Of a stretch of 40,471 bases of DNA, positions 1 through 40,471 are shown in pieces (the first letter of the stretch is position 1; the number at the start of each line of letters is the position of its first letter). The notes under the pieces were generated by a model that saw only the letters and a list, made by a program, of their open reading frames with translations, was not told where the DNA came from and made no database searches. The translations under genes and the position numbers were made by a program. This DNA comes from a virus, in IMG/VR virus record IMGVR_UViG_3300047457_000379, positions 1 through 40,471 of that record; one strand, written 5' to 3'.

Positions 1-127
1 CTATAACCAGGAAGATTCTGTACCGCTGCAGGTGCCATAAGTCCTTGATAACCAGGACCTTGGGCATTCAACAATTGTTGATTACCACCACTAATCTGAC
101 GAGCGATATCCGCTCCACTAATACCTT
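1..127. repeat. Terminal overlap of circular assembly, left copy
   Basis: These 127 bases are identical to 40345-40471. The length equals a common assembler k-mer size, and a minus-strand reading frame passes in frame from one copy into unique sequence on the other side. That favours an assembly overlap of a circular or circularly permuted molecule over a true packaged terminal repeat, which would place the physical genome end inside a structural gene. Confidence 0.95.
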
Positions 128-377
128 GGTACGCGCCACCGGCACCAAGGTTAGTCGCCTGTCCTAATGCAGTATTGAACGCCTGATTTGCTCCAGCAAC
201 CGCTCCAGGAAGTTGCGCTTCCATTCCGCCGGCGAGTCTATCATATTGACTTTGGGCGTTGTTCCATAGATTTTGAAGCGCGTTACCTTGCGGTTTATAT
301 ACGTCTTGACTAAACTTCCCATTAGACAATGAGATATTATTTGAACCGCCGGTTGAAAATCCACCGTAACCTTGCAT
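1..377 (-). CDS. Internal virion / tail-associated Gly-Asn-rich protein, N-terminal part
   Basis: This is the first part of a gene that wraps through the assembly junction. ATG at 377 begins MQGYGGFSTGGSNN, and the frame stays open to base 1 and continues in the same frame at the right end of the window down to 38964. The whole protein is 585 residues, with 101 codons before the first residue usable from the right-hand copy alone. The N-terminal part is rich in Gly, Ala, Asn and Gln and has no recognised catalytic motif. It follows the GNAT-like gene directly and is the first of the block of long virion proteins at the end of the late operon. A role as a tail-associated or ejected internal protein is inferred from position and composition. 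Confidence 0.85.
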   Translation of the reverse strand, partial: MQGYGGFSTGGSNNISLSNGKFSQDVYKPQGNALQNLWNNAQSQYDRLAGGMEAQLPGAVAGANQAFNTALGQATNLGAGGAYQGISGADIARQISGGNQQLLNAQGPGYQGLMAPAAVQNLPGY

Positions 378-378
378 A

Positions 379-804
379 TTAAACCTCGCACTCGTAAGTG
401 ACACTAATTCGTTTCATTTTGGGAAAAACCTTTTCCCAACCTATACGGCCATGTCCTCTAATGTGTGAGCACTTTTCAACTCTAGCTACATTAGTAATTA
501 TGTCAAATCCTTCTTCTATCCAAAGATCCATATGATCTCCAGCTACATAAGGAATCTGTAAAACCTTTTTACCAGTTTCATAATTAGATATACCAAGAAT
601 ACAACAAGCGATTATTTCTTCTTCATGAAATGCACAAAGAAGAAGTTCGCTTCTATCCAGTATTCTGGACTTTATGCCGTCTAATGTGAATTCGTTGGTT
701 CCTCTATTCAATACTCTTTCTAACAAGAGGTGAACTTGGTTCCAAATAGAATCTGTTAAATAATCTGGAAGGATTATTCTTACGTTTATACTATCTTTGT
801 CCAT
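379..804 (-). CDS. GNAT-like phage protein
   Basis: A 141-residue protein between the tail genes and the internal virion genes. The C-terminal part contains HIRGHGRIGWEKVFPK, which matches the conserved R-G-x-x-G-W motif near the end of GNAT-fold proteins common in podovirus structural clusters; the same position in T7-like phages is occupied by internal virion protein A. The middle segment (LLLCAFHEEEIIACCILG) looks like the beta strands of that fold. Its start overlaps the end of the 79-residue gene upstream by 19 nt, so translation is probably coupled. Whether it acetylates anything or is a structural or assembly factor cannot be told. Family assignment is moderately secure; function is open. 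Confidence 0.6.
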   Translation of the reverse strand: MDKDSINVRIILPDYLTDSIWNQVHLLLERVLNRGTNEFTLDGIKSRILDRSELLLCAFHEEEIIACCILGISNYETGKKVLQIPYVAGDHMDLWIEEGFDIITNVARVEKCSHIRGHGRIGWEKVFPKMKRISVTYECEV

Positions 805-1025
805 GATCCGTCATACCACCAAAGTCCACCAGATGAAATGGGAGATCCTGCAACCGCATTTGGAAAGTAGCGCAGCATTCCTGGCTTATAAAGAGAAGGG
901 TTATACCTTGTATTTTGACTCATTTGTTTGTCAACTCGCATTTCATTTTCTATAACTTTGAACATGCGAACAAGATACTCTCTCACTTCTTTTGGTATTG
1001 AATCTGGTGGTTCTTCAATTCTCAT
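786..1025 (-). CDS. Small conserved phage protein next to tail hub
   Basis: A 79-residue protein that starts by a TAATG overlap with the stop of the 559-residue tail gene. The N-terminal half is charged and helical (EVREYLVRMFKVIENEM) and the C-terminal half ends with a Gly-Trp-rich segment (SSGGLWWYDGSWTKIV) that resembles a small beta module exposed on virion proteins. I recognise no named family. Position and tight coupling suggest a minor virion or assembly component. Confidence 0.65.
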   Translation of the reverse strand: MRIEEPPDSIPKEVREYLVRMFKVIENEMRVDKQMSQNTRYNPSLYKPGMLRYFPNAVAGSPISSGGLWWYDGSWTKIV

Positions 1026-2704
1026 TATCTCAACCCATTAATAGAGTATTCTACATCCATACCACTAATTGTGAATTGACCATGATCAATACTCTCTACT
1101 CTCCAAGCATGTAATGCTCCAGTAGTTCTAAGGTCCAACTTACGTTGAGTAGTGGGATCAAATACCTTTGGTGATTTCCACCTTACAGGTCCGCCAGTAA
1201 AGTCCTGAGATCCAATGGTAATTCTTACAGGAGAAGAACCGTTTATCTTTGGATACATGGCGGTAACGGTAGTAACCACTTCTATTCCTTCCAATGGAAG
1301 GTCCGTCCTTTCAATGAGAGTATTTGGTTTAGATTCATCTCCAACAAAGTAACCATAATTACTTACGTCGAGATCTCTAATATCACCAGATTCTAAACAA
1401 CCAATTACAGTATCATCGAATGGCGTAAAGGTGGTTGCTCCCCATGGGAGTTCATAGTCTTCCCAAGTAGGATATGTGGCTAGGTTCTGAATCTCTTGCC
1501 AAGTTTCAGAATTGCTTGCCCAAGTACCTGAAGTTTCTAACCATTCTTGATAGTCTGCTAAGTCCCAAAAAGAATCCCACGTAATAGGACCTTCTGATTT
1601 GGAGCCAAAGGTAGCGTATGTCAAGGTTTCTGGCAGTGACCTAATTGCCCAAGTGTCTTCTTCCCAGTTGTAGACATAAGCAAGATTTGCATATTCGCTA
1701 CTTCCAGTTGGCACGCAGAACCAAACTTCTTTGTAATTCAAATTAGAAAGAACAAAGGAGTTAGCATAATTTGCCATTGACAAATTAGCTCTAAGGTGAG
1801 TCCTAATTCTACCTTCCATGATAGACTTAGTACTATTGCCATCAAACAACATTATGTCTCCATTACTAAGATAGTAGTGGATACCTTGTACTTCGACTAC
1901 ACAATCCCTAGAGAGCAAACCTGAAGTGACTGTAAGTTGGCGTCTATTCCAAACAAAGTCATCTCCAGATAGTTCCAAGATATTGATTGCATTGTCAGAG
2001 TAAATGACAAATGAATCTCGTAAACTAAGTCCATCGATAATTGCGCCGGATTCACCACCTAATTGAGCGAGTCCTGCCAAAAAGAGAGGGTCTGTCTCAT
2101 CCCAACTAGGAGGAATACTATTGATGTCTGCAGGATGTGACCAACGATAAGCATCTGGAATATTAGTTGTGGTCGCAATAGGTTCATTCATGTTAAGCAT
2201 GAACAAATAATTCCTATGTGACCTTACAACTCTACCAAATCTGTGTGTAGTAGCATCCCAATCAATAGACGCGTTAAATGGCAAGAACTGCGCCATATTA
2301 AGTGGGAATACACTAGGTACCCAATACAAACAACCTAATTCAGGATGGTTTATGATGGCAATACCGCCGCACATACAACCAGACCAACCAGTAATGTCTA
2401 CCAAAGGAGTAGCGGACAAGTCGTAGATATTATAGTGGACCTGTCCATCGAACGCCCAAACCCCATCTAATGTGCAAATGACCCACAAATCACCATGTCT
2501 ATCACCTAATGGCAATAGAAATCCTGGATTGGTGATTTCACCGTCTGCATACCAACGTAATGTACCTCCATTTGTCTTTATGGATCCATTTAGTACGCGG
2601 AAATTATCACCTCGTGTAATGAATTCTGCAGGGAGGTCACAAGCCATTACGTCGGTATTTATTCCGCCTTTACCTATCTGACCAAAAGAAGTAAACTTTG
2701 GCAT
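1025..2704 (-). CDS. Tail hub / DNA stabilisation protein (P22 gp10-like)
   Basis: A 559-residue protein that starts MPKFTSFGQIGKGGINTDV and contains many repeated strand motifs of the type WAFDGQVHYN, VYNWEEDTWAIRSLP and HYYLSNGDIMLFDG, which suggest a beta-propeller body. This architecture and opening are typical of the large short-tail hub proteins of podoviruses (P22 gp10-like packaged-DNA stabilisation or tail-tube B-like proteins), which lie under the adaptor ring and seal the channel. It lies late in the structural operon, after fibre and lysis genes. The TAATG overlap at 1025 couples it to the next small gene. The exact orthology to gp10 is inferred from fold-like features and context only. 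Confidence 0.7.
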   Translation of the reverse strand: MPKFTSFGQIGKGGINTDVMACDLPAEFITRGDNFRVLNGSIKTNGGTLRWYADGEITNPGFLLPLGDRHGDLWVICTLDGVWAFDGQVHYNIYDLSATPLVDITGWSGCMCGGIAIINHPELGCLYWVPSVFPLNMAQFLPFNASIDWDATTHRFGRVVRSHRNYLFMLNMNEPIATTTNIPDAYRWSHPADINSIPPSWDETDPLFLAGLAQLGGESGAIIDGLSLRDSFVIYSDNAINILELSGDDFVWNRRQLTVTSGLLSRDCVVEVQGIHYYLSNGDIMLFDGNSTKSIMEGRIRTHLRANLSMANYANSFVLSNLNYKEVWFCVPTGSSEYANLAYVYNWEEDTWAIRSLPETLTYATFGSKSEGPITWDSFWDLADYQEWLETSGTWASNSETWQEIQNLATYPTWEDYELPWGATTFTPFDDTVIGCLESGDIRDLDVSNYGYFVGDESKPNTLIERTDLPLEGIEVVTTVTAMYPKINGSSPVRITIGSQDFTGGPVRWKSPKVFDPTTQRKLDLRTTGALHAWRVESIDHGQFTISGMDVEYSINGLR

Positions 2705-2708
2705 CGTA

Positions 2709-3047
2709 TTATGCTAAAGGTACATTGACTGTAGTAGACCCGTCAGCCAAAAGAACATGTAGTGTCTTTGCTTCGAGGGCTGCAATATCGGCGTTAATAT
2801 CGCCAATTTCTGAATTGGCAGTATCGATCTGGGTTTGCACATTACTAGTAACGCCTCCTAAGTAGTTTAATTCTGCTTCAGTGGCGGTAATTGGTATGGC
2901 GAATCCTTGACCGCCTACCCCAGGAAAGATATTTTTCAATACTGATTTGATGAGCCAGAAATGTCTAGGACCATCATAAACTGGATCAGTAGTGGCCGGA
3001 TTAGTATCTACTAAACCAGCAATATTAGTTGTGACTTCAAGTCCCAT
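2709..3047 (-). CDS. Small tail-associated protein with a C-terminal fibre-like helix
   Basis: A 112-residue protein with a conserved opening (MGLEVTTNIAGLVDTNPA) seen in many phage tail-tip or fibre-adaptor proteins, then a segment with GPRHFWLIKSVLKNIFPGVGG. The second half (TATEAELNYLGGVTSNVQTQIDTANSEIGD) is a stretch typical of trimeric fibre coiled coils. It lies directly upstream, in the direction of transcription, of the tail hub gene. A role in attaching fibre proteins is inferred. Confidence 0.6.
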   Translation of the reverse strand: MGLEVTTNIAGLVDTNPATTDPVYDGPRHFWLIKSVLKNIFPGVGGQGFAIPITATEAELNYLGGVTSNVQTQIDTANSEIGDINADIAALEAKTLHVLLADGSTTVNVPLA

Positions 3048-3048
3048 C

Positions 3049-3249
3049 TTAACACCTCGTTATGTCAATTTCTGGAGTAACTACATCACTCCAATTCTGT
3101 GAGGGAATACATTGTTCAACCCAATAGAGGTCTAAATCCCAAGGTTGAATATCACCAAAAATAGAGGTCTGTCTAAACTTAGGATTAGAATGCCAATCAA
3201 GATCTTCATTAGATCTTGGTTCTGAACCAGGAAGCATTTGACCAAACAT
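3049..3249 (-). CDS. Small hypothetical protein, tail/lysis block
   Basis: A 66-residue Trp- and Asp-rich protein (for example IFGDIQPWDLDLYWVEQC) without a membrane segment or recognised domain. It starts by TAATG overlap with the stop of the upstream membrane protein gene at 3249, and ends just before the 112-residue tail gene. Coupling supports a real gene. The sequence gives no function. Confidence 0.6.
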   Translation of the reverse strand: MFGQMLPGSEPRSNEDLDWHSNPKFRQTSIFGDIQPWDLDLYWVEQCIPSQNWSDVVTPEIDITRC

Positions 3250-3434
3250 TATTTTGGCTCCGAAAAGAAGGCTACAATTTTATCGAAACCAACCATAGAA
3301 GTCAAACCAAAGATAGTGACTACTACCCACTTTACAATTTTACTTGCGTGAGCGAGTTTCTTAAGTTCTTCCAATTCCTCTTTGGTGAGAACGTTCTTTG
3401 TATCTACGACTTCTAACTTGTTGTCCTCGTCCAT
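3249..3434 (-). CDS. Small membrane protein of the lysis block
   Basis: A 61-residue protein with an acidic-charged helical N-terminus (VLTKEELEELKKLAHASK) followed by one strongly hydrophobic segment (residues about 34-52, IVKWVVVTIFGLTSMVGF) and a short tail. ATG at 3434 lies one base from the stop of the holin-like gene. A helix plus one membrane span beside a holin is a common arrangement in phage lysis cassettes; it could be a second holin, an antiholin or a spanin-like helper, and nothing in the sequence decides between them. Confidence 0.65.
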   Translation of the reverse strand: MDEDNKLEVVDTKNVLTKEELEELKKLAHASKIVKWVVVTIFGLTSMVGFDKIVAFFSEPK

Positions 3435-3435
3435 C

Positions 3436-3597
3436 TTAGTCCTTCCAGAACATTAGTATAAGACCAAAGATAGAGGCACCTGTTTCTGCAATGGCAGACG
3501 CCTGTTCTGGACTAAACGACGCGCCAACCGCACCGGCAAAGGTAGTAATACCGAGCCAAGTCGATCGTTGTGAAAGGACTAATCCAAACTTTCTCAT
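3436..3597 (-). CDS. Holin-like protein
   Basis: A 53-residue protein starting MRKFGLVLSQRSTWLGI. It has two hydrophobic segments (about residues 14-26 and 40-51) separated by the turn SFSPEQASAIAE, with a charged end WKD. This two-span pattern with a short Pro-Glu loop is typical of small class II phage holins that permeabilise the inner membrane so that the endolysin can reach the cell wall. It directly follows the M15 endolysin gene (one-base gap) and precedes another membrane protein. Confidence 0.75.
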   Translation of the reverse strand: MRKFGLVLSQRSTWLGITTFAGAVGASFSPEQASAIAETGASIFGLILMFWKD

Positions 3598-3598
3598 A

Positions 3599-4015
3599 TT
3601 AAATCCTCGCTAATTGGAAGTGCATTCCATCTGGTTTCTTCCATGTTCCACCCCAATCAAAACCTGCGTCAGTGAAACACTGTACTAATTCTTTAGACAC
3701 GGTTGGCGTTTTGCCAAACCCATTCCATGCGGCGTTGATGTCAATCGCGATACCCCACGAGTGGAGTGACTGAGATTTAGCACCACGTTTCTTACGAATA
3801 TTGAAACAACCATCCCAAGTTTTAAGTTGATTTACCAATCCACGATTGATAATGTTTCTAAAAGCTTGTTCAAGATGTTTAACCATGTCTTTGTTGCAAT
3901 ATACTTTCTTTGGTATAGTGCCTAACTCTAATTCAGAAGGTACGTCCCACAGAGTCATATGTGATTCCAAAGAAGGATCTCCGTACTTTTCAAATGCTTG
4001 CTGGGACGTGACCAT
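3599..4015 (-). CDS. Endolysin, M15 family peptidase
   Basis: A 138-residue zinc peptidase of the M15 (VanY / L-alanyl-D-glutamate endopeptidase) family, which cleaves peptide cross-links in peptidoglycan at lysis. The metal site is visible: SLHSWGIAIDIN gives His85 and Asp92, and DGMHFQ gives Asp129 and His132. Length fits the single-domain M15 lysins of phages. I chose ATG at 4015 because AAGGAAAT lies just upstream; an upstream extension of 16 codons would run through the end of the 44-residue gene. There is no signal peptide, so release needs the adjacent holin. Confidence 0.9.
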   Translation of the reverse strand: MVTSQQAFEKYGDPSLESHMTLWDVPSELELGTIPKKVYCNKDMVKHLEQAFRNIINRGLVNQLKTWDGCFNIRKKRGAKSQSLHSWGIAIDINAAWNGFGKTPTVSKELVQCFTDAGFDWGGTWKKPDGMHFQLARI

Positions 4016-4016
4016 A

Positions 4017-4151
4017 TTATTTCCTTTTCTTAGATTTTCCTGCTTTGGAAAGCGCAATTGCAACTGCTTGCTTTTGTGGTTTTCCAGAATGCATCTCAGT
4101 TCTAATATTCTGAGATATAACCTTCTTACTAGTTCCTTTCTTTAATGGCAC
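4017..4151 (-). CDS. Tiny basic conserved phage protein
   Basis: A 44-residue Lys-rich protein starting at GTG (4151) with an AGGTGA ribosome-binding site 3-4 nt upstream. It reads [20 protein letters not shown] and later [19 protein letters not shown], which matches a small basic family scattered through phage structural clusters. It ends two bases before the endolysin start. The function is not established. The pattern of charged helix and conserved QAVAIAL core argues against a chance frame. Confidence 0.75.
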
Positions 4152-4154
4152 ATT

Positions 4155-4475
4155 TCACCTGTCAATAGTAAGAATGTTCTGTCCATTAATCTGGGCAGAG
4201 GCCAAAAGAAGTTTTTGACTTGTAGCGTTGGCCTTAACCATTTCATTTCTGAATGACTCTACAGCTGCTCCAGTTTGGCGTTGTTGTTGAGAATTCTCAA
4301 TCAACAAAGTAGGCATCCATGCCATAGAACAAGCCCAATGATCAACTTCTTTACCAGTATTTGGATCTGTTCCTCTAACCATAATGTGCCATGCGCATCT
4401 GTGTATGACGCCATCTCTGGCGTCTACACATTTTGCTCCTAATGGACAGAAGGTTTTTTCTTCCATTCCACTCAT
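4155..4475 (-). CDS. Small Cys-rich conserved phage protein
   Basis: A 106-residue protein whose first half carries five cysteines (FCPLGAKC, IHRCAWH, WACSMAW), suggesting a bound metal or iron-sulphur site, followed by a helical second half (SQQQRQTGAAVESFRNEM). The start overlaps the preceding tail-assembly gene by four bases (ATGA), indicating coupling. It lies between the tail fibre genes and the lysis genes. No function is known to me. Confidence 0.65.
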   Translation of the reverse strand: MSGMEEKTFCPLGAKCVDARDGVIHRCAWHIMVRGTDPNTGKEVDHWACSMAWMPTLLIENSQQQRQTGAAVESFRNEMVKANATSQKLLLASAQINGQNILTIDR

Positions 4476-4930
4476 GCCCAGATCGCCTTAGGAAGAACGG
4501 GCCAAGTAAGATTACCAGCAACTGGGTAAACTGCAATCTGCCTAACTTGACTTCTATAATCAAGAAAATCTGATTGATTAGTAAGATGTGGTGAACGTGC
4601 AGGGTCAATTACATCGGATTCAGTGGCCCAATCCGTATCTTTAAGAAGACTAACTGCGGTTGCCTTGTTTTCTTCTGCAGTAGGAGGTTCTGGTGGCGGT
4701 GGCGGAGGTGGGTTATTAGCCTGTTCCCAAGTAGTCATTGCATTGATTGCCCAACTTGGAAGTTCTGAAATGTCTTCATTCGCAGAACCGTCGTTGAACT
4801 CGATCCAACCAGAAGTGTCTTCCCATTGCAAAGCATGGACATTCGCAGGCGTGCCGTCCCAAGTCAGACCTGAATAGCAGATGCCATTCTCGTAGACAGC
4901 GCCATCAGAAGGAATAATTGTAAGTTTCAT
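4472..4930 (-). CDS. Probable tail fibre assembly protein
   Basis: A 152-residue protein beginning MKLTIIPSDGAVYENG, with the core VHALQWEDTSGWIEFNDG, a proline run (residues about 73-79) and a C-terminal part with DTDWATESDV. This order, and the position immediately downstream of a collar/fibre gene, is typical of the tail fibre assembly chaperone family, which helps the fibre trimer fold. The Pro-rich linker after the N-terminal small beta domain is common in that family. Confidence 0.7.
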   Translation of the reverse strand: MKLTIIPSDGAVYENGICYSGLTWDGTPANVHALQWEDTSGWIEFNDGSANEDISELPSWAINAMTTWEQANNPPPPPPPEPPTAEENKATAVSLLKDTDWATESDVIDPARSPHLTNQSDFLDYRSQVRQIAVYPVAGNLTWPVLPKAIWA

Positions 4931-4933
4931 ATA

Positions 4934-5458
4934 TTAGTCCTTAGTTGCAATAATTACGTCCACATACTGAACGGCAAGAGAAAGGCTATGCGTATGCGAA
5001 CCGCCGCCACCTGTGCTTTGAATAAGTGCCGAAATAGACCCAGCACTGTTATTTGTGTAATAACCTTGAATAAGGCCTGGTTGAAGATTGCCTGCAATTC
5101 CATAAACAGCATTGCCGCTTCCTAGAGTGACACAGGAACTGCTGCCAGCACTAGATTGGCCAAGAACATTATGTCCGTGAGCAGGCATTTGTGAGGTGCT
5201 TAATGTAGTTGCACCGCTATTCCCATTCGCAAATGCAGTAGTAAACGCTATGGAACCGCCCGAACTTGCCGCACCGTTGACCACCCGAAGAGCTTTGTCG
5301 TTATGCGTGGTTGATTTTGTCCAACCAGTTGGGGCCGAGGTTTGGACAAATAGCATGGTGGTTCCAGCATCAAATGCACTAGTACCTGCTAAAGTGTCTC
5401 CACTTTGTAATTCTTCAATTGAGGTTCCATTAAGAACCAAAGGATATCTTACTGTCAT
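4934..5458 (-). CDS. Tail collar / short tail fibre protein
   Basis: A 174-residue protein with a phage tail collar-like fold: GTTMLFVQTSAPTGWTK is the characteristic opening (PF07484-type), followed by GAASSGGSIAFTTAF and a His-rich tip region (AHGHNVLG, GSHTHSLSL) near the C-terminus. Such His-rich ends trap metal ions in trimeric receptor-binding tips. It lies between the long fibre gene and the assembly protein, so it is probably the receptor-binding tip or a short fibre. Confidence 0.75.
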   Translation of the reverse strand: MTVRYPLVLNGTSIEELQSGDTLAGTSAFDAGTTMLFVQTSAPTGWTKSTTHNDKALRVVNGAASSGGSIAFTTAFANGNSGATTLSTSQMPAHGHNVLGQSSAGSSSCVTLGSGNAVYGIAGNLQPGLIQGYYTNNSAGSISALIQSTGGGGSHTHSLSLAVQYVDVIIATKD

Positions 5459-5467
5459 TTAAGTTTC

Positions 5468-7084
5468 CTATGAAAGCGTGACAGGAACACTGACGTTAGA
5501 GCCAGATCTATTTTTGACGGCTAAGTTTGCCGCCAGTGTAACTGCTCCAGTTTTCGTATTGACTGACAATACAGGAGCAGTAGGATAAGACAATTGAGTC
5601 CAACTACCAATGGATGATGGGGTTGAACCAGTAATAATCCAATTAGTACCTAAATCGGTACGTGTACACCAATCTCCTTTCTGACCTGTAAGAGCAAGCA
5701 TCGCGACTTCTGATGCAACCGCTCCAAGATAATCAGAAACTGCAATATCAGGAATTTCACTAGACGTCAATTTCCCTGTTGCATCAAGAGTGGCAACTCC
5801 ATTTGGTTGACCATAATAAGTTGCATTAACCCACAATTCTAAGAATGAATCGTAAATTAAGAAATCACCACCTGTTGGAGGATTATCCAAAAGTACATTG
5901 TGCAATTCGCCTAACTCATAACCATTTTGGATATTGAGTTCTATTGCGCCTTGATTAGTGTGTTGATAAGTAACCCAACCAAGAAATACAGCATGATTTG
6001 GTTGGGTTGGTTTTGTAGAAGTGAATTCGCCGGCAGTAGTCGCGGACAACCAAATTGGAGTGCCATTTGTATAAGCATTTGTGTTTAAATCGTCAATTAA
6101 ACCACTAGTTACACACAAACCATTTTGGTTGTGGGGAATATCTTCCGCCAAAATCCCGAATGTCTTGGATGAAGTTGCCTCTGAATTCGCTTGTGCTTTA
6201 CTGACAAGAGCTTTGTTAGAAGAAGCTCCAGTCACGTATACTACAGTACCTTTGTTTAATTGCGCGCCAGTTTCATTACGTACAATTGTTTGTACTGTGG
6301 CAGTAGTATTGTCAATCCAAACAGTATCATAATCTGTGACAGAATTCTTAGCAAGAATCTGACCTTCTGTACCACCGGTTGGAACCCCAACACTACCACC
6401 TTCTGGAATTTCAAAATCAAAGATGGCATCTGTAGAAGTGCCGACATTTGTGACTGTGGCTGGTGAACTAGGTGGAACTGAAGTTACAGTGCCAACAGCA
6501 ATAGTTGCTGCAGGTCCGCCGGGTATTTCAAAATCGAATTCAGCATGGCCTGAAGTACCTACGTTTGTTACTGTAGCAGGATCTCCATAGGGTACGCTAG
6601 TTACTACGCCAACTTCAATTGTGGCTGCATCACCAGTATCTCCTCTTGGAATCGTAAGATTCAAGATAGGATGCGAATGCGTACCAGTTAAAGTGGCAGA
6701 AGCACTAGAACCTTCAGGCCCGGTTGTAACTGTACCAATACTGAAGAGAGTAATAAACTCTTTCCAAGATTCAGCATTAAAAGTACAAGCTACAATCGAA
6801 GTACCAACAAGATTAATGGCACTTGGTGAAGTATTGTTAAATACGCCATTTACCAAAGTAGCCTGTACGGTTGAACGTACAAGTGTATTAGTGGTATAAT
6901 CGAAATTGCCCAATCCTACTTCTCTGTCACCAGTTGAAGTAAGAATTGAATAATAAGTTTCGCTGCTTTCTTGAAGTCCGCCTTTGAAGTCTGTATAACC
7001 ACTAAGTGCAGATCCAAGTGTAATTGTGCCAGTACCCGTAGTAAGAGTACGACACATTACCCAATCGGCTACAGGTGTATCCAT
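5468..7084 (-). CDS. Tail fibre protein with repeated modules
   Basis: A 538-residue protein with an N-terminal virion-anchoring region (VADWVMCRTLTTGTGTITLG), a collagen-like stretch (RGDTGDAATIEVG), and a repeated module of about 43 residues with the core VTSVPxxxPATVTNVGTS followed by FDFEIPxG. A central region (NETGAQLNKGTVVYVTGASSN) matches a domain often seen in phage fibres. The C-terminus SVNTKTGAVTLAANLAVKNRS is a fibre-like end. It is coupled to the adaptor gene by a TAATG overlap at 7084. It is the likely host-recognition fibre, acting with the collar protein next to it. Confidence 0.8.
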   Translation of the reverse strand: MDTPVADWVMCRTLTTGTGTITLGSALSGYTDFKGGLQESSETYYSILTSTGDREVGLGNFDYTTNTLVRSTVQATLVNGVFNNTSPSAINLVGTSIVACTFNAESWKEFITLFSIGTVTTGPEGSSASATLTGTHSHPILNLTIPRGDTGDAATIEVGVVTSVPYGDPATVTNVGTSGHAEFDFEIPGGPAATIAVGTVTSVPPSSPATVTNVGTSTDAIFDFEIPEGGSVGVPTGGTEGQILAKNSVTDYDTVWIDNTTATVQTIVRNETGAQLNKGTVVYVTGASSNKALVSKAQANSEATSSKTFGILAEDIPHNQNGLCVTSGLIDDLNTNAYTNGTPIWLSATTAGEFTSTKPTQPNHAVFLGWVTYQHTNQGAIELNIQNGYELGELHNVLLDNPPTGGDFLIYDSFLELWVNATYYGQPNGVATLDATGKLTSSEIPDIAVSDYLGAVASEVAMLALTGQKGDWCTRTDLGTNWIITGSTPSSIGSWTQLSYPTAPVLSVNTKTGAVTLAANLAVKNRSGSNVSVPVTLS

Positions 7085-7692
7085 TATGAAGTCCTAATAA
7101 CTGGTGGAGGACCTGACCAACGATCTTTTGCATCTTCAAGATCGATGTCATCTATAATAAGATTGAATCTAGTCTCCCAAATGCCTGCAGTCTGTACATC
7201 TTTTACAAAATAGTTAATTTCACAAAGTGTACCAAAGATATAGGCGTCAGGTGCATAGTTTGACAACCAATTGGTATCATTAGTTGCCGTAAGTGGAGTA
7301 ACCCGCTGGTAATACATGATCTGCAGAATTGTATCATCAAACGTAGGATGGATCTGCAGAGAGTTACCCATAATAGTATATACGTACTCATTGAGGTTGT
7401 TCGTAATATGAACATTCATCTTCTCAGGAGTTACGTAATCAAAATTCTTTCTTTCGGTTTCAACAACAGTAAAAATGGAACGCAAACCTGCAAAATCACT
7501 AGGAAGTGCGTAGTATTCAGTGTCTGCAGTCAATACAATCTGAGCTCTTTTACTCTGATTGCGCGTCTGGAGTTTTCTATTAACTTTGGCTTCTACAATA
7601 CGCAGAAAGTTATCCATATTGGCTTGAATTTCATCAGAATTCGCCCTATCTGAATAACTTAATGAAGTATTGATAATATCCGTGTAATTCAT
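7084..7692 (-). CDS. Head-tail adaptor protein
   Basis: A 202-residue protein starting MNYTDIINTSLSYSDR. It contains the helical segment MDNFLRIVEAKVNRKLQTRN followed by EYYALPSDFAGLRSIF and, later, IMYYQRVTPLT. This is the usual pattern of podovirus head-tail connector proteins (P22 gp4-like / phage adaptor), which form a ring under the portal. I chose ATG at 7692, which overlaps the previous stop as TAATG; a longer frame extends 19 codons upstream but would run inside the preceding gene. Confidence 0.75.
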   Translation of the reverse strand: MNYTDIINTSLSYSDRANSDEIQANMDNFLRIVEAKVNRKLQTRNQSKRAQIVLTADTEYYALPSDFAGLRSIFTVVETERKNFDYVTPEKMNVHITNNLNEYVYTIMGNSLQIHPTFDDTILQIMYYQRVTPLTATNDTNWLSNYAPDAYIFGTLCEINYFVKDVQTAGIWETRFNLIIDDIDLEDAKDRWSGPPPVIRTS

Positions 7693-8126
7693 TAAAGTTC
7701 CTGAGTTGAATATGCTATACCTTGAGTATTTCCTTTTGCATCTTTCCAATCAGCACCAACTGATGTAGGAATGACACCATTTAACCACTTTTGTACTGAT
7801 ACAAAACATCCTCCTCTTGGACCAAATGAACCTCCATGAGAAGCGGTAGGGTATACTCTGATTACGTTGTCTTCAACTATTTTTCCTTCTATTCGAAACT
7901 TAATGTCACCAGATAGATACACTTCATAAGAATCTACATTTGGATGAACATGATCGTCAATTTCGCAGTTAGGAGGAATGATAAACATCTGTACTTGGTA
8001 AGGTGCTTGTCTATAGAGTACGACTCCATACAACGCGCCATCAAATACAGTACGGTCTTCATTTGGTTCTGATTGGATAGGTCTAGTTTCCATCCACCAA
8101 TTAAGAAAACCTTCTAAGTCATCCAT
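7692..8126 (-). CDS. Cupin-like protein in structural block
   Basis: A 144-residue protein with a cupin signature: IPPNCEIDDHVHPNVDSYEVYLSGDIKFRIEG gives the H-x-H, then Glu pattern of cupin motif 1, and a second His lies in TASHGGSFGPRGGC. Cupins are beta-barrel proteins that often bind a metal; many are enzymes, some structural. The start at 8126 overlaps the previous stop (TAATG), and the end overlaps the adaptor start. Its place between capsid and adaptor genes suggests a virion or assembly role, but the intact His pair means that metal binding is possible. No substrate can be proposed. Confidence 0.65.
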   Translation of the reverse strand: MDDLEGFLNWWMETRPIQSEPNEDRTVFDGALYGVVLYRQAPYQVQMFIIPPNCEIDDHVHPNVDSYEVYLSGDIKFRIEGKIVEDNVIRVYPTASHGGSFGPRGGCFVSVQKWLNGVIPTSVGADWKDAKGNTQGIAYSTQEL

Positions 8127-8428
8127 TACAGTTTGTCCCTCACGAGACAAATTTTACCTTTTTCAGATTGAAGGTAGCGCATCATTTCTCGACCCGCTAC
8201 CTCCGAATCAGGGTTGGCAAGATCATAACCATCACGAATTGCCTCTTCATACATGATGAATGGGATACATGCGACTTGTCGACCAAAGGAGAGGTCTCTA
8301 AGTGCATTATCCTTCCTCAATTCTGCATTCCGCTCGAGGATCAAGTTTTCTGTTGGTTGAGTACGTTTATGAGTCAACGTTCCAGTATGATCCTGATAAT
8401 GCAACTCGCTTTTGATGATTTGATCCAT
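8126..8428 (-). CDS. Small conserved phage head-region protein
   Basis: A 100-residue charged helical protein with the conserved-looking core RNAELRKDNALRDLSFGRQVACIPF and a later REMMRYLQSEKGKICLV. Related small proteins occur between capsid and tail adaptor genes of many podoviruses, without an assigned function. GAGG lies 6 nt upstream of the ATG, within the end of the 18-residue gene before it. Confidence 0.65.
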   Translation of the reverse strand: MDQIIKSELHYQDHTGTLTHKRTQPTENLILERNAELRKDNALRDLSFGRQVACIPFIMYEEAIRDGYDLANPDSEVAGREMMRYLQSEKGKICLVRDKL

Positions 8429-8435
8429 AATTACC

Positions 8436-8492
8436 TCAACAACCGCACGGTTTCTTACTACCGCCGCCTTTCTTTTTCTTCATCTTAGCCAT
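8436..8492 (-). CDS. Very small Lys/Gly/Cys peptide
   Basis: An 18-residue frame (MAKMKKKKGGGSKKPCGC) exactly fills the space between two genes of the capsid region. ATG at 8492 has AAGG 7-8 nt upstream, and its last bases provide the ribosome-binding site for the next gene. Lys-rich peptides with a Cys-Gly-Cys end recur at this position in podoviral genomes, in my reading of the family, which supports translation; it could bind DNA or RNA. Confidence is limited by its length. Confidence 0.5.
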   Translation of the reverse strand: MAKMKKKKGGGSKKPCGC

Positions 8493-8494
8493 GA

Positions 8495-8692
8495 TTAGAC
8501 CTTCTCAAGAAAAGTACCTTCAAAACAAGAAAGTTCTGCCGCGGTAACTTCAAGAGTATCACCGGGTTTAGCAATTCCTTTTTCAAGGTAAAGGGTTTTA
8601 GTAGAAACATTCTTTGCTTTGAGCTTAGTGGCTACCTTTTTGGTAGCCACTTCGCCTTCAGCCTTGACTTCAGTTACCTTAGTCTCAGCCAT
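8495..8692 (-). CDS. Small capsid-associated hypothetical protein
   Basis: A 65-residue protein directly downstream of the major capsid gene. The N-terminal half is charged with Lys and Glu (TKVTEVKAEGEVATKKVATK); the C-terminal half (LYLEKGIAKPGDTLEVTAAELSCF) looks like a small beta module ending in a Cys-Phe-x-Gly motif. AAGGTG precedes the ATG. Small genes here are often decoration or head-completion proteins; that is inference from position. Confidence 0.6.
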   Translation of the reverse strand: MAETKVTEVKAEGEVATKKVATKLKAKNVSTKTLYLEKGIAKPGDTLEVTAAELSCFEGTFLEKV

Positions 8693-8700
8693 GTTACACC

Positions 8701-9750
8701 TTAGGCAGTCATTGCCGCAGAGGTGCTGACGTCACGGATAATACCGTGGGCCTTCTCAGTGTGAACAATGAGAGACCAGTCAACAGACATCTGACGATTT
8801 TCAGCCAGACCAGTCTTAGCCAGGACGTCAGTCTGGTAACCCTTGAGGTAGCAGAGTGAGAGGTAAGCCGGGTCAAGGATAAACACGTCTGCACGAGCAC
8901 CTGAGTTATAGGTCGGCTGCAGTCGGTTCGGGATAGCGCGGATGGTACCAAAGTCAGTGATGAAGACATTCACTGCGCCAAGAGCAGAGGCTGCTTCCTG
9001 CTGACTGTTAGGTACATTGCTACGAATCGGAGCAACAGCTGCGCCAGAAGAGAGCATGTACTTGCTGAATGCTGAGATGATGCTCGGAACGGTCATCATA
9101 ACAGATACATCGCCGCCTTCTTCATAGACAGACTGGATGGTGCTACGCAGTTTTGCTTCAGTAAGAGCACCTGCAGTGGTAGCGTCGGTAGCTGCTACGG
9201 TGAGTTTGGTAGAGTAGTTAAATCCACCAGCTGCACCAGCAGTAGCACCAGTACCAACAGTAGCATATGAGGTGGCAATCCAAGAAGGAAGACCGCCTGC
9301 CTTACCTGCAGTAGTGGAACCGTTGTCAGAAACAGAAGCCTGGTTGAGAAGAGCAATTGCTTCTACATCTCGACGCAGTTCCTGCTGGCGACGCATCAAC
9401 TGATAAGCCAGTTCCTGCGTACGACCGATGACATCAGAAGCGTCCGCGCGATAAGATACCTTGACAACCTTCTGGCTGATCTGGTGATGGTTACCTACGC
9501 GGTGACCGGTGACAGTGTCATTACCGGTTGCATCGGAGCCGTCAACTACTGCGTTAGCAGTGTTAGGAGCTGCGAGTTCATCGGTGGTCCACTCGATGTA
9601 TTCGTTCTTTGCGGTAGTAGAACCTACCATGTCAGTGAAGGGCAGCGGGATCTTTGAGATATCAAAGATCTTGTTCATTACGTCTTCACGGATAAGACCG
9701 CCGGCGGTAACCGCCTTCAGGTCTGCTGAGTCTAGATTTGCAGTTGACAT
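8701..9750 (-). CDS. Major capsid protein (SU10 / DUF5309 type)
   Basis: A 349-residue HK97-fold capsid protein of the DUF5309 (SU10 major capsid) type. The recognisable parts are NEYIEWTTDELAAPNTANAV in the N-arm region, the helix QELAYQLMRRQQELRRDVEA (spine helix) and the segment NVFITDFGTIRAIPNR with DPAYLSLCYLKGY toward the C-terminus, all typical for this family. It lies after the scaffold gene and has an AGGACA ribosome-binding site. G+C-rich, evenly chosen codons compared with its neighbours fit high expression. Confidence 0.92.
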   Translation of the reverse strand: MSTANLDSADLKAVTAGGLIREDVMNKIFDISKIPLPFTDMVGSTTAKNEYIEWTTDELAAPNTANAVVDGSDATGNDTVTGHRVGNHHQISQKVVKVSYRADASDVIGRTQELAYQLMRRQQELRRDVEAIALLNQASVSDNGSTTAGKAGGLPSWIATSYATVGTGATAGAAGGFNYSTKLTVAATDATTAGALTEAKLRSTIQSVYEEGGDVSVMMTVPSIISAFSKYMLSSGAAVAPIRSNVPNSQQEAASALGAVNVFITDFGTIRAIPNRLQPTYNSGARADVFILDPAYLSLCYLKGYQTDVLAKTGLAENRQMSVDWSLIVHTEKAHGIIRDVSTSAAMTA

Positions 9751-9771
9751 TATATTGTCCTATAAGTGGTA

Positions 9772-10854
9772 TTAACGGCCACCCAAAAGCAATTCAGTTA
9801 CGGCTGCAGTCTGTAAATCCCTTTGCCGTGAACCTTGTGCTTTACGGGCATCAAGAGTTAAACGAGTAAGTTTGCTCATTGGCTTACCAGATTTACCACC
9901 CGCCTTTTGGAATTTAGGAGGAGCGGTTTTAATCTTGTTGTCTGACACAGTCTTTCCTTTTCTGTAAGCGATTGCATCCTTTATAATTTCAAGATGTCTA
10001 GCGTCATTTAGATGCTTGAATTCTTCAGGATGGATGCCATAGACCTCATTGGCAGAATCTCCAATTGCATTCAATTCCTTCTGCATCTTCTCAGTATCAC
10101 GCCATGAAGGGTTGTTTTCTAGTACCTTTTCGTACTGCCCAGCAAGGTGCTTCTGGAATTCAGCGTTATACTGTGCTTGATGCTGCTGTTGGAGTTGACC
10201 ATTTTCACTCTGAACCGCGGCCATAATCTGCTTGAACTGAGCATCACGAGTTTGATAGTCAGCTACTGCAGCAGCGTATTCACCAGGGTTTTCAGAGCGG
10301 AGTTTCTCCCAATTGATGTTCTGGAATTCTTTGGTCATAGTATCGTAAAGAAATCCAGTCAACTTGTCTACAGCGGCAAGTCTTTCAGAATAGTTCTGAG
10401 CTACGTCGCCACGAACTTTCTCGAATTCCCTACGCTCTTCTGCAAGAGCTTGGGATTTCTGTGTATAGTGCTTGTTCGTCTGATAACCAGCAACCAAGTC
10501 CTTTACACTTACAGTAGATGAAACTCCATCAACTTTAACGACAAGTCCCTGAAGGTTTCCTTCTTCGTCAAGTACAATATTGCTATCATCTACTCCGAGA
10601 ACGCCAGCCCAAGTGACTTCATCATCACTGGAACCAACAGGAGACTCATCTTCATCCCCCTCGGCATTCTCATTCCCAGACTCACCACCTTGTTCGTCGT
10701 CAGTCGAAGTATCTGGTTCGCCAGTTACGGCTCCTTCCTCTTCTTGATTTGGAACTTCTTCGTCAGTCTGCATTCCACTGACCAACAGGTCAGTAATTTG
10801 GCTTACTGGATTGACGCTCGCCGTATTGGTAGAGTTAGTCGTTTCAGTCGTCAT
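9772..10854 (-). CDS. Capsid scaffolding protein
   Basis: A 360-residue protein with a very acidic N-terminal third (runs such as EEVPNQEEEGAVTGE and NAEGDEDESPVG), a long coiled-coil middle (residues about 130-260, with QKSQALAEERREFEKVRG and QQQHQAQYNAEFQKHLAG) and a basic C-terminus (KFQKAGGKSGKPMSKLTR). This charge layout and the place between portal and major capsid genes are those of podoviral scaffolding proteins, which guide procapsid assembly through the basic C-terminus and then leave. No protease motif is visible. Confidence 0.85.
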   Translation of the reverse strand: MTTETTNSTNTASVNPVSQITDLLVSGMQTDEEVPNQEEEGAVTGEPDTSTDDEQGGESGNENAEGDEDESPVGSSDDEVTWAGVLGVDDSNIVLDEEGNLQGLVVKVDGVSSTVSVKDLVAGYQTNKHYTQKSQALAEERREFEKVRGDVAQNYSERLAAVDKLTGFLYDTMTKEFQNINWEKLRSENPGEYAAAVADYQTRDAQFKQIMAAVQSENGQLQQQHQAQYNAEFQKHLAGQYEKVLENNPSWRDTEKMQKELNAIGDSANEVYGIHPEEFKHLNDARHLEIIKDAIAYRKGKTVSDNKIKTAPPKFQKAGGKSGKPMSKLTRLTLDARKAQGSRQRDLQTAAVTELLLGGR

Positions 10855-10861
10855 ATAATCC

Positions 10862-11119
10862 TCAATTGTTTAATTCACTAAGTTGCTTAGATGCAAGTTT
10901 GGCGTTGTCGATATCAGTAAAGATCGAAGCTTCCAAACCATTTATGGCCGAAGCCAATCCTTTCAATTTGATCAATTCTTCTGGTGGAAGATCTTGACTA
11001 CAAAATGCATTAAACAATTGAGCCCTTACAGTGTTAAGGTGCTCTGCCAAATAATTTTCATACGCGTGCTCGGCTCTTCTGCCACGTTCTACGTCTTTAA
11101 CTAATGCGTCCTTATCCAT
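10862..11119 (-). CDS. Small helical protein between portal and scaffold
   Basis: An 85-residue helical protein (VERGRRAEHAYENYLAEHLN) preceded by GGAG. Small proteins of this size and charge often sit between portal and scaffold genes in podoviruses and have no established role. The ATG follows the portal stop immediately, so the two are probably coupled. Confidence 0.65.
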   Translation of the reverse strand: MDKDALVKDVERGRRAEHAYENYLAEHLNTVRAQLFNAFCSQDLPPEELIKLKGLASAINGLEASIFTDIDNAKLASKQLSELNN

Positions 11120-13243
11120 TTATACTCCAGACACAGAGGTCTTATTAGTGATGAAGTTTGCATTCTCTTCTGCTTGAGATTCAACTTCAATACGGGTGAG
11201 TTCGACGGCAGTACGCTCATCGATCTCGTACTTGCGAAGTTTTCTATCTTCGTCCTTATTGATTGCTTCCAATCGAGTCTTAAGATCACTAAGTTGTAAC
11301 TTAAGATTCTCGACTTGTCCTTTAAGTGCAACATTATCCTGTTGGGCTTGAGCCATCTTGACTTGAGCCTGAGCGGTATCCACCTGCGCTTGGAGGAGTG
11401 CCATGTTCTGCTGTTGAGACTCTTGAGCCTGTTGAGCCTGTGACTGCTGAATTGCTTGTGAATTCTGCTGACCTTGTGGGCTATTGGGATCCAAGAAGTA
11501 CTTATTGGCTCCATTCAACTGTGAGAACTTAGCGAAGTCATCCAAAGCAGCGTATACGTTCTGCGGAATAACCATTGCCTGACCAGGTTGAGAGATAATC
11601 TTCTCTTGGAAAGAGAGTACAGTGCCAAGAGCATTAACCTGAGCTTGATGATCTCCAGTACCAGTACCTACACGGACTGTCATACGTCGACGATTTGGCC
11701 ACTGAGCAGGATTAGTTTTAACCCACATGCCGCGGAATTGGTAATCCTGAATTGCATCTAAGTGCATAGTACAAAGATCACGAATCTTATTACAGAGTGG
11801 CTTAATGCCAGTTTCTGCAATCACTCGTACAATGAGTCCTACTAGTTCTTCTTTGGCCGTCAGAAGGCGGTCTACACCTTCTGAACCAACTCGAGCTCCG
11901 ATCTTCTGTGGTGTGGCCTCTCCTTCTGGAGATACACCCACACGACCTGCTCGTACCTGATCAAGGTAGTTCATCATGTTGTAGGCTTCTGCACTCAACT
12001 GAGGAGTAGCCAAAGGAGATACTGCATCAAGTCTCTTGGCTCGTACTACACCACCTGGGCGCGATACGAGGAGGTCATCCATATTGACCATGCCTTCTAC
12101 TACGACAGTACGTCCATTGTTCTGCAAATAGACGTTATCGAGGATTGAGCGGAGTAGGGCCGTCTTCTGATCTTGGATCTGCTTCAGTCGGTCATAAATA
12201 GAAAGACCGCGGAACTTATGAGGCATCAGAATCGCGGTGGTCCCAATAAAGGGATTATAACTAATCTCTTCTGAAGAGAGAATGTCAGTCGGCGTACCGA
12301 TGTCTGCTCCAGCAACAGTGATCTTTACGTACTCTGCGATTCCATCGCCGTTGATGTCGAGTTGCATGTAGCATTCAGCTACTTCGAGCATCCGCAAGGC
12401 CCAGTCTTGTGACTGATCTGGGAAGGTTGTGGTTTCGTCTTGGGCAGCAAAGCGATAATCACTAAGATTGTTACGAGTGCCGGAACCAATACGTTCGATA
12501 ACTTCACGGTCAAAACCTTCTTTGATTAGATCTGAGGCGGTCTTATTAGTGACATGAGCTAAGAAGCGAGCGCCTTCCAAAGAGACTGAATTGTGGTCTG
12601 CATTAAAGCGGAACTGTTCTGGCGGAATCGCCTCCAAGACAATCCTTCCATGAGGAGTCTTGATGCGGATCTTCAATTCGAAGGTTCCGTCATCTTGAGT
12701 TTCAAACTCGAGTACTTCTACGTTGTCAGCCTGAGTGGCAATTACGACCTGCTCTTCTACAAGACCAGTAAATTCCTGAACTTCATAGGTAGGTTCATCT
12801 TCAAAGTAAACCTTGATTACGCCGTAATTCTGGAGAAGTGCGTCCTTTACGAATTCATGGATCGTAATAAATCCAGAATTCTCCTTCATGATCACGTCAT
12901 AGACGTACTTAGATTCGAGTTCCGCCTGCAGTTCGTCGCCAGGACCAACAGGATCAAAGATGACAACTTCATTGGTCTGCGTAAGAGCCTTCATGATCTG
13001 CGGCATAATCCACTCGACCGCATCTGCTACATCGGTGGAAATTACACTAGACCGCCCTTCAATTTCGCGACCATTAGGATTGCCGACGTAATAGTCGAGA
13101 GGTGTTACAAAATCAATGCCCTGATCTGCGAGTTGCAGTTCGTTAGAAATGATAGAGAGTACTTCTCTTTCATCCAGTTCTGCGTCAGGGCCAATGATAG
13201 AAGGCTCTTCGATTTCTGTTTCGTCGTCTGGCATTCCAATCAT
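11120..13243 (-). CDS. Portal protein (P22-like)
   Basis: A 707-residue portal protein. The N-terminal region has PLDYYVGNPNGREIEGRSSV followed by IMPQIMKALTQTNEVVIFDP, the usual opening of the P22-type portal family. The middle has YNPFIGTTAILMPHKFRGLS and LRSILDNVYLQNNGR, the clip/wing region, and the C-terminal 150 residues are Gln-rich and coiled coil (QQSQAQQAQESQQQNMALLQ), resembling the P22 barrel. Twelve copies form the ring through which DNA enters and leaves the capsid. It lies between large terminase and scaffold genes. Start at 13243 has a weak ribosome-binding site, with an alternative Met four codons later. Confidence 0.9.
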   Translation of the reverse strand: MIGMPDDETEIEEPSIIGPDAELDEREVLSIISNELQLADQGIDFVTPLDYYVGNPNGREIEGRSSVISTDVADAVEWIMPQIMKALTQTNEVVIFDPVGPGDELQAELESKYVYDVIMKENSGFITIHEFVKDALLQNYGVIKVYFEDEPTYEVQEFTGLVEEQVVIATQADNVEVLEFETQDDGTFELKIRIKTPHGRIVLEAIPPEQFRFNADHNSVSLEGARFLAHVTNKTASDLIKEGFDREVIERIGSGTRNNLSDYRFAAQDETTTFPDQSQDWALRMLEVAECYMQLDINGDGIAEYVKITVAGADIGTPTDILSSEEISYNPFIGTTAILMPHKFRGLSIYDRLKQIQDQKTALLRSILDNVYLQNNGRTVVVEGMVNMDDLLVSRPGGVVRAKRLDAVSPLATPQLSAEAYNMMNYLDQVRAGRVGVSPEGEATPQKIGARVGSEGVDRLLTAKEELVGLIVRVIAETGIKPLCNKIRDLCTMHLDAIQDYQFRGMWVKTNPAQWPNRRRMTVRVGTGTGDHQAQVNALGTVLSFQEKIISQPGQAMVIPQNVYAALDDFAKFSQLNGANKYFLDPNSPQGQQNSQAIQQSQAQQAQESQQQNMALLQAQVDTAQAQVKMAQAQQDNVALKGQVENLKLQLSDLKTRLEAINKDEDRKLRKYEIDERTAVELTRIEVESQAEENANFITNKTSVSGV

Positions 13244-13260
13244 AAATTATCTCTGTTGTG

Positions 13261-14679
13261 TCACACTACGCCTCTTTGCGTAGTAGAATAGTCAAGGTTT
13301 GAAGTGCCATACCCGCCGATTACGCGCTCTCCACCTACTGCGCCAAGAACGAGATACTGAATAGCGTCAGCTATATGTGAGTATCTATTCTTGTCTGGCT
13401 TCTCTTGGAAGCGAGCTTCACCACTGACCTGCATACGCTTATACTTGTATCCGCCTGCCAGAGCCTTGCGAGCGAGTTTGGCTTTGGGACCAAGGATAAA
13501 TGCAGGCTCCCCCGACATGTCTAATCGCATCATCAAGTCTGCGACTGACTCACGTCTGATGGTGAAGTCATTCGTATAGGTCGGATAAGCGTCAATTCCC
13601 TGATTATGAAGTATCTGGAAGGGAGTTTGCTCATCCGTTTGAGCGCGTTGTTCACCAGCGGGGTCGGCATAAACCTCTATCTCGCAGTCGCGGTACTCCG
13701 TAGAGAGCTTCTGATGCAGCAGTCGACCAAAGGAGACCGCGCCCATATCGAATGTGCAGAGCTCGTCTATAATTTGGAGTTGGCCTGAGGGGGATAACCG
13801 GCCAATTGCAGCTGCGGGAGTTAAGCCAAAATCTATGCCGACAAACACTTTAGATCCTTTGGGTGGGACCAAAGGAGATTGGGTAGAGTGGATATGATCC
13901 TTATATTCAGAGAATATAGGCTTGCCATCCGTTATAAACCCATATTGGCCATGAACATAAACATTTATCCACTCTTGATCCTTACCGGCGATCATATTCT
14001 CGTAGTAACGAGGTGGAAGGTTTTCGATGTTCTCTGCCTCAGAGGCGAGGCCAGATGGTTGATGAAAGATGGAGAAGTTTTCTGGTAGATTCTCTTCGAA
14101 AAGAGAGTAATACCAATGGTCAGAGTCGGGTGGATTTGTATCCATGATGATACCCCACCAAGTAGGTCCACCTTGTCGCTTGTTTGGGTAGCGACCAACA
14201 CGACCTTGTAGCATATCCACTACTTGCTTTGGAATTTCTCGGCACTCGTTAATCCAACCGCCGGTTAATTCCAAAGAAAGAAGTTTCTTGATGTCGTTCG
14301 GTTTATCTAAAGCTCGAAAGAGGATTTCGCTGTAGACGATGGTGTTGTCGTCCAAAGCGAACTTCATGTGGAATTCCATATCCTGTTTCTTCATTGTGCC
14401 CAGTTCTTCTGGTACCCAATCGAAGAACGTACGGATAGTGGTATCGATCAACTCACGGTAGGTGTTGCGAATAATGACCCACCGTGAGCGTCGAATACCG
14501 CCATGCTTAGAGTCAGGCTCTCTATGCGGCGCTTGTTCACAGGCTTTTCGAAAAATTTCGAGGCAACAACAGACGGACTTACCGGAACCAATAGGACCAA
14601 TGATAGAGCGCACAAATGCCTCGTCTGCGTGAAAGAGTTTTGCAGTCGGTGAGGCGGTGTATGCAATAGTCGCGGCCAT
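13261..14679 (-). CDS. Terminase large subunit
   Basis: A 472-residue packaging motor. The ATPase has Walker A GPIGSGKS (residues 28-35) and a Walker B-like region ELTGGWINECREI (about 135-147). The RNase H-like nuclease has GIDFGLTPAA, YADPAGEQRAQTDE and SHIADAIQYL, which supply the acidic metal-binding residues. Length and motif order match phage TerL proteins. GGAG lies 3 nt before the ATG. It is the first gene of the long leftward late operon and follows its own promoter at 14708-14736. The expected small subunit is not adjacent; see the gene at 16273-16845. Confidence 0.93.
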   Translation of the reverse strand: MAATIAYTASPTAKLFHADEAFVRSIIGPIGSGKSVCCCLEIFRKACEQAPHREPDSKHGGIRRSRWVIIRNTYRELIDTTIRTFFDWVPEELGTMKKQDMEFHMKFALDDNTIVYSEILFRALDKPNDIKKLLSLELTGGWINECREIPKQVVDMLQGRVGRYPNKRQGGPTWWGIIMDTNPPDSDHWYYSLFEENLPENFSIFHQPSGLASEAENIENLPPRYYENMIAGKDQEWINVYVHGQYGFITDGKPIFSEYKDHIHSTQSPLVPPKGSKVFVGIDFGLTPAAAIGRLSPSGQLQIIDELCTFDMGAVSFGRLLHQKLSTEYRDCEIEVYADPAGEQRAQTDEQTPFQILHNQGIDAYPTYTNDFTIRRESVADLMMRLDMSGEPAFILGPKAKLARKALAGGYKYKRMQVSGEARFQEKPDKNRYSHIADAIQYLVLGAVGGERVIGGYGTSNLDYSTTQRGVV

Positions 14680-14707
14680 TCACTCCGTCCATCCATCTAT
14701 TAGGTAG

Positions 14708-14736
14708 ATTATAATATAAAAATGGGCGGTTGTAAA
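14708..14736 (-). promoter_or_regulatory. Late leftward promoter
   Basis: On the minus strand, TTTACA (14731-14736) and TATAAT (14708-14713) are separated by exactly 17 bp. Transcription would start near 14701, about 20 nt before the large terminase start. The core ATTTTTATATTATAAT is identical to that of the small-terminase promoter at 16872-16900. Confidence 0.75.
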
Positions 14737-14745
14737 TATGCCATT

Positions 14746-14885
14746 TCCCTGGTTTTGCTGTTACTATGATAGTACCCCCTTGTTCCTCGGGGAGGGAAGC
14801 CCCCGGATCCGCAATGCCTATCCCTGGTTTTGCTGTTAACCTGTTAACCTCCCCTTGTTCCTCGGGGAGGGAATCCCCAAGATCC
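14746..14885. repeat. Two tandem 65-bp hairpin repeats, period 75 bp
   Basis: The units are 14746-14810 and 14821-14885. Both start TCCCTGGTTTTGCTGTTA, have a divergent 12-bp spacer, then CCCCTTGTTCCTCGGGGAGG and AA, and finish near GGATCC or AGATCC. Each unit can form a CCCC/GGGG hairpin with a nine-base loop and an alternative stem using the following C run (GGGGA with TCCCC in the second unit). The run lies between the late promoter and the iterons and is non-coding. A packaging site or a transcription block are possible roles. Confidence 0.85.
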
Positions 14886-14953
14886 AGCGGGATACAGTGC
14901 CTCATCCGTCGCCGCGCCAGGGATACCAGTCACTTTCTGGGTTTCCCGTCAGT

Positions 14954-15062
14954 AACGGTATAAACAGTTTATACCGTTTATACCGTTTATACTGTTTATA
15001 CTGTTTATACCGTTTATACTGTTTATACTGTTTATACTGTTTATACTGTTTATACTGTTTAT
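14954..15062. repeat. Array of ten 9-bp iterons with inverted unit
   Basis: From 14973 to 15062 the unit ACCGTTTAT or ACTGTTTAT is repeated ten times without interruption, with a partial unit at each end. At the left end, arms 14954-14964 and 14968-14978 form an 11-bp inverted repeat around CAG, so the first unit faces the opposite way. This arrangement resembles the iterons of replication origins or a cluster of protein-binding sites. The chance frame through it gives Leu-Tyr-Arg/Cys repeats and is not a gene. Confidence 0.9.
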
Positions 15063-15101
15063 ACTGTTACCTATTCTTATATATACCGGGTTCATTTTCA
15101 T

Positions 15102-15132
15102 TGTTTCATATTATGAAACAGATTGTTTCATA
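15102..15132. promoter_or_regulatory. Palindromic operator plus third half-site
   Basis: TGTTTCATATTATGAAACA at 15102-15120 is a perfect inverted repeat with 9-bp arms around one base. A third copy of the half-site TGTTTCATA follows at 15124-15132. The sites end about 10 bp before the -35 hexamer of the early promoter, as expected for a dimeric regulator. A candidate regulator is the two-HTH protein at 18629-18976, by inference only. Confidence 0.75.
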
Positions 15133-15141
15133 AAATACGTG

Positions 15142-15169
15142 TGTACATTGAAATTCAGTGTGATATGAT
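15142..15169 (+). promoter_or_regulatory. Early rightward promoter
   Basis: TGTACA (15142-15147), a 16-bp spacer and TATGAT (15164-15169), preceded by TGTGA which supplies an extended -10. Transcription would start near 15176, 40 nt before the first early gene. The TGTGATAT context recurs in the promoter at 19579. Confidence 0.6.
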
Positions 15170-15217
15170 AACCTCAATGGATCAATACTGATTCATTGAA
15201 ACCAAATGGAGGATGAT

Positions 15218-15511
15218 ATGGAAAAGTTGATTAACGCACACAAAGTGGACGACACCGTTACGTTCGTGTACGGACCGAATCCAAAGAAGAAACACGGGAA
15301 GGCGTACGCCCGATACGAACAGTACTGTCAATGCGGATCGTTGAAGGAGTACCTTGATACGGCGGAACATAAGTACGCAATGGCGGATCTCCGATACGAT
15401 GAGGCCCACGGTTACCTCGCACTGGTTAAGGATGGAGTACGGATCAACCCGCCCGTCTCACCAACCACCGAACAACCGGTCGAGACCAAGACCAAAGGTA
15501 AAAAGGCCTAA
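15218..15511 (+). CDS. Early small hypothetical protein
   Basis: A 97-residue protein, first of the rightward arm. I chose the ATG at 15218 because GGAGGA lies 4 nt before it; an in-frame ATG at 15206 would place the ribosome-binding site inside the gene. The protein is basic early (NPKKKHGKAYARYEQYCQCG), has a charged middle and ends in a Pro-Thr-Lys-rich tail (VETKTKGKKA). First early genes of lytic phages often encode host takeover proteins, but nothing here identifies a target. Codon use is richer in G+C than in the genes from 18.4 kb onward. Confidence 0.7.
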   Translation: MEKLINAHKVDDTVTFVYGPNPKKKHGKAYARYEQYCQCGSLKEYLDTAEHKYAMADLRYDEAHGYLALVKDGVRINPPVSPTTEQPVETKTKGKKA

Positions 15512-15520
15512 CCACCAATC

Positions 15521-15852
15521 AACTGGCCATGGACGGCCGTAACCAAAGGATAAATACCATGCAAGCTTTTAAACTGTCTGATGCGACGGGCCTACTCAAC
15601 CTTCCGTTCCTCTTTAATACCAAAGAGGAGGCGCAGCTCGCCTTAAACCACATACGCAATATATGGGAGGATAACGGTTTTTACGATGTTGTGGAGGTAT
15701 TTGATGGCCATCCCGACCTTTGCCAAATAACTGATGAGGAATATGGCGATTATTTTGATGGATTGGCCGACTGTATGGATGTGGACGAGTTCCCTATTAC
15801 CATTGTACAGGTTTAACCTATTAACTGGCCATGGACGGCCGTAACCAAAGGA
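15521..15852 (+). repeat. Duplicated 30-bp leader before two early genes
   Basis: The same 30 bases occur at 15521-15550 and 15823-15852. Each starts AACTGGCCATGGACGGCC and ends with the AAAGGA ribosome-binding site of the gene that follows. Each can form a short GGCC stem with loop ATGGAC. In both copies the ATG in the loop is in frame with the downstream gene. A partial third copy (TGGCCGTAAC) is at 16044-16053, after the third early gene. Confidence 0.9.
15559..15816 (+). CDS. Early small acidic hypothetical protein
   Basis: An 85-residue acidic protein (FKLSDATGLLNLPFLFNTKE at the start; GDYFDGLADCMDVDEFPI near the end). AAAGGA is 8 nt upstream of ATG 15559. An in-frame ATG 10 codons upstream, inside the duplicated leader, could give a longer form beginning MDGRNQR. 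Strongly acidic small early proteins are sometimes DNA mimics; here that is only a possibility from charge. No family recognised. Confidence 0.65.
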   Translation: MQAFKLSDATGLLNLPFLFNTKEEAQLALNHIRNIWEDNGFYDVVEVFDGHPDLCQITDEEYGDYFDGLADCMDVDEFPITIVQV

Positions 15853-15863
15853 GAGATACCTCA

Positions 15864-16040
15864 ATGAGCCTAACCTTCATTCTAACTGTGGCCGCAATCG
15901 CCATCATCGCTTCGATTCTTCTTGCCCCAATCGCGAGTTGGATATTACTCATTACAGTCGGTTTCTATGCCTTTCAAACGCTTAGCCTACCGACCGCCAT
16001 AGTAGTGACCTTCTTAACTGCAGTGGCGCTGGCCAAATGA
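15864..16040 (+). CDS. Early small membrane protein
   Basis: A 58-residue, almost wholly hydrophobic protein with two likely membrane spans (about residues 3-27 and 29-56). The AAAGGAGAG ribosome-binding site comes from the second copy of the 30-bp leader. As with the previous gene, an in-frame ATG in the leader would add 11 residues beginning MDGRNQRRDTS. Early membrane proteins of lytic phages may act in superinfection exclusion; this is inference. Confidence 0.65.
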   Translation: MSLTFILTVAAIAIIASILLAPIASWILLITVGFYAFQTLSLPTAIVVTFLTAVALAK

Positions 16041-16272
16041 GAGTGGCCGTAACAGGTTTCGTGGAATTTTCTATACCTTTTTCTTTTAATTATTATTAGA
16101 ATCCTATTAGTTATAGTTAAGTAGATATTTTTAATATAAATCCGGAAATGGACCGCTGAACAAGGGGGCCTATATAGCCGCCGCGGGCATATCTCATCTT
16201 TTTTTTAAATTATCTTTACCAACGCGCCTAACAGCCAACACGCCAATCTACCGCTATGCCAACCCACGCGCC
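16041..16272. other. Intergenic segment between early cassette and small terminase
   Basis: This 232-bp gap has no supported gene. It begins with a partial leader copy, then an A+T-rich stretch (about 16065-16140), then GAACAAGGGGG (16158-16168), which is the exact reverse complement of 14775-14785 in the 65-bp repeats. A G+C-rich piece followed by eight T (16199-16206) could stop rightward transcripts, but its stem is poor. The last 60 bp carry degenerate copies of CCAACxCGCC. Confidence 0.5.
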
Positions 16273-16845
16273 TCAAAACTTCAATTCCACTCTCACTAGG
16301 CCATTACCTTCTTCTTTGGTATCCTCGTCTAGGACGCCCATCAGATCAAGGTACATCTTCACAGCTCTTGGGTCTCCTGCACGAGCGCCATTAAACAGTT
16401 CTACTCCGACAGTCTGTAGTCCATTACTCCTTCCAAATGAGACTAGCGCCTCGAAGAACTTCTTCTTTGGTCCCTCGATCGGAGCCAACGGGAAGTACAG
16501 AGCCTCTATATTCTCCTTTGGCATCCTCATAGCAGACTGCACTATATTACGAGATGTGCGTGCATCGATTGGGAAATTCAAATACCAAATTGTAGCTAAC
16601 CATTCTGGTATATCATCTACATCACGTACTAAAAAGGAGAAGTCAATCTTCTCCGTTAATTCTAATGCGCTTATAGAGTCAATATGGGAGGCATTATCTT
16701 TAGCCTTCTTTATCTCTAACTTATGGCCGGGTGTATTAACCACAAAGCGAGATTCTTCTGACGACCAACCATGTTCTTCCCACTCAATACGGTGGTCTTC
16801 AATATCTTTTTCAATCTTCATTAATGCGTTCATATGCTTGCTCAC
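16273..16845 (-). CDS. Probable terminase small subunit
   Basis: A 190-residue protein encoded against the surrounding early genes. The C-terminal half ends with the segment VELFNGARAGDPRAVKMYLD followed by LMGVLDED, the common end of many phage small terminases, in which a helix with GDPRA(A/V) precedes an acidic tail. The N-terminal part is charged and helical. The small subunit recognises phage DNA and loads the large subunit. GTG at 16845 is the most upstream start; ATG at 16833 is the alternative, and neither has a strong ribosome-binding site. Its promoter matches that of the large terminase. The opposing 228-codon frame on the plus strand is low complexity and is rejected. Confidence 0.6.
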   Translation of the reverse strand: MSKHMNALMKIEKDIEDHRIEWEEHGWSSEESRFVVNTPGHKLEIKKAKDNASHIDSISALELTEKIDFSFLVRDVDDIPEWLATIWYLNFPIDARTSRNIVQSAMRMPKENIEALYFPLAPIEGPKKKFFEALVSFGRSNGLQTVGVELFNGARAGDPRAVKMYLDLMGVLDEDTKEEGNGLVRVELKF

Positions 16846-16871
16846 GTTCTCAAGAGGGCATTCTATTCTTT

Positions 16872-16900
16872 ATTATAATATAAAAATCCCGCGCTGTACA
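16872..16900 (-). promoter_or_regulatory. Leftward promoter of small terminase
   Basis: On the minus strand TGTACA (16895-16900) and TATAAT (16872-16877) have a 17-bp spacer. The 16-bp core ATTTTTATATTATAAT is the same as in the large terminase promoter. Transcription should start about 20 nt before the GTG start, again as in the other late promoter. Confidence 0.72.
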
Positions 16901-16945
16901 ATAACTTCTTTTGGTCGCCACTGTACGAACACCAGAAAATAATTG

Positions 16946-16974
16946 TTTACACATATTTCATCATGGTATATAAT
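16946..16974 (+). promoter_or_regulatory. Rightward promoter of accessory cluster
   Basis: TTTACA (16946-16951), 17-bp spacer, TATAAT (16969-16974). It faces away from the small terminase promoter within the same intergenic region and would drive the genes from 17006 onward with a leader of about 25 nt. Confidence 0.75.
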
Positions 16975-17005
16975 AATCCTGTAAATAACCAATAGAGACT
17001 CGACA

Positions 17006-17146
17006 ATGGAACTCACCGATCAGCAACTGACAGACGGCCTCACTCTTATAGTATACCTCGTATCTATTGTTGGCATTATGGCCATCGCAGCGGGTATATC
17101 TGACCTTATCGAATACTTCTCAAAGCACAATAGGAGGAACAAGTAA
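17006..17146 (+). CDS. Small single-span membrane protein
   Basis: A 46-residue protein: a polar N-terminus (MELTDQQLTDG), one hydrophobic segment (about residues 12-33), and a basic tail (YFSKHNRRNK). It is the first gene after the promoter at 16946 and its stop overlaps the next start (TAATG at 17144-17148). The basic end after the span suggests that the N-terminus faces the periplasm. No family known. Confidence 0.65.
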   Translation: MELTDQQLTDGLTLIVYLVSIVGIMAIAAGISDLIEYFSKHNRRNK

Positions 17147-17328
17147 TGTCAATCTTCTTTGGTACTTTTGGTTTATACAACGAAGCTGAATTGCGTGATC
17201 CACCAACAGAGGATCCTAATCTCGAGCTTAATGGTTGGGATGACCTCACTGATGAAGAAAAACAGGAGATCATAGACCAACAGGATGAGATTGCACTCGA
17301 CGATTACTATTCTTATTTGGATGACTAA
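17146..17328 (+). CDS. Small acidic hypothetical protein
   Basis: A 60-residue, very acidic protein (WDDLTDEEKQEIIDQQDE; ends DDYYSYLDD) that starts by TAATG overlap with the membrane protein gene. GAGGAAC lies in the last codons of that gene, at good distance. A net charge this negative would fit a DNA-mimic inhibitor or a partner of a basic protein, but there is no sequence evidence for a target. Confidence 0.6.
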   Translation: MSIFFGTFGLYNEAELRDPPTEDPNLELNGWDDLTDEEKQEIIDQQDEIALDDYYSYLDD

Positions 17329-17330
17329 CC

Positions 17331-17822
17331 ATGAATATCTTCGTACTCGACTATGAACCTAAACTCGCAGCCCAGTATCATTGCGATAAGCACGTAGTTA
17401 AGATGATACTCGAATCTGCTCAAATGTTTTCGACTGTACTCAATCGCGGATATAAGCCAACACATCGTAATCATCCATGTACTCTTTGGTTAGCGCAGTC
17501 TCGTGAGAACGCCGAGTGGCTATATGAACTTAATCATCAACTCAATCTCGAATGCCAACAGCGATTTTGCCATAAACGAGATCATTCATCTTGGGCACTC
17601 ATACGCGATGGCTTAGCGCGGTACTTCAATGAGTTACCAGATGTACCTATGACGCCATTTGCGCAAGCAATGCCCGATACATATAAGTGCAATGCAGATC
17701 CTGTTGGTGCGTATCGTGACTATTATATTCACGAAAAGCGAGATATTGCCTCATGGAGTAACCAAACTCCTTATTGGTGGCCAACAGACGCAGACTATTT
17801 GGAATACAAAGCGACACTGTAA
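17331..17822 (+). CDS. Conserved phage protein of the CDKHVVKM family
   Basis: A 163-residue protein that begins MNIFVLDYEPKLAAQYHCDK and contains HVVKMILESAQ, KPTHRNHPC, AQAMPDTYKC and AYRDYYIHEK. This set of blocks belongs to a widespread phage and cyanophage family of unknown function. Conserved His, Lys and Cys residues in HCDKHVVK and the NHP motif look like an active or metal site. Two bases separate it from the previous stop. An enzyme acting on nucleic acid or nucleotides is a guess. Confidence 0.7.
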   Translation: MNIFVLDYEPKLAAQYHCDKHVVKMILESAQMFSTVLNRGYKPTHRNHPCTLWLAQSRENAEWLYELNHQLNLECQQRFCHKRDHSSWALIRDGLARYFNELPDVPMTPFAQAMPDTYKCNADPVGAYRDYYIHEKRDIASWSNQTPYWWPTDADYLEYKATL

Positions 17823-17825
17823 CTC

Positions 17826-17984
17826 ATGACAATTGCGCATATAAGCGATGGGTGTAGGCGCATTTTAGCAAACATAACTATCGAGCCAAGGCAGAGTGGT
17901 ACTCCTCCGACCCATGTGCGTGTCTGTACAATACGTGGACTTGGCACCCCAATTAACTTAATCACTACTCAGGAACTCAAATGA
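17826..17984 (+). CDS. Possible small protein, or structured RNA segment
   Basis: A 52-codon frame fills the 158-bp gap between two genes and ends in a four-base ATGA overlap with the next gene, as real neighbours do here. The protein would be ITIEPRQSGTPPTHVRV-like in its middle with no recognised domain, and the ribosome-binding site is poor. The same stretch has complementary ends ATGGGT (17848-17853) and ACCCAT (17910-17915) around a GAGT/ACTC hairpin, so an RNA function is possible. It does not fit a tRNA. Confidence 0.4.
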   Translation: MTIAHISDGCRRILANITIEPRQSGTPPTHVRVCTIRGLGTPINLITTQELK

Positions 17985-18370
17985 CTCACGTACTCGAAAC
18001 TACCATTGATCCACTCAATGCTTATTGCAACAGCGGCAATGAAGCGCACGATGAAATGACAAGACGGCGCATTATTGCGGCGCTCGGATATATTCCCTAT
18101 TGGCTCTTCGACCCCAACTTTACCAACATGAGTGCAGTAGAATGCCTTCATGAAAATTATGCTCATGGTGGAGGTTGGATTCCATCCACCGGATTTACTC
18201 ACAAAGGTGATGGCGTACTCGCATATGAAGGGGATCCAGACCTTATTCCTTTGGCACTCTTCGAACGTACCACAGAAGACACCAAAAAGGAAAAGATTTA
18301 TCAATACTCCCATGGTTGGGTAATGGTGCTCTGTGATGACGGAGCAATTAGAGTAGCGAGGTTAGACTAA
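17981..18370 (+). CDS. Hypothetical protein
   Basis: A 129-residue soluble protein with conserved-looking blocks (GYIPYWLFDPNFTNMSAVEC, GGGWIPSTGF, YSHGWVMVLCDDGAI). The alternation of Gly-Trp motifs suggests a compact beta-rich fold. It is followed after one base by the zinc protein. I do not recognise a family. Confidence 0.6.
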   Translation: MTHVLETTIDPLNAYCNSGNEAHDEMTRRRIIAALGYIPYWLFDPNFTNMSAVECLHENYAHGGGWIPSTGFTHKGDGVLAYEGDPDLIPLALFERTTEDTKKEKIYQYSHGWVMVLCDDGAIRVARLD

Positions 18371-18371
18371 C

Positions 18372-18626
18372 ATGATGAAGACCTGTAACTCTTGTAAGGC
18401 AGAAAAGCCACTCGATCAGTTCTATATGAATCGAGGTAAGAGAGAAGGTCGATGTAAGAAATGCAGGGGTATAGTAGACAAGCGTATTAAAGAGCGAAAG
18501 ATTGAAGCAAAAATCTTAGCAGAAGAAGTTCCAGAAACTGCTTGCCCTTGCGATTCTTGTTGGAAGCAACCTACATGTGAGGTAGAATGTGCCAGTTTTA
18601 AATGTTGGTCAGAATTTGGAGTTTAA
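18372..18626 (+). CDS. Small zinc-binding protein
   Basis: An 84-residue protein with two Cys clusters. The N-terminal one, CNSCKAEKPLDQFYMNRGKR followed by CKKC, is the CxxC...CxxC treble-clef finger found at the front of phage HNH nucleases and endonuclease VII-like proteins, but the HNH catalytic part is absent. The C-terminal cluster CPCDSCWKQPTCEVECASFK has six further Cys. The protein could be a nucleic-acid-binding zinc ribbon. Two successive ATG codons (18372 and 18375) are possible starts. Confidence 0.65.
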   Translation: MMKTCNSCKAEKPLDQFYMNRGKREGRCKKCRGIVDKRIKERKIEAKILAEEVPETACPCDSCWKQPTCEVECASFKCWSEFGV

Positions 18627-18628
18627 GT

Positions 18629-18976
18629 ATGACAGGATTTCATTATTCAGATGAAGAGATTTCGATACTTAAGAAGTGGTATCCAAAAGAAGGATTACCT
18701 GGAGTCTTAGTAAGATTGCAAGAAAAGGGTTATAAACGTTCTGTTAATTCGTTAAGGATTATGGCATCAAAACACTCACTCAAATCTCCTTACTGTACAA
18801 AGAATTTTCCACTTGGTTCTATTCCTTGGAGGGACGATCACAAGATACGGACATACTTACACATACAAGATCTAATCAACAAAGGTTATAGAGTAGCAGA
18901 AGCTTGTAGAAAGACAGGCATGAACCGCGGTACTTATTACCGTATCCGTACTTACTTAATTAGGAATCCAATATGA
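18629..18976 (+). CDS. Two-domain helix-turn-helix DNA-binding protein
   Basis: A 115-residue protein. Residues about 4-52 (HYSDEEISILKKWYPKEGLP, then KRSVNSLRIMASKHSLKS) match a Myb/SANT-like or GcrA-like HTH in which the recognition helix follows RSVNSLR. Residues about 85-110 (VAEACRKTGMNRGTYYRIR) form a second HTH of the resolvase/Hin type. GGAG lies 7 nt before ATG 18629. With no other regulator in the genome, it is the best candidate to bind phage control sites such as the palindrome at 15102. Confidence 0.65.
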   Translation: MTGFHYSDEEISILKKWYPKEGLPGVLVRLQEKGYKRSVNSLRIMASKHSLKSPYCTKNFPLGSIPWRDDHKIRTYLHIQDLINKGYRVAEACRKTGMNRGTYYRIRTYLIRNPI

Positions 18977-19212
18977 AGCGCATTTTAGCAACAATTATAT
19001 TAACCTTCTCTTTGGCCGCTCAAGCCTACGAGAACCAATACCCAAATAACCCACAATCGAATCAGTATGAGATGCTCATTTGGTTACAGCAACAGCAACA
19101 ATTAGAGGTGCAACGGGAAATACTCAGAGAACAGCAACGCCAACAGCAGCAGTTTGAAGAAGAGAGAAAAATCAGATTGATGCAAGATTCATTTAATAAT
19201 AGGTATTGGTAA
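18973..19212 (+). CDS. Secreted Gln-rich protein
   Basis: A 79-residue protein with a clear signal peptide (MKRILATIILTFSLAAQA, cleavage expected after AQA). The mature part has polyglutamine and a charged helix (LQQQQQLEVQREILREQQRQ) and is probably a periplasmic coiled coil. It overlaps the regulator gene by four bases (ATGA), so it belongs to the middle operon rather than to the lysis block. Exported middle proteins may block superinfection or modify the envelope; a spanin role is less likely given the position. Confidence 0.65.
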   Translation: MKRILATIILTFSLAAQAYENQYPNNPQSNQYEMLIWLQQQQQLEVQREILREQQRQQQQFEEERKIRLMQDSFNNRYW

Positions 19213-19213
19213 A

Positions 19214-19570
19214 ATGAGAAAACAAAACATTGGAACTGAAAAGTATACTCAAGTCTTTGCTACAGACGAAAAGGAATTCGGAGCGAATCACGCGTATTTA
19301 ATAACATCTTCTGCGTGTAAAACAGAAGATGCAGTCCTTGGAGCGATATATTTCCAAAAAGGTCCCATTAAAGAGAATGGTATTAATGGAGTCATGAATG
19401 AAGACCTGATTGCCGTGGTTATTGACCGTTTAGAAGGGTTTCAGACCACAGATTTCAAGTGCCGTGAGAATGCAATTGCGATTACCAAACTAGAAGAAGC
19501 TCTTCTTTGGTTGCGCAAACGTACTATGGATAGAGAAGCGAGAGGAGTAGAAGGTACTCATATCGTTTAA
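19214..19570 (+). CDS. Acb2/Tad1-family-like signalling nucleotide sponge
   Basis: A 118-residue protein. Residues 48-80 (FQKGPIKENGINGVMNEDLI with VVIDRLEGFQ) and 83-117 (CRENAIAITKLEEALLWLRK followed by RTMDREARGVEGTH) match a common phage helical-hairpin module assigned to the Acb2/Tad1 group. Characterised members bind cyclic oligonucleotides or gcADPR made by CBASS and Thoeris and so block abortive defence. The pattern R-E-N/K-A-x-A-I-T-K-L-E-E-A is the hallmark. Assignment by motif memory only; ligand is unknown. Expression is probably early, from the promoter at 16946. Confidence 0.65.
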   Translation: MRKQNIGTEKYTQVFATDEKEFGANHAYLITSSACKTEDAVLGAIYFQKGPIKENGINGVMNEDLIAVVIDRLEGFQTTDFKCRENAIAITKLEEALLWLRKRTMDREARGVEGTHIV

Positions 19571-19578
19571 AATAGCAG

Positions 19579-19607
19579 TTTACAACATTAAAGAGGTGTG
19601 ATATAAT
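19579..19607 (+). promoter_or_regulatory. Strong middle promoter
   Basis: TTTACA (19579-19584), 17-bp spacer and TATAAT (19602-19607) with an extended -10 TGTGA just before it. The upstream flank TAGCAG is shared with the promoter at 23879. Initiation would be near 19614, at the base of the first hairpin of the leader. Confidence 0.82.
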
Positions 19608-19613
19608 TATCTC

Positions 19614-19709
19614 ATAGTATTCTTCATACTATCAGTTGGGCTGATCACTTAACTGCAGCGAGTCTCCTGAATTAGCCAAGGCTACCTACGGTATCCTTGG
19701 CTACTTTTT
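19614..19709 (+). ncRNA. Structured leader RNA or small RNA ending in a terminator
   Basis: The transcript expected from the promoter above would begin with a 7-bp hairpin, ATAGTAT / TCTTC loop / ATACTAT (19614-19632), then a second hairpin ATCAG / TTGGG / CTGAT (19631-19645) that shares two bases with the first, and end at the terminator. It is about 96 nt and contains no convincing reading frame. It is either an attenuator that controls the large replication gene from 19737 or a stable small RNA. Confidence 0.6.
19673..19709 (+). terminator. Intrinsic terminator inside the leader
   Basis: TAGCCAAGG (19673-19681) pairs fully with CCTTGGCTA (19695-19703) around a 13-base loop and is followed by CTTTTT. 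It lies downstream of a strong promoter and 28 nt before the next start, which makes it an attenuator or sRNA end rather than an ordinary operon end. Confidence 0.8.
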
Positions 19710-19736
19710 GTGAGGCATTCATCTAAAGGAGCTTCG

Positions 19737-22457
19737 ATGGAAAATCAAAAACCCGTAATAGAAAAGGATCTCTTATTTGGTCAACTCCAAAAAACAATAA
19801 ATCTGTTAGGAGACCAAATCAAAGTTGTGCCGGTATATACGAATAACCATAGCGCACATGACGTAACCAAAACAGAAGTCACACCACAAGCATTAAGACT
19901 TCTTATAGAAAATCAAAGTAAATATGGCGGATACAAAATTCACGCCAACTCTCCTTCTCCTCTTGATACGCATTTCTTTTTGGTTGTCGACTATGATGAC
20001 CATACAGTTGAAGACAAAAGTATCTCCGTCAAAGAACGCCGTATCGCACTTCACTCTAAGTTTAATCTTCCGCCTACCTTTAGTGTAAAGACTCCATCAG
20101 GAGAAGGAATACACGAATACTATTTGGTACCAAAAGAAGTCGCGGTAGAAATAGGCAAATGGAGTCAATTGGTTGGAATACCTCAGATTCCCGCTACGGA
20201 AATCAAGATTGGGTTGCCGCATCTCAAAACAGGATTCCCAGGTCCTGGTACTCACCGTGAAGGCTCTTACTATACGATCATTGAAGAGCGAGCACCGGCA
20301 GAAGTATCTCAAGAGTTCATGCACTTTCTTTTGGCAAAACGCCTTAAAGAAAAAGAGTCATTCTCTACGCCAGCAGGAACAGAGACTACGATCGATTCTT
20401 CAGTCAACGTAGCAAATGCCCAAAGTTATATCAGTGAAGCAGTTCTGCCTTACATTCTTAAGCAGAAACCTCCTTGTTTTGGCGCTCAAGATAGTAGAAA
20501 TAACAAACTCTATTCTTTGGCAATGGAGTGCTTTAGGAGAAACCTCTCCAAAGAGATGACGATTGCTCTCTTGGAACCAGTAAATGCGAATCCTCGTATC
20601 TTCTCATCGCCACTTAGCGAAGATGAAGTAGAAGCCACTATCGCCTCTGCATTTGACAATACTCAACAGAACAAACTCCACCATACTAAGGCTATTGATC
20701 CAGACTTAGAGCCATATAAGAAAGACGAGTATGGCCAAAAGATAATCTCTTACGAGTCATACAAGAAGAAGACTGAACTCCTCTCAAAATACACTAAGTC
20801 TACGATCTTAAGCGACTCACGACTCTTCTTGACATTCTGTGAGTTGGTAATACTTCATAAAGGTCTTTATTACGTACCTTCAATTCAGTCACAAAAGAAA
20901 GTAATTGACGAGTGCGAAAGACAATTGAAAGACTCTGCAGAGTTTGGTACTGCAATCAGCGTTGACGCCGTTACGAAGCTTTTGAGCGAGACATCTCTCC
21001 ATTGGCAAGCGTTTAAACCTGCTGAATTCAAAGATAGATATCAGTTTGTCGATAGAAGTAACAATGATCGAATAAAGCCAGTCACATCGAGTCCAGTCTT
21101 TATCTCTCATCACATCGACTTATCTGAAAACAATCTCATACAAACGGCAGTCTCTACATTTCCATACAAGAATATACTCGAAAGCGAGAACTTCTATATG
21201 GTAAATCAGGCTCCAATCACTCCCATACCAAAAGGAGAATTGTACTCGCAACCGACAGATACAGAGATAGAGTTTGTAAAAGAAATGCTTGATCGCCATA
21301 TTAGGCGCATTGTAGATCCAAATAATTTCGAACAAGAACGAGACTTTTTGCTGGGGCGCTATGCTTTATTACTTCAAAGGCCGAACACTCGTACCGAAAA
21401 CATTCTCATACTACGTGGCGAACAAGGTACTGGAAAGAGCGCATTCTTCAATCTTTTTAGACCTTTCTTTCACAGTTCTCAGACGAAAAACTTTGATTCT
21501 TCTTCACGTCTTGAAAATAACTTCACCAACCTTGCATACATCAGCCATTTTGATGACAGCACAATTGACTTTGATGAAAGAGTCATCGACAAACTCAAGA
21601 ATATCTCCACATCTTCAACGCAATATGAAGAAAGAAAAGGCATTGATGCGGTTGAGGTCATTAAGCCAATAAACATAAGTCTGACTACAAACAGAGAAAT
21701 CGAAAATACAGAAGTTCTCCTTGGTAGACGATGGACCGTACTCAATAATTCTGAGATGCCTGATAGAGAGGCAATCCGTAAAGACGTATTTAACACTTTC
21801 ACTAAGCTTCTCGAAAATAACCTCCGCCTCTATTATGTATTTGCAACTTACATGCATCAGTTTGACGCGACTAAGTTCAAGCCAAACTTTAAGTCTGTAT
21901 ACCAAAGGAATGTAGGTGCAGAAAGAGCCAAAGGAGAGAACTTCATCAAGCGTATACTTGGTGTTGTAGTTAACTACGGCTACTACTCACCTGAGATTAG
22001 AGTGTTTGAAGCAGGAAAGTCTACCGCTAGATTAGACGTGTATGACCATCTCCTCAAATATAAAGATGTAAAGAGAGATACTAACAAGCAAGTGCGAGCA
22101 GGTACTATCTTCAAGGATATTTCTAACGCAGATGCCAAAGCAAGGACAATCTCCTATTGGAAAAGGATCGCGCCGTTGAGTGACATGAACCAACAGGCAA
22201 AGATCTCTCACAAGTATGGATTCACTCTTAAATCTCCTGATCTGAAAGACCTAATCACTCTTATTGCAGTGTTCATGTATGATAGTGCAGACATTACCGC
22301 GGTAGACTCTGTAATTGCTAAGTATGGTTTGATGGATCATTGGAATTGGAGTGAAGGCGAAGAGATGAAGATTCCAATTGGAGCAACTTTAGGCGATATT
22401 GATCCCTTCGCTTATATGGATCCAGATGAAATTGAAGATGAGGATGACGAATTTTAA
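19737..22457 (+). CDS. Primase-polymerase / superfamily 3-type helicase
   Basis: A 906-residue replication protein. The N-terminal part (to about residue 190) has AEP prim-pol features: the acidic pair in FLVVDYDD (about 83-88), SGEGIHEYY and the GTHREGSYYTI motif. The C-terminal half holds the ATPase: ILRGEQGTGKSAFF (Walker A near 561-568), ISHFDDSTI (Walker B-like) and SLTTNREIEN with the Arg finger region LLGRRWTVL, as in the DUF5906 helicases of NrS-1-like replication proteins. It probably primes and unwinds the phage DNA. ATG at 19737 has AAAGGAG 6 nt upstream, and the tail DEIEDEDDEF is acidic. Confidence 0.88.
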   Translation: MENQKPVIEKDLLFGQLQKTINLLGDQIKVVPVYTNNHSAHDVTKTEVTPQALRLLIENQSKYGGYKIHANSPSPLDTHFFLVVDYDDHTVEDKSISVKERRIALHSKFNLPPTFSVKTPSGEGIHEYYLVPKEVAVEIGKWSQLVGIPQIPATEIKIGLPHLKTGFPGPGTHREGSYYTIIEERAPAEVSQEFMHFLLAKRLKEKESFSTPAGTETTIDSSVNVANAQSYISEAVLPYILKQKPPCFGAQDSRNNKLYSLAMECFRRNLSKEMTIALLEPVNANPRIFSSPLSEDEVEATIASAFDNTQQNKLHHTKAIDPDLEPYKKDEYGQKIISYESYKKKTELLSKYTKSTILSDSRLFLTFCELVILHKGLYYVPSIQSQKKVIDECERQLKDSAEFGTAISVDAVTKLLSETSLHWQAFKPAEFKDRYQFVDRSNNDRIKPVTSSPVFISHHIDLSENNLIQTAVSTFPYKNILESENFYMVNQAPITPIPKGELYSQPTDTEIEFVKEMLDRHIRRIVDPNNFEQERDFLLGRYALLLQRPNTRTENILILRGEQGTGKSAFFNLFRPFFHSSQTKNFDSSSRLENNFTNLAYISHFDDSTIDFDERVIDKLKNISTSSTQYEERKGIDAVEVIKPINISLTTNREIENTEVLLGRRWTVLNNSEMPDREAIRKDVFNTFTKLLENNLRLYYVFATYMHQFDATKFKPNFKSVYQRNVGAERAKGENFIKRILGVVVNYGYYSPEIRVFEAGKSTARLDVYDHLLKYKDVKRDTNKQVRAGTIFKDISNADAKARTISYWKRIAPLSDMNQQAKISHKYGFTLKSPDLKDLITLIAVFMYDSADITAVDSVIAKYGLMDHWNWSEGEEMKIPIGATLGDIDPFAYMDPDEIEDEDDEF

Positions 22458-22460
22458 TTG

Positions 22461-22489
22461 TTTACTTTTGATTAAAACTAGTTTAAAAT
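22461..22489 (+). promoter_or_regulatory. Promoter immediately before the helicase gene
   Basis: TTTACT (22461-22466), 17-bp spacer and TAAAAT (22484-22489). The predicted start of transcription, about 7 nt beyond the -10, is at or next to the A of the ATG at 22496, so the mRNA would have almost no leader. No ribosome-binding site is seen upstream of the ATG. Confidence 0.6.
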
Positions 22490-22495
22490 GTAAAA

Positions 22496-23869
22496 ATGAA
22501 AAAGTTTATTCCACATAATTATCAGATTGAAGCTCAAAATGAATTGGCCAATGCAGATGCATTTGGCCTTTTCATGTTTCCTGGTGCCGGTAAAACTCCT
22601 CTTATTTTAGAGAAGATTTACCAACATAAGGAACCTACGCTTATCATTACTCCACTTGATATTCTTTATACTACTTGGTTGAAAGAACCAAAGAAGTGGG
22701 AGTTCTCTCAAAGTCTGAAGTACCAAATCCTTCACGGACCAAACAAGAATGAAAACTTTCATAAGAAAGCCGGCGTTTACTTTGTTAATCCAGAAGGAAT
22801 CAAATGGCTTGTTGAGAAAGTAAAGTCAACTGGTAGATTCCCTTGGACTACTCTTGTAATTGACGAAAGTGCAAAGTTCAAAAACCATAAGTCAGACCGC
22901 TTTAAACACTTAACTAAGATTATCAAGTCATTTAAGCGGCGTTATGTAATGGCCGGCAATCCTGCTCCAAACCATTACCTTGATATATGGGCTCAGCTCT
23001 TTGTTCTTGACTTTGGTAAGCGACTTGGTACTTCATGGTATGGATTTAGGTCTCAATACTTTTATCCGACTGACTATAAGCAATTCAATTGGGCATTGCG
23101 ACCAGGTGCCAAAGAAGAGATCATTAAGAAGATTAGCGATATATCTCTCTTTTTGGATCCTTCATCCGAACTTGATTTGCCAAACAGAGTTGTAATTGAC
23201 CATGAACTAGAATTGCCTGCTAAAGCAAAGAAGATCTATAGAGAGATGGAAGACAATCTCTTCTATATTATGGACAATAAAGAAGATAAGTTAGTGGTAG
23301 ACAACGCTACTGCCGCTTCAATCAAGTGTTGGCAGATTGCTAATGGATTCATTTATGAGAAGACTGATGAAGGTCGCATAACTCATCATGTTCATGACGA
23401 ACTCTCTATTGCAGCAGAGTCTATTGTAGATTCTCTTCAAGGTTCTCCTGTCCTCATTGCTTATAACTTTGAAGAAGACCTAAAACGTTTGCGCGGTCTA
23501 TTTCCTAATGCTAGGTTTGTTCCATCTGGCTCGACGCCAACAGAAATTCAAGCGGCAGAAAAAGATTGGAATGAGAACCGCATTGAAATCCTTGTTACTC
23601 AGATTTCAAAATTCTCTCACGGTCTTAATTTGCAATTTGGCATTGGACATCAGATCCTATTGTATGGCCTTACTTATAACTATGATGTGTATGATCAGTT
23701 GATTAGACGCTTTGAAAGACAAGGCGCTAAGTTCAAAGATGTAATCATTCATAGATTGCTTGTAAAAAATACGGTACATGAGGCTATTGTCGCCACTTTG
23801 GAGAACAAGCAGTCAATGTCCGGAGATTTCCTCAATGCACTAAAGGAGTATAGAGATTCAATCAAATAA
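22496..23869 (+). CDS. SNF2-family / superfamily 2 helicase
   Basis: A 457-residue ATPase. Motif I is FMFPGAGKT (about residues 26-34), the DEAH-type box reads VIDES (about 121-125), motif III is VMAGNPAPN, and motif VI QLIRRFERQGA lies near the C-terminus. Length and motif spacing match the short SNF2-like helicases in phage replication clusters, which remodel protein-DNA complexes or assist at forks. It lies between the primase-helicase and the small acidic-tailed protein, and has its own promoter. Confidence 0.88.
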   Translation: MKKFIPHNYQIEAQNELANADAFGLFMFPGAGKTPLILEKIYQHKEPTLIITPLDILYTTWLKEPKKWEFSQSLKYQILHGPNKNENFHKKAGVYFVNPEGIKWLVEKVKSTGRFPWTTLVIDESAKFKNHKSDRFKHLTKIIKSFKRRYVMAGNPAPNHYLDIWAQLFVLDFGKRLGTSWYGFRSQYFYPTDYKQFNWALRPGAKEEIIKKISDISLFLDPSSELDLPNRVVIDHELELPAKAKKIYREMEDNLFYIMDNKEDKLVVDNATAASIKCWQIANGFIYEKTDEGRITHHVHDELSIAAESIVDSLQGSPVLIAYNFEEDLKRLRGLFPNARFVPSGSTPTEIQAAEKDWNENRIEILVTQISKFSHGLNLQFGIGHQILLYGLTYNYDVYDQLIRRFERQGAKFKDVIIHRLLVKNTVHEAIVATLENKQSMSGDFLNALKEYRDSIK

Positions 23870-23878
23870 ATTTAGCAG

Positions 23879-23907
23879 TTTACTTTTTAATTTACTGTGT
23901 ATATAAT
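23879..23907 (+). promoter_or_regulatory. Middle promoter before abundant small protein
   Basis: TTTACT (23879-23884), 17-bp spacer, TATAAT (23902-23907), with TGTG just before the -10 and the same TAGCAG flank as the promoter at 19579. The leader to the next gene is about 68 nt. Confidence 0.75.
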
Positions 23908-23981
23908 ATCCTTAAGTTAAATAAATTCAATGTTTAACTTAACAATTCAAATGACTTTAACCAAACTCAATGGAGTATATC

Positions 23982-24329
23982 ATGTCTGAAGTAGAAGCAA
24001 CCACCAAGCTGGCTAAGAAGGTTTCTGGCGTAACCAAGGATTCCGCACTCACCGTACTTGCTACTGAAAACCCGAAGCGCCCGAGCTCAGCTTCTTATAA
24101 GCGTTTCGATGGTTATCTGACCAACCCGGCTCCTGCTACTGTTGGTAATGCACTTGAAAATGGCCTTACTATTGGTGATATCAAGTTTGACATCGTACAC
24201 GGTTTCATCGAAGTTGATGGTGCAGTAGTTGAAGAGTATGAAGTTAAGCCGCGCGGTCCTCGTGCAGAAAAGTCTGAAAGCGGCGAATCTGCTGATGTAA
24301 TTGCAGAAGCTAGCGACGAAGATTTCTAA
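23982..24329 (+). CDS. Abundant small protein with acidic tail
   Basis: A 115-residue protein with a conserved-looking core (DSALTVLATENPKRPSSASY, KRFDGYLTNPAP, IGDIKFDIVHGFIEVDG) that resembles small uncharacterised phage proteins. It ends in an acidic tip SDEDF, like the tips of ssDNA-binding proteins. G+C-rich preferred codons, a strong promoter and a terminator of its own suggest high expression. ATG at 23982 is preceded by GGAG. Function unknown; DNA binding is a guess from charge and setting. Confidence 0.65.
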   Translation: MSEVEATTKLAKKVSGVTKDSALTVLATENPKRPSSASYKRFDGYLTNPAPATVGNALENGLTIGDIKFDIVHGFIEVDGAVVEEYEVKPRGPRAEKSESGESADVIAEASDEDF

Positions 24330-24351
24330 ACTGATTCTAGTTTAGGTACTC

Positions 24352-24381
24352 AGCCCACGGCTCCGACAGTCGTGGGCTTTT
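24352..24381 (+). terminator. Intrinsic terminator
   Basis: AGCCCACG (24352-24359) and CGTGGGCT (24371-24378) form an 8-bp stem with an 11-base loop followed by TTT. It lies after the abundant small protein and isolates that unit from the nucleotide genes. Confidence 0.85.
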
Positions 24382-24406
24382 AAAGGGTTTATTTACAGAG
24401 GTTCAC

Positions 24407-24805
24407 ATGTATCTTTCATATTATTTTGTAAGTCAATTTAATGAACAAATTCTTAAATTAGAACGCCCTCCTCTTGGATGCATGCCAAATGATACTGGCA
24501 AGCATCTCTTCAAATGCCTTGTTGAAGAAGCAGATGAATTCTTTGATGCACACGAAGAAGGAAATTTTGTTGGGTGTGTAGACTCTCTTATTGATTCTAT
24601 TTATTTTGCTATTGGCGGACTTTATAAACTTGGTCTTAATGAAGAAGATTGCGCAAGAGTATTTGAATTGGTACATAAAGCTAATATGACCAAAGTACGA
24701 GGCAAAAAGGAAGGACGTATTACTGGTGACGCAGCAGACGCGATTAAACCAGATGAATGGGTCTCTCCTGAGGCTGCGATTGAAAACTATTTCTTCAAGG
24801 ACTAA
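24407..24805 (+). CDS. MazG-like NTP pyrophosphatase
   Basis: A 132-residue all-alpha NTP pyrophosphatase. The metal motif is visible as EEADEFFDA, and, after a helix, DSLIDSIYFAIGG; these supply the EExxE and ExxD-type acidic residues. The end VHKANMTKVRG is typical for phage and bacterial MazG-like proteins. T4's dCTPase (gp56) belongs to the same broad superfamily, so in this cassette a role in draining unmodified dCTP (and dUTP) is attractive, though substrate cannot be read from sequence. A GAGG ribosome-binding site precedes the ATG. Confidence 0.8.
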   Translation: MYLSYYFVSQFNEQILKLERPPLGCMPNDTGKHLFKCLVEEADEFFDAHEEGNFVGCVDSLIDSIYFAIGGLYKLGLNEEDCARVFELVHKANMTKVRGKKEGRITGDAADAIKPDEWVSPEAAIENYFFKD

Positions 24806-24807
24806 CC

Positions 24808-25086
24808 ATGTCAAATATAGATTCAACTCTCGAAAAGCGTGGTTCTAAGTACGGAACTTTTGAAGGCAACGCGCATACAACGCAATTCTTAAAGAGGTTT
24901 TTCAAAACTCATCCTTCTTGGAATCATATGCATGATTACCAAAAAGAATCTCTTGAAATGATCGCACATAAGATTGCACGTATTCTGAATGGCGATCCTG
25001 ATTATGATGATTCTTGGGTTGACATAGCAGGATATGCTACTTTGGTCGTAAAGAAACTTAGAGAGAATGAAGATGCGAACAGCTAG
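24808..25086 (+). CDS. DUF6378-type protein
   Basis: A 92-residue helical protein with the block SLEMIAHKIARILNGDPDYD followed by DSWVDIAGYATL, characteristic of a small phage family (DUF6378) often found beside MazG, thymidylate synthase or deaminase genes. The R-G-x-x-Y-G-x-F opening (KRGSKYGTFEGNA) is also typical. Its biochemical role is unknown; proximity suggests nucleotide metabolism. The next gene begins inside its last codons. Confidence 0.75.
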   Translation: MSNIDSTLEKRGSKYGTFEGNAHTTQFLKRFFKTHPSWNHMHDYQKESLEMIAHKIARILNGDPDYDDSWVDIAGYATLVVKKLRENEDANS

Positions 25087-25876
25087 TATTGCGTGGCTCA
25101 AGTCCATTGACGAAGTAATCCAAAAAGGAGATAGGGTTAATCCAAGAGGAATCCCCACTGTAGAGGTTCTAAATCAAACAATTTGTTTTGACATGAACTA
25201 TCCTATATGCCACCACTTTGAAAGGAAACTCAGTTATAAATTCATGGCGGCTGAAGCGTATTGGATTACCTCTGGTTCCATGTTTGTGGATGAGATTGCT
25301 CCATACAATAAACATATAACTCAGTTCAGTGATGACGGTTATATCTTCAATGGCGCATATGGTCCAAAGATTCTTAATCAAATCAATTTTGTCATTAACA
25401 CGTTATTGAAAGACTCTACATCGCGTCAGGCCATAATGACAATTTGGGTTCCTAATCCAATAAAGACCAAAGATTATGCCTGCACCATATCACTTCAATT
25501 TTTGATTCGTGATGGTAAATTAAATGTGATCGCGAATATGCGCAGCAATGACCTTTGGTTAGGGCGCCCATATGACATGTTTAATTTCACTATCATTGCA
25601 TTGAAAGTATTGACTGAGATCAATGCTACAAATGTAATTGACGAAGACCAGGATTCGATTATTAGGCTTGGTAATATGTGGCTCAATGCAGGTTCATCTC
25701 ATATCTATATGAAAGATTTACCTGTATGTGATTTAATGATTAAAAAACCAATGGAACAATTGCCAACTGCACGAGTTCCAGATATGGCGTTAATCAGTTG
25801 GCGATATGTAACTGACTCTCTTTTGGCTTGCCGTGATGGAATCGAAGATTCTACCTTATGGAAAATCAGACCATGA
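25073..25876 (+). CDS. Thymidylate-synthase-family enzyme, probable dCMP hydroxymethylase
   Basis: A 267-residue enzyme of the thymidylate synthase fold. The catalytic Cys137 lies in DYACTISLQFLIRDGK, followed by NMRSNDLWLGRPYDMF with Arg157, Ser158, Asp160 and Asp168. True thymidylate synthases carry Cys-His and Asn at the positions of Thr138 and Asp168; T4 dCMP hydroxymethylase gp42 has Cys-Thr, MRSND and Asp at these sites, as I recall its sequence. The Asp reads the cytosine ring. The NxGSxHxY motif (LNAGSSHIYMKDL) is also shared. With a glucosyltransferase next to it, production of 5-hydroxymethyl-dCMP is the best reading. Starts at 25067 or 25073 are both possible. Confidence 0.82.
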   Translation: MRTASIAWLKSIDEVIQKGDRVNPRGIPTVEVLNQTICFDMNYPICHHFERKLSYKFMAAEAYWITSGSMFVDEIAPYNKHITQFSDDGYIFNGAYGPKILNQINFVINTLLKDSTSRQAIMTIWVPNPIKTKDYACTISLQFLIRDGKLNVIANMRSNDLWLGRPYDMFNFTIIALKVLTEINATNVIDEDQDSIIRLGNMWLNAGSSHIYMKDLPVCDLMIKKPMEQLPTARVPDMALISWRYVTDSLLACRDGIEDSTLWKIRP

Positions 25877-26967
25877 AAATTGCAATCACCAAAATTGGCG
25901 CTAATATAACATTCTCTCCAAACAACGGAAGTGCGGCGAATGCAGACATTCTCTATGCTCTACGCACTATGAAAGGGCACAGACATGAATTTACGGTTTG
26001 CACTAAGAAGACTTCTAACACGGTACTTCCTAAATCCATTGGATTATCTGATATTAGGAGTTGCCAAAGTTTTAATGACTTTGATCTTGTGCTTGTTTTT
26101 AACGGCAGTATTAACTTTTTCGGCGGTGTTTGCGATGATGCACTTCTTGCTTTGTACCGCGCACTCAACAATACAAAAGTGCCGATTGTATTTGTGCAAA
26201 CTGATGGCGCGTTATATCTTCAAGAATTGTGGCCATTAATCCAAAAGAGAGAATGGGCCAAAGGATTGTCTGCATCTGAATTCTTTGTAGACCCTAAGAA
26301 TGTTTATTATCTTACTCAAGGTAGAGATTATAGTAAAACGCTTGAGTTCTTGAAGAGCGCAAAGAATGCAATTGTTCCTACTTCAATTCACTATTTTCCA
26401 TGGGAACAGACAATTCTTTCTGGCGCAGAGATAGAGAAGTGCGGTACTATTAAACCAAGTGAAAGACTTTATGATCTTGGTTTCGGCGGTTATATTCGTA
26501 ACTCGCACAAACAACGGCGCATTGAACGTTACTATGATGAAGTAGACCTTAAGACTCTCCTCTTTGGTAACCTTCGAGGTATCAAACTTCAATACACTAA
26601 AGTGTTACCAAAAGTATCTTTTCAAAGTATGGTCGGGTATATGTCCGACTGTAAAGCTTCTGTAATTGTTGGAGACTATTATTACAATGATCACTTCCAT
26701 ACTTTACGTATGTATGAGAATCTCCTTGCGGGCTGCGCCATACTTATTGATCGCCAGCTTGATTCATGTGGTGATTTTTATCATGGTATTCCTCATGGTG
26801 AGATGTTCTACGTTGATAAACCAAGCGATGTAAAGAACTTCTTACATAATGACAATTTAGATGAATTGGTGATTAACACCCGACATTATCTCTTGGAAAA
26901 TCGAGATATTAACAAACTAAACTGTAGATTAAAGACTATTTTGGAGGACATATGCGACCTTCACTAG
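25873..26967 (+). CDS. DNA beta-glucosyltransferase, T4 BGT homologue
   Basis: A 364-residue GT-B glycosyltransferase similar to T4 DNA beta-glucosyltransferase along most of its length (351 residues in T4). Shared blocks include the start MKIAI, NxSINFFGG (residues 77-85), the catalytic Asp (Asp111 in VQTDGALYLQELWP, equal to T4 Asp100), FPxEQ, the UDP-binding GGYIRNSHKQRRI, FGNLR and the C-domain VGDYYYNDHFHTLRMYENLL with ILID. The enzyme moves glucose from UDP-glucose to 5-hydroxymethylcytosine in DNA. The start at 25873 (ATGA overlap with the hydroxymethylase stop) matches the T4 N-terminus better than the ATG at 25858. Confidence 0.9.
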   Translation: MKIAITKIGANITFSPNNGSAANADILYALRTMKGHRHEFTVCTKKTSNTVLPKSIGLSDIRSCQSFNDFDLVLVFNGSINFFGGVCDDALLALYRALNNTKVPIVFVQTDGALYLQELWPLIQKREWAKGLSASEFFVDPKNVYYLTQGRDYSKTLEFLKSAKNAIVPTSIHYFPWEQTILSGAEIEKCGTIKPSERLYDLGFGGYIRNSHKQRRIERYYDEVDLKTLLFGNLRGIKLQYTKVLPKVSFQSMVGYMSDCKASVIVGDYYYNDHFHTLRMYENLLAGCAILIDRQLDSCGDFYHGIPHGEMFYVDKPSDVKNFLHNDNLDELVINTRHYLLENRDINKLNCRLKTILEDICDLH

Positions 26968-27389
26968 ACCAATATATGATGAATATCGCTAGCGTCGTGG
27001 CAACTAGAAGTACATGTTCTAGACGCGCTGTTGGTGCAGTAATCGTAGACCATAGTGGTCATATTCTTTCTACTGGTTTCAATGGAGTACCAAGTGGAGT
27101 TACTCATTGTACTGACGTTCCGTGTAGAGGAGTTGACTTGCCATCTGGTCAAGGATTAGACATCTGCAAAGCACAACATGCAGAAGTAAATGCAATTGCG
27201 CACTGTAGAGATCTTCGAAATGCATTTGCCATTTATGTCACTACAAGTCCTTGTATGAATTGTGCCAAACTAATCGCAGCCACTAACATTAAGAAAGTAG
27301 TGTTTATGGGCGATGTATATGATGTCACATCTTTGGATTATTTAGATGACGTCAAGTTAGAGTTGTTTGCAGTACCAAAGGAGGATTAA
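26952..27389 (+). CDS. dCMP deaminase
   Basis: A 145-residue zinc enzyme that converts dCMP to dUMP. Zinc and catalytic residues are visible: HAEVNAI (His and proton-shuttle Glu) and SPCMNCAKL (two Cys). The insertion GVTHCTDVPCRG provides the second, structural metal site typical of phage and eukaryotic dCMP deaminases, and TGFNGVPSG is the nucleotide loop. GGAGG lies 5 nt before the ATG, inside the end of the glucosyltransferase gene. It removes dCMP toward dTTP and so competes with the hydroxymethylase for substrate. Confidence 0.92.
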   Translation: MRPSLDQYMMNIASVVATRSTCSRRAVGAVIVDHSGHILSTGFNGVPSGVTHCTDVPCRGVDLPSGQGLDICKAQHAEVNAIAHCRDLRNAFAIYVTTSPCMNCAKLIAATNIKKVVFMGDVYDVTSLDYLDDVKLELFAVPKED

Positions 27390-27398
27390 ATTTAATAG

Positions 27399-27427
27399 TT
27401 TACAACAATAAATCCTGATGATATAAT
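27399..27427 (+). promoter_or_regulatory. Middle promoter before the ssDNA-binding protein
   Basis: TTTACA (27399-27404), 17-bp spacer and TATAAT (27422-27427), with the flank TAGTTTACAACA similar to AGCAGTTTACAACA at 19574. It gives a leader of about 50 nt to the gene at 27484. Confidence 0.8.
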
Positions 27428-27483
27428 ATATCTGAGTTTATGAATAACCATGGACTCTTTTGTTAAAATGTATAGGTGTTATA

Positions 27484-28074
27484 ATGTCTATTAAGCTAAA
27501 TGATCTTGTTACTCAGTTCGGTCTTACTCCTAACGCTAATGCGTCAGCATCATGTAAGACTCCAGTCTTCCGTTCTTCTTATGCTTTTGTTCATGAGCCC
27601 AAGGAAACTCCTAATGGCGAACTCAAGTATCAGATCTGTATTATCTTTGAGAAAAAGAATTCTGCAGAATGGAAGCCAGTGTTTCAGGCTATTCTCAATG
27701 CTGCGGCTAAAAAGTTTGGTGATGATCCAAATAAGTGGCCAAAGAATTTGAAGTGTCCTGTCCGTGATGGCGATGAAGAACGAGATAATAAGGAGTACAA
27801 TGGCGCGTACTTCATCAATGCTGGCAATAAGAATAAGCCAGGTATTGTTGATCGCCATTTGCAGCCCATTCAATCTCGTGAAGAGTTTTACTCTGGTTGC
27901 TATGCTAGAGCATCTCTCAACTTCTATGGGTACGATACGTCTGGTAATAAAGGCGTTGGAACAGGTCTCAATAATCTCCTCTTCTGGGATGACGGCGACC
28001 GACTGGATGGATCTACTACTGCTGAAGATGACTTCGCTGAGTTCAAAACTGGCGATGCTTCTGATTCATTTTAA
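27484..28074 (+). CDS. Single-stranded DNA-binding protein, DUF2815 (Enc34) type
   Basis: A 196-residue protein of the DUF2815 family, characterised in phage Enc34 as an ssDNA-binding protein. Blocks include CPVRDGDEERDNKEYNGAYF, INAGNKNKPGIVD, EFYSGCYARASLNFYGYDT and NKGVGTGLNNLLFWDDGDRL. The end DASDSF is acidic, like other SSB tips that recruit partners. ATG at 27484 is preceded by AGGTG. It protects single-stranded DNA at the replication fork together with the polymerase encoded next. Confidence 0.9.
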   Translation: MSIKLNDLVTQFGLTPNANASASCKTPVFRSSYAFVHEPKETPNGELKYQICIIFEKKNSAEWKPVFQAILNAAAKKFGDDPNKWPKNLKCPVRDGDEERDNKEYNGAYFINAGNKNKPGIVDRHLQPIQSREEFYSGCYARASLNFYGYDTSGNKGVGTGLNNLLFWDDGDRLDGSTTAEDDFAEFKTGDASDSF

Positions 28075-28087
28075 TTAGGATCTCTTA

Positions 28088-28103
28088 GCCACATGGACGT
28101 GGC
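28088..28103 (+). promoter_or_regulatory. Short hairpin before DNA polymerase gene
   Basis: GCCAC (28088-28092) and GTGGC (28099-28103) enclose the loop ATGGAC, 18 nt before the polymerase ATG. The loop is the same as in the duplicated early leader but the stem bases differ. There is no T run, so it is not a standard terminator. A role in translation control is possible. Confidence 0.45.
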
Positions 28104-28121
28104 ACTTACCTTGGAATCTAT

Positions 28122-30095
28122 ATGGCAAGTACTAAGAACTGTGTTTTCGTCGACTTCGAAACTCGATCAAAACGCGACATTGATGACGGCGCTTTTGCTT
28201 ATGCAGCAGACGAATCTACTGAGATATTATGTGTGGCATTCAGCATAGAAGATCAAGAACCAATAGTATGTACACCAGACCAAAAGGAGCTTTTAGCTCC
28301 TCTTTTTAGGTGTATTAAAGATGGTTATCAAATTATTGCACACAACATGTTATTTGAAGTGGCGATCTTTGAATACGTAGCATGGCCAAAGTATGGATGG
28401 CCTTCTCCTTGTCTTAGTCAATACCGCTGTACTATGCAAATGGCATGTAGAGCTGGGTTGCCTGCATCTTTGGCCGACAGTGCTATTGCCCTTGGTGTAA
28501 CCAATAAACTTGAGTCTGGTTCTGCTCTTCTTAAATTATTCTCCATTCCGCAGTCAAATGGAAATTTTATTCCTTTGGATTCTAGACCAAAAGAAAAAGC
28601 TTCACTTCTAGAATACTGCGCTGTCGACACAGTAGTTAGTAGAGATATTTGGCGTAACCTTTCTGAGTGGAAACCAGAAGAACTTGAAGACGTAGAGTTT
28701 GACCTTATTTCAAACGTACGCGGCGTGCCAGTTGATGTTATGGCCGCCACTGTAATTTACAAGAATATCCTCAATGAGCAAGAAAAGTTTGGCGATCGTA
28801 TCTCCGCACTTACCAAAGGAATAATCACTAAGCCTACTCAAGTTCAGCGTATTAAGGCATGGGTCCAAAAGAACGTAAATGCCTCTATTCCTGATACTTC
28901 GGCCGACACAGTACAAGAAATTCTAGATGGCAAGTACGGCGATGTGGATCCTGTATCTCAAGAAATTCTTGAAATGCGTCAACACGCTGGTAAGTCTTCT
29001 ACTGGTAAGTTTACTCGGTATGTAAACTCCTCTATCAACGGCCGCATCAAAGGTATGAATATCTCCTTTGGTGCTCATACTGGTCGTTCTGTATCAAGAC
29101 TCTTGAATCTCTATAATCTTCCTAAACCAAGTGTCAAGTACTCTTGCATGGAAGAATTAGTAGATGACCTAACTGGCGATGTAGAGGCAGTAAACCAAAA
29201 GTATGGATCTTATCTCAAAGCGGCAAGTACTGCGATTAGAGGTATCATTACTGCGGATGACGGCGATGCTATGGTTGTGGCCGACTATGCGGCAATTGAA
29301 GCTCGACTTGTCTTTTGGTTATCTAATTCATTCACCGGTTTGAGGAAATATCATGAGGGCGTTGATCTATATAAGGACGCGGCGTCGAAAATTTACCACA
29401 AGTCAATTGAGACAGTTGAAGAAAGCGAACGCTGGCTCGGTAAGCAAGTTATCCTTGGCGCTGGATTCGGATTGGGAGCTAAGGGTTTTGTTCGCTCTTG
29501 CGCGAATTGGGGAGTTGACGTCCCGTTACCTCTAGCTGAAGAGGCAATCACCGCTTACAGAGAGTCTTATCCAGAAGTAGTCGACTTTTGGAATGCAATT
29601 GAAGCTACTGCCATTAGAGCGTGTAAGACTGGCGAAGTAACTTACATACCAAATGGTAAGATCGCCTTCAAGACTACGGTAACTAAGAGTGGCGTACCGA
29701 TGCTTCAAATGCGCTTGCCATCGGGTCGTCTCATTACTTATCCGCATGTTAAACTTGATACTGTGACTACTCCATGGGGTGCCAAAAAGATGGGTATCAC
29801 TTATAAGAAAGTCAAAGATGGTGGTTATTTCCGTGAGTCTACTTACGGTGGTAAGTTAACTGAAAATGCCATTCAAGGTATTGCTCGCGATCTGATGTAC
29901 TTTGGCGCTAAGAACGCCGCTAAGAATGGTTATCAGATTCTCTTTACTATTTACGACGAACTAGTTGGCACTGCACCAAAGCATATAGTTGACCTTCATA
30001 AGTTTGTAGAACTAATTACCGTTCTTCCTGATTGGGCTGTAGGCATGCCACTTCAAGCTGAAGGTAAAGTCATTCGCCGGTACCAAAAAATCTGA
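28122..30095 (+). CDS. DNA polymerase, family A with 3'-5' exonuclease
   Basis: A 657-residue replicative polymerase. The proofreading domain has VDFETRS (Exo I, near residue 10), IAHNMLFE (Exo II) and YCAVDTVVSRDIW (Exo III). The polymerase domain has motif A VADYAAIEARLVFW (about 385-398), motif B LGKQVILGAGFGLGAKGF and motif C TIYDELVG (about 607). Motif C has Tyr where most family A enzymes have His before Asp-Glu. No thioredoxin-binding loop is evident. It follows the SSB gene after a short structured spacer. It must also accept modified dCTP if the cassette upstream works as predicted. Confidence 0.93.
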   Translation: MASTKNCVFVDFETRSKRDIDDGAFAYAADESTEILCVAFSIEDQEPIVCTPDQKELLAPLFRCIKDGYQIIAHNMLFEVAIFEYVAWPKYGWPSPCLSQYRCTMQMACRAGLPASLADSAIALGVTNKLESGSALLKLFSIPQSNGNFIPLDSRPKEKASLLEYCAVDTVVSRDIWRNLSEWKPEELEDVEFDLISNVRGVPVDVMAATVIYKNILNEQEKFGDRISALTKGIITKPTQVQRIKAWVQKNVNASIPDTSADTVQEILDGKYGDVDPVSQEILEMRQHAGKSSTGKFTRYVNSSINGRIKGMNISFGAHTGRSVSRLLNLYNLPKPSVKYSCMEELVDDLTGDVEAVNQKYGSYLKAASTAIRGIITADDGDAMVVADYAAIEARLVFWLSNSFTGLRKYHEGVDLYKDAASKIYHKSIETVEESERWLGKQVILGAGFGLGAKGFVRSCANWGVDVPLPLAEEAITAYRESYPEVVDFWNAIEATAIRACKTGEVTYIPNGKIAFKTTVTKSGVPMLQMRLPSGRLITYPHVKLDTVTTPWGAKKMGITYKKVKDGGYFRESTYGGKLTENAIQGIARDLMYFGAKNAAKNGYQILFTIYDELVGTAPKHIVDLHKFVELITVLPDWAVGMPLQAEGKVIRRYQKI

Positions 30096-30103
30096 TACTT
30101 CGT

Positions 30104-30135
30104 TTGTATACGCGTTTATCATTTTGATTTATAAT
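30104..30135 (+). promoter_or_regulatory. Possible promoter before the DUF2800 nuclease
   Basis: A consensus -10 TATAAT (30130-30135) lies 28 nt before the ATG at 30164, but the only -35-like hexamer, TTGTAT (30104-30109), is 20 bp away. It is weaker than the other promoters and may depend on an activator. Confidence 0.4.
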
Positions 30136-30163
30136 ATACCTAAATTAAACCAAAGGAGAATTT

Positions 30164-31408
30164 ATGGGTATCAACGCAATTCCTAAACCTCACTATGTAA
30201 CCGATGACCTACATAGCGAACTATCCCCATCTGGCGCTAAGCGTTGGATTACCTGTCCTGCTTCCATTAACTTCTTACGTAACATTAAGAAAGTACCTCA
30301 GAAATCTAGTATCCATGCTGAGGAAGGTACTGCAGCGCATGAACTTGCGGCTTTTTGTTTAGAAAATGAAGTTAAACCAGAATCTTGTATTGGCAAAGTA
30401 TTTAACAAGTTTAAAGTAGACGCAGAGATGGCTAGACAAGTAGCCAAATATGTGGATTACGTAGAAGGCGCAGTGACTTGGGATGCGGCACTCTGGGTTG
30501 AAAATCGCCTATCTTTGGAAACCATAGAAGAGAATATGTTCGGTACTGCGGATGCCATCATCGTATCCGAAGATGGGATTGAAGTAGTAGACCTTAAGTA
30601 TGGTAAAGGCGTTGTAGTAGAAGTAGAGGATAATCCTCAGTTATCACTCTATGCAATTGGAGTATTGGTCCATTTAGCCAAGAATGGACTTAGATTTGGC
30701 GATGACACTGAAGTTAAATTGACTATTGCCCAACCGCGTGCAGCACATGCAGATGGCCCCATTAGATCTACTACTCTTACCGTGGCTCAATTAAAAGACT
30801 TTAAAGAGCAAGTTAAAAAGGCAATTGAAATCTCCAAGTTGCCCACTGCTCCATTCGGTCCTGGTACTGACCAATGTAGGTGGTGTGATGGCGCTCCTAC
30901 TTGTAAGGCTTTTGCCGAGCATAATCTTAGAGTTGCCCAACTTGAATTTGCGGATATGCTCAAGACTCCTTTGGAAGTAAAGCAAAAGCTTCCAAATGTA
31001 GAGGAACTTACTGAAGAAGAATTGTCTAAGATTATGACGCATTCTAAGACAATTGAGAATTGGCTTAATGCAGTAGGAGAAAGGGCGATCAAGTTAGCCA
31101 AATCAGGTACTGAAATTCCTAGATGGAAACTTGTGTATGGCCGTTCAAATAGAGCTTGGTCTTCTGAGTCTAAAGTAGTGGCCGCATTAGAAGAGTATGG
31201 CACAGATCTTAATAGACTCTATGAGAAGAAATTCTTGTCTCCTTCCAAAGCAGAGAAAGAATTGACTAATGCAGAATGGGAACATGTAAAAGATTTCATA
31301 TTTAAACCAACAGGAAAGATTACTCTGGCTCCTGAAACTGACGGTAGACCTGCCGTAGATGCGAATAAGGCAGCAGCGGATGACTGGGAGGGTGAGGATG
31401 TAGAATGA
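30164..31408 (+). CDS. DUF2800 PD-(D/E)XK nuclease, RecB/Cas4-like
   Basis: A 414-residue nuclease. SPSGAKRWITCPASINFL is the family's opening with the first Cys; GTAAHELAAF is the conserved helix; GTADAIIVSEDGIEVVDLKY supplies the PD-(D/E)xK core (Asp, then D-x-K), followed by NPQLSLYAIG (QxxxY). CRWCDGAPTCKAF gives three more Cys, so an iron-sulphur cluster like that in Cas4 or AddB is likely. It probably acts as an exonuclease in recombination or DNA processing. AAAGGAG precedes the ATG. The GIY-YIG gene overlaps its stop by four bases. Confidence 0.88.
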   Translation: MGINAIPKPHYVTDDLHSELSPSGAKRWITCPASINFLRNIKKVPQKSSIHAEEGTAAHELAAFCLENEVKPESCIGKVFNKFKVDAEMARQVAKYVDYVEGAVTWDAALWVENRLSLETIEENMFGTADAIIVSEDGIEVVDLKYGKGVVVEVEDNPQLSLYAIGVLVHLAKNGLRFGDDTEVKLTIAQPRAAHADGPIRSTTLTVAQLKDFKEQVKKAIEISKLPTAPFGPGTDQCRWCDGAPTCKAFAEHNLRVAQLEFADMLKTPLEVKQKLPNVEELTEEELSKIMTHSKTIENWLNAVGERAIKLAKSGTEIPRWKLVYGRSNRAWSSESKVVAALEEYGTDLNRLYEKKFLSPSKAEKELTNAEWEHVKDFIFKPTGKITLAPETDGRPAVDANKAAADDWEGEDVE

Positions 31409-31725
31409 AGATCTATTATATCTATGTATTGAAAACCACAGAGTGTAATAAGGTTTATGTCGGCATTACTACAGATCCTAAACGTAGAGAGCGCCAACAT
31501 AAGAACGTAGAAGGCAAGATGTGGAAACAATTAACCAAATGTGGAAGAGCTGTAAAACGTTATGGAGCAAGTACTTTTACTTTGGTTGTGAAAGACCAAG
31601 CGACTACCAAAAAAGAAGCCGCAAGACTAGAAAAGGTCTGGATCGAAAGATTCGGACCTAAGCGTTTATGGAACTCTTCTCGTGGTGGCGAATATAAACC
31701 TGATTTGGAGACTACAGATGACTGA
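31405..31725 (+). CDS. GIY-YIG endonuclease
   Basis: A 106-residue protein that is almost only the catalytic GIY-YIG domain: IYYIYVLK and KVYVGIT are the two signature strands, TDPKRRERQH carries the catalytic Arg, and EKVWIERFGP the metal-binding Glu, then LWNSSRGGE the conserved Asn. No DNA-binding extension follows. It is coupled to its neighbours by overlaps on both sides, so it looks like an established member of the operon rather than a recent homing insertion. Confidence 0.88.
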   Translation: MKIYYIYVLKTTECNKVYVGITTDPKRRERQHKNVEGKMWKQLTKCGRAVKRYGASTFTLVVKDQATTKKEAARLEKVWIERFGPKRLWNSSRGGEYKPDLETTDD

Positions 31726-31879
31726 AGAACAACTGCGCACTTTAATGGATTGGATAGATGCCAAAATAGATGTAAAGATTGAAGACGCCCTTCATAGAGA
31801 TAGTTTAACTGAATCAATTGTAGAATCACATTGTAGAGACGCGCTCCATAGAGCATTTGGTATAGATTGGAGTAGGTGA
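31718..31879 (+). CDS. Small helical hypothetical protein
   Basis: A 53-residue acidic, helical protein (LRTLMDWIDAKIDVKIEDAL, ends AFGIDWSR). I start it at ATG 31718, eight bases inside the GIY-YIG gene; it ends by TGATG overlap with the VRR-NUC gene. The tight coupling supports it. It may be a partner or inhibitor of one of the two nucleases that flank it, by position only. Confidence 0.6.
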   Translation: MTEEQLRTLMDWIDAKIDVKIEDALHRDSLTESIVESHCRDALHRAFGIDWSR

Positions 31880-32178
31880 TGAGACCTGAAGAAAGAGTTG
31901 AACTAGAATTTGTAGCGAGATGCAAAAAAGAATTTGGAATTGACGCCTATAAGTTTGAAATCAGAGGCAAGAAAGGCCCACCAGATAGAATCCTCTTTAT
32001 GCCTCGTGCTACTACAATTTTGATCGAATTTAAGAGACCTGATGGCGGTGAATTATCTGAACACCAAATAAAATTCATTGGTAACCTCACTAATCTTGGA
32101 TTCAAGGTGTTGGTTACTGACTCAGTAGAAGAAGCTATGAACTTTGTTAAGGAGAATCTTTATGACAACAATGACTGA
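31879..32178 (+). CDS. VRR-NUC nuclease
   Basis: A 99-residue stand-alone VRR-NUC domain (PF08774-type). The metal and catalytic residues appear as KFEIRGKKGPPDRILFMPRA (Asp of PDR) and TILIEFKRPDGG (E-F-K), followed by LSEHQIKFIGNL (Q). Such small phage enzymes can cut DNA junctions or nick structured DNA. AGGTG precedes ATG 31879. The ligase begins inside its end. Confidence 0.88.
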   Translation: MRPEERVELEFVARCKKEFGIDAYKFEIRGKKGPPDRILFMPRATTILIEFKRPDGGELSEHQIKFIGNLTNLGFKVLVTDSVEEAMNFVKENLYDNND

Positions 32179-33202
32179 CCCTATTTCTTTGTTTGGTAAT
32201 GGCGCTGGCGGTCTGGTAAAGGAATGGCGCATTTGGGCCGTGGAAAATAAAATCTACATTGAGGCCAATGGAATACTTTATAAAGAAACTATAGAAGAAG
32301 GCAAAGCTGGGCGCAGTATTGCTGAGCAAGTCGAATTGCGCATCAATGCTCGAGTTCGTGGTAAACTTGACTCTGGTTTCAAAAGATCAAGAGAAGAACT
32401 CGGTAGTACCAATACTAATCAACTTGGTTTGGCAATGCCTATGTTGGCTACACCAATGGCAAATGTGACTTTTGATAAGAACAATTCGTATATTCAACCA
32501 AAGTTAGACGGCCATCGCTGTTTGGTTAATGAAGATGGAGCTTACTCACGTAGGGGTAAAGTGATTAACACTATCCCTGAGATCCTTAAAAGTCTCAATA
32601 TACCCATGGATATTACCCTGGATGGCGAACTCTACTGCCACGGTGTACCTCTACAGACTATTTCTTCATGGGCTAAGAAGCGCCAAAAGGAAACTCTTAA
32701 CCTCAAATTTTGTGTTTACGATGCGATCATTCCTGGTCTTACATTCGAAGAGCGCAATAAAGTCCTAAGAGAAATTGTAAAGGAAAATGAATTTGTACAG
32801 TTAGTAGATACTGTCAAGTATGATCCTACAGTTTCAGTAGAAGATCATTGGTATAATTACCGTACTCAAGGATATGAAGGAGCTATTGTCAGACCTGCTG
32901 ACGGATTATATGAGATTGGCCTTAGAAGTAAGAAACTTATCAAGGTTAAAATGCGCCATGAAACTGAATTCAAGTGCGTAGATGTAGAAGCTTCAAGAGA
33001 TGGATATGGAATCCTCATTTTGGAGACCAAAGAAGGAAAGCAATTTAAGACATTTGCACCCGGTACTTACAGCGACAAAGAACGTGCTTTAGTATATAAA
33101 GAAAGAATCATTGGTAAGTATGTAACTTGTGAATATGCGGATCTTACCAAAGAAGGAATACCATTCCATTGCGTAGCAATTCGGTGGCGCTATGACATCT
33201 AA
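32162..33202 (+). CDS. ATP-dependent DNA ligase
   Basis: A 346-residue ligase. The adenylated Lys is in QPKLDGHR (motif I, near residue 113), followed by YSRRGKVINTIP, LDGELYCHG (motif III), GYEGAIVR (motif IV) and KLIKVKMR (motif V), then an OB-fold segment to the C-terminus. About 100 residues before motif I are specific to this group. AAGGAGA lies 6 nt upstream of ATG 32162. It seals nicks in replication and may repair cuts left by the three nucleases upstream. It is the last gene of the rightward arm. Confidence 0.92.
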   Translation: MTTMTDPISLFGNGAGGLVKEWRIWAVENKIYIEANGILYKETIEEGKAGRSIAEQVELRINARVRGKLDSGFKRSREELGSTNTNQLGLAMPMLATPMANVTFDKNNSYIQPKLDGHRCLVNEDGAYSRRGKVINTIPEILKSLNIPMDITLDGELYCHGVPLQTISSWAKKRQKETLNLKFCVYDAIIPGLTFEERNKVLREIVKENEFVQLVDTVKYDPTVSVEDHWYNYRTQGYEGAIVRPADGLYEIGLRSKKLIKVKMRHETEFKCVDVEASRDGYGILILETKEGKQFKTFAPGTYSDKERALVYKERIIGKYVTCEYADLTKEGIPFHCVAIRWRYDI

Positions 33203-33213
33203 TTGAAATAAAA

Positions 33214-33248
33214 AGAGGGGACTGAGGGAGTATGACCCAGTCCCCTTT
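33214..33248. terminator. Convergent bidirectional terminator
   Basis: GGGGACTG (33217-33224) pairs with CAGTCCCC (33238-33245), with A/T and G/T pairs extending the stem on the outside; A runs to the left and T run to the right make it work on both strands. It separates the ends of the rightward arm (33202) and the leftward late operon (33266). Confidence 0.9.
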
Positions 33249-33265
33249 AAAGTGCCCGCTATAGG

Positions 33266-33673
33266 CTACCGACCAAACAAATATTCTAACAGTCCTTTTG
33301 GATTATCAATTCCCCAATCAGAATAATCTCCAATTTCTCGTTTTCTTTTTGGCGTAGGCCCTTGTAAGAATGGCAAGTCATAAGCAACCGCCTCTCCATT
33401 AGGTTTCCTTAGCACCCAAGAACTATCTCCACCTTCCCAATTAGGATCATTATCCTTCTTGGAATATTGCGATTGAGCAGAGAAACTAGGATGATTAGGT
33501 AACTTCCACTTGTCAGTAAAGTGAACTCTATTATCATTTGGGTCCAAAGCAATTGTAGCCGCAGGATCCGCATTTAAATAGCCAGATGTAAATCCTCTCA
33601 TGTCATAGTCATTTGATTGCGGAAACTTCTTATATCGCATTATCATGTCAACTAGACTTGAATAATCTTCCAT
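33266..33673 (-). CDS. Conserved virion-block protein
   Basis: A 135-residue protein, last in the leftward late operon. It contains YDMRGF and later HFTDKWKLPNHPSFSAQSQYS, a motif found in many phages either alone or inside large virion proteins, and ends with GLLEYLFGR. It is probably a minor or ejected virion component. No enzymatic motif is visible. Confidence 0.65.
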   Translation of the reverse strand: MEDYSSLVDMIMRYKKFPQSNDYDMRGFTSGYLNADPAATIALDPNDNRVHFTDKWKLPNHPSFSAQSQYSKKDNDPNWEGGDSSWVLRKPNGEAVAYDLPFLQGPTPKRKREIGDYSDWGIDNPKGLLEYLFGR

Positions 33674-33676
33674 AAA

Positions 33677-34972
33677 TCACCAATCAATAGACATTTCAAT
33701 TAACTTGTCAATCATATCTCTGTACTTGTCCTTTGGCATCGAATTACCAGGTCCATATATCTGATTAAATGATCTAGTTCTAGGATCCCATTCGGCGGTG
33801 ATCTTTGGTGTACCTTCTGGGTTGCGCAATGAGAAGATTCTTGACTCACCTTTTTCTACTTTACTACAATACCCACCAACACAATTAGACATCTTCTTAC
33901 CTTCGAATCCTAACTGTTCTGGGTTTTTAAGTTCTTCCCATCTATGGCCAGATTCAAAAGTATGAACTACGTCTTCTGGAGGAACTTTAGCACCTTCTTG
34001 AAGAACGTCATCTTGATGTTGTTGAATAAAGTCTATCAATCCAGAAAGAGAAATCCTATTGTCTGCCAAAGAAGAAGGAGTTATTCTTCCTTTATTTAAA
34101 GCGTGTAATAGAGCAGGTTCTCCTTTGTTTTCAAACATTGGAACTTCACTTTTGTACAAGTCCAACCCAACTGGATCGTAATCTCCTAACTTATCAAAGA
34201 ATGCCTTTTCTTTATCACTAAGTGCCTCTGCGTAATCTGGAAATTTATAAAGAAGATCTCCTTTTCCTGCAAACTTTCCTAAATCTCCATTTCCTCTCAT
34301 TGGTGGAGCCAAAAGAAATGCGTCATAAAGATCGCCGATCATTTTGGCATCGCCAACACCTTCCATCGGGGGTAAGTCTACATTTTCTCTCCAATCTGCT
34401 AATTGTCTAGTCCAATGTGGAAGTCTATCATATTGACCTGAATATCCACCAAGTGTATCTAATTTGGCGGCAAAATCGCCTCTATCTCTGATAAGATCTC
34501 CAATTTCATTTGCGCCACCAAAGACATCATCCATATTCTCTGCGTTAATCTTTCCTTCTTCAATTAACTTATAGAAAGGATCTGTCTCTGAACCAGCGCT
34601 TTTAGCCCACTTTTGATGAAGTGTATTAATTGCATTTTGAACCAACTCTTCATTGCGTGAATTAGTTTGATTATTCCAAGAATCATATGCGTACTTTGGT
34701 ACAATAGACTCAGAGGACTTACGAATAACTCCACCAAGAGCAGGAACCAAAGGAAGAGTACCGACTGCATTCAGTGCTGCCTCTCCATAGTTGCCTTTCT
34801 TCAAAGCTTCCCAAGCGTCATAACCTGAAATAACATCACTGGGACCTGGTACCCACTCTCCTCCTGCTCGGAGGCGCTGACCGACAGTGCGCCGGTCAGG
34901 TTCTCCAGTCATGAGATTAGTGGTGTTTACCTCTTGGTCCATCATCTTTTTAATGTAGTCCAAGAATCCCAT
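33677..34972 (-). CDS. PcfJ-like domain protein of internal virion block
   Basis: A 431-residue protein. Residues 1-70 look like a short anchoring region; the middle is helical; the C-terminal third has the PcfJ-like signature KMSNCVGGYCSKVEKGESRI followed by FSLRNPEGTPKITAEWDPR. Related domains occur in conjugation PcfJ proteins and in large polyvalent phage proteins, with no firm biochemical activity. AGGAGA precedes the ATG, one base after the previous stop. Its place among the ejected proteins suggests that it may enter the cell with the DNA; that is inference. Confidence 0.7.
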   Translation of the reverse strand: MGFLDYIKKMMDQEVNTTNLMTGEPDRRTVGQRLRAGGEWVPGPSDVISGYDAWEALKKGNYGEAALNAVGTLPLVPALGGVIRKSSESIVPKYAYDSWNNQTNSRNEELVQNAINTLHQKWAKSAGSETDPFYKLIEEGKINAENMDDVFGGANEIGDLIRDRGDFAAKLDTLGGYSGQYDRLPHWTRQLADWRENVDLPPMEGVGDAKMIGDLYDAFLLAPPMRGNGDLGKFAGKGDLLYKFPDYAEALSDKEKAFFDKLGDYDPVGLDLYKSEVPMFENKGEPALLHALNKGRITPSSLADNRISLSGLIDFIQQHQDDVLQEGAKVPPEDVVHTFESGHRWEELKNPEQLGFEGKKMSNCVGGYCSKVEKGESRIFSLRNPEGTPKITAEWDPRTRSFNQIYGPGNSMPKDKYRDMIDKLIEMSIDW

Positions 34973-34973
34973 T

Positions 34974-37046
34974 TTAGTCTCCTAAGATATTTTCAAATGA
35001 AACGCCAAACTTACGAAGTCTATCTTCCACTTCTTTCTCTTTGGCATTAAACTCTTGATATTTATTGTAGGCTTCTTCCGCTATCTTCGGATACATCTGA
35101 GTTGCCTGTTGGTAAGAACGAGTATAGATTGGCAAGTTAGCCATACCTTTACCGGTGAAACCAAGTAGACCATACTGAGCAGGATAACCTCTTGAATAGA
35201 GGTCCATATATGCTGAACGCAGTCCAGGAACCCAAGCAGCAGGCGATGTACCGACGAATCTTTGGAAGGTAGACTTCGCTTGAGGGTTCTTCAAGAACTC
35301 TCCTGATTCGTTGAACAAACCACCTGATGCAGTATTCTTGGCGATCTCATTGAACTTAGTAGCCTTATAAAGTTCACTCATTCTTGGCCCGGCGTTCTCC
35401 ATCAGATAACGCTTAGGGTTATCACTCATGAAATGCTTACCAAGTTTGTCAAGGTCTACCATGTTACGGGCATTCATACCCTCTTCCATGATAAGATTAC
35501 TCAATGCCCAACGTTCATTGAGGTCTTTCCACTGAGCGGCCGCAGCTTCTCCACCAAAGTCAATTGCACCTCTGGTAACGCCATTATCAAGCGTCTTAAG
35601 AAGTGGTTCCAAGTTCTGTGCCATCAGAGAATTCTTTTGGTCATATGCTTGGTCAAGTGCGCTCTTAATAGAGGATCTCAACTGTTGAAATGCTCTTGGA
35701 TCACCAGTTCCTTTTTGCATCTTACCAGTCATTGGGTCTCTAACTGGCAATTGATTTGCTCTGAACTTATCAATTGAGTTAATGTACTGAGATACAGTGT
35801 CGATTACCTTCTTGTCTTCTTTAATGCCAGGATCCAAAGTAGAGACATTCTGTTTTAATGCATCAAGATCACTTGGTTCGATGCGTACTTTAGTCTTGGC
35901 AAGCATGTCTTCATACTCTTTACCAAGAGAATCCATATGCGTACGTAACGCTTCTGGAGATACTTCCTTCAACTTACCAAGTTCAGACTTGGGGAACCCT
36001 AATTGATCATATACAAGGCGATTTGTAATGTACTCATTACCTCGATCAAGTTGGTTAACCAAGTCAGTCCATGACTCGGCACCTCTAAGTTGGTTCTCAA
36101 ACATCTGCATACCACGATGTCCGGTCTCCATTCCTGGAAGCAGTCTATAACCCTGTTGTTTTGCCCAATCTACAAGACCTTTTTCCATTTCATTGTAGAA
36201 ACTAGGCATACGGTGGAACATTGGTTTTAGCAACTCACCACTAGTAGAACCAAGAGCAGAGGCAAGAGCGCCTTCTTCCATATCTTGGTTATACTGCAAC
36301 CCACTTTCAAGAGCACCAAGTGCAGTGTTACCAAGGATACTGGATGGAACTCCCTTCAACCATGGGTTAACCATAGGAACTTGCTTCTTGAATCGTGCAA
36401 CTTCACTGGCGATCGGTTGAGTAATTTCTCTTTGGATATATTGACCAGGTTTACCTGCAATACCAGGTAATTCCGCCGCCAACTGAACAAGAGTCTTACT
36501 ACCTTCGCCTACTTTGGTTGCGCCAGATCTAAGAAGGTCAGTAACCACATCTAATCCTTTAGACGCGCCTCTAACGAACTTAGGTCCAAGTAGAGCACTG
36601 TCTACCATATATGGAAGCATTCCACCTGCGCCACGTACATACCAAGGTACAGCCTCTTCAAAGGGCTTTCTACCTTCTTCAAGTGCTGCCTGTTCTGACT
36701 CTCTGTCGCGCATTCTAGCAACAGCTTCATCCCACATGTCTTCATTGCCAATTAGATTGCCAACCATACCTTGTGCAATGTCGCCTACATCCTGAGTTCC
36801 TGCCCACAATTGAGACATTTCATTTTTGGCTGCGGTACCAAGTTTATCCATAAGAGACATATTCTGAGCTTTCTGCTTCATTTCAGCATAGATCTCAGCG
36901 GCAGTCTTGCGCTTTCTTTCTTGGTGACCTGCCATCTGAGCAGCGTACTGTTCAGGTGACATACTAGGATATGGAGAATAACCACCCGTTGCACGAGCAG
37001 TTCTTTCCAATTCATCTAACCCTAAGATATCCTCAAAAGTTGGCAT
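34974..37046 (-). CDS. Large internal virion protein
   Basis: A 690-residue, mostly helical protein, with Gly-rich hydrophobic segments (AVPWYVRGAGGMLPYMVDSA), many amphipathic helices and a charged C-terminus (KEKEVEDRLRKFGVSFENIL). Size, composition and the position after a lysozyme-domain gene match the large ejected proteins of podoviruses (T7 gp15/gp16-like or P22 gp16/gp20-like), which form the channel for DNA across the envelope. Its start at 37046 overlaps the previous stop by one base. Confidence 0.72.
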   Translation of the reverse strand: MPTFEDILGLDELERTARATGGYSPYPSMSPEQYAAQMAGHQERKRKTAAEIYAEMKQKAQNMSLMDKLGTAAKNEMSQLWAGTQDVGDIAQGMVGNLIGNEDMWDEAVARMRDRESEQAALEEGRKPFEEAVPWYVRGAGGMLPYMVDSALLGPKFVRGASKGLDVVTDLLRSGATKVGEGSKTLVQLAAELPGIAGKPGQYIQREITQPIASEVARFKKQVPMVNPWLKGVPSSILGNTALGALESGLQYNQDMEEGALASALGSTSGELLKPMFHRMPSFYNEMEKGLVDWAKQQGYRLLPGMETGHRGMQMFENQLRGAESWTDLVNQLDRGNEYITNRLVYDQLGFPKSELGKLKEVSPEALRTHMDSLGKEYEDMLAKTKVRIEPSDLDALKQNVSTLDPGIKEDKKVIDTVSQYINSIDKFRANQLPVRDPMTGKMQKGTGDPRAFQQLRSSIKSALDQAYDQKNSLMAQNLEPLLKTLDNGVTRGAIDFGGEAAAAQWKDLNERWALSNLIMEEGMNARNMVDLDKLGKHFMSDNPKRYLMENAGPRMSELYKATKFNEIAKNTASGGLFNESGEFLKNPQAKSTFQRFVGTSPAAWVPGLRSAYMDLYSRGYPAQYGLLGFTGKGMANLPIYTRSYQQATQMYPKIAEEAYNKYQEFNAKEKEVEDRLRKFGVSFENILGD

Positions 37047-38245
37047 TATTTACCTCCCGTAAGCATTTTATAATTTTCTTCTGCTTTACGATCTTCATCC
37101 GGAGTTAGGGTTCTACCTAATTTCTCGACAGCCATAGCCTTAACTTGTTCCAAAGTAGGCGTTCCAGGAGACTGTGTATTACCAAGAGCATCTGTTACAA
37201 TTTTACCCGGTTGCTGACTCAAACCTTGTAACTTGAGTTCGTCTGCCTGTTGCATTCCTTTCCAAGCAGCAGCACGTTGATCTGCAGGCAAAGTAGAGAT
37301 TGCTTCGACGGACTTAATACGATCCTTTCTCATTTGGCGTTTCATTTCCAAAATCTGAGGAGGATCATTAGGTGCAGCGAAGTAGATACTCAGATCTCGA
37401 GCAAACTCCGTTTCTGGAACTTCAGCACCTGACAGAATTGCCCTATTCGCTTGAACCCATTCTTTGGCAATCGTACCATAAGCTTTAGAAGCCTGTGATT
37501 GGAGACCTGCGGCCGCCTTACCAAAGAGAGAGTCATCTTGAGAAGCGACTGCCCTAAGCATTGCATCGCCGAACTCTGCAGGGTTATAACCAGGATTATC
37601 TCTTTCGAAGATATCAAGTCTCTTAAGAGAATTGCTCATCGTGGTTAAGTTCTGAGCGTTATTGGTTTCTCTTTCGTTGGAAGCAGGCGGTGCCTTGATC
37701 TCACCATTCTTATCCATATAGTATGGAGTATTGGTGTTCATACCGGCTGCCTGCTTTTCAGCGGGAGTCAACCAACGAACTCGTTCTGGACCGCCATTAT
37801 TGATCTGTACAAGTGGTTGCTTAAGATCCTTAACAAACTGTACAAAGTCTTGACCATAGGCAGGGTCTTTAGAGAGAAGATACTTCTTTTGGTCTTCTCC
37901 CCATTGAGCATTCTGCAGGTTCGTACTAGCGATATTCTTCATGATATCACTAGTCATACCGGCAGTAGTCGGGTTGTCAATAAAACGAGATACCATAGAC
38001 AAAGCAGAGGTCATCTCAGGTGAGAGTCTCTGACCTTGCGTTTGTTCTACATCGCCAAGGTATTGATTCCAAGCAGAAGCTACCTGAGCCTGTTCCTGAG
38101 CTTTGCGATAGGTCTCGCTATCTTTAAGCCACTTTTCAAGTTCAGCGCGGTAACGCATTTCTTCTGTATCACTACCACCTCGAGGTACTATGCCACTAAA
38201 TGACCCCATCAAGGCACTCATCATAGAAGGATTTCCACCTGGCAT
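37046..38245 (-). CDS. Internal virion protein
   Basis: A 399-residue protein with a Gly-Met-rich beginning and helical body (YRAELEKWLKDSETYRKAQE; LEMKRQMRKDRIKSVEAIST) and a C-terminal segment LEQVKAMAVEKLGRTLTPDE shared by internal proteins of several podoviruses. It is joined by one-base overlaps at both ends to the lysozyme-domain and large internal genes. A structural or ejected role is inferred from place and composition. Confidence 0.68.
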   Translation of the reverse strand: MPGGNPSMMSALMGSFSGIVPRGGSDTEEMRYRAELEKWLKDSETYRKAQEQAQVASAWNQYLGDVEQTQGQRLSPEMTSALSMVSRFIDNPTTAGMTSDIMKNIASTNLQNAQWGEDQKKYLLSKDPAYGQDFVQFVKDLKQPLVQINNGGPERVRWLTPAEKQAAGMNTNTPYYMDKNGEIKAPPASNERETNNAQNLTTMSNSLKRLDIFERDNPGYNPAEFGDAMLRAVASQDDSLFGKAAAGLQSQASKAYGTIAKEWVQANRAILSGAEVPETEFARDLSIYFAAPNDPPQILEMKRQMRKDRIKSVEAISTLPADQRAAAWKGMQQADELKLQGLSQQPGKIVTDALGNTQSPGTPTLEQVKAMAVEKLGRTLTPDEDRKAEENYKMLTGGK

Positions 38246-38964
38246 TATTGTACCCTCTTACGTGAACGTTGGCCACCCATGGCACCAGCCAAAAGAAGAC
38301 CGATAAGTCCTTGCAGTCTGTCGTCAGAATAACCACTTACATCTTGGAATCCTGGGTTTGACATTCCCGCAAAACCTGCGTTCATAAACCCAGATGCATC
38401 TCCCATCGGTGCAGAACCTTTAGGTTGCATAGGTGCTTGTGGCGCCTGGCCAGATTCTTTTGGTTGTGCTCTAACTATCTGAGGAGTTGCAGGAGTTGCC
38501 CCACCAGGAGCAGTGGCGGGTTGAGCACTAGCATAAAGTTCTTCTGCTGCCTTTGAACGCAAATCATTATGCTCCATTCCTTTGGCCGGGCGTTGAGCAT
38601 ATTGACTAATCAATAACGCAGCTTCACTAGGAGATTTTGCTTGAGTAGCAACCCAATCATTAAATCCTTTTGGCATATGAACGCCTTGTTCCATCTCTTG
38701 TTGAGCGTAACCAAGGTTAGCTTCGTAACTATTTGGGTTAAGATTGTTTTGATTTGCATATTCAACAAATGCCTGACGCCGCGGTCCAGTCCACTGTCCC
38801 CAACCAAGTCCTTCTTGACCTGAAGTTGGGTTCTGTTCTTGCATCTGTTTAAAACCGCCAGTTTCTACATCCCAATTGCCTGCCCAACCAGCGGCCACCA
38901 TTGGGTTCATACCTTTCTTTACAAGGTCTTGCCAAATTCTGGCTTTGATAGATTGCTGTTCCAT
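38245..38964 (-). CDS. Virion protein with phage lysozyme domain
   Basis: A 239-residue protein. Residues about 5-130 match the tail lysozyme family (Phage_lysozyme2-like): MVAAGWAGNWDVETGGFKQM holds the catalytic Glu, followed by GLGWGQWTGPRRQAF. The rest is Pro/Ala/Gly-rich linker and a short C-terminal part. Such proteins open the peptidoglycan during DNA entry. There is no signal peptide, consistent with delivery from the virion. It follows the wrap-around protein gene by a one-base overlap. Confidence 0.82.
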   Translation of the reverse strand: MEQQSIKARIWQDLVKKGMNPMVAAGWAGNWDVETGGFKQMQEQNPTSGQEGLGWGQWTGPRRQAFVEYANQNNLNPNSYEANLGYAQQEMEQGVHMPKGFNDWVATQAKSPSEAALLISQYAQRPAKGMEHNDLRSKAAEELYASAQPATAPGGATPATPQIVRAQPKESGQAPQAPMQPKGSAPMGDASGFMNAGFAGMSNPGFQDVSGYSDDRLQGLIGLLLAGAMGGQRSRKRVQ

Positions 38965-40471
38965 TATACAACCTCCATCTCTTTCTTAATGTTACCAATG
39001 GTAGAACAGATTGCCAATCCTAGTTCCATAATGGCAAATCCAACCAAAGAGAATTTATGATTAGAACCCATACGTCGCGCCATTTCCTTTGACCAGGGTT
39101 TAGCAAAGATATTGATTACACTAGTGAGCACCTTTGATTTGCGCATTTTCTCTACTACGGTTGGCGCCCAAGAGATATACCCATCATAAGTCTCTGGAGA
39201 TGTCATACGGATCATTTCGCCAAAGAGATCGTCATATTCATAAATCTCATCTGACATTAAACCTTGACGGTGCAGTTCAGTACAGATGACAGTACCGCCA
39301 CCGCCACCGCCGCCGCCTACTCCACCACCACCTCCCATACCGAAGGCATTAGAACTACCTTGACTTGCACTACTAGTTCTACCAGAACCAAGAACAATTG
39401 GTCCGCCAATTGCATTTGCGAGTTGGTCAGTCAATCCACCTGGTGCAAGATACTGGTTCATACCGCCACCTGCCATACCTTGTACAGTAGGCATCATTTG
39501 ACCACCAGCAACCATAGAACCCTGTTGTCCACCAACCATTCCAGTAAGAAGGTTCTGACGGGCAATGTTATTCTGGTCCAAACCAAGGTTATAATTCTGC
39601 GTACCTTGTGCTTGACCAAGATTATAATTCATAAGAGCTTGGTTCATACCAAGATTATAATCTTGATTGTTTCGGTTAAATGTATTTACATTTGAACCAT
39701 AACCAAGATTATAGTTCTGAGCATTCTGATTAAATGCATTTACATTTGAACCAAGTCCAAGGTTATAATTGAGATTCTGTTGGTTCTGAGTATTACCAAG
39801 TCCACCCATACCAAGATTATAAGTTTGGGCGTTCTGTGCGGCAGTATTACCAGCACCTAGCAAACCAAGATTATACTGTTGGTTACCAAGGTATCTCTGT
39901 ACATTTGCTTGGTCTGCTTGTCTAGCAATGTCAAGTTTCTGCGCAAGATCCTTATCGAATGTATTATAACCGACGTCAGTTAAGTTGCGTTGGAGATTCT
40001 GGTTGATACCTTGAAGCGCTCCCGCTTGGGCAATTCCCTGTCTGGATGAACCTGACATACCCGCTCTTGCAGCCCTTGCGTCCAACGCATTAAGAGACGT
40101 ACCGGCGGTTCGTAATGCATCAGTCTGCATTTGGTTCTTAAGTGCGTCCGCATAAGAGTTACCAGAACCTCCCATAATAGATTCGTAAATGCGCTGTTGA
40201 TTACTAGTCTGATTAGGATTAGTATCTTGCTGAACAAGTCCTGCCTGACCAAGGAGAGGATTATTAGTACCCCCTGAAAGTCTCATCTGATTTACAAGAT
40301 TAGACTGATTAGTGTTGATCTGTCCAGGAAGGTTTACGTCTGATCTATAACCAGGAAGATTCTGTACCGCTGCAGGTGCCATAAGTCCTTGATAACCAGG
40401 ACCTTGGGCATTCAACAATTGTTGATTACCACCACTAATCTGACGAGCGATATCCGCTCCACTAATACCTT
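38964..40471 (-). CDS. Internal virion / tail-associated Gly-Asn-rich protein, main part
   Basis: This is the larger part of the 585-residue gene that begins at 377 across the junction; the bases from 40345 are the duplicate of 1-127. The middle carries seven copies of a YNLG motif with Asn/Gln/Gly-rich spacers of about 12-16 residues, then a glycine tract, and a separate C-terminal domain (TVICTELHRQGLMSDEIYEY, then DGYISWAPTVVEKMRKS) that ends many phage tail and internal proteins and may be a processing or assembly module. The gene opens the block of internal virion proteins. Confidence 0.82.
   Translation of the reverse strand, partial: GISGADIARQISGGNQQLLNAQGPGYQGLMAPAAVQNLPGYRSDVNLPGQINTNQSNLVNQMRLSGGTNNPLLGQAGLVQQDTNPNQTSNQQRIYESIMGGSGNSYADALKNQMQTDALRTAGTSLNALDARAARAGMSGSSRQGIAQAGALQGINQNLQRNLTDVGYNTFDKDLAQKLDIARQADQANVQRYLGNQQYNLGLLGAGNTAAQNAQTYNLGMGGLGNTQNQQNLNYNLGLGSNVNAFNQNAQNYNLGYGSNVNTFNRNNQDYNLGMNQALMNYNLGQAQGTQNYNLGLDQNNIARQNLLTGMVGGQQGSMVAGGQMMPTVQGMAGGGMNQYLAPGGLTDQLANAIGGPIVLGSGRTSSASQGSSNAFGMGGGGGVGGGGGGGGTVICTELHRQGLMSDEIYEYDDLFGEMIRMTSPETYDGYISWAPTVVEKMRKSKVLTSVINIFAKPWSKEMARRMGSNHKFSLVGFAIMELGLAICSTIGNIKKEMEVV
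40345..40471. repeat. Terminal overlap of circular assembly, right copy
   Basis: Exact duplicate of positions 1-127. Removing one copy gives a closed circle of 40,344 bp and restores the internal virion protein gene that starts at 377 and ends at 38964. Confidence 0.95.

Follow-up and report, generated by a model that had tools for sequence, protein, structure and literature searches.

A predicted cytosine-hypermodification operon with a T4-type DNA beta-glucosyltransferase in a closed 40-kb podovirus-type genome

Background

Among the described phage systems that decorate hydroxymethylated cytosine, the T4 pathway, built on the dCMP hydroxymethylase gp42 and the DNA beta-glucosyltransferase (BGT), is a close counterpart of the locus reported here. 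T4 also has gp1, a dedicated 5-hydroxymethyl-dCMP (hm-dCMP) kinase annotated as acting on hm-dCMP and not on dCMP. Outside the T4-like phages, kinase-hydroxymethylase-BGT clusters are found in the 85-kb Enterococcus phages VPE25, VFW and vipetofem and in related metagenome contigs, with a dUTPase in place of MazG, the kinase present, and nothing in the locus matching a dCMP deaminase; the Enterococcus BGT is 41% identical to that of T4 and 26% identical to the clade described below. Stenotrophomonas phage AXL3, Pseudoxanthomonas phage PW916, podovirus ct3Et533 and many IMG/VR contigs have a cassette backbone like the present one, but their cassettes contain a SAM-type methyltransferase and lack BGT, whereas the present clade has BGT and lacks such a methyltransferase. 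The same thymidylate synthase (TS), PRA-PH and dCMP deaminase set occurs on MetaGPA contigs, in which the decorating enzyme is 5-hydroxymethylcytosine carbamoyltransferase, and an enrichment of this Pfam set was seen on viral contigs shown by experiment to carry modified cytosine (PMC8670742). Both BGT outside the T4-like phages and the cassette backbone are already on record. An earlier note on the present DNA was right to compare it with T4, but it placed the pathway too narrowly, mainly in T4-like myoviruses: the Enterococcus phages had already been annotated with BGT beside a dCMP-type enzyme.

The DNA analyzed in this work (the window) is the whole of IMG/VR record IMGVR_UViG_3300047457_000379, 40,471 nt in length. 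It shares with T4 the pair of diagnostic enzymes, encoded in the same order, as well as a dCMP deaminase resembling that of T4 and a MazG-type pyrophosphatase; it differs from T4 in its 40-kb podovirus-type genome, in a BGT of approximately 26% identity, and in a hydroxymethylase that branches elsewhere in the family tree. No counterpart of the gp1 kinase was found in the window genome, and the T4 alpha-glucosyltransferase was not seen in it by family scans. What sets the locus apart is its place in a closed podovirus-type genome of 40 kb, together with the divergence of its BGT clade and the swap at the kinase position. We propose that the locus is, with high probability, a cytosine-hypermodification operon by which dCMP would be hydroxymethylated, hydroxymethylcytosine (hmC) incorporated into DNA and glucosylated from host UDP-glucose, and restriction thereby blocked.

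Results and discussion

Genome type and gene arrangement

An exact direct repeat of 127 bp is present at both ends of the window, leaving a unique length of 40,344 bp. We interpret this repeat as the mark of a genome closed at 40,344 bp and not as proof of physical terminal repeats, because an assembler working with a k-mer of 127 leaves the same exact 127-base overlap on closing a circle. The portal, scaffold, major head, terminase and virion genes match those of podoviruses in the same module; among named phages, Vibrio phage VA-RY-3 and Cronobacter phage Ss1 come closest (49-52% for the portal, 58-59% for TerL), and the LUZ24-like phages are more distant relatives. The 40-kb podovirus setting claimed previously is borne out by the end repeat and by these head and tail gene matches, and a short-tailed (podovirus-type) morphology is inferred from the named relatives (vB_CsaP, vB_ValP). 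No full-length close relative at the DNA level was found among 50,697 phage records, and the cassette proteins gave zero matches in the VA-RY-3 and Ss1 genomes. The annotated "thymidylate synthase" of these two phages was rejected as a parallel cassette as it does not align to the thymidylate synthase/hydroxymethylase family; it is presumably of the ThyX type.

The cassette (24407-27389) consists of five open frames, all on the + strand and at the coordinates given in the earlier note, whose assignments stand with Pfam matches far beyond chance. The first gene (24407-24805) encodes a putative MazG/PRA-PH-type NTP pyrophosphatase (PF01503, 6e-8; PHROG 671 nucleotide pyrophosphohydrolase, 3e-19; PDB 3nl9, 7e-7; DR2231, weak), and the second (24808-25086) a DUF6378 protein of 92 aa (PF19905, 1e-6). 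These are followed by a predicted dCMP hydroxymethylase of the thymidylate synthase superfamily (25067-25876), a predicted DNA beta-glucosyltransferase of the T4 BGT family (25873-26967), and a predicted dCMP deaminase (26952-27389; PF00383, dCMP_cyt_deam_1, 2e-22; PHROG 174, 1e-42), the best PDB match of the last being T4 dCMP deaminase (1vq2, 3e-16). The packing is as tight as had been noted: a gap of 2 bp separates the MazG and DUF6378 genes, and the other three junctions overlap, i.e., by 20 bp (DUF6378/hydroxymethylase), 4-19 bp depending on the BGT start (hydroxymethylase/BGT), and 16 bp (BGT/deaminase). The BGT open frame begins at ATG 25858, but the ATG at 25873, the start chosen in the earlier note, is the more likely one since it aligns with the starts of all relatives. 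A terminator-like hairpin read in the sequence (AGCCCACG...CGTGGGCTTTT, 24340-24400, + strand; RNA fold -21.2 kcal/mol, z -3.7) lies just upstream of the cassette, and a promoter-like site (TTTACT-17-TATAAT, 10/12, 23879-23907, + strand) lies upstream of the unit containing it. Similar sites (11/12) are found at 16946, 19579 and 27399; overall, the region has no more promoter-like sites than shuffled sequence.

Three sister lineages in IMG/VR (L020; L043/L044; L045/L046) carry hydroxymethylase and BGT in the same place, in the gene order primase, helicase, small protein, MazG, kinase, hydroxymethylase, BGT, usually dCMP deaminase, SSB, PolA, exonuclease, GIY-YIG, and ligase. An alignment query was needed to find these BGT relatives, a single-sequence BGT search of IMG/VR having returned none; alignment searches with the clade BGT and PolA gave no further close members. 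One degenerate BGT pattern found no relative in bacterial and archaeal genomes, where prophage copies are still possible.

The predicted dCMP hydroxymethylase

The product of 25067-25876 matches PF00303 (Thymidylat_synt, 3e-20) and, among solved structures, MilA (3e-18) and T4 gp42 (5e-12). Its catalytic residues are the nucleophile C139 and E63, equivalent to C148 and E60 of T4. Three residues before Cys139 the enzyme has D136 where E. coli ThyA has Leu; an acidic residue at Cys-3 marks hydroxymethylases and Leu the synthases (PMC6400193). The base-recognition position is occupied by D170, which is Asn in ThyA and phage SP8; Asp is found here in cytosine enzymes and Asn in uracil enzymes, i.e., synthases and hmU enzymes (PMC5175136). 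The enzyme also has R120 and S160, the Arg and Ser of deoxynucleotide enzymes; MilA, which acts on CMP, carries Lys and Ala at these positions (PMC5175136). On these published residue criteria (E63, R120, D136, C139, S160, D170) the assignment as a dCMP hydroxymethylase is well supported as far as sequence tells, and the features of such an enzyme pointed out in the earlier note are extended to all published signature residues tested.

Phage synthase-family enzymes are also known to make 5-methyl-dCMP and hm-dUMP (PMC5175136), and the present enzyme might accordingly make 5-methyl-dCMP or act on dUMP, with the transferase modifying another acceptor such as host polysaccharide. We consider this highly improbable: the presence of Asp both at the cytosine position and at Cys-3 speaks against dUMP and against simple methylation, and the transferase belongs to the DNA-specific BGT family, its gene adjoining that of the hydroxymethylase in all four lineages.

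The predicted beta-glucosyltransferase

The product of 25873-26967 scores 59.5 bits against PF09198 (T4-Gluco-transf, 4e-16), for which the curated profile cut-off is 27 bits, and matches PHROG 7922 beta-glucosyltransferase (4e-27) and PDB 1bgt (3e-25). Its AlphaFold2 model (pLDDT 88, pTM 0.87) superimposes on T4 BGT with Z 35.8 (336 residues, rmsd 2.5); T4 alpha-glucosyltransferase follows as the second family by fold (Z 20.9), and Foldseek also places the model with T4 BGT (E 4e-22). The catalytic Asp100 of T4 BGT, the residue mutated in structure 1nzd, corresponds to D116 in the window enzyme and is invariant in 20 homologues. T4 residues G188, R191, Y261, R269 and E272, which we take to be pocket residues, are kept as G211, R214, Y276, R284 and E287, and T267 is conserved as well. 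Two conservative changes, T4 E22 to Asp30 and R195 to Lys218, are fixed across the podovirus BGT clade, which is approximately 26% identical to T4 BGT. The structure prediction proposed in the earlier note as a check on its T4 BGT homologue agrees with it: the profile and structure matches and the nearest fold are those of T4 BGT, and loss of the pocket was not found. In the BGT tree the podovirus enzymes form a single clade (100/100), remote from the T4 and Enterococcus BGTs. The assignment to the T4-type BGT family, with the T4 fold and catalytic Asp, is well supported by the model.

The sugar transferred by this enzyme could be another one. In other phages hmC is decorated with arabinose or a different pentose (PMC6024577; PMC12838424), and the low identity of the clade to T4 BGT, together with its own E22D and R195K changes, would allow either a different nucleotide sugar (e.g., a pentose) or a partial modification within an otherwise unchanged pathway. 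The fold match is nevertheless specific to BGT, and no nucleotide-sugar synthesis gene was recognised among the genes scanned; host UDP-glucose is for the latter reason the simplest donor, and we regard the alternative as unlikely.

Origin of the cassette

The hydroxymethylase tree groups the four lineages in a single clade with support of 100/99, separate from T4 gp42 and from the Enterococcus type; its deep long branches are unsure. The nearest hydroxymethylases outside the clade (40-47%) are found in methyltransferase-MazG-kinase-hydroxymethylase-deaminase cassettes without BGT. The simplest reading of these sequence relationships is that BGT was joined onto an existing cassette type, and that the whole set was not transplanted from T4. 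The single near-identical pair available gave a BGT dN of 0.006 and dS of 0.028, with 11 differences, too few to carry weight.

Proposed pathway and the kinase gap

Sequence and structure prediction show to which families the hydroxymethylase and BGT belong, their folds and their catalytic residues, as well as the conserved clustering of the genes and the weak avoidance of restriction sites; the activities, the order of steps, the sugar, the extent of modification and the phosphorylation in the following scheme are inferences. The MazG-type enzyme would lower dCTP and yield dCMP; the hydroxymethylase would convert dCMP, with methylene-tetrahydrofolate, to hm-dCMP, whose phosphorylation to the triphosphate would probably fall to a nucleotide kinase of the host or to some phage function that escaped recognition, before its incorporation into DNA. 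BGT would flip out hmC and transfer to it a glucose taken from UDP-glucose of the host; leftover dCMP would be drained towards dTTP by the dCMP deaminase, and the glucosylated DNA would resist restriction. The MazG/PRA-PH enzyme is proposed as the dCTPase analogue of T4 gp56; it matches gp56 at the superfamily level only, and gp56 itself matches PRA-PH weakly (0.019). Counted against the hypermodification reading were this superfamily-level match, the kinase that was not found, and the E22D/R195K changes.

No nucleotide kinase was detected in the window genome by tblastn with T4 gp1 and the kinases of seven relatives, and a search for a hidden kinase by strict and loose P-loop scans gave only the terminase and primase/helicase P-loops. 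In all three sister lineages a thymidylate-kinase-like P-loop protein lies between MazG and hydroxymethylase, the slot that in the window is occupied by DUF6378 and in other kinase-less cassettes by a DUF1599-like protein. Among 46 hydroxymethylase loci a kinase is present in 37 and absent from 9, and all of the latter (9/9) have DUF6378 or a DUF1599-like protein, which never co-occur with a kinase across the set; two of the nine kinase-less loci came from a DUF6378 search, six of the nine supplied the profile for the DUF1599-like protein, and the loci are related, so that a p-value is not trustworthy. A separate search with this profile (the protein itself matches Pfam weakly, E 0.03-0.06) found 25 loci, 24 with a TS/hydroxymethylase neighbour and 0 with a kinase, some contigs being shared with the 46-locus set. 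The link of the DUF1599-like protein to the kinase slot looks real from these gene neighbourhoods. The position of DUF6378 in that slot may be a coincidence: hydroxymethylase is missing from most DUF6378 loci, and the protein is common in phages that lack this enzyme. DUF6378 gives a confident helical model, for which no solved structural relative was found; the best fold match (Z 6.6) is within the chance range for helical bundles, and kinship with the DUF1599-like slot protein was rejected by profile comparison (not significant, probability 0.5%). The end motif of the two proteins (D...DI..Y) is similar by eye. That small helical proteins of the DUF6378/DUF1599 type replace the hm-dCMP kinase, as a new kinase type or by enabling a host kinase to accept the modified nucleotide, is a speculative idea to which we give little credence; the conservative answer is phosphorylation of hm-dCMP by a host kinase.

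Restriction-site avoidance

Blocked cytosines would relieve a genome of the need to avoid restriction palindromes. The observed/expected (O/E) ratio of palindromic 6-mers is 0.925 in the window, and its median is 0.94 in 29 hydroxymethylase loci versus 0.66 in 27 controls (p 1e-9; the controls, DUF6378-bearing loci without hydroxymethylase, are not host-matched). None of the 27 control loci reaches the window value, and composition-matched non-palindromes differ little (0.99 in hydroxymethylase loci and 0.95 in controls). For GATC the O/E ratio is 0.98 in the window and 0.92-0.99 in the sisters, versus 0.31-0.34 in the cassette-less VA-RY-3 and Ss1. Among relatives lacking the cassette, phage tf shows almost as little palindrome avoidance as the window (0.906), and the host, too, influences how far palindromes are avoided. 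The weak avoidance supports a genome protected from restriction, the identity of the modified base being left aside.

The absence of the P-loop kinase from the window and its presence in all three sister lineages could alternatively mean that hmC is made but no longer activated, with DNA largely unmodified and the cassette decaying. This is quite improbable, as the five genes are intact and tightly packed with their active-site residues kept, restriction palindromes are not avoided, and intact cassettes without a kinase are common elsewhere. The glucosyl-hydroxymethylcytosine DNA that had been claimed for this phage is upheld at the level of prediction and is, in our judgment, very likely, given the hydroxymethylase residues, the BGT fold and catalytic Asp, and the low palindrome avoidance.

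Conclusions

This work places BGT-type DNA glucosylation genes in a closed 40-kb podovirus-type genome. The deeply diverged BGT is a possible new enzyme for hmC labelling, the palindrome measure offers an easy means of singling out genomes in which modification is likely, and the absence of the kinase raises a testable question, i.e., the route by which hm-dCMP is activated. The hydroxymethylase is tied to a widespread environmental cassette and not to T4, and sugar-coated cytosine may therefore be commoner than the T4 model suggests.

Hydroxymethylase cassettes in other genomes

A cassette arranged in the order methyltransferase, MazG, kinase, dCMP-type hydroxymethylase and dCMP deaminase is widespread (loci L047-L079; Stenotrophomonas phage AXL3, Pseudoxanthomonas phage PW916 and podovirus ct3Et533), and restriction-palindrome avoidance is almost absent in the genomes that carry it. 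In hydroxymethylase cassettes at a set of loci (L058, L059, L062, L064, L069, L073 and L173-L197), the kinase slot, i.e., the position between MazG and the hydroxymethylase, holds a DUF1599-like protein of ~125 aa with the motif SYAQMLHTK..R (DTALDIINYAGF), and no kinase was found in these loci.

Genome ends, repeats and promoter-like sites

An exact terminal repeat of 127 bp (1-127 and 40345-40471) has the length of a common assembler k-mer; it is therefore a sign that the assembly closed and does not prove physical termini. Within the window, ~12 copies of a 9-bp tandem repeat, ACTGTTTAT, lie at 14937-15089 in intergenic DNA upstream of the terminase, and two 45-bp direct repeats, 91% alike, are located in the early region (15514-15558 and 15816-15860). 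Four promoter-like sites, TTTAC(A/T)-17-TATAAT, precede early transcription units on the plus strand (16946, 19579, 23879 and 27399), two of them contained in a 42-bp repeated element.

Additional window proteins

A GIY-YIG endonuclease (31405-31725) is flanked by the exonuclease and ligase; since it occupies this same interval in all three sister lineages (L020; L043/L044; L045/L046), it may not be a mobile homing gene in this setting. A pyrimidine-dimer glycosylase-like protein is encoded at 17331-17822 (Pyr_excise, 2e-6; PHROG 624). The 118-aa protein encoded at 19214-19570 resembles the Acb2/Tad1 hairpin (PF24729, 7.5e-6, just under the cut-off; PHROG 2428, 4e-43), which makes it a possible anti-CBASS or anti-Thoeris sponge.
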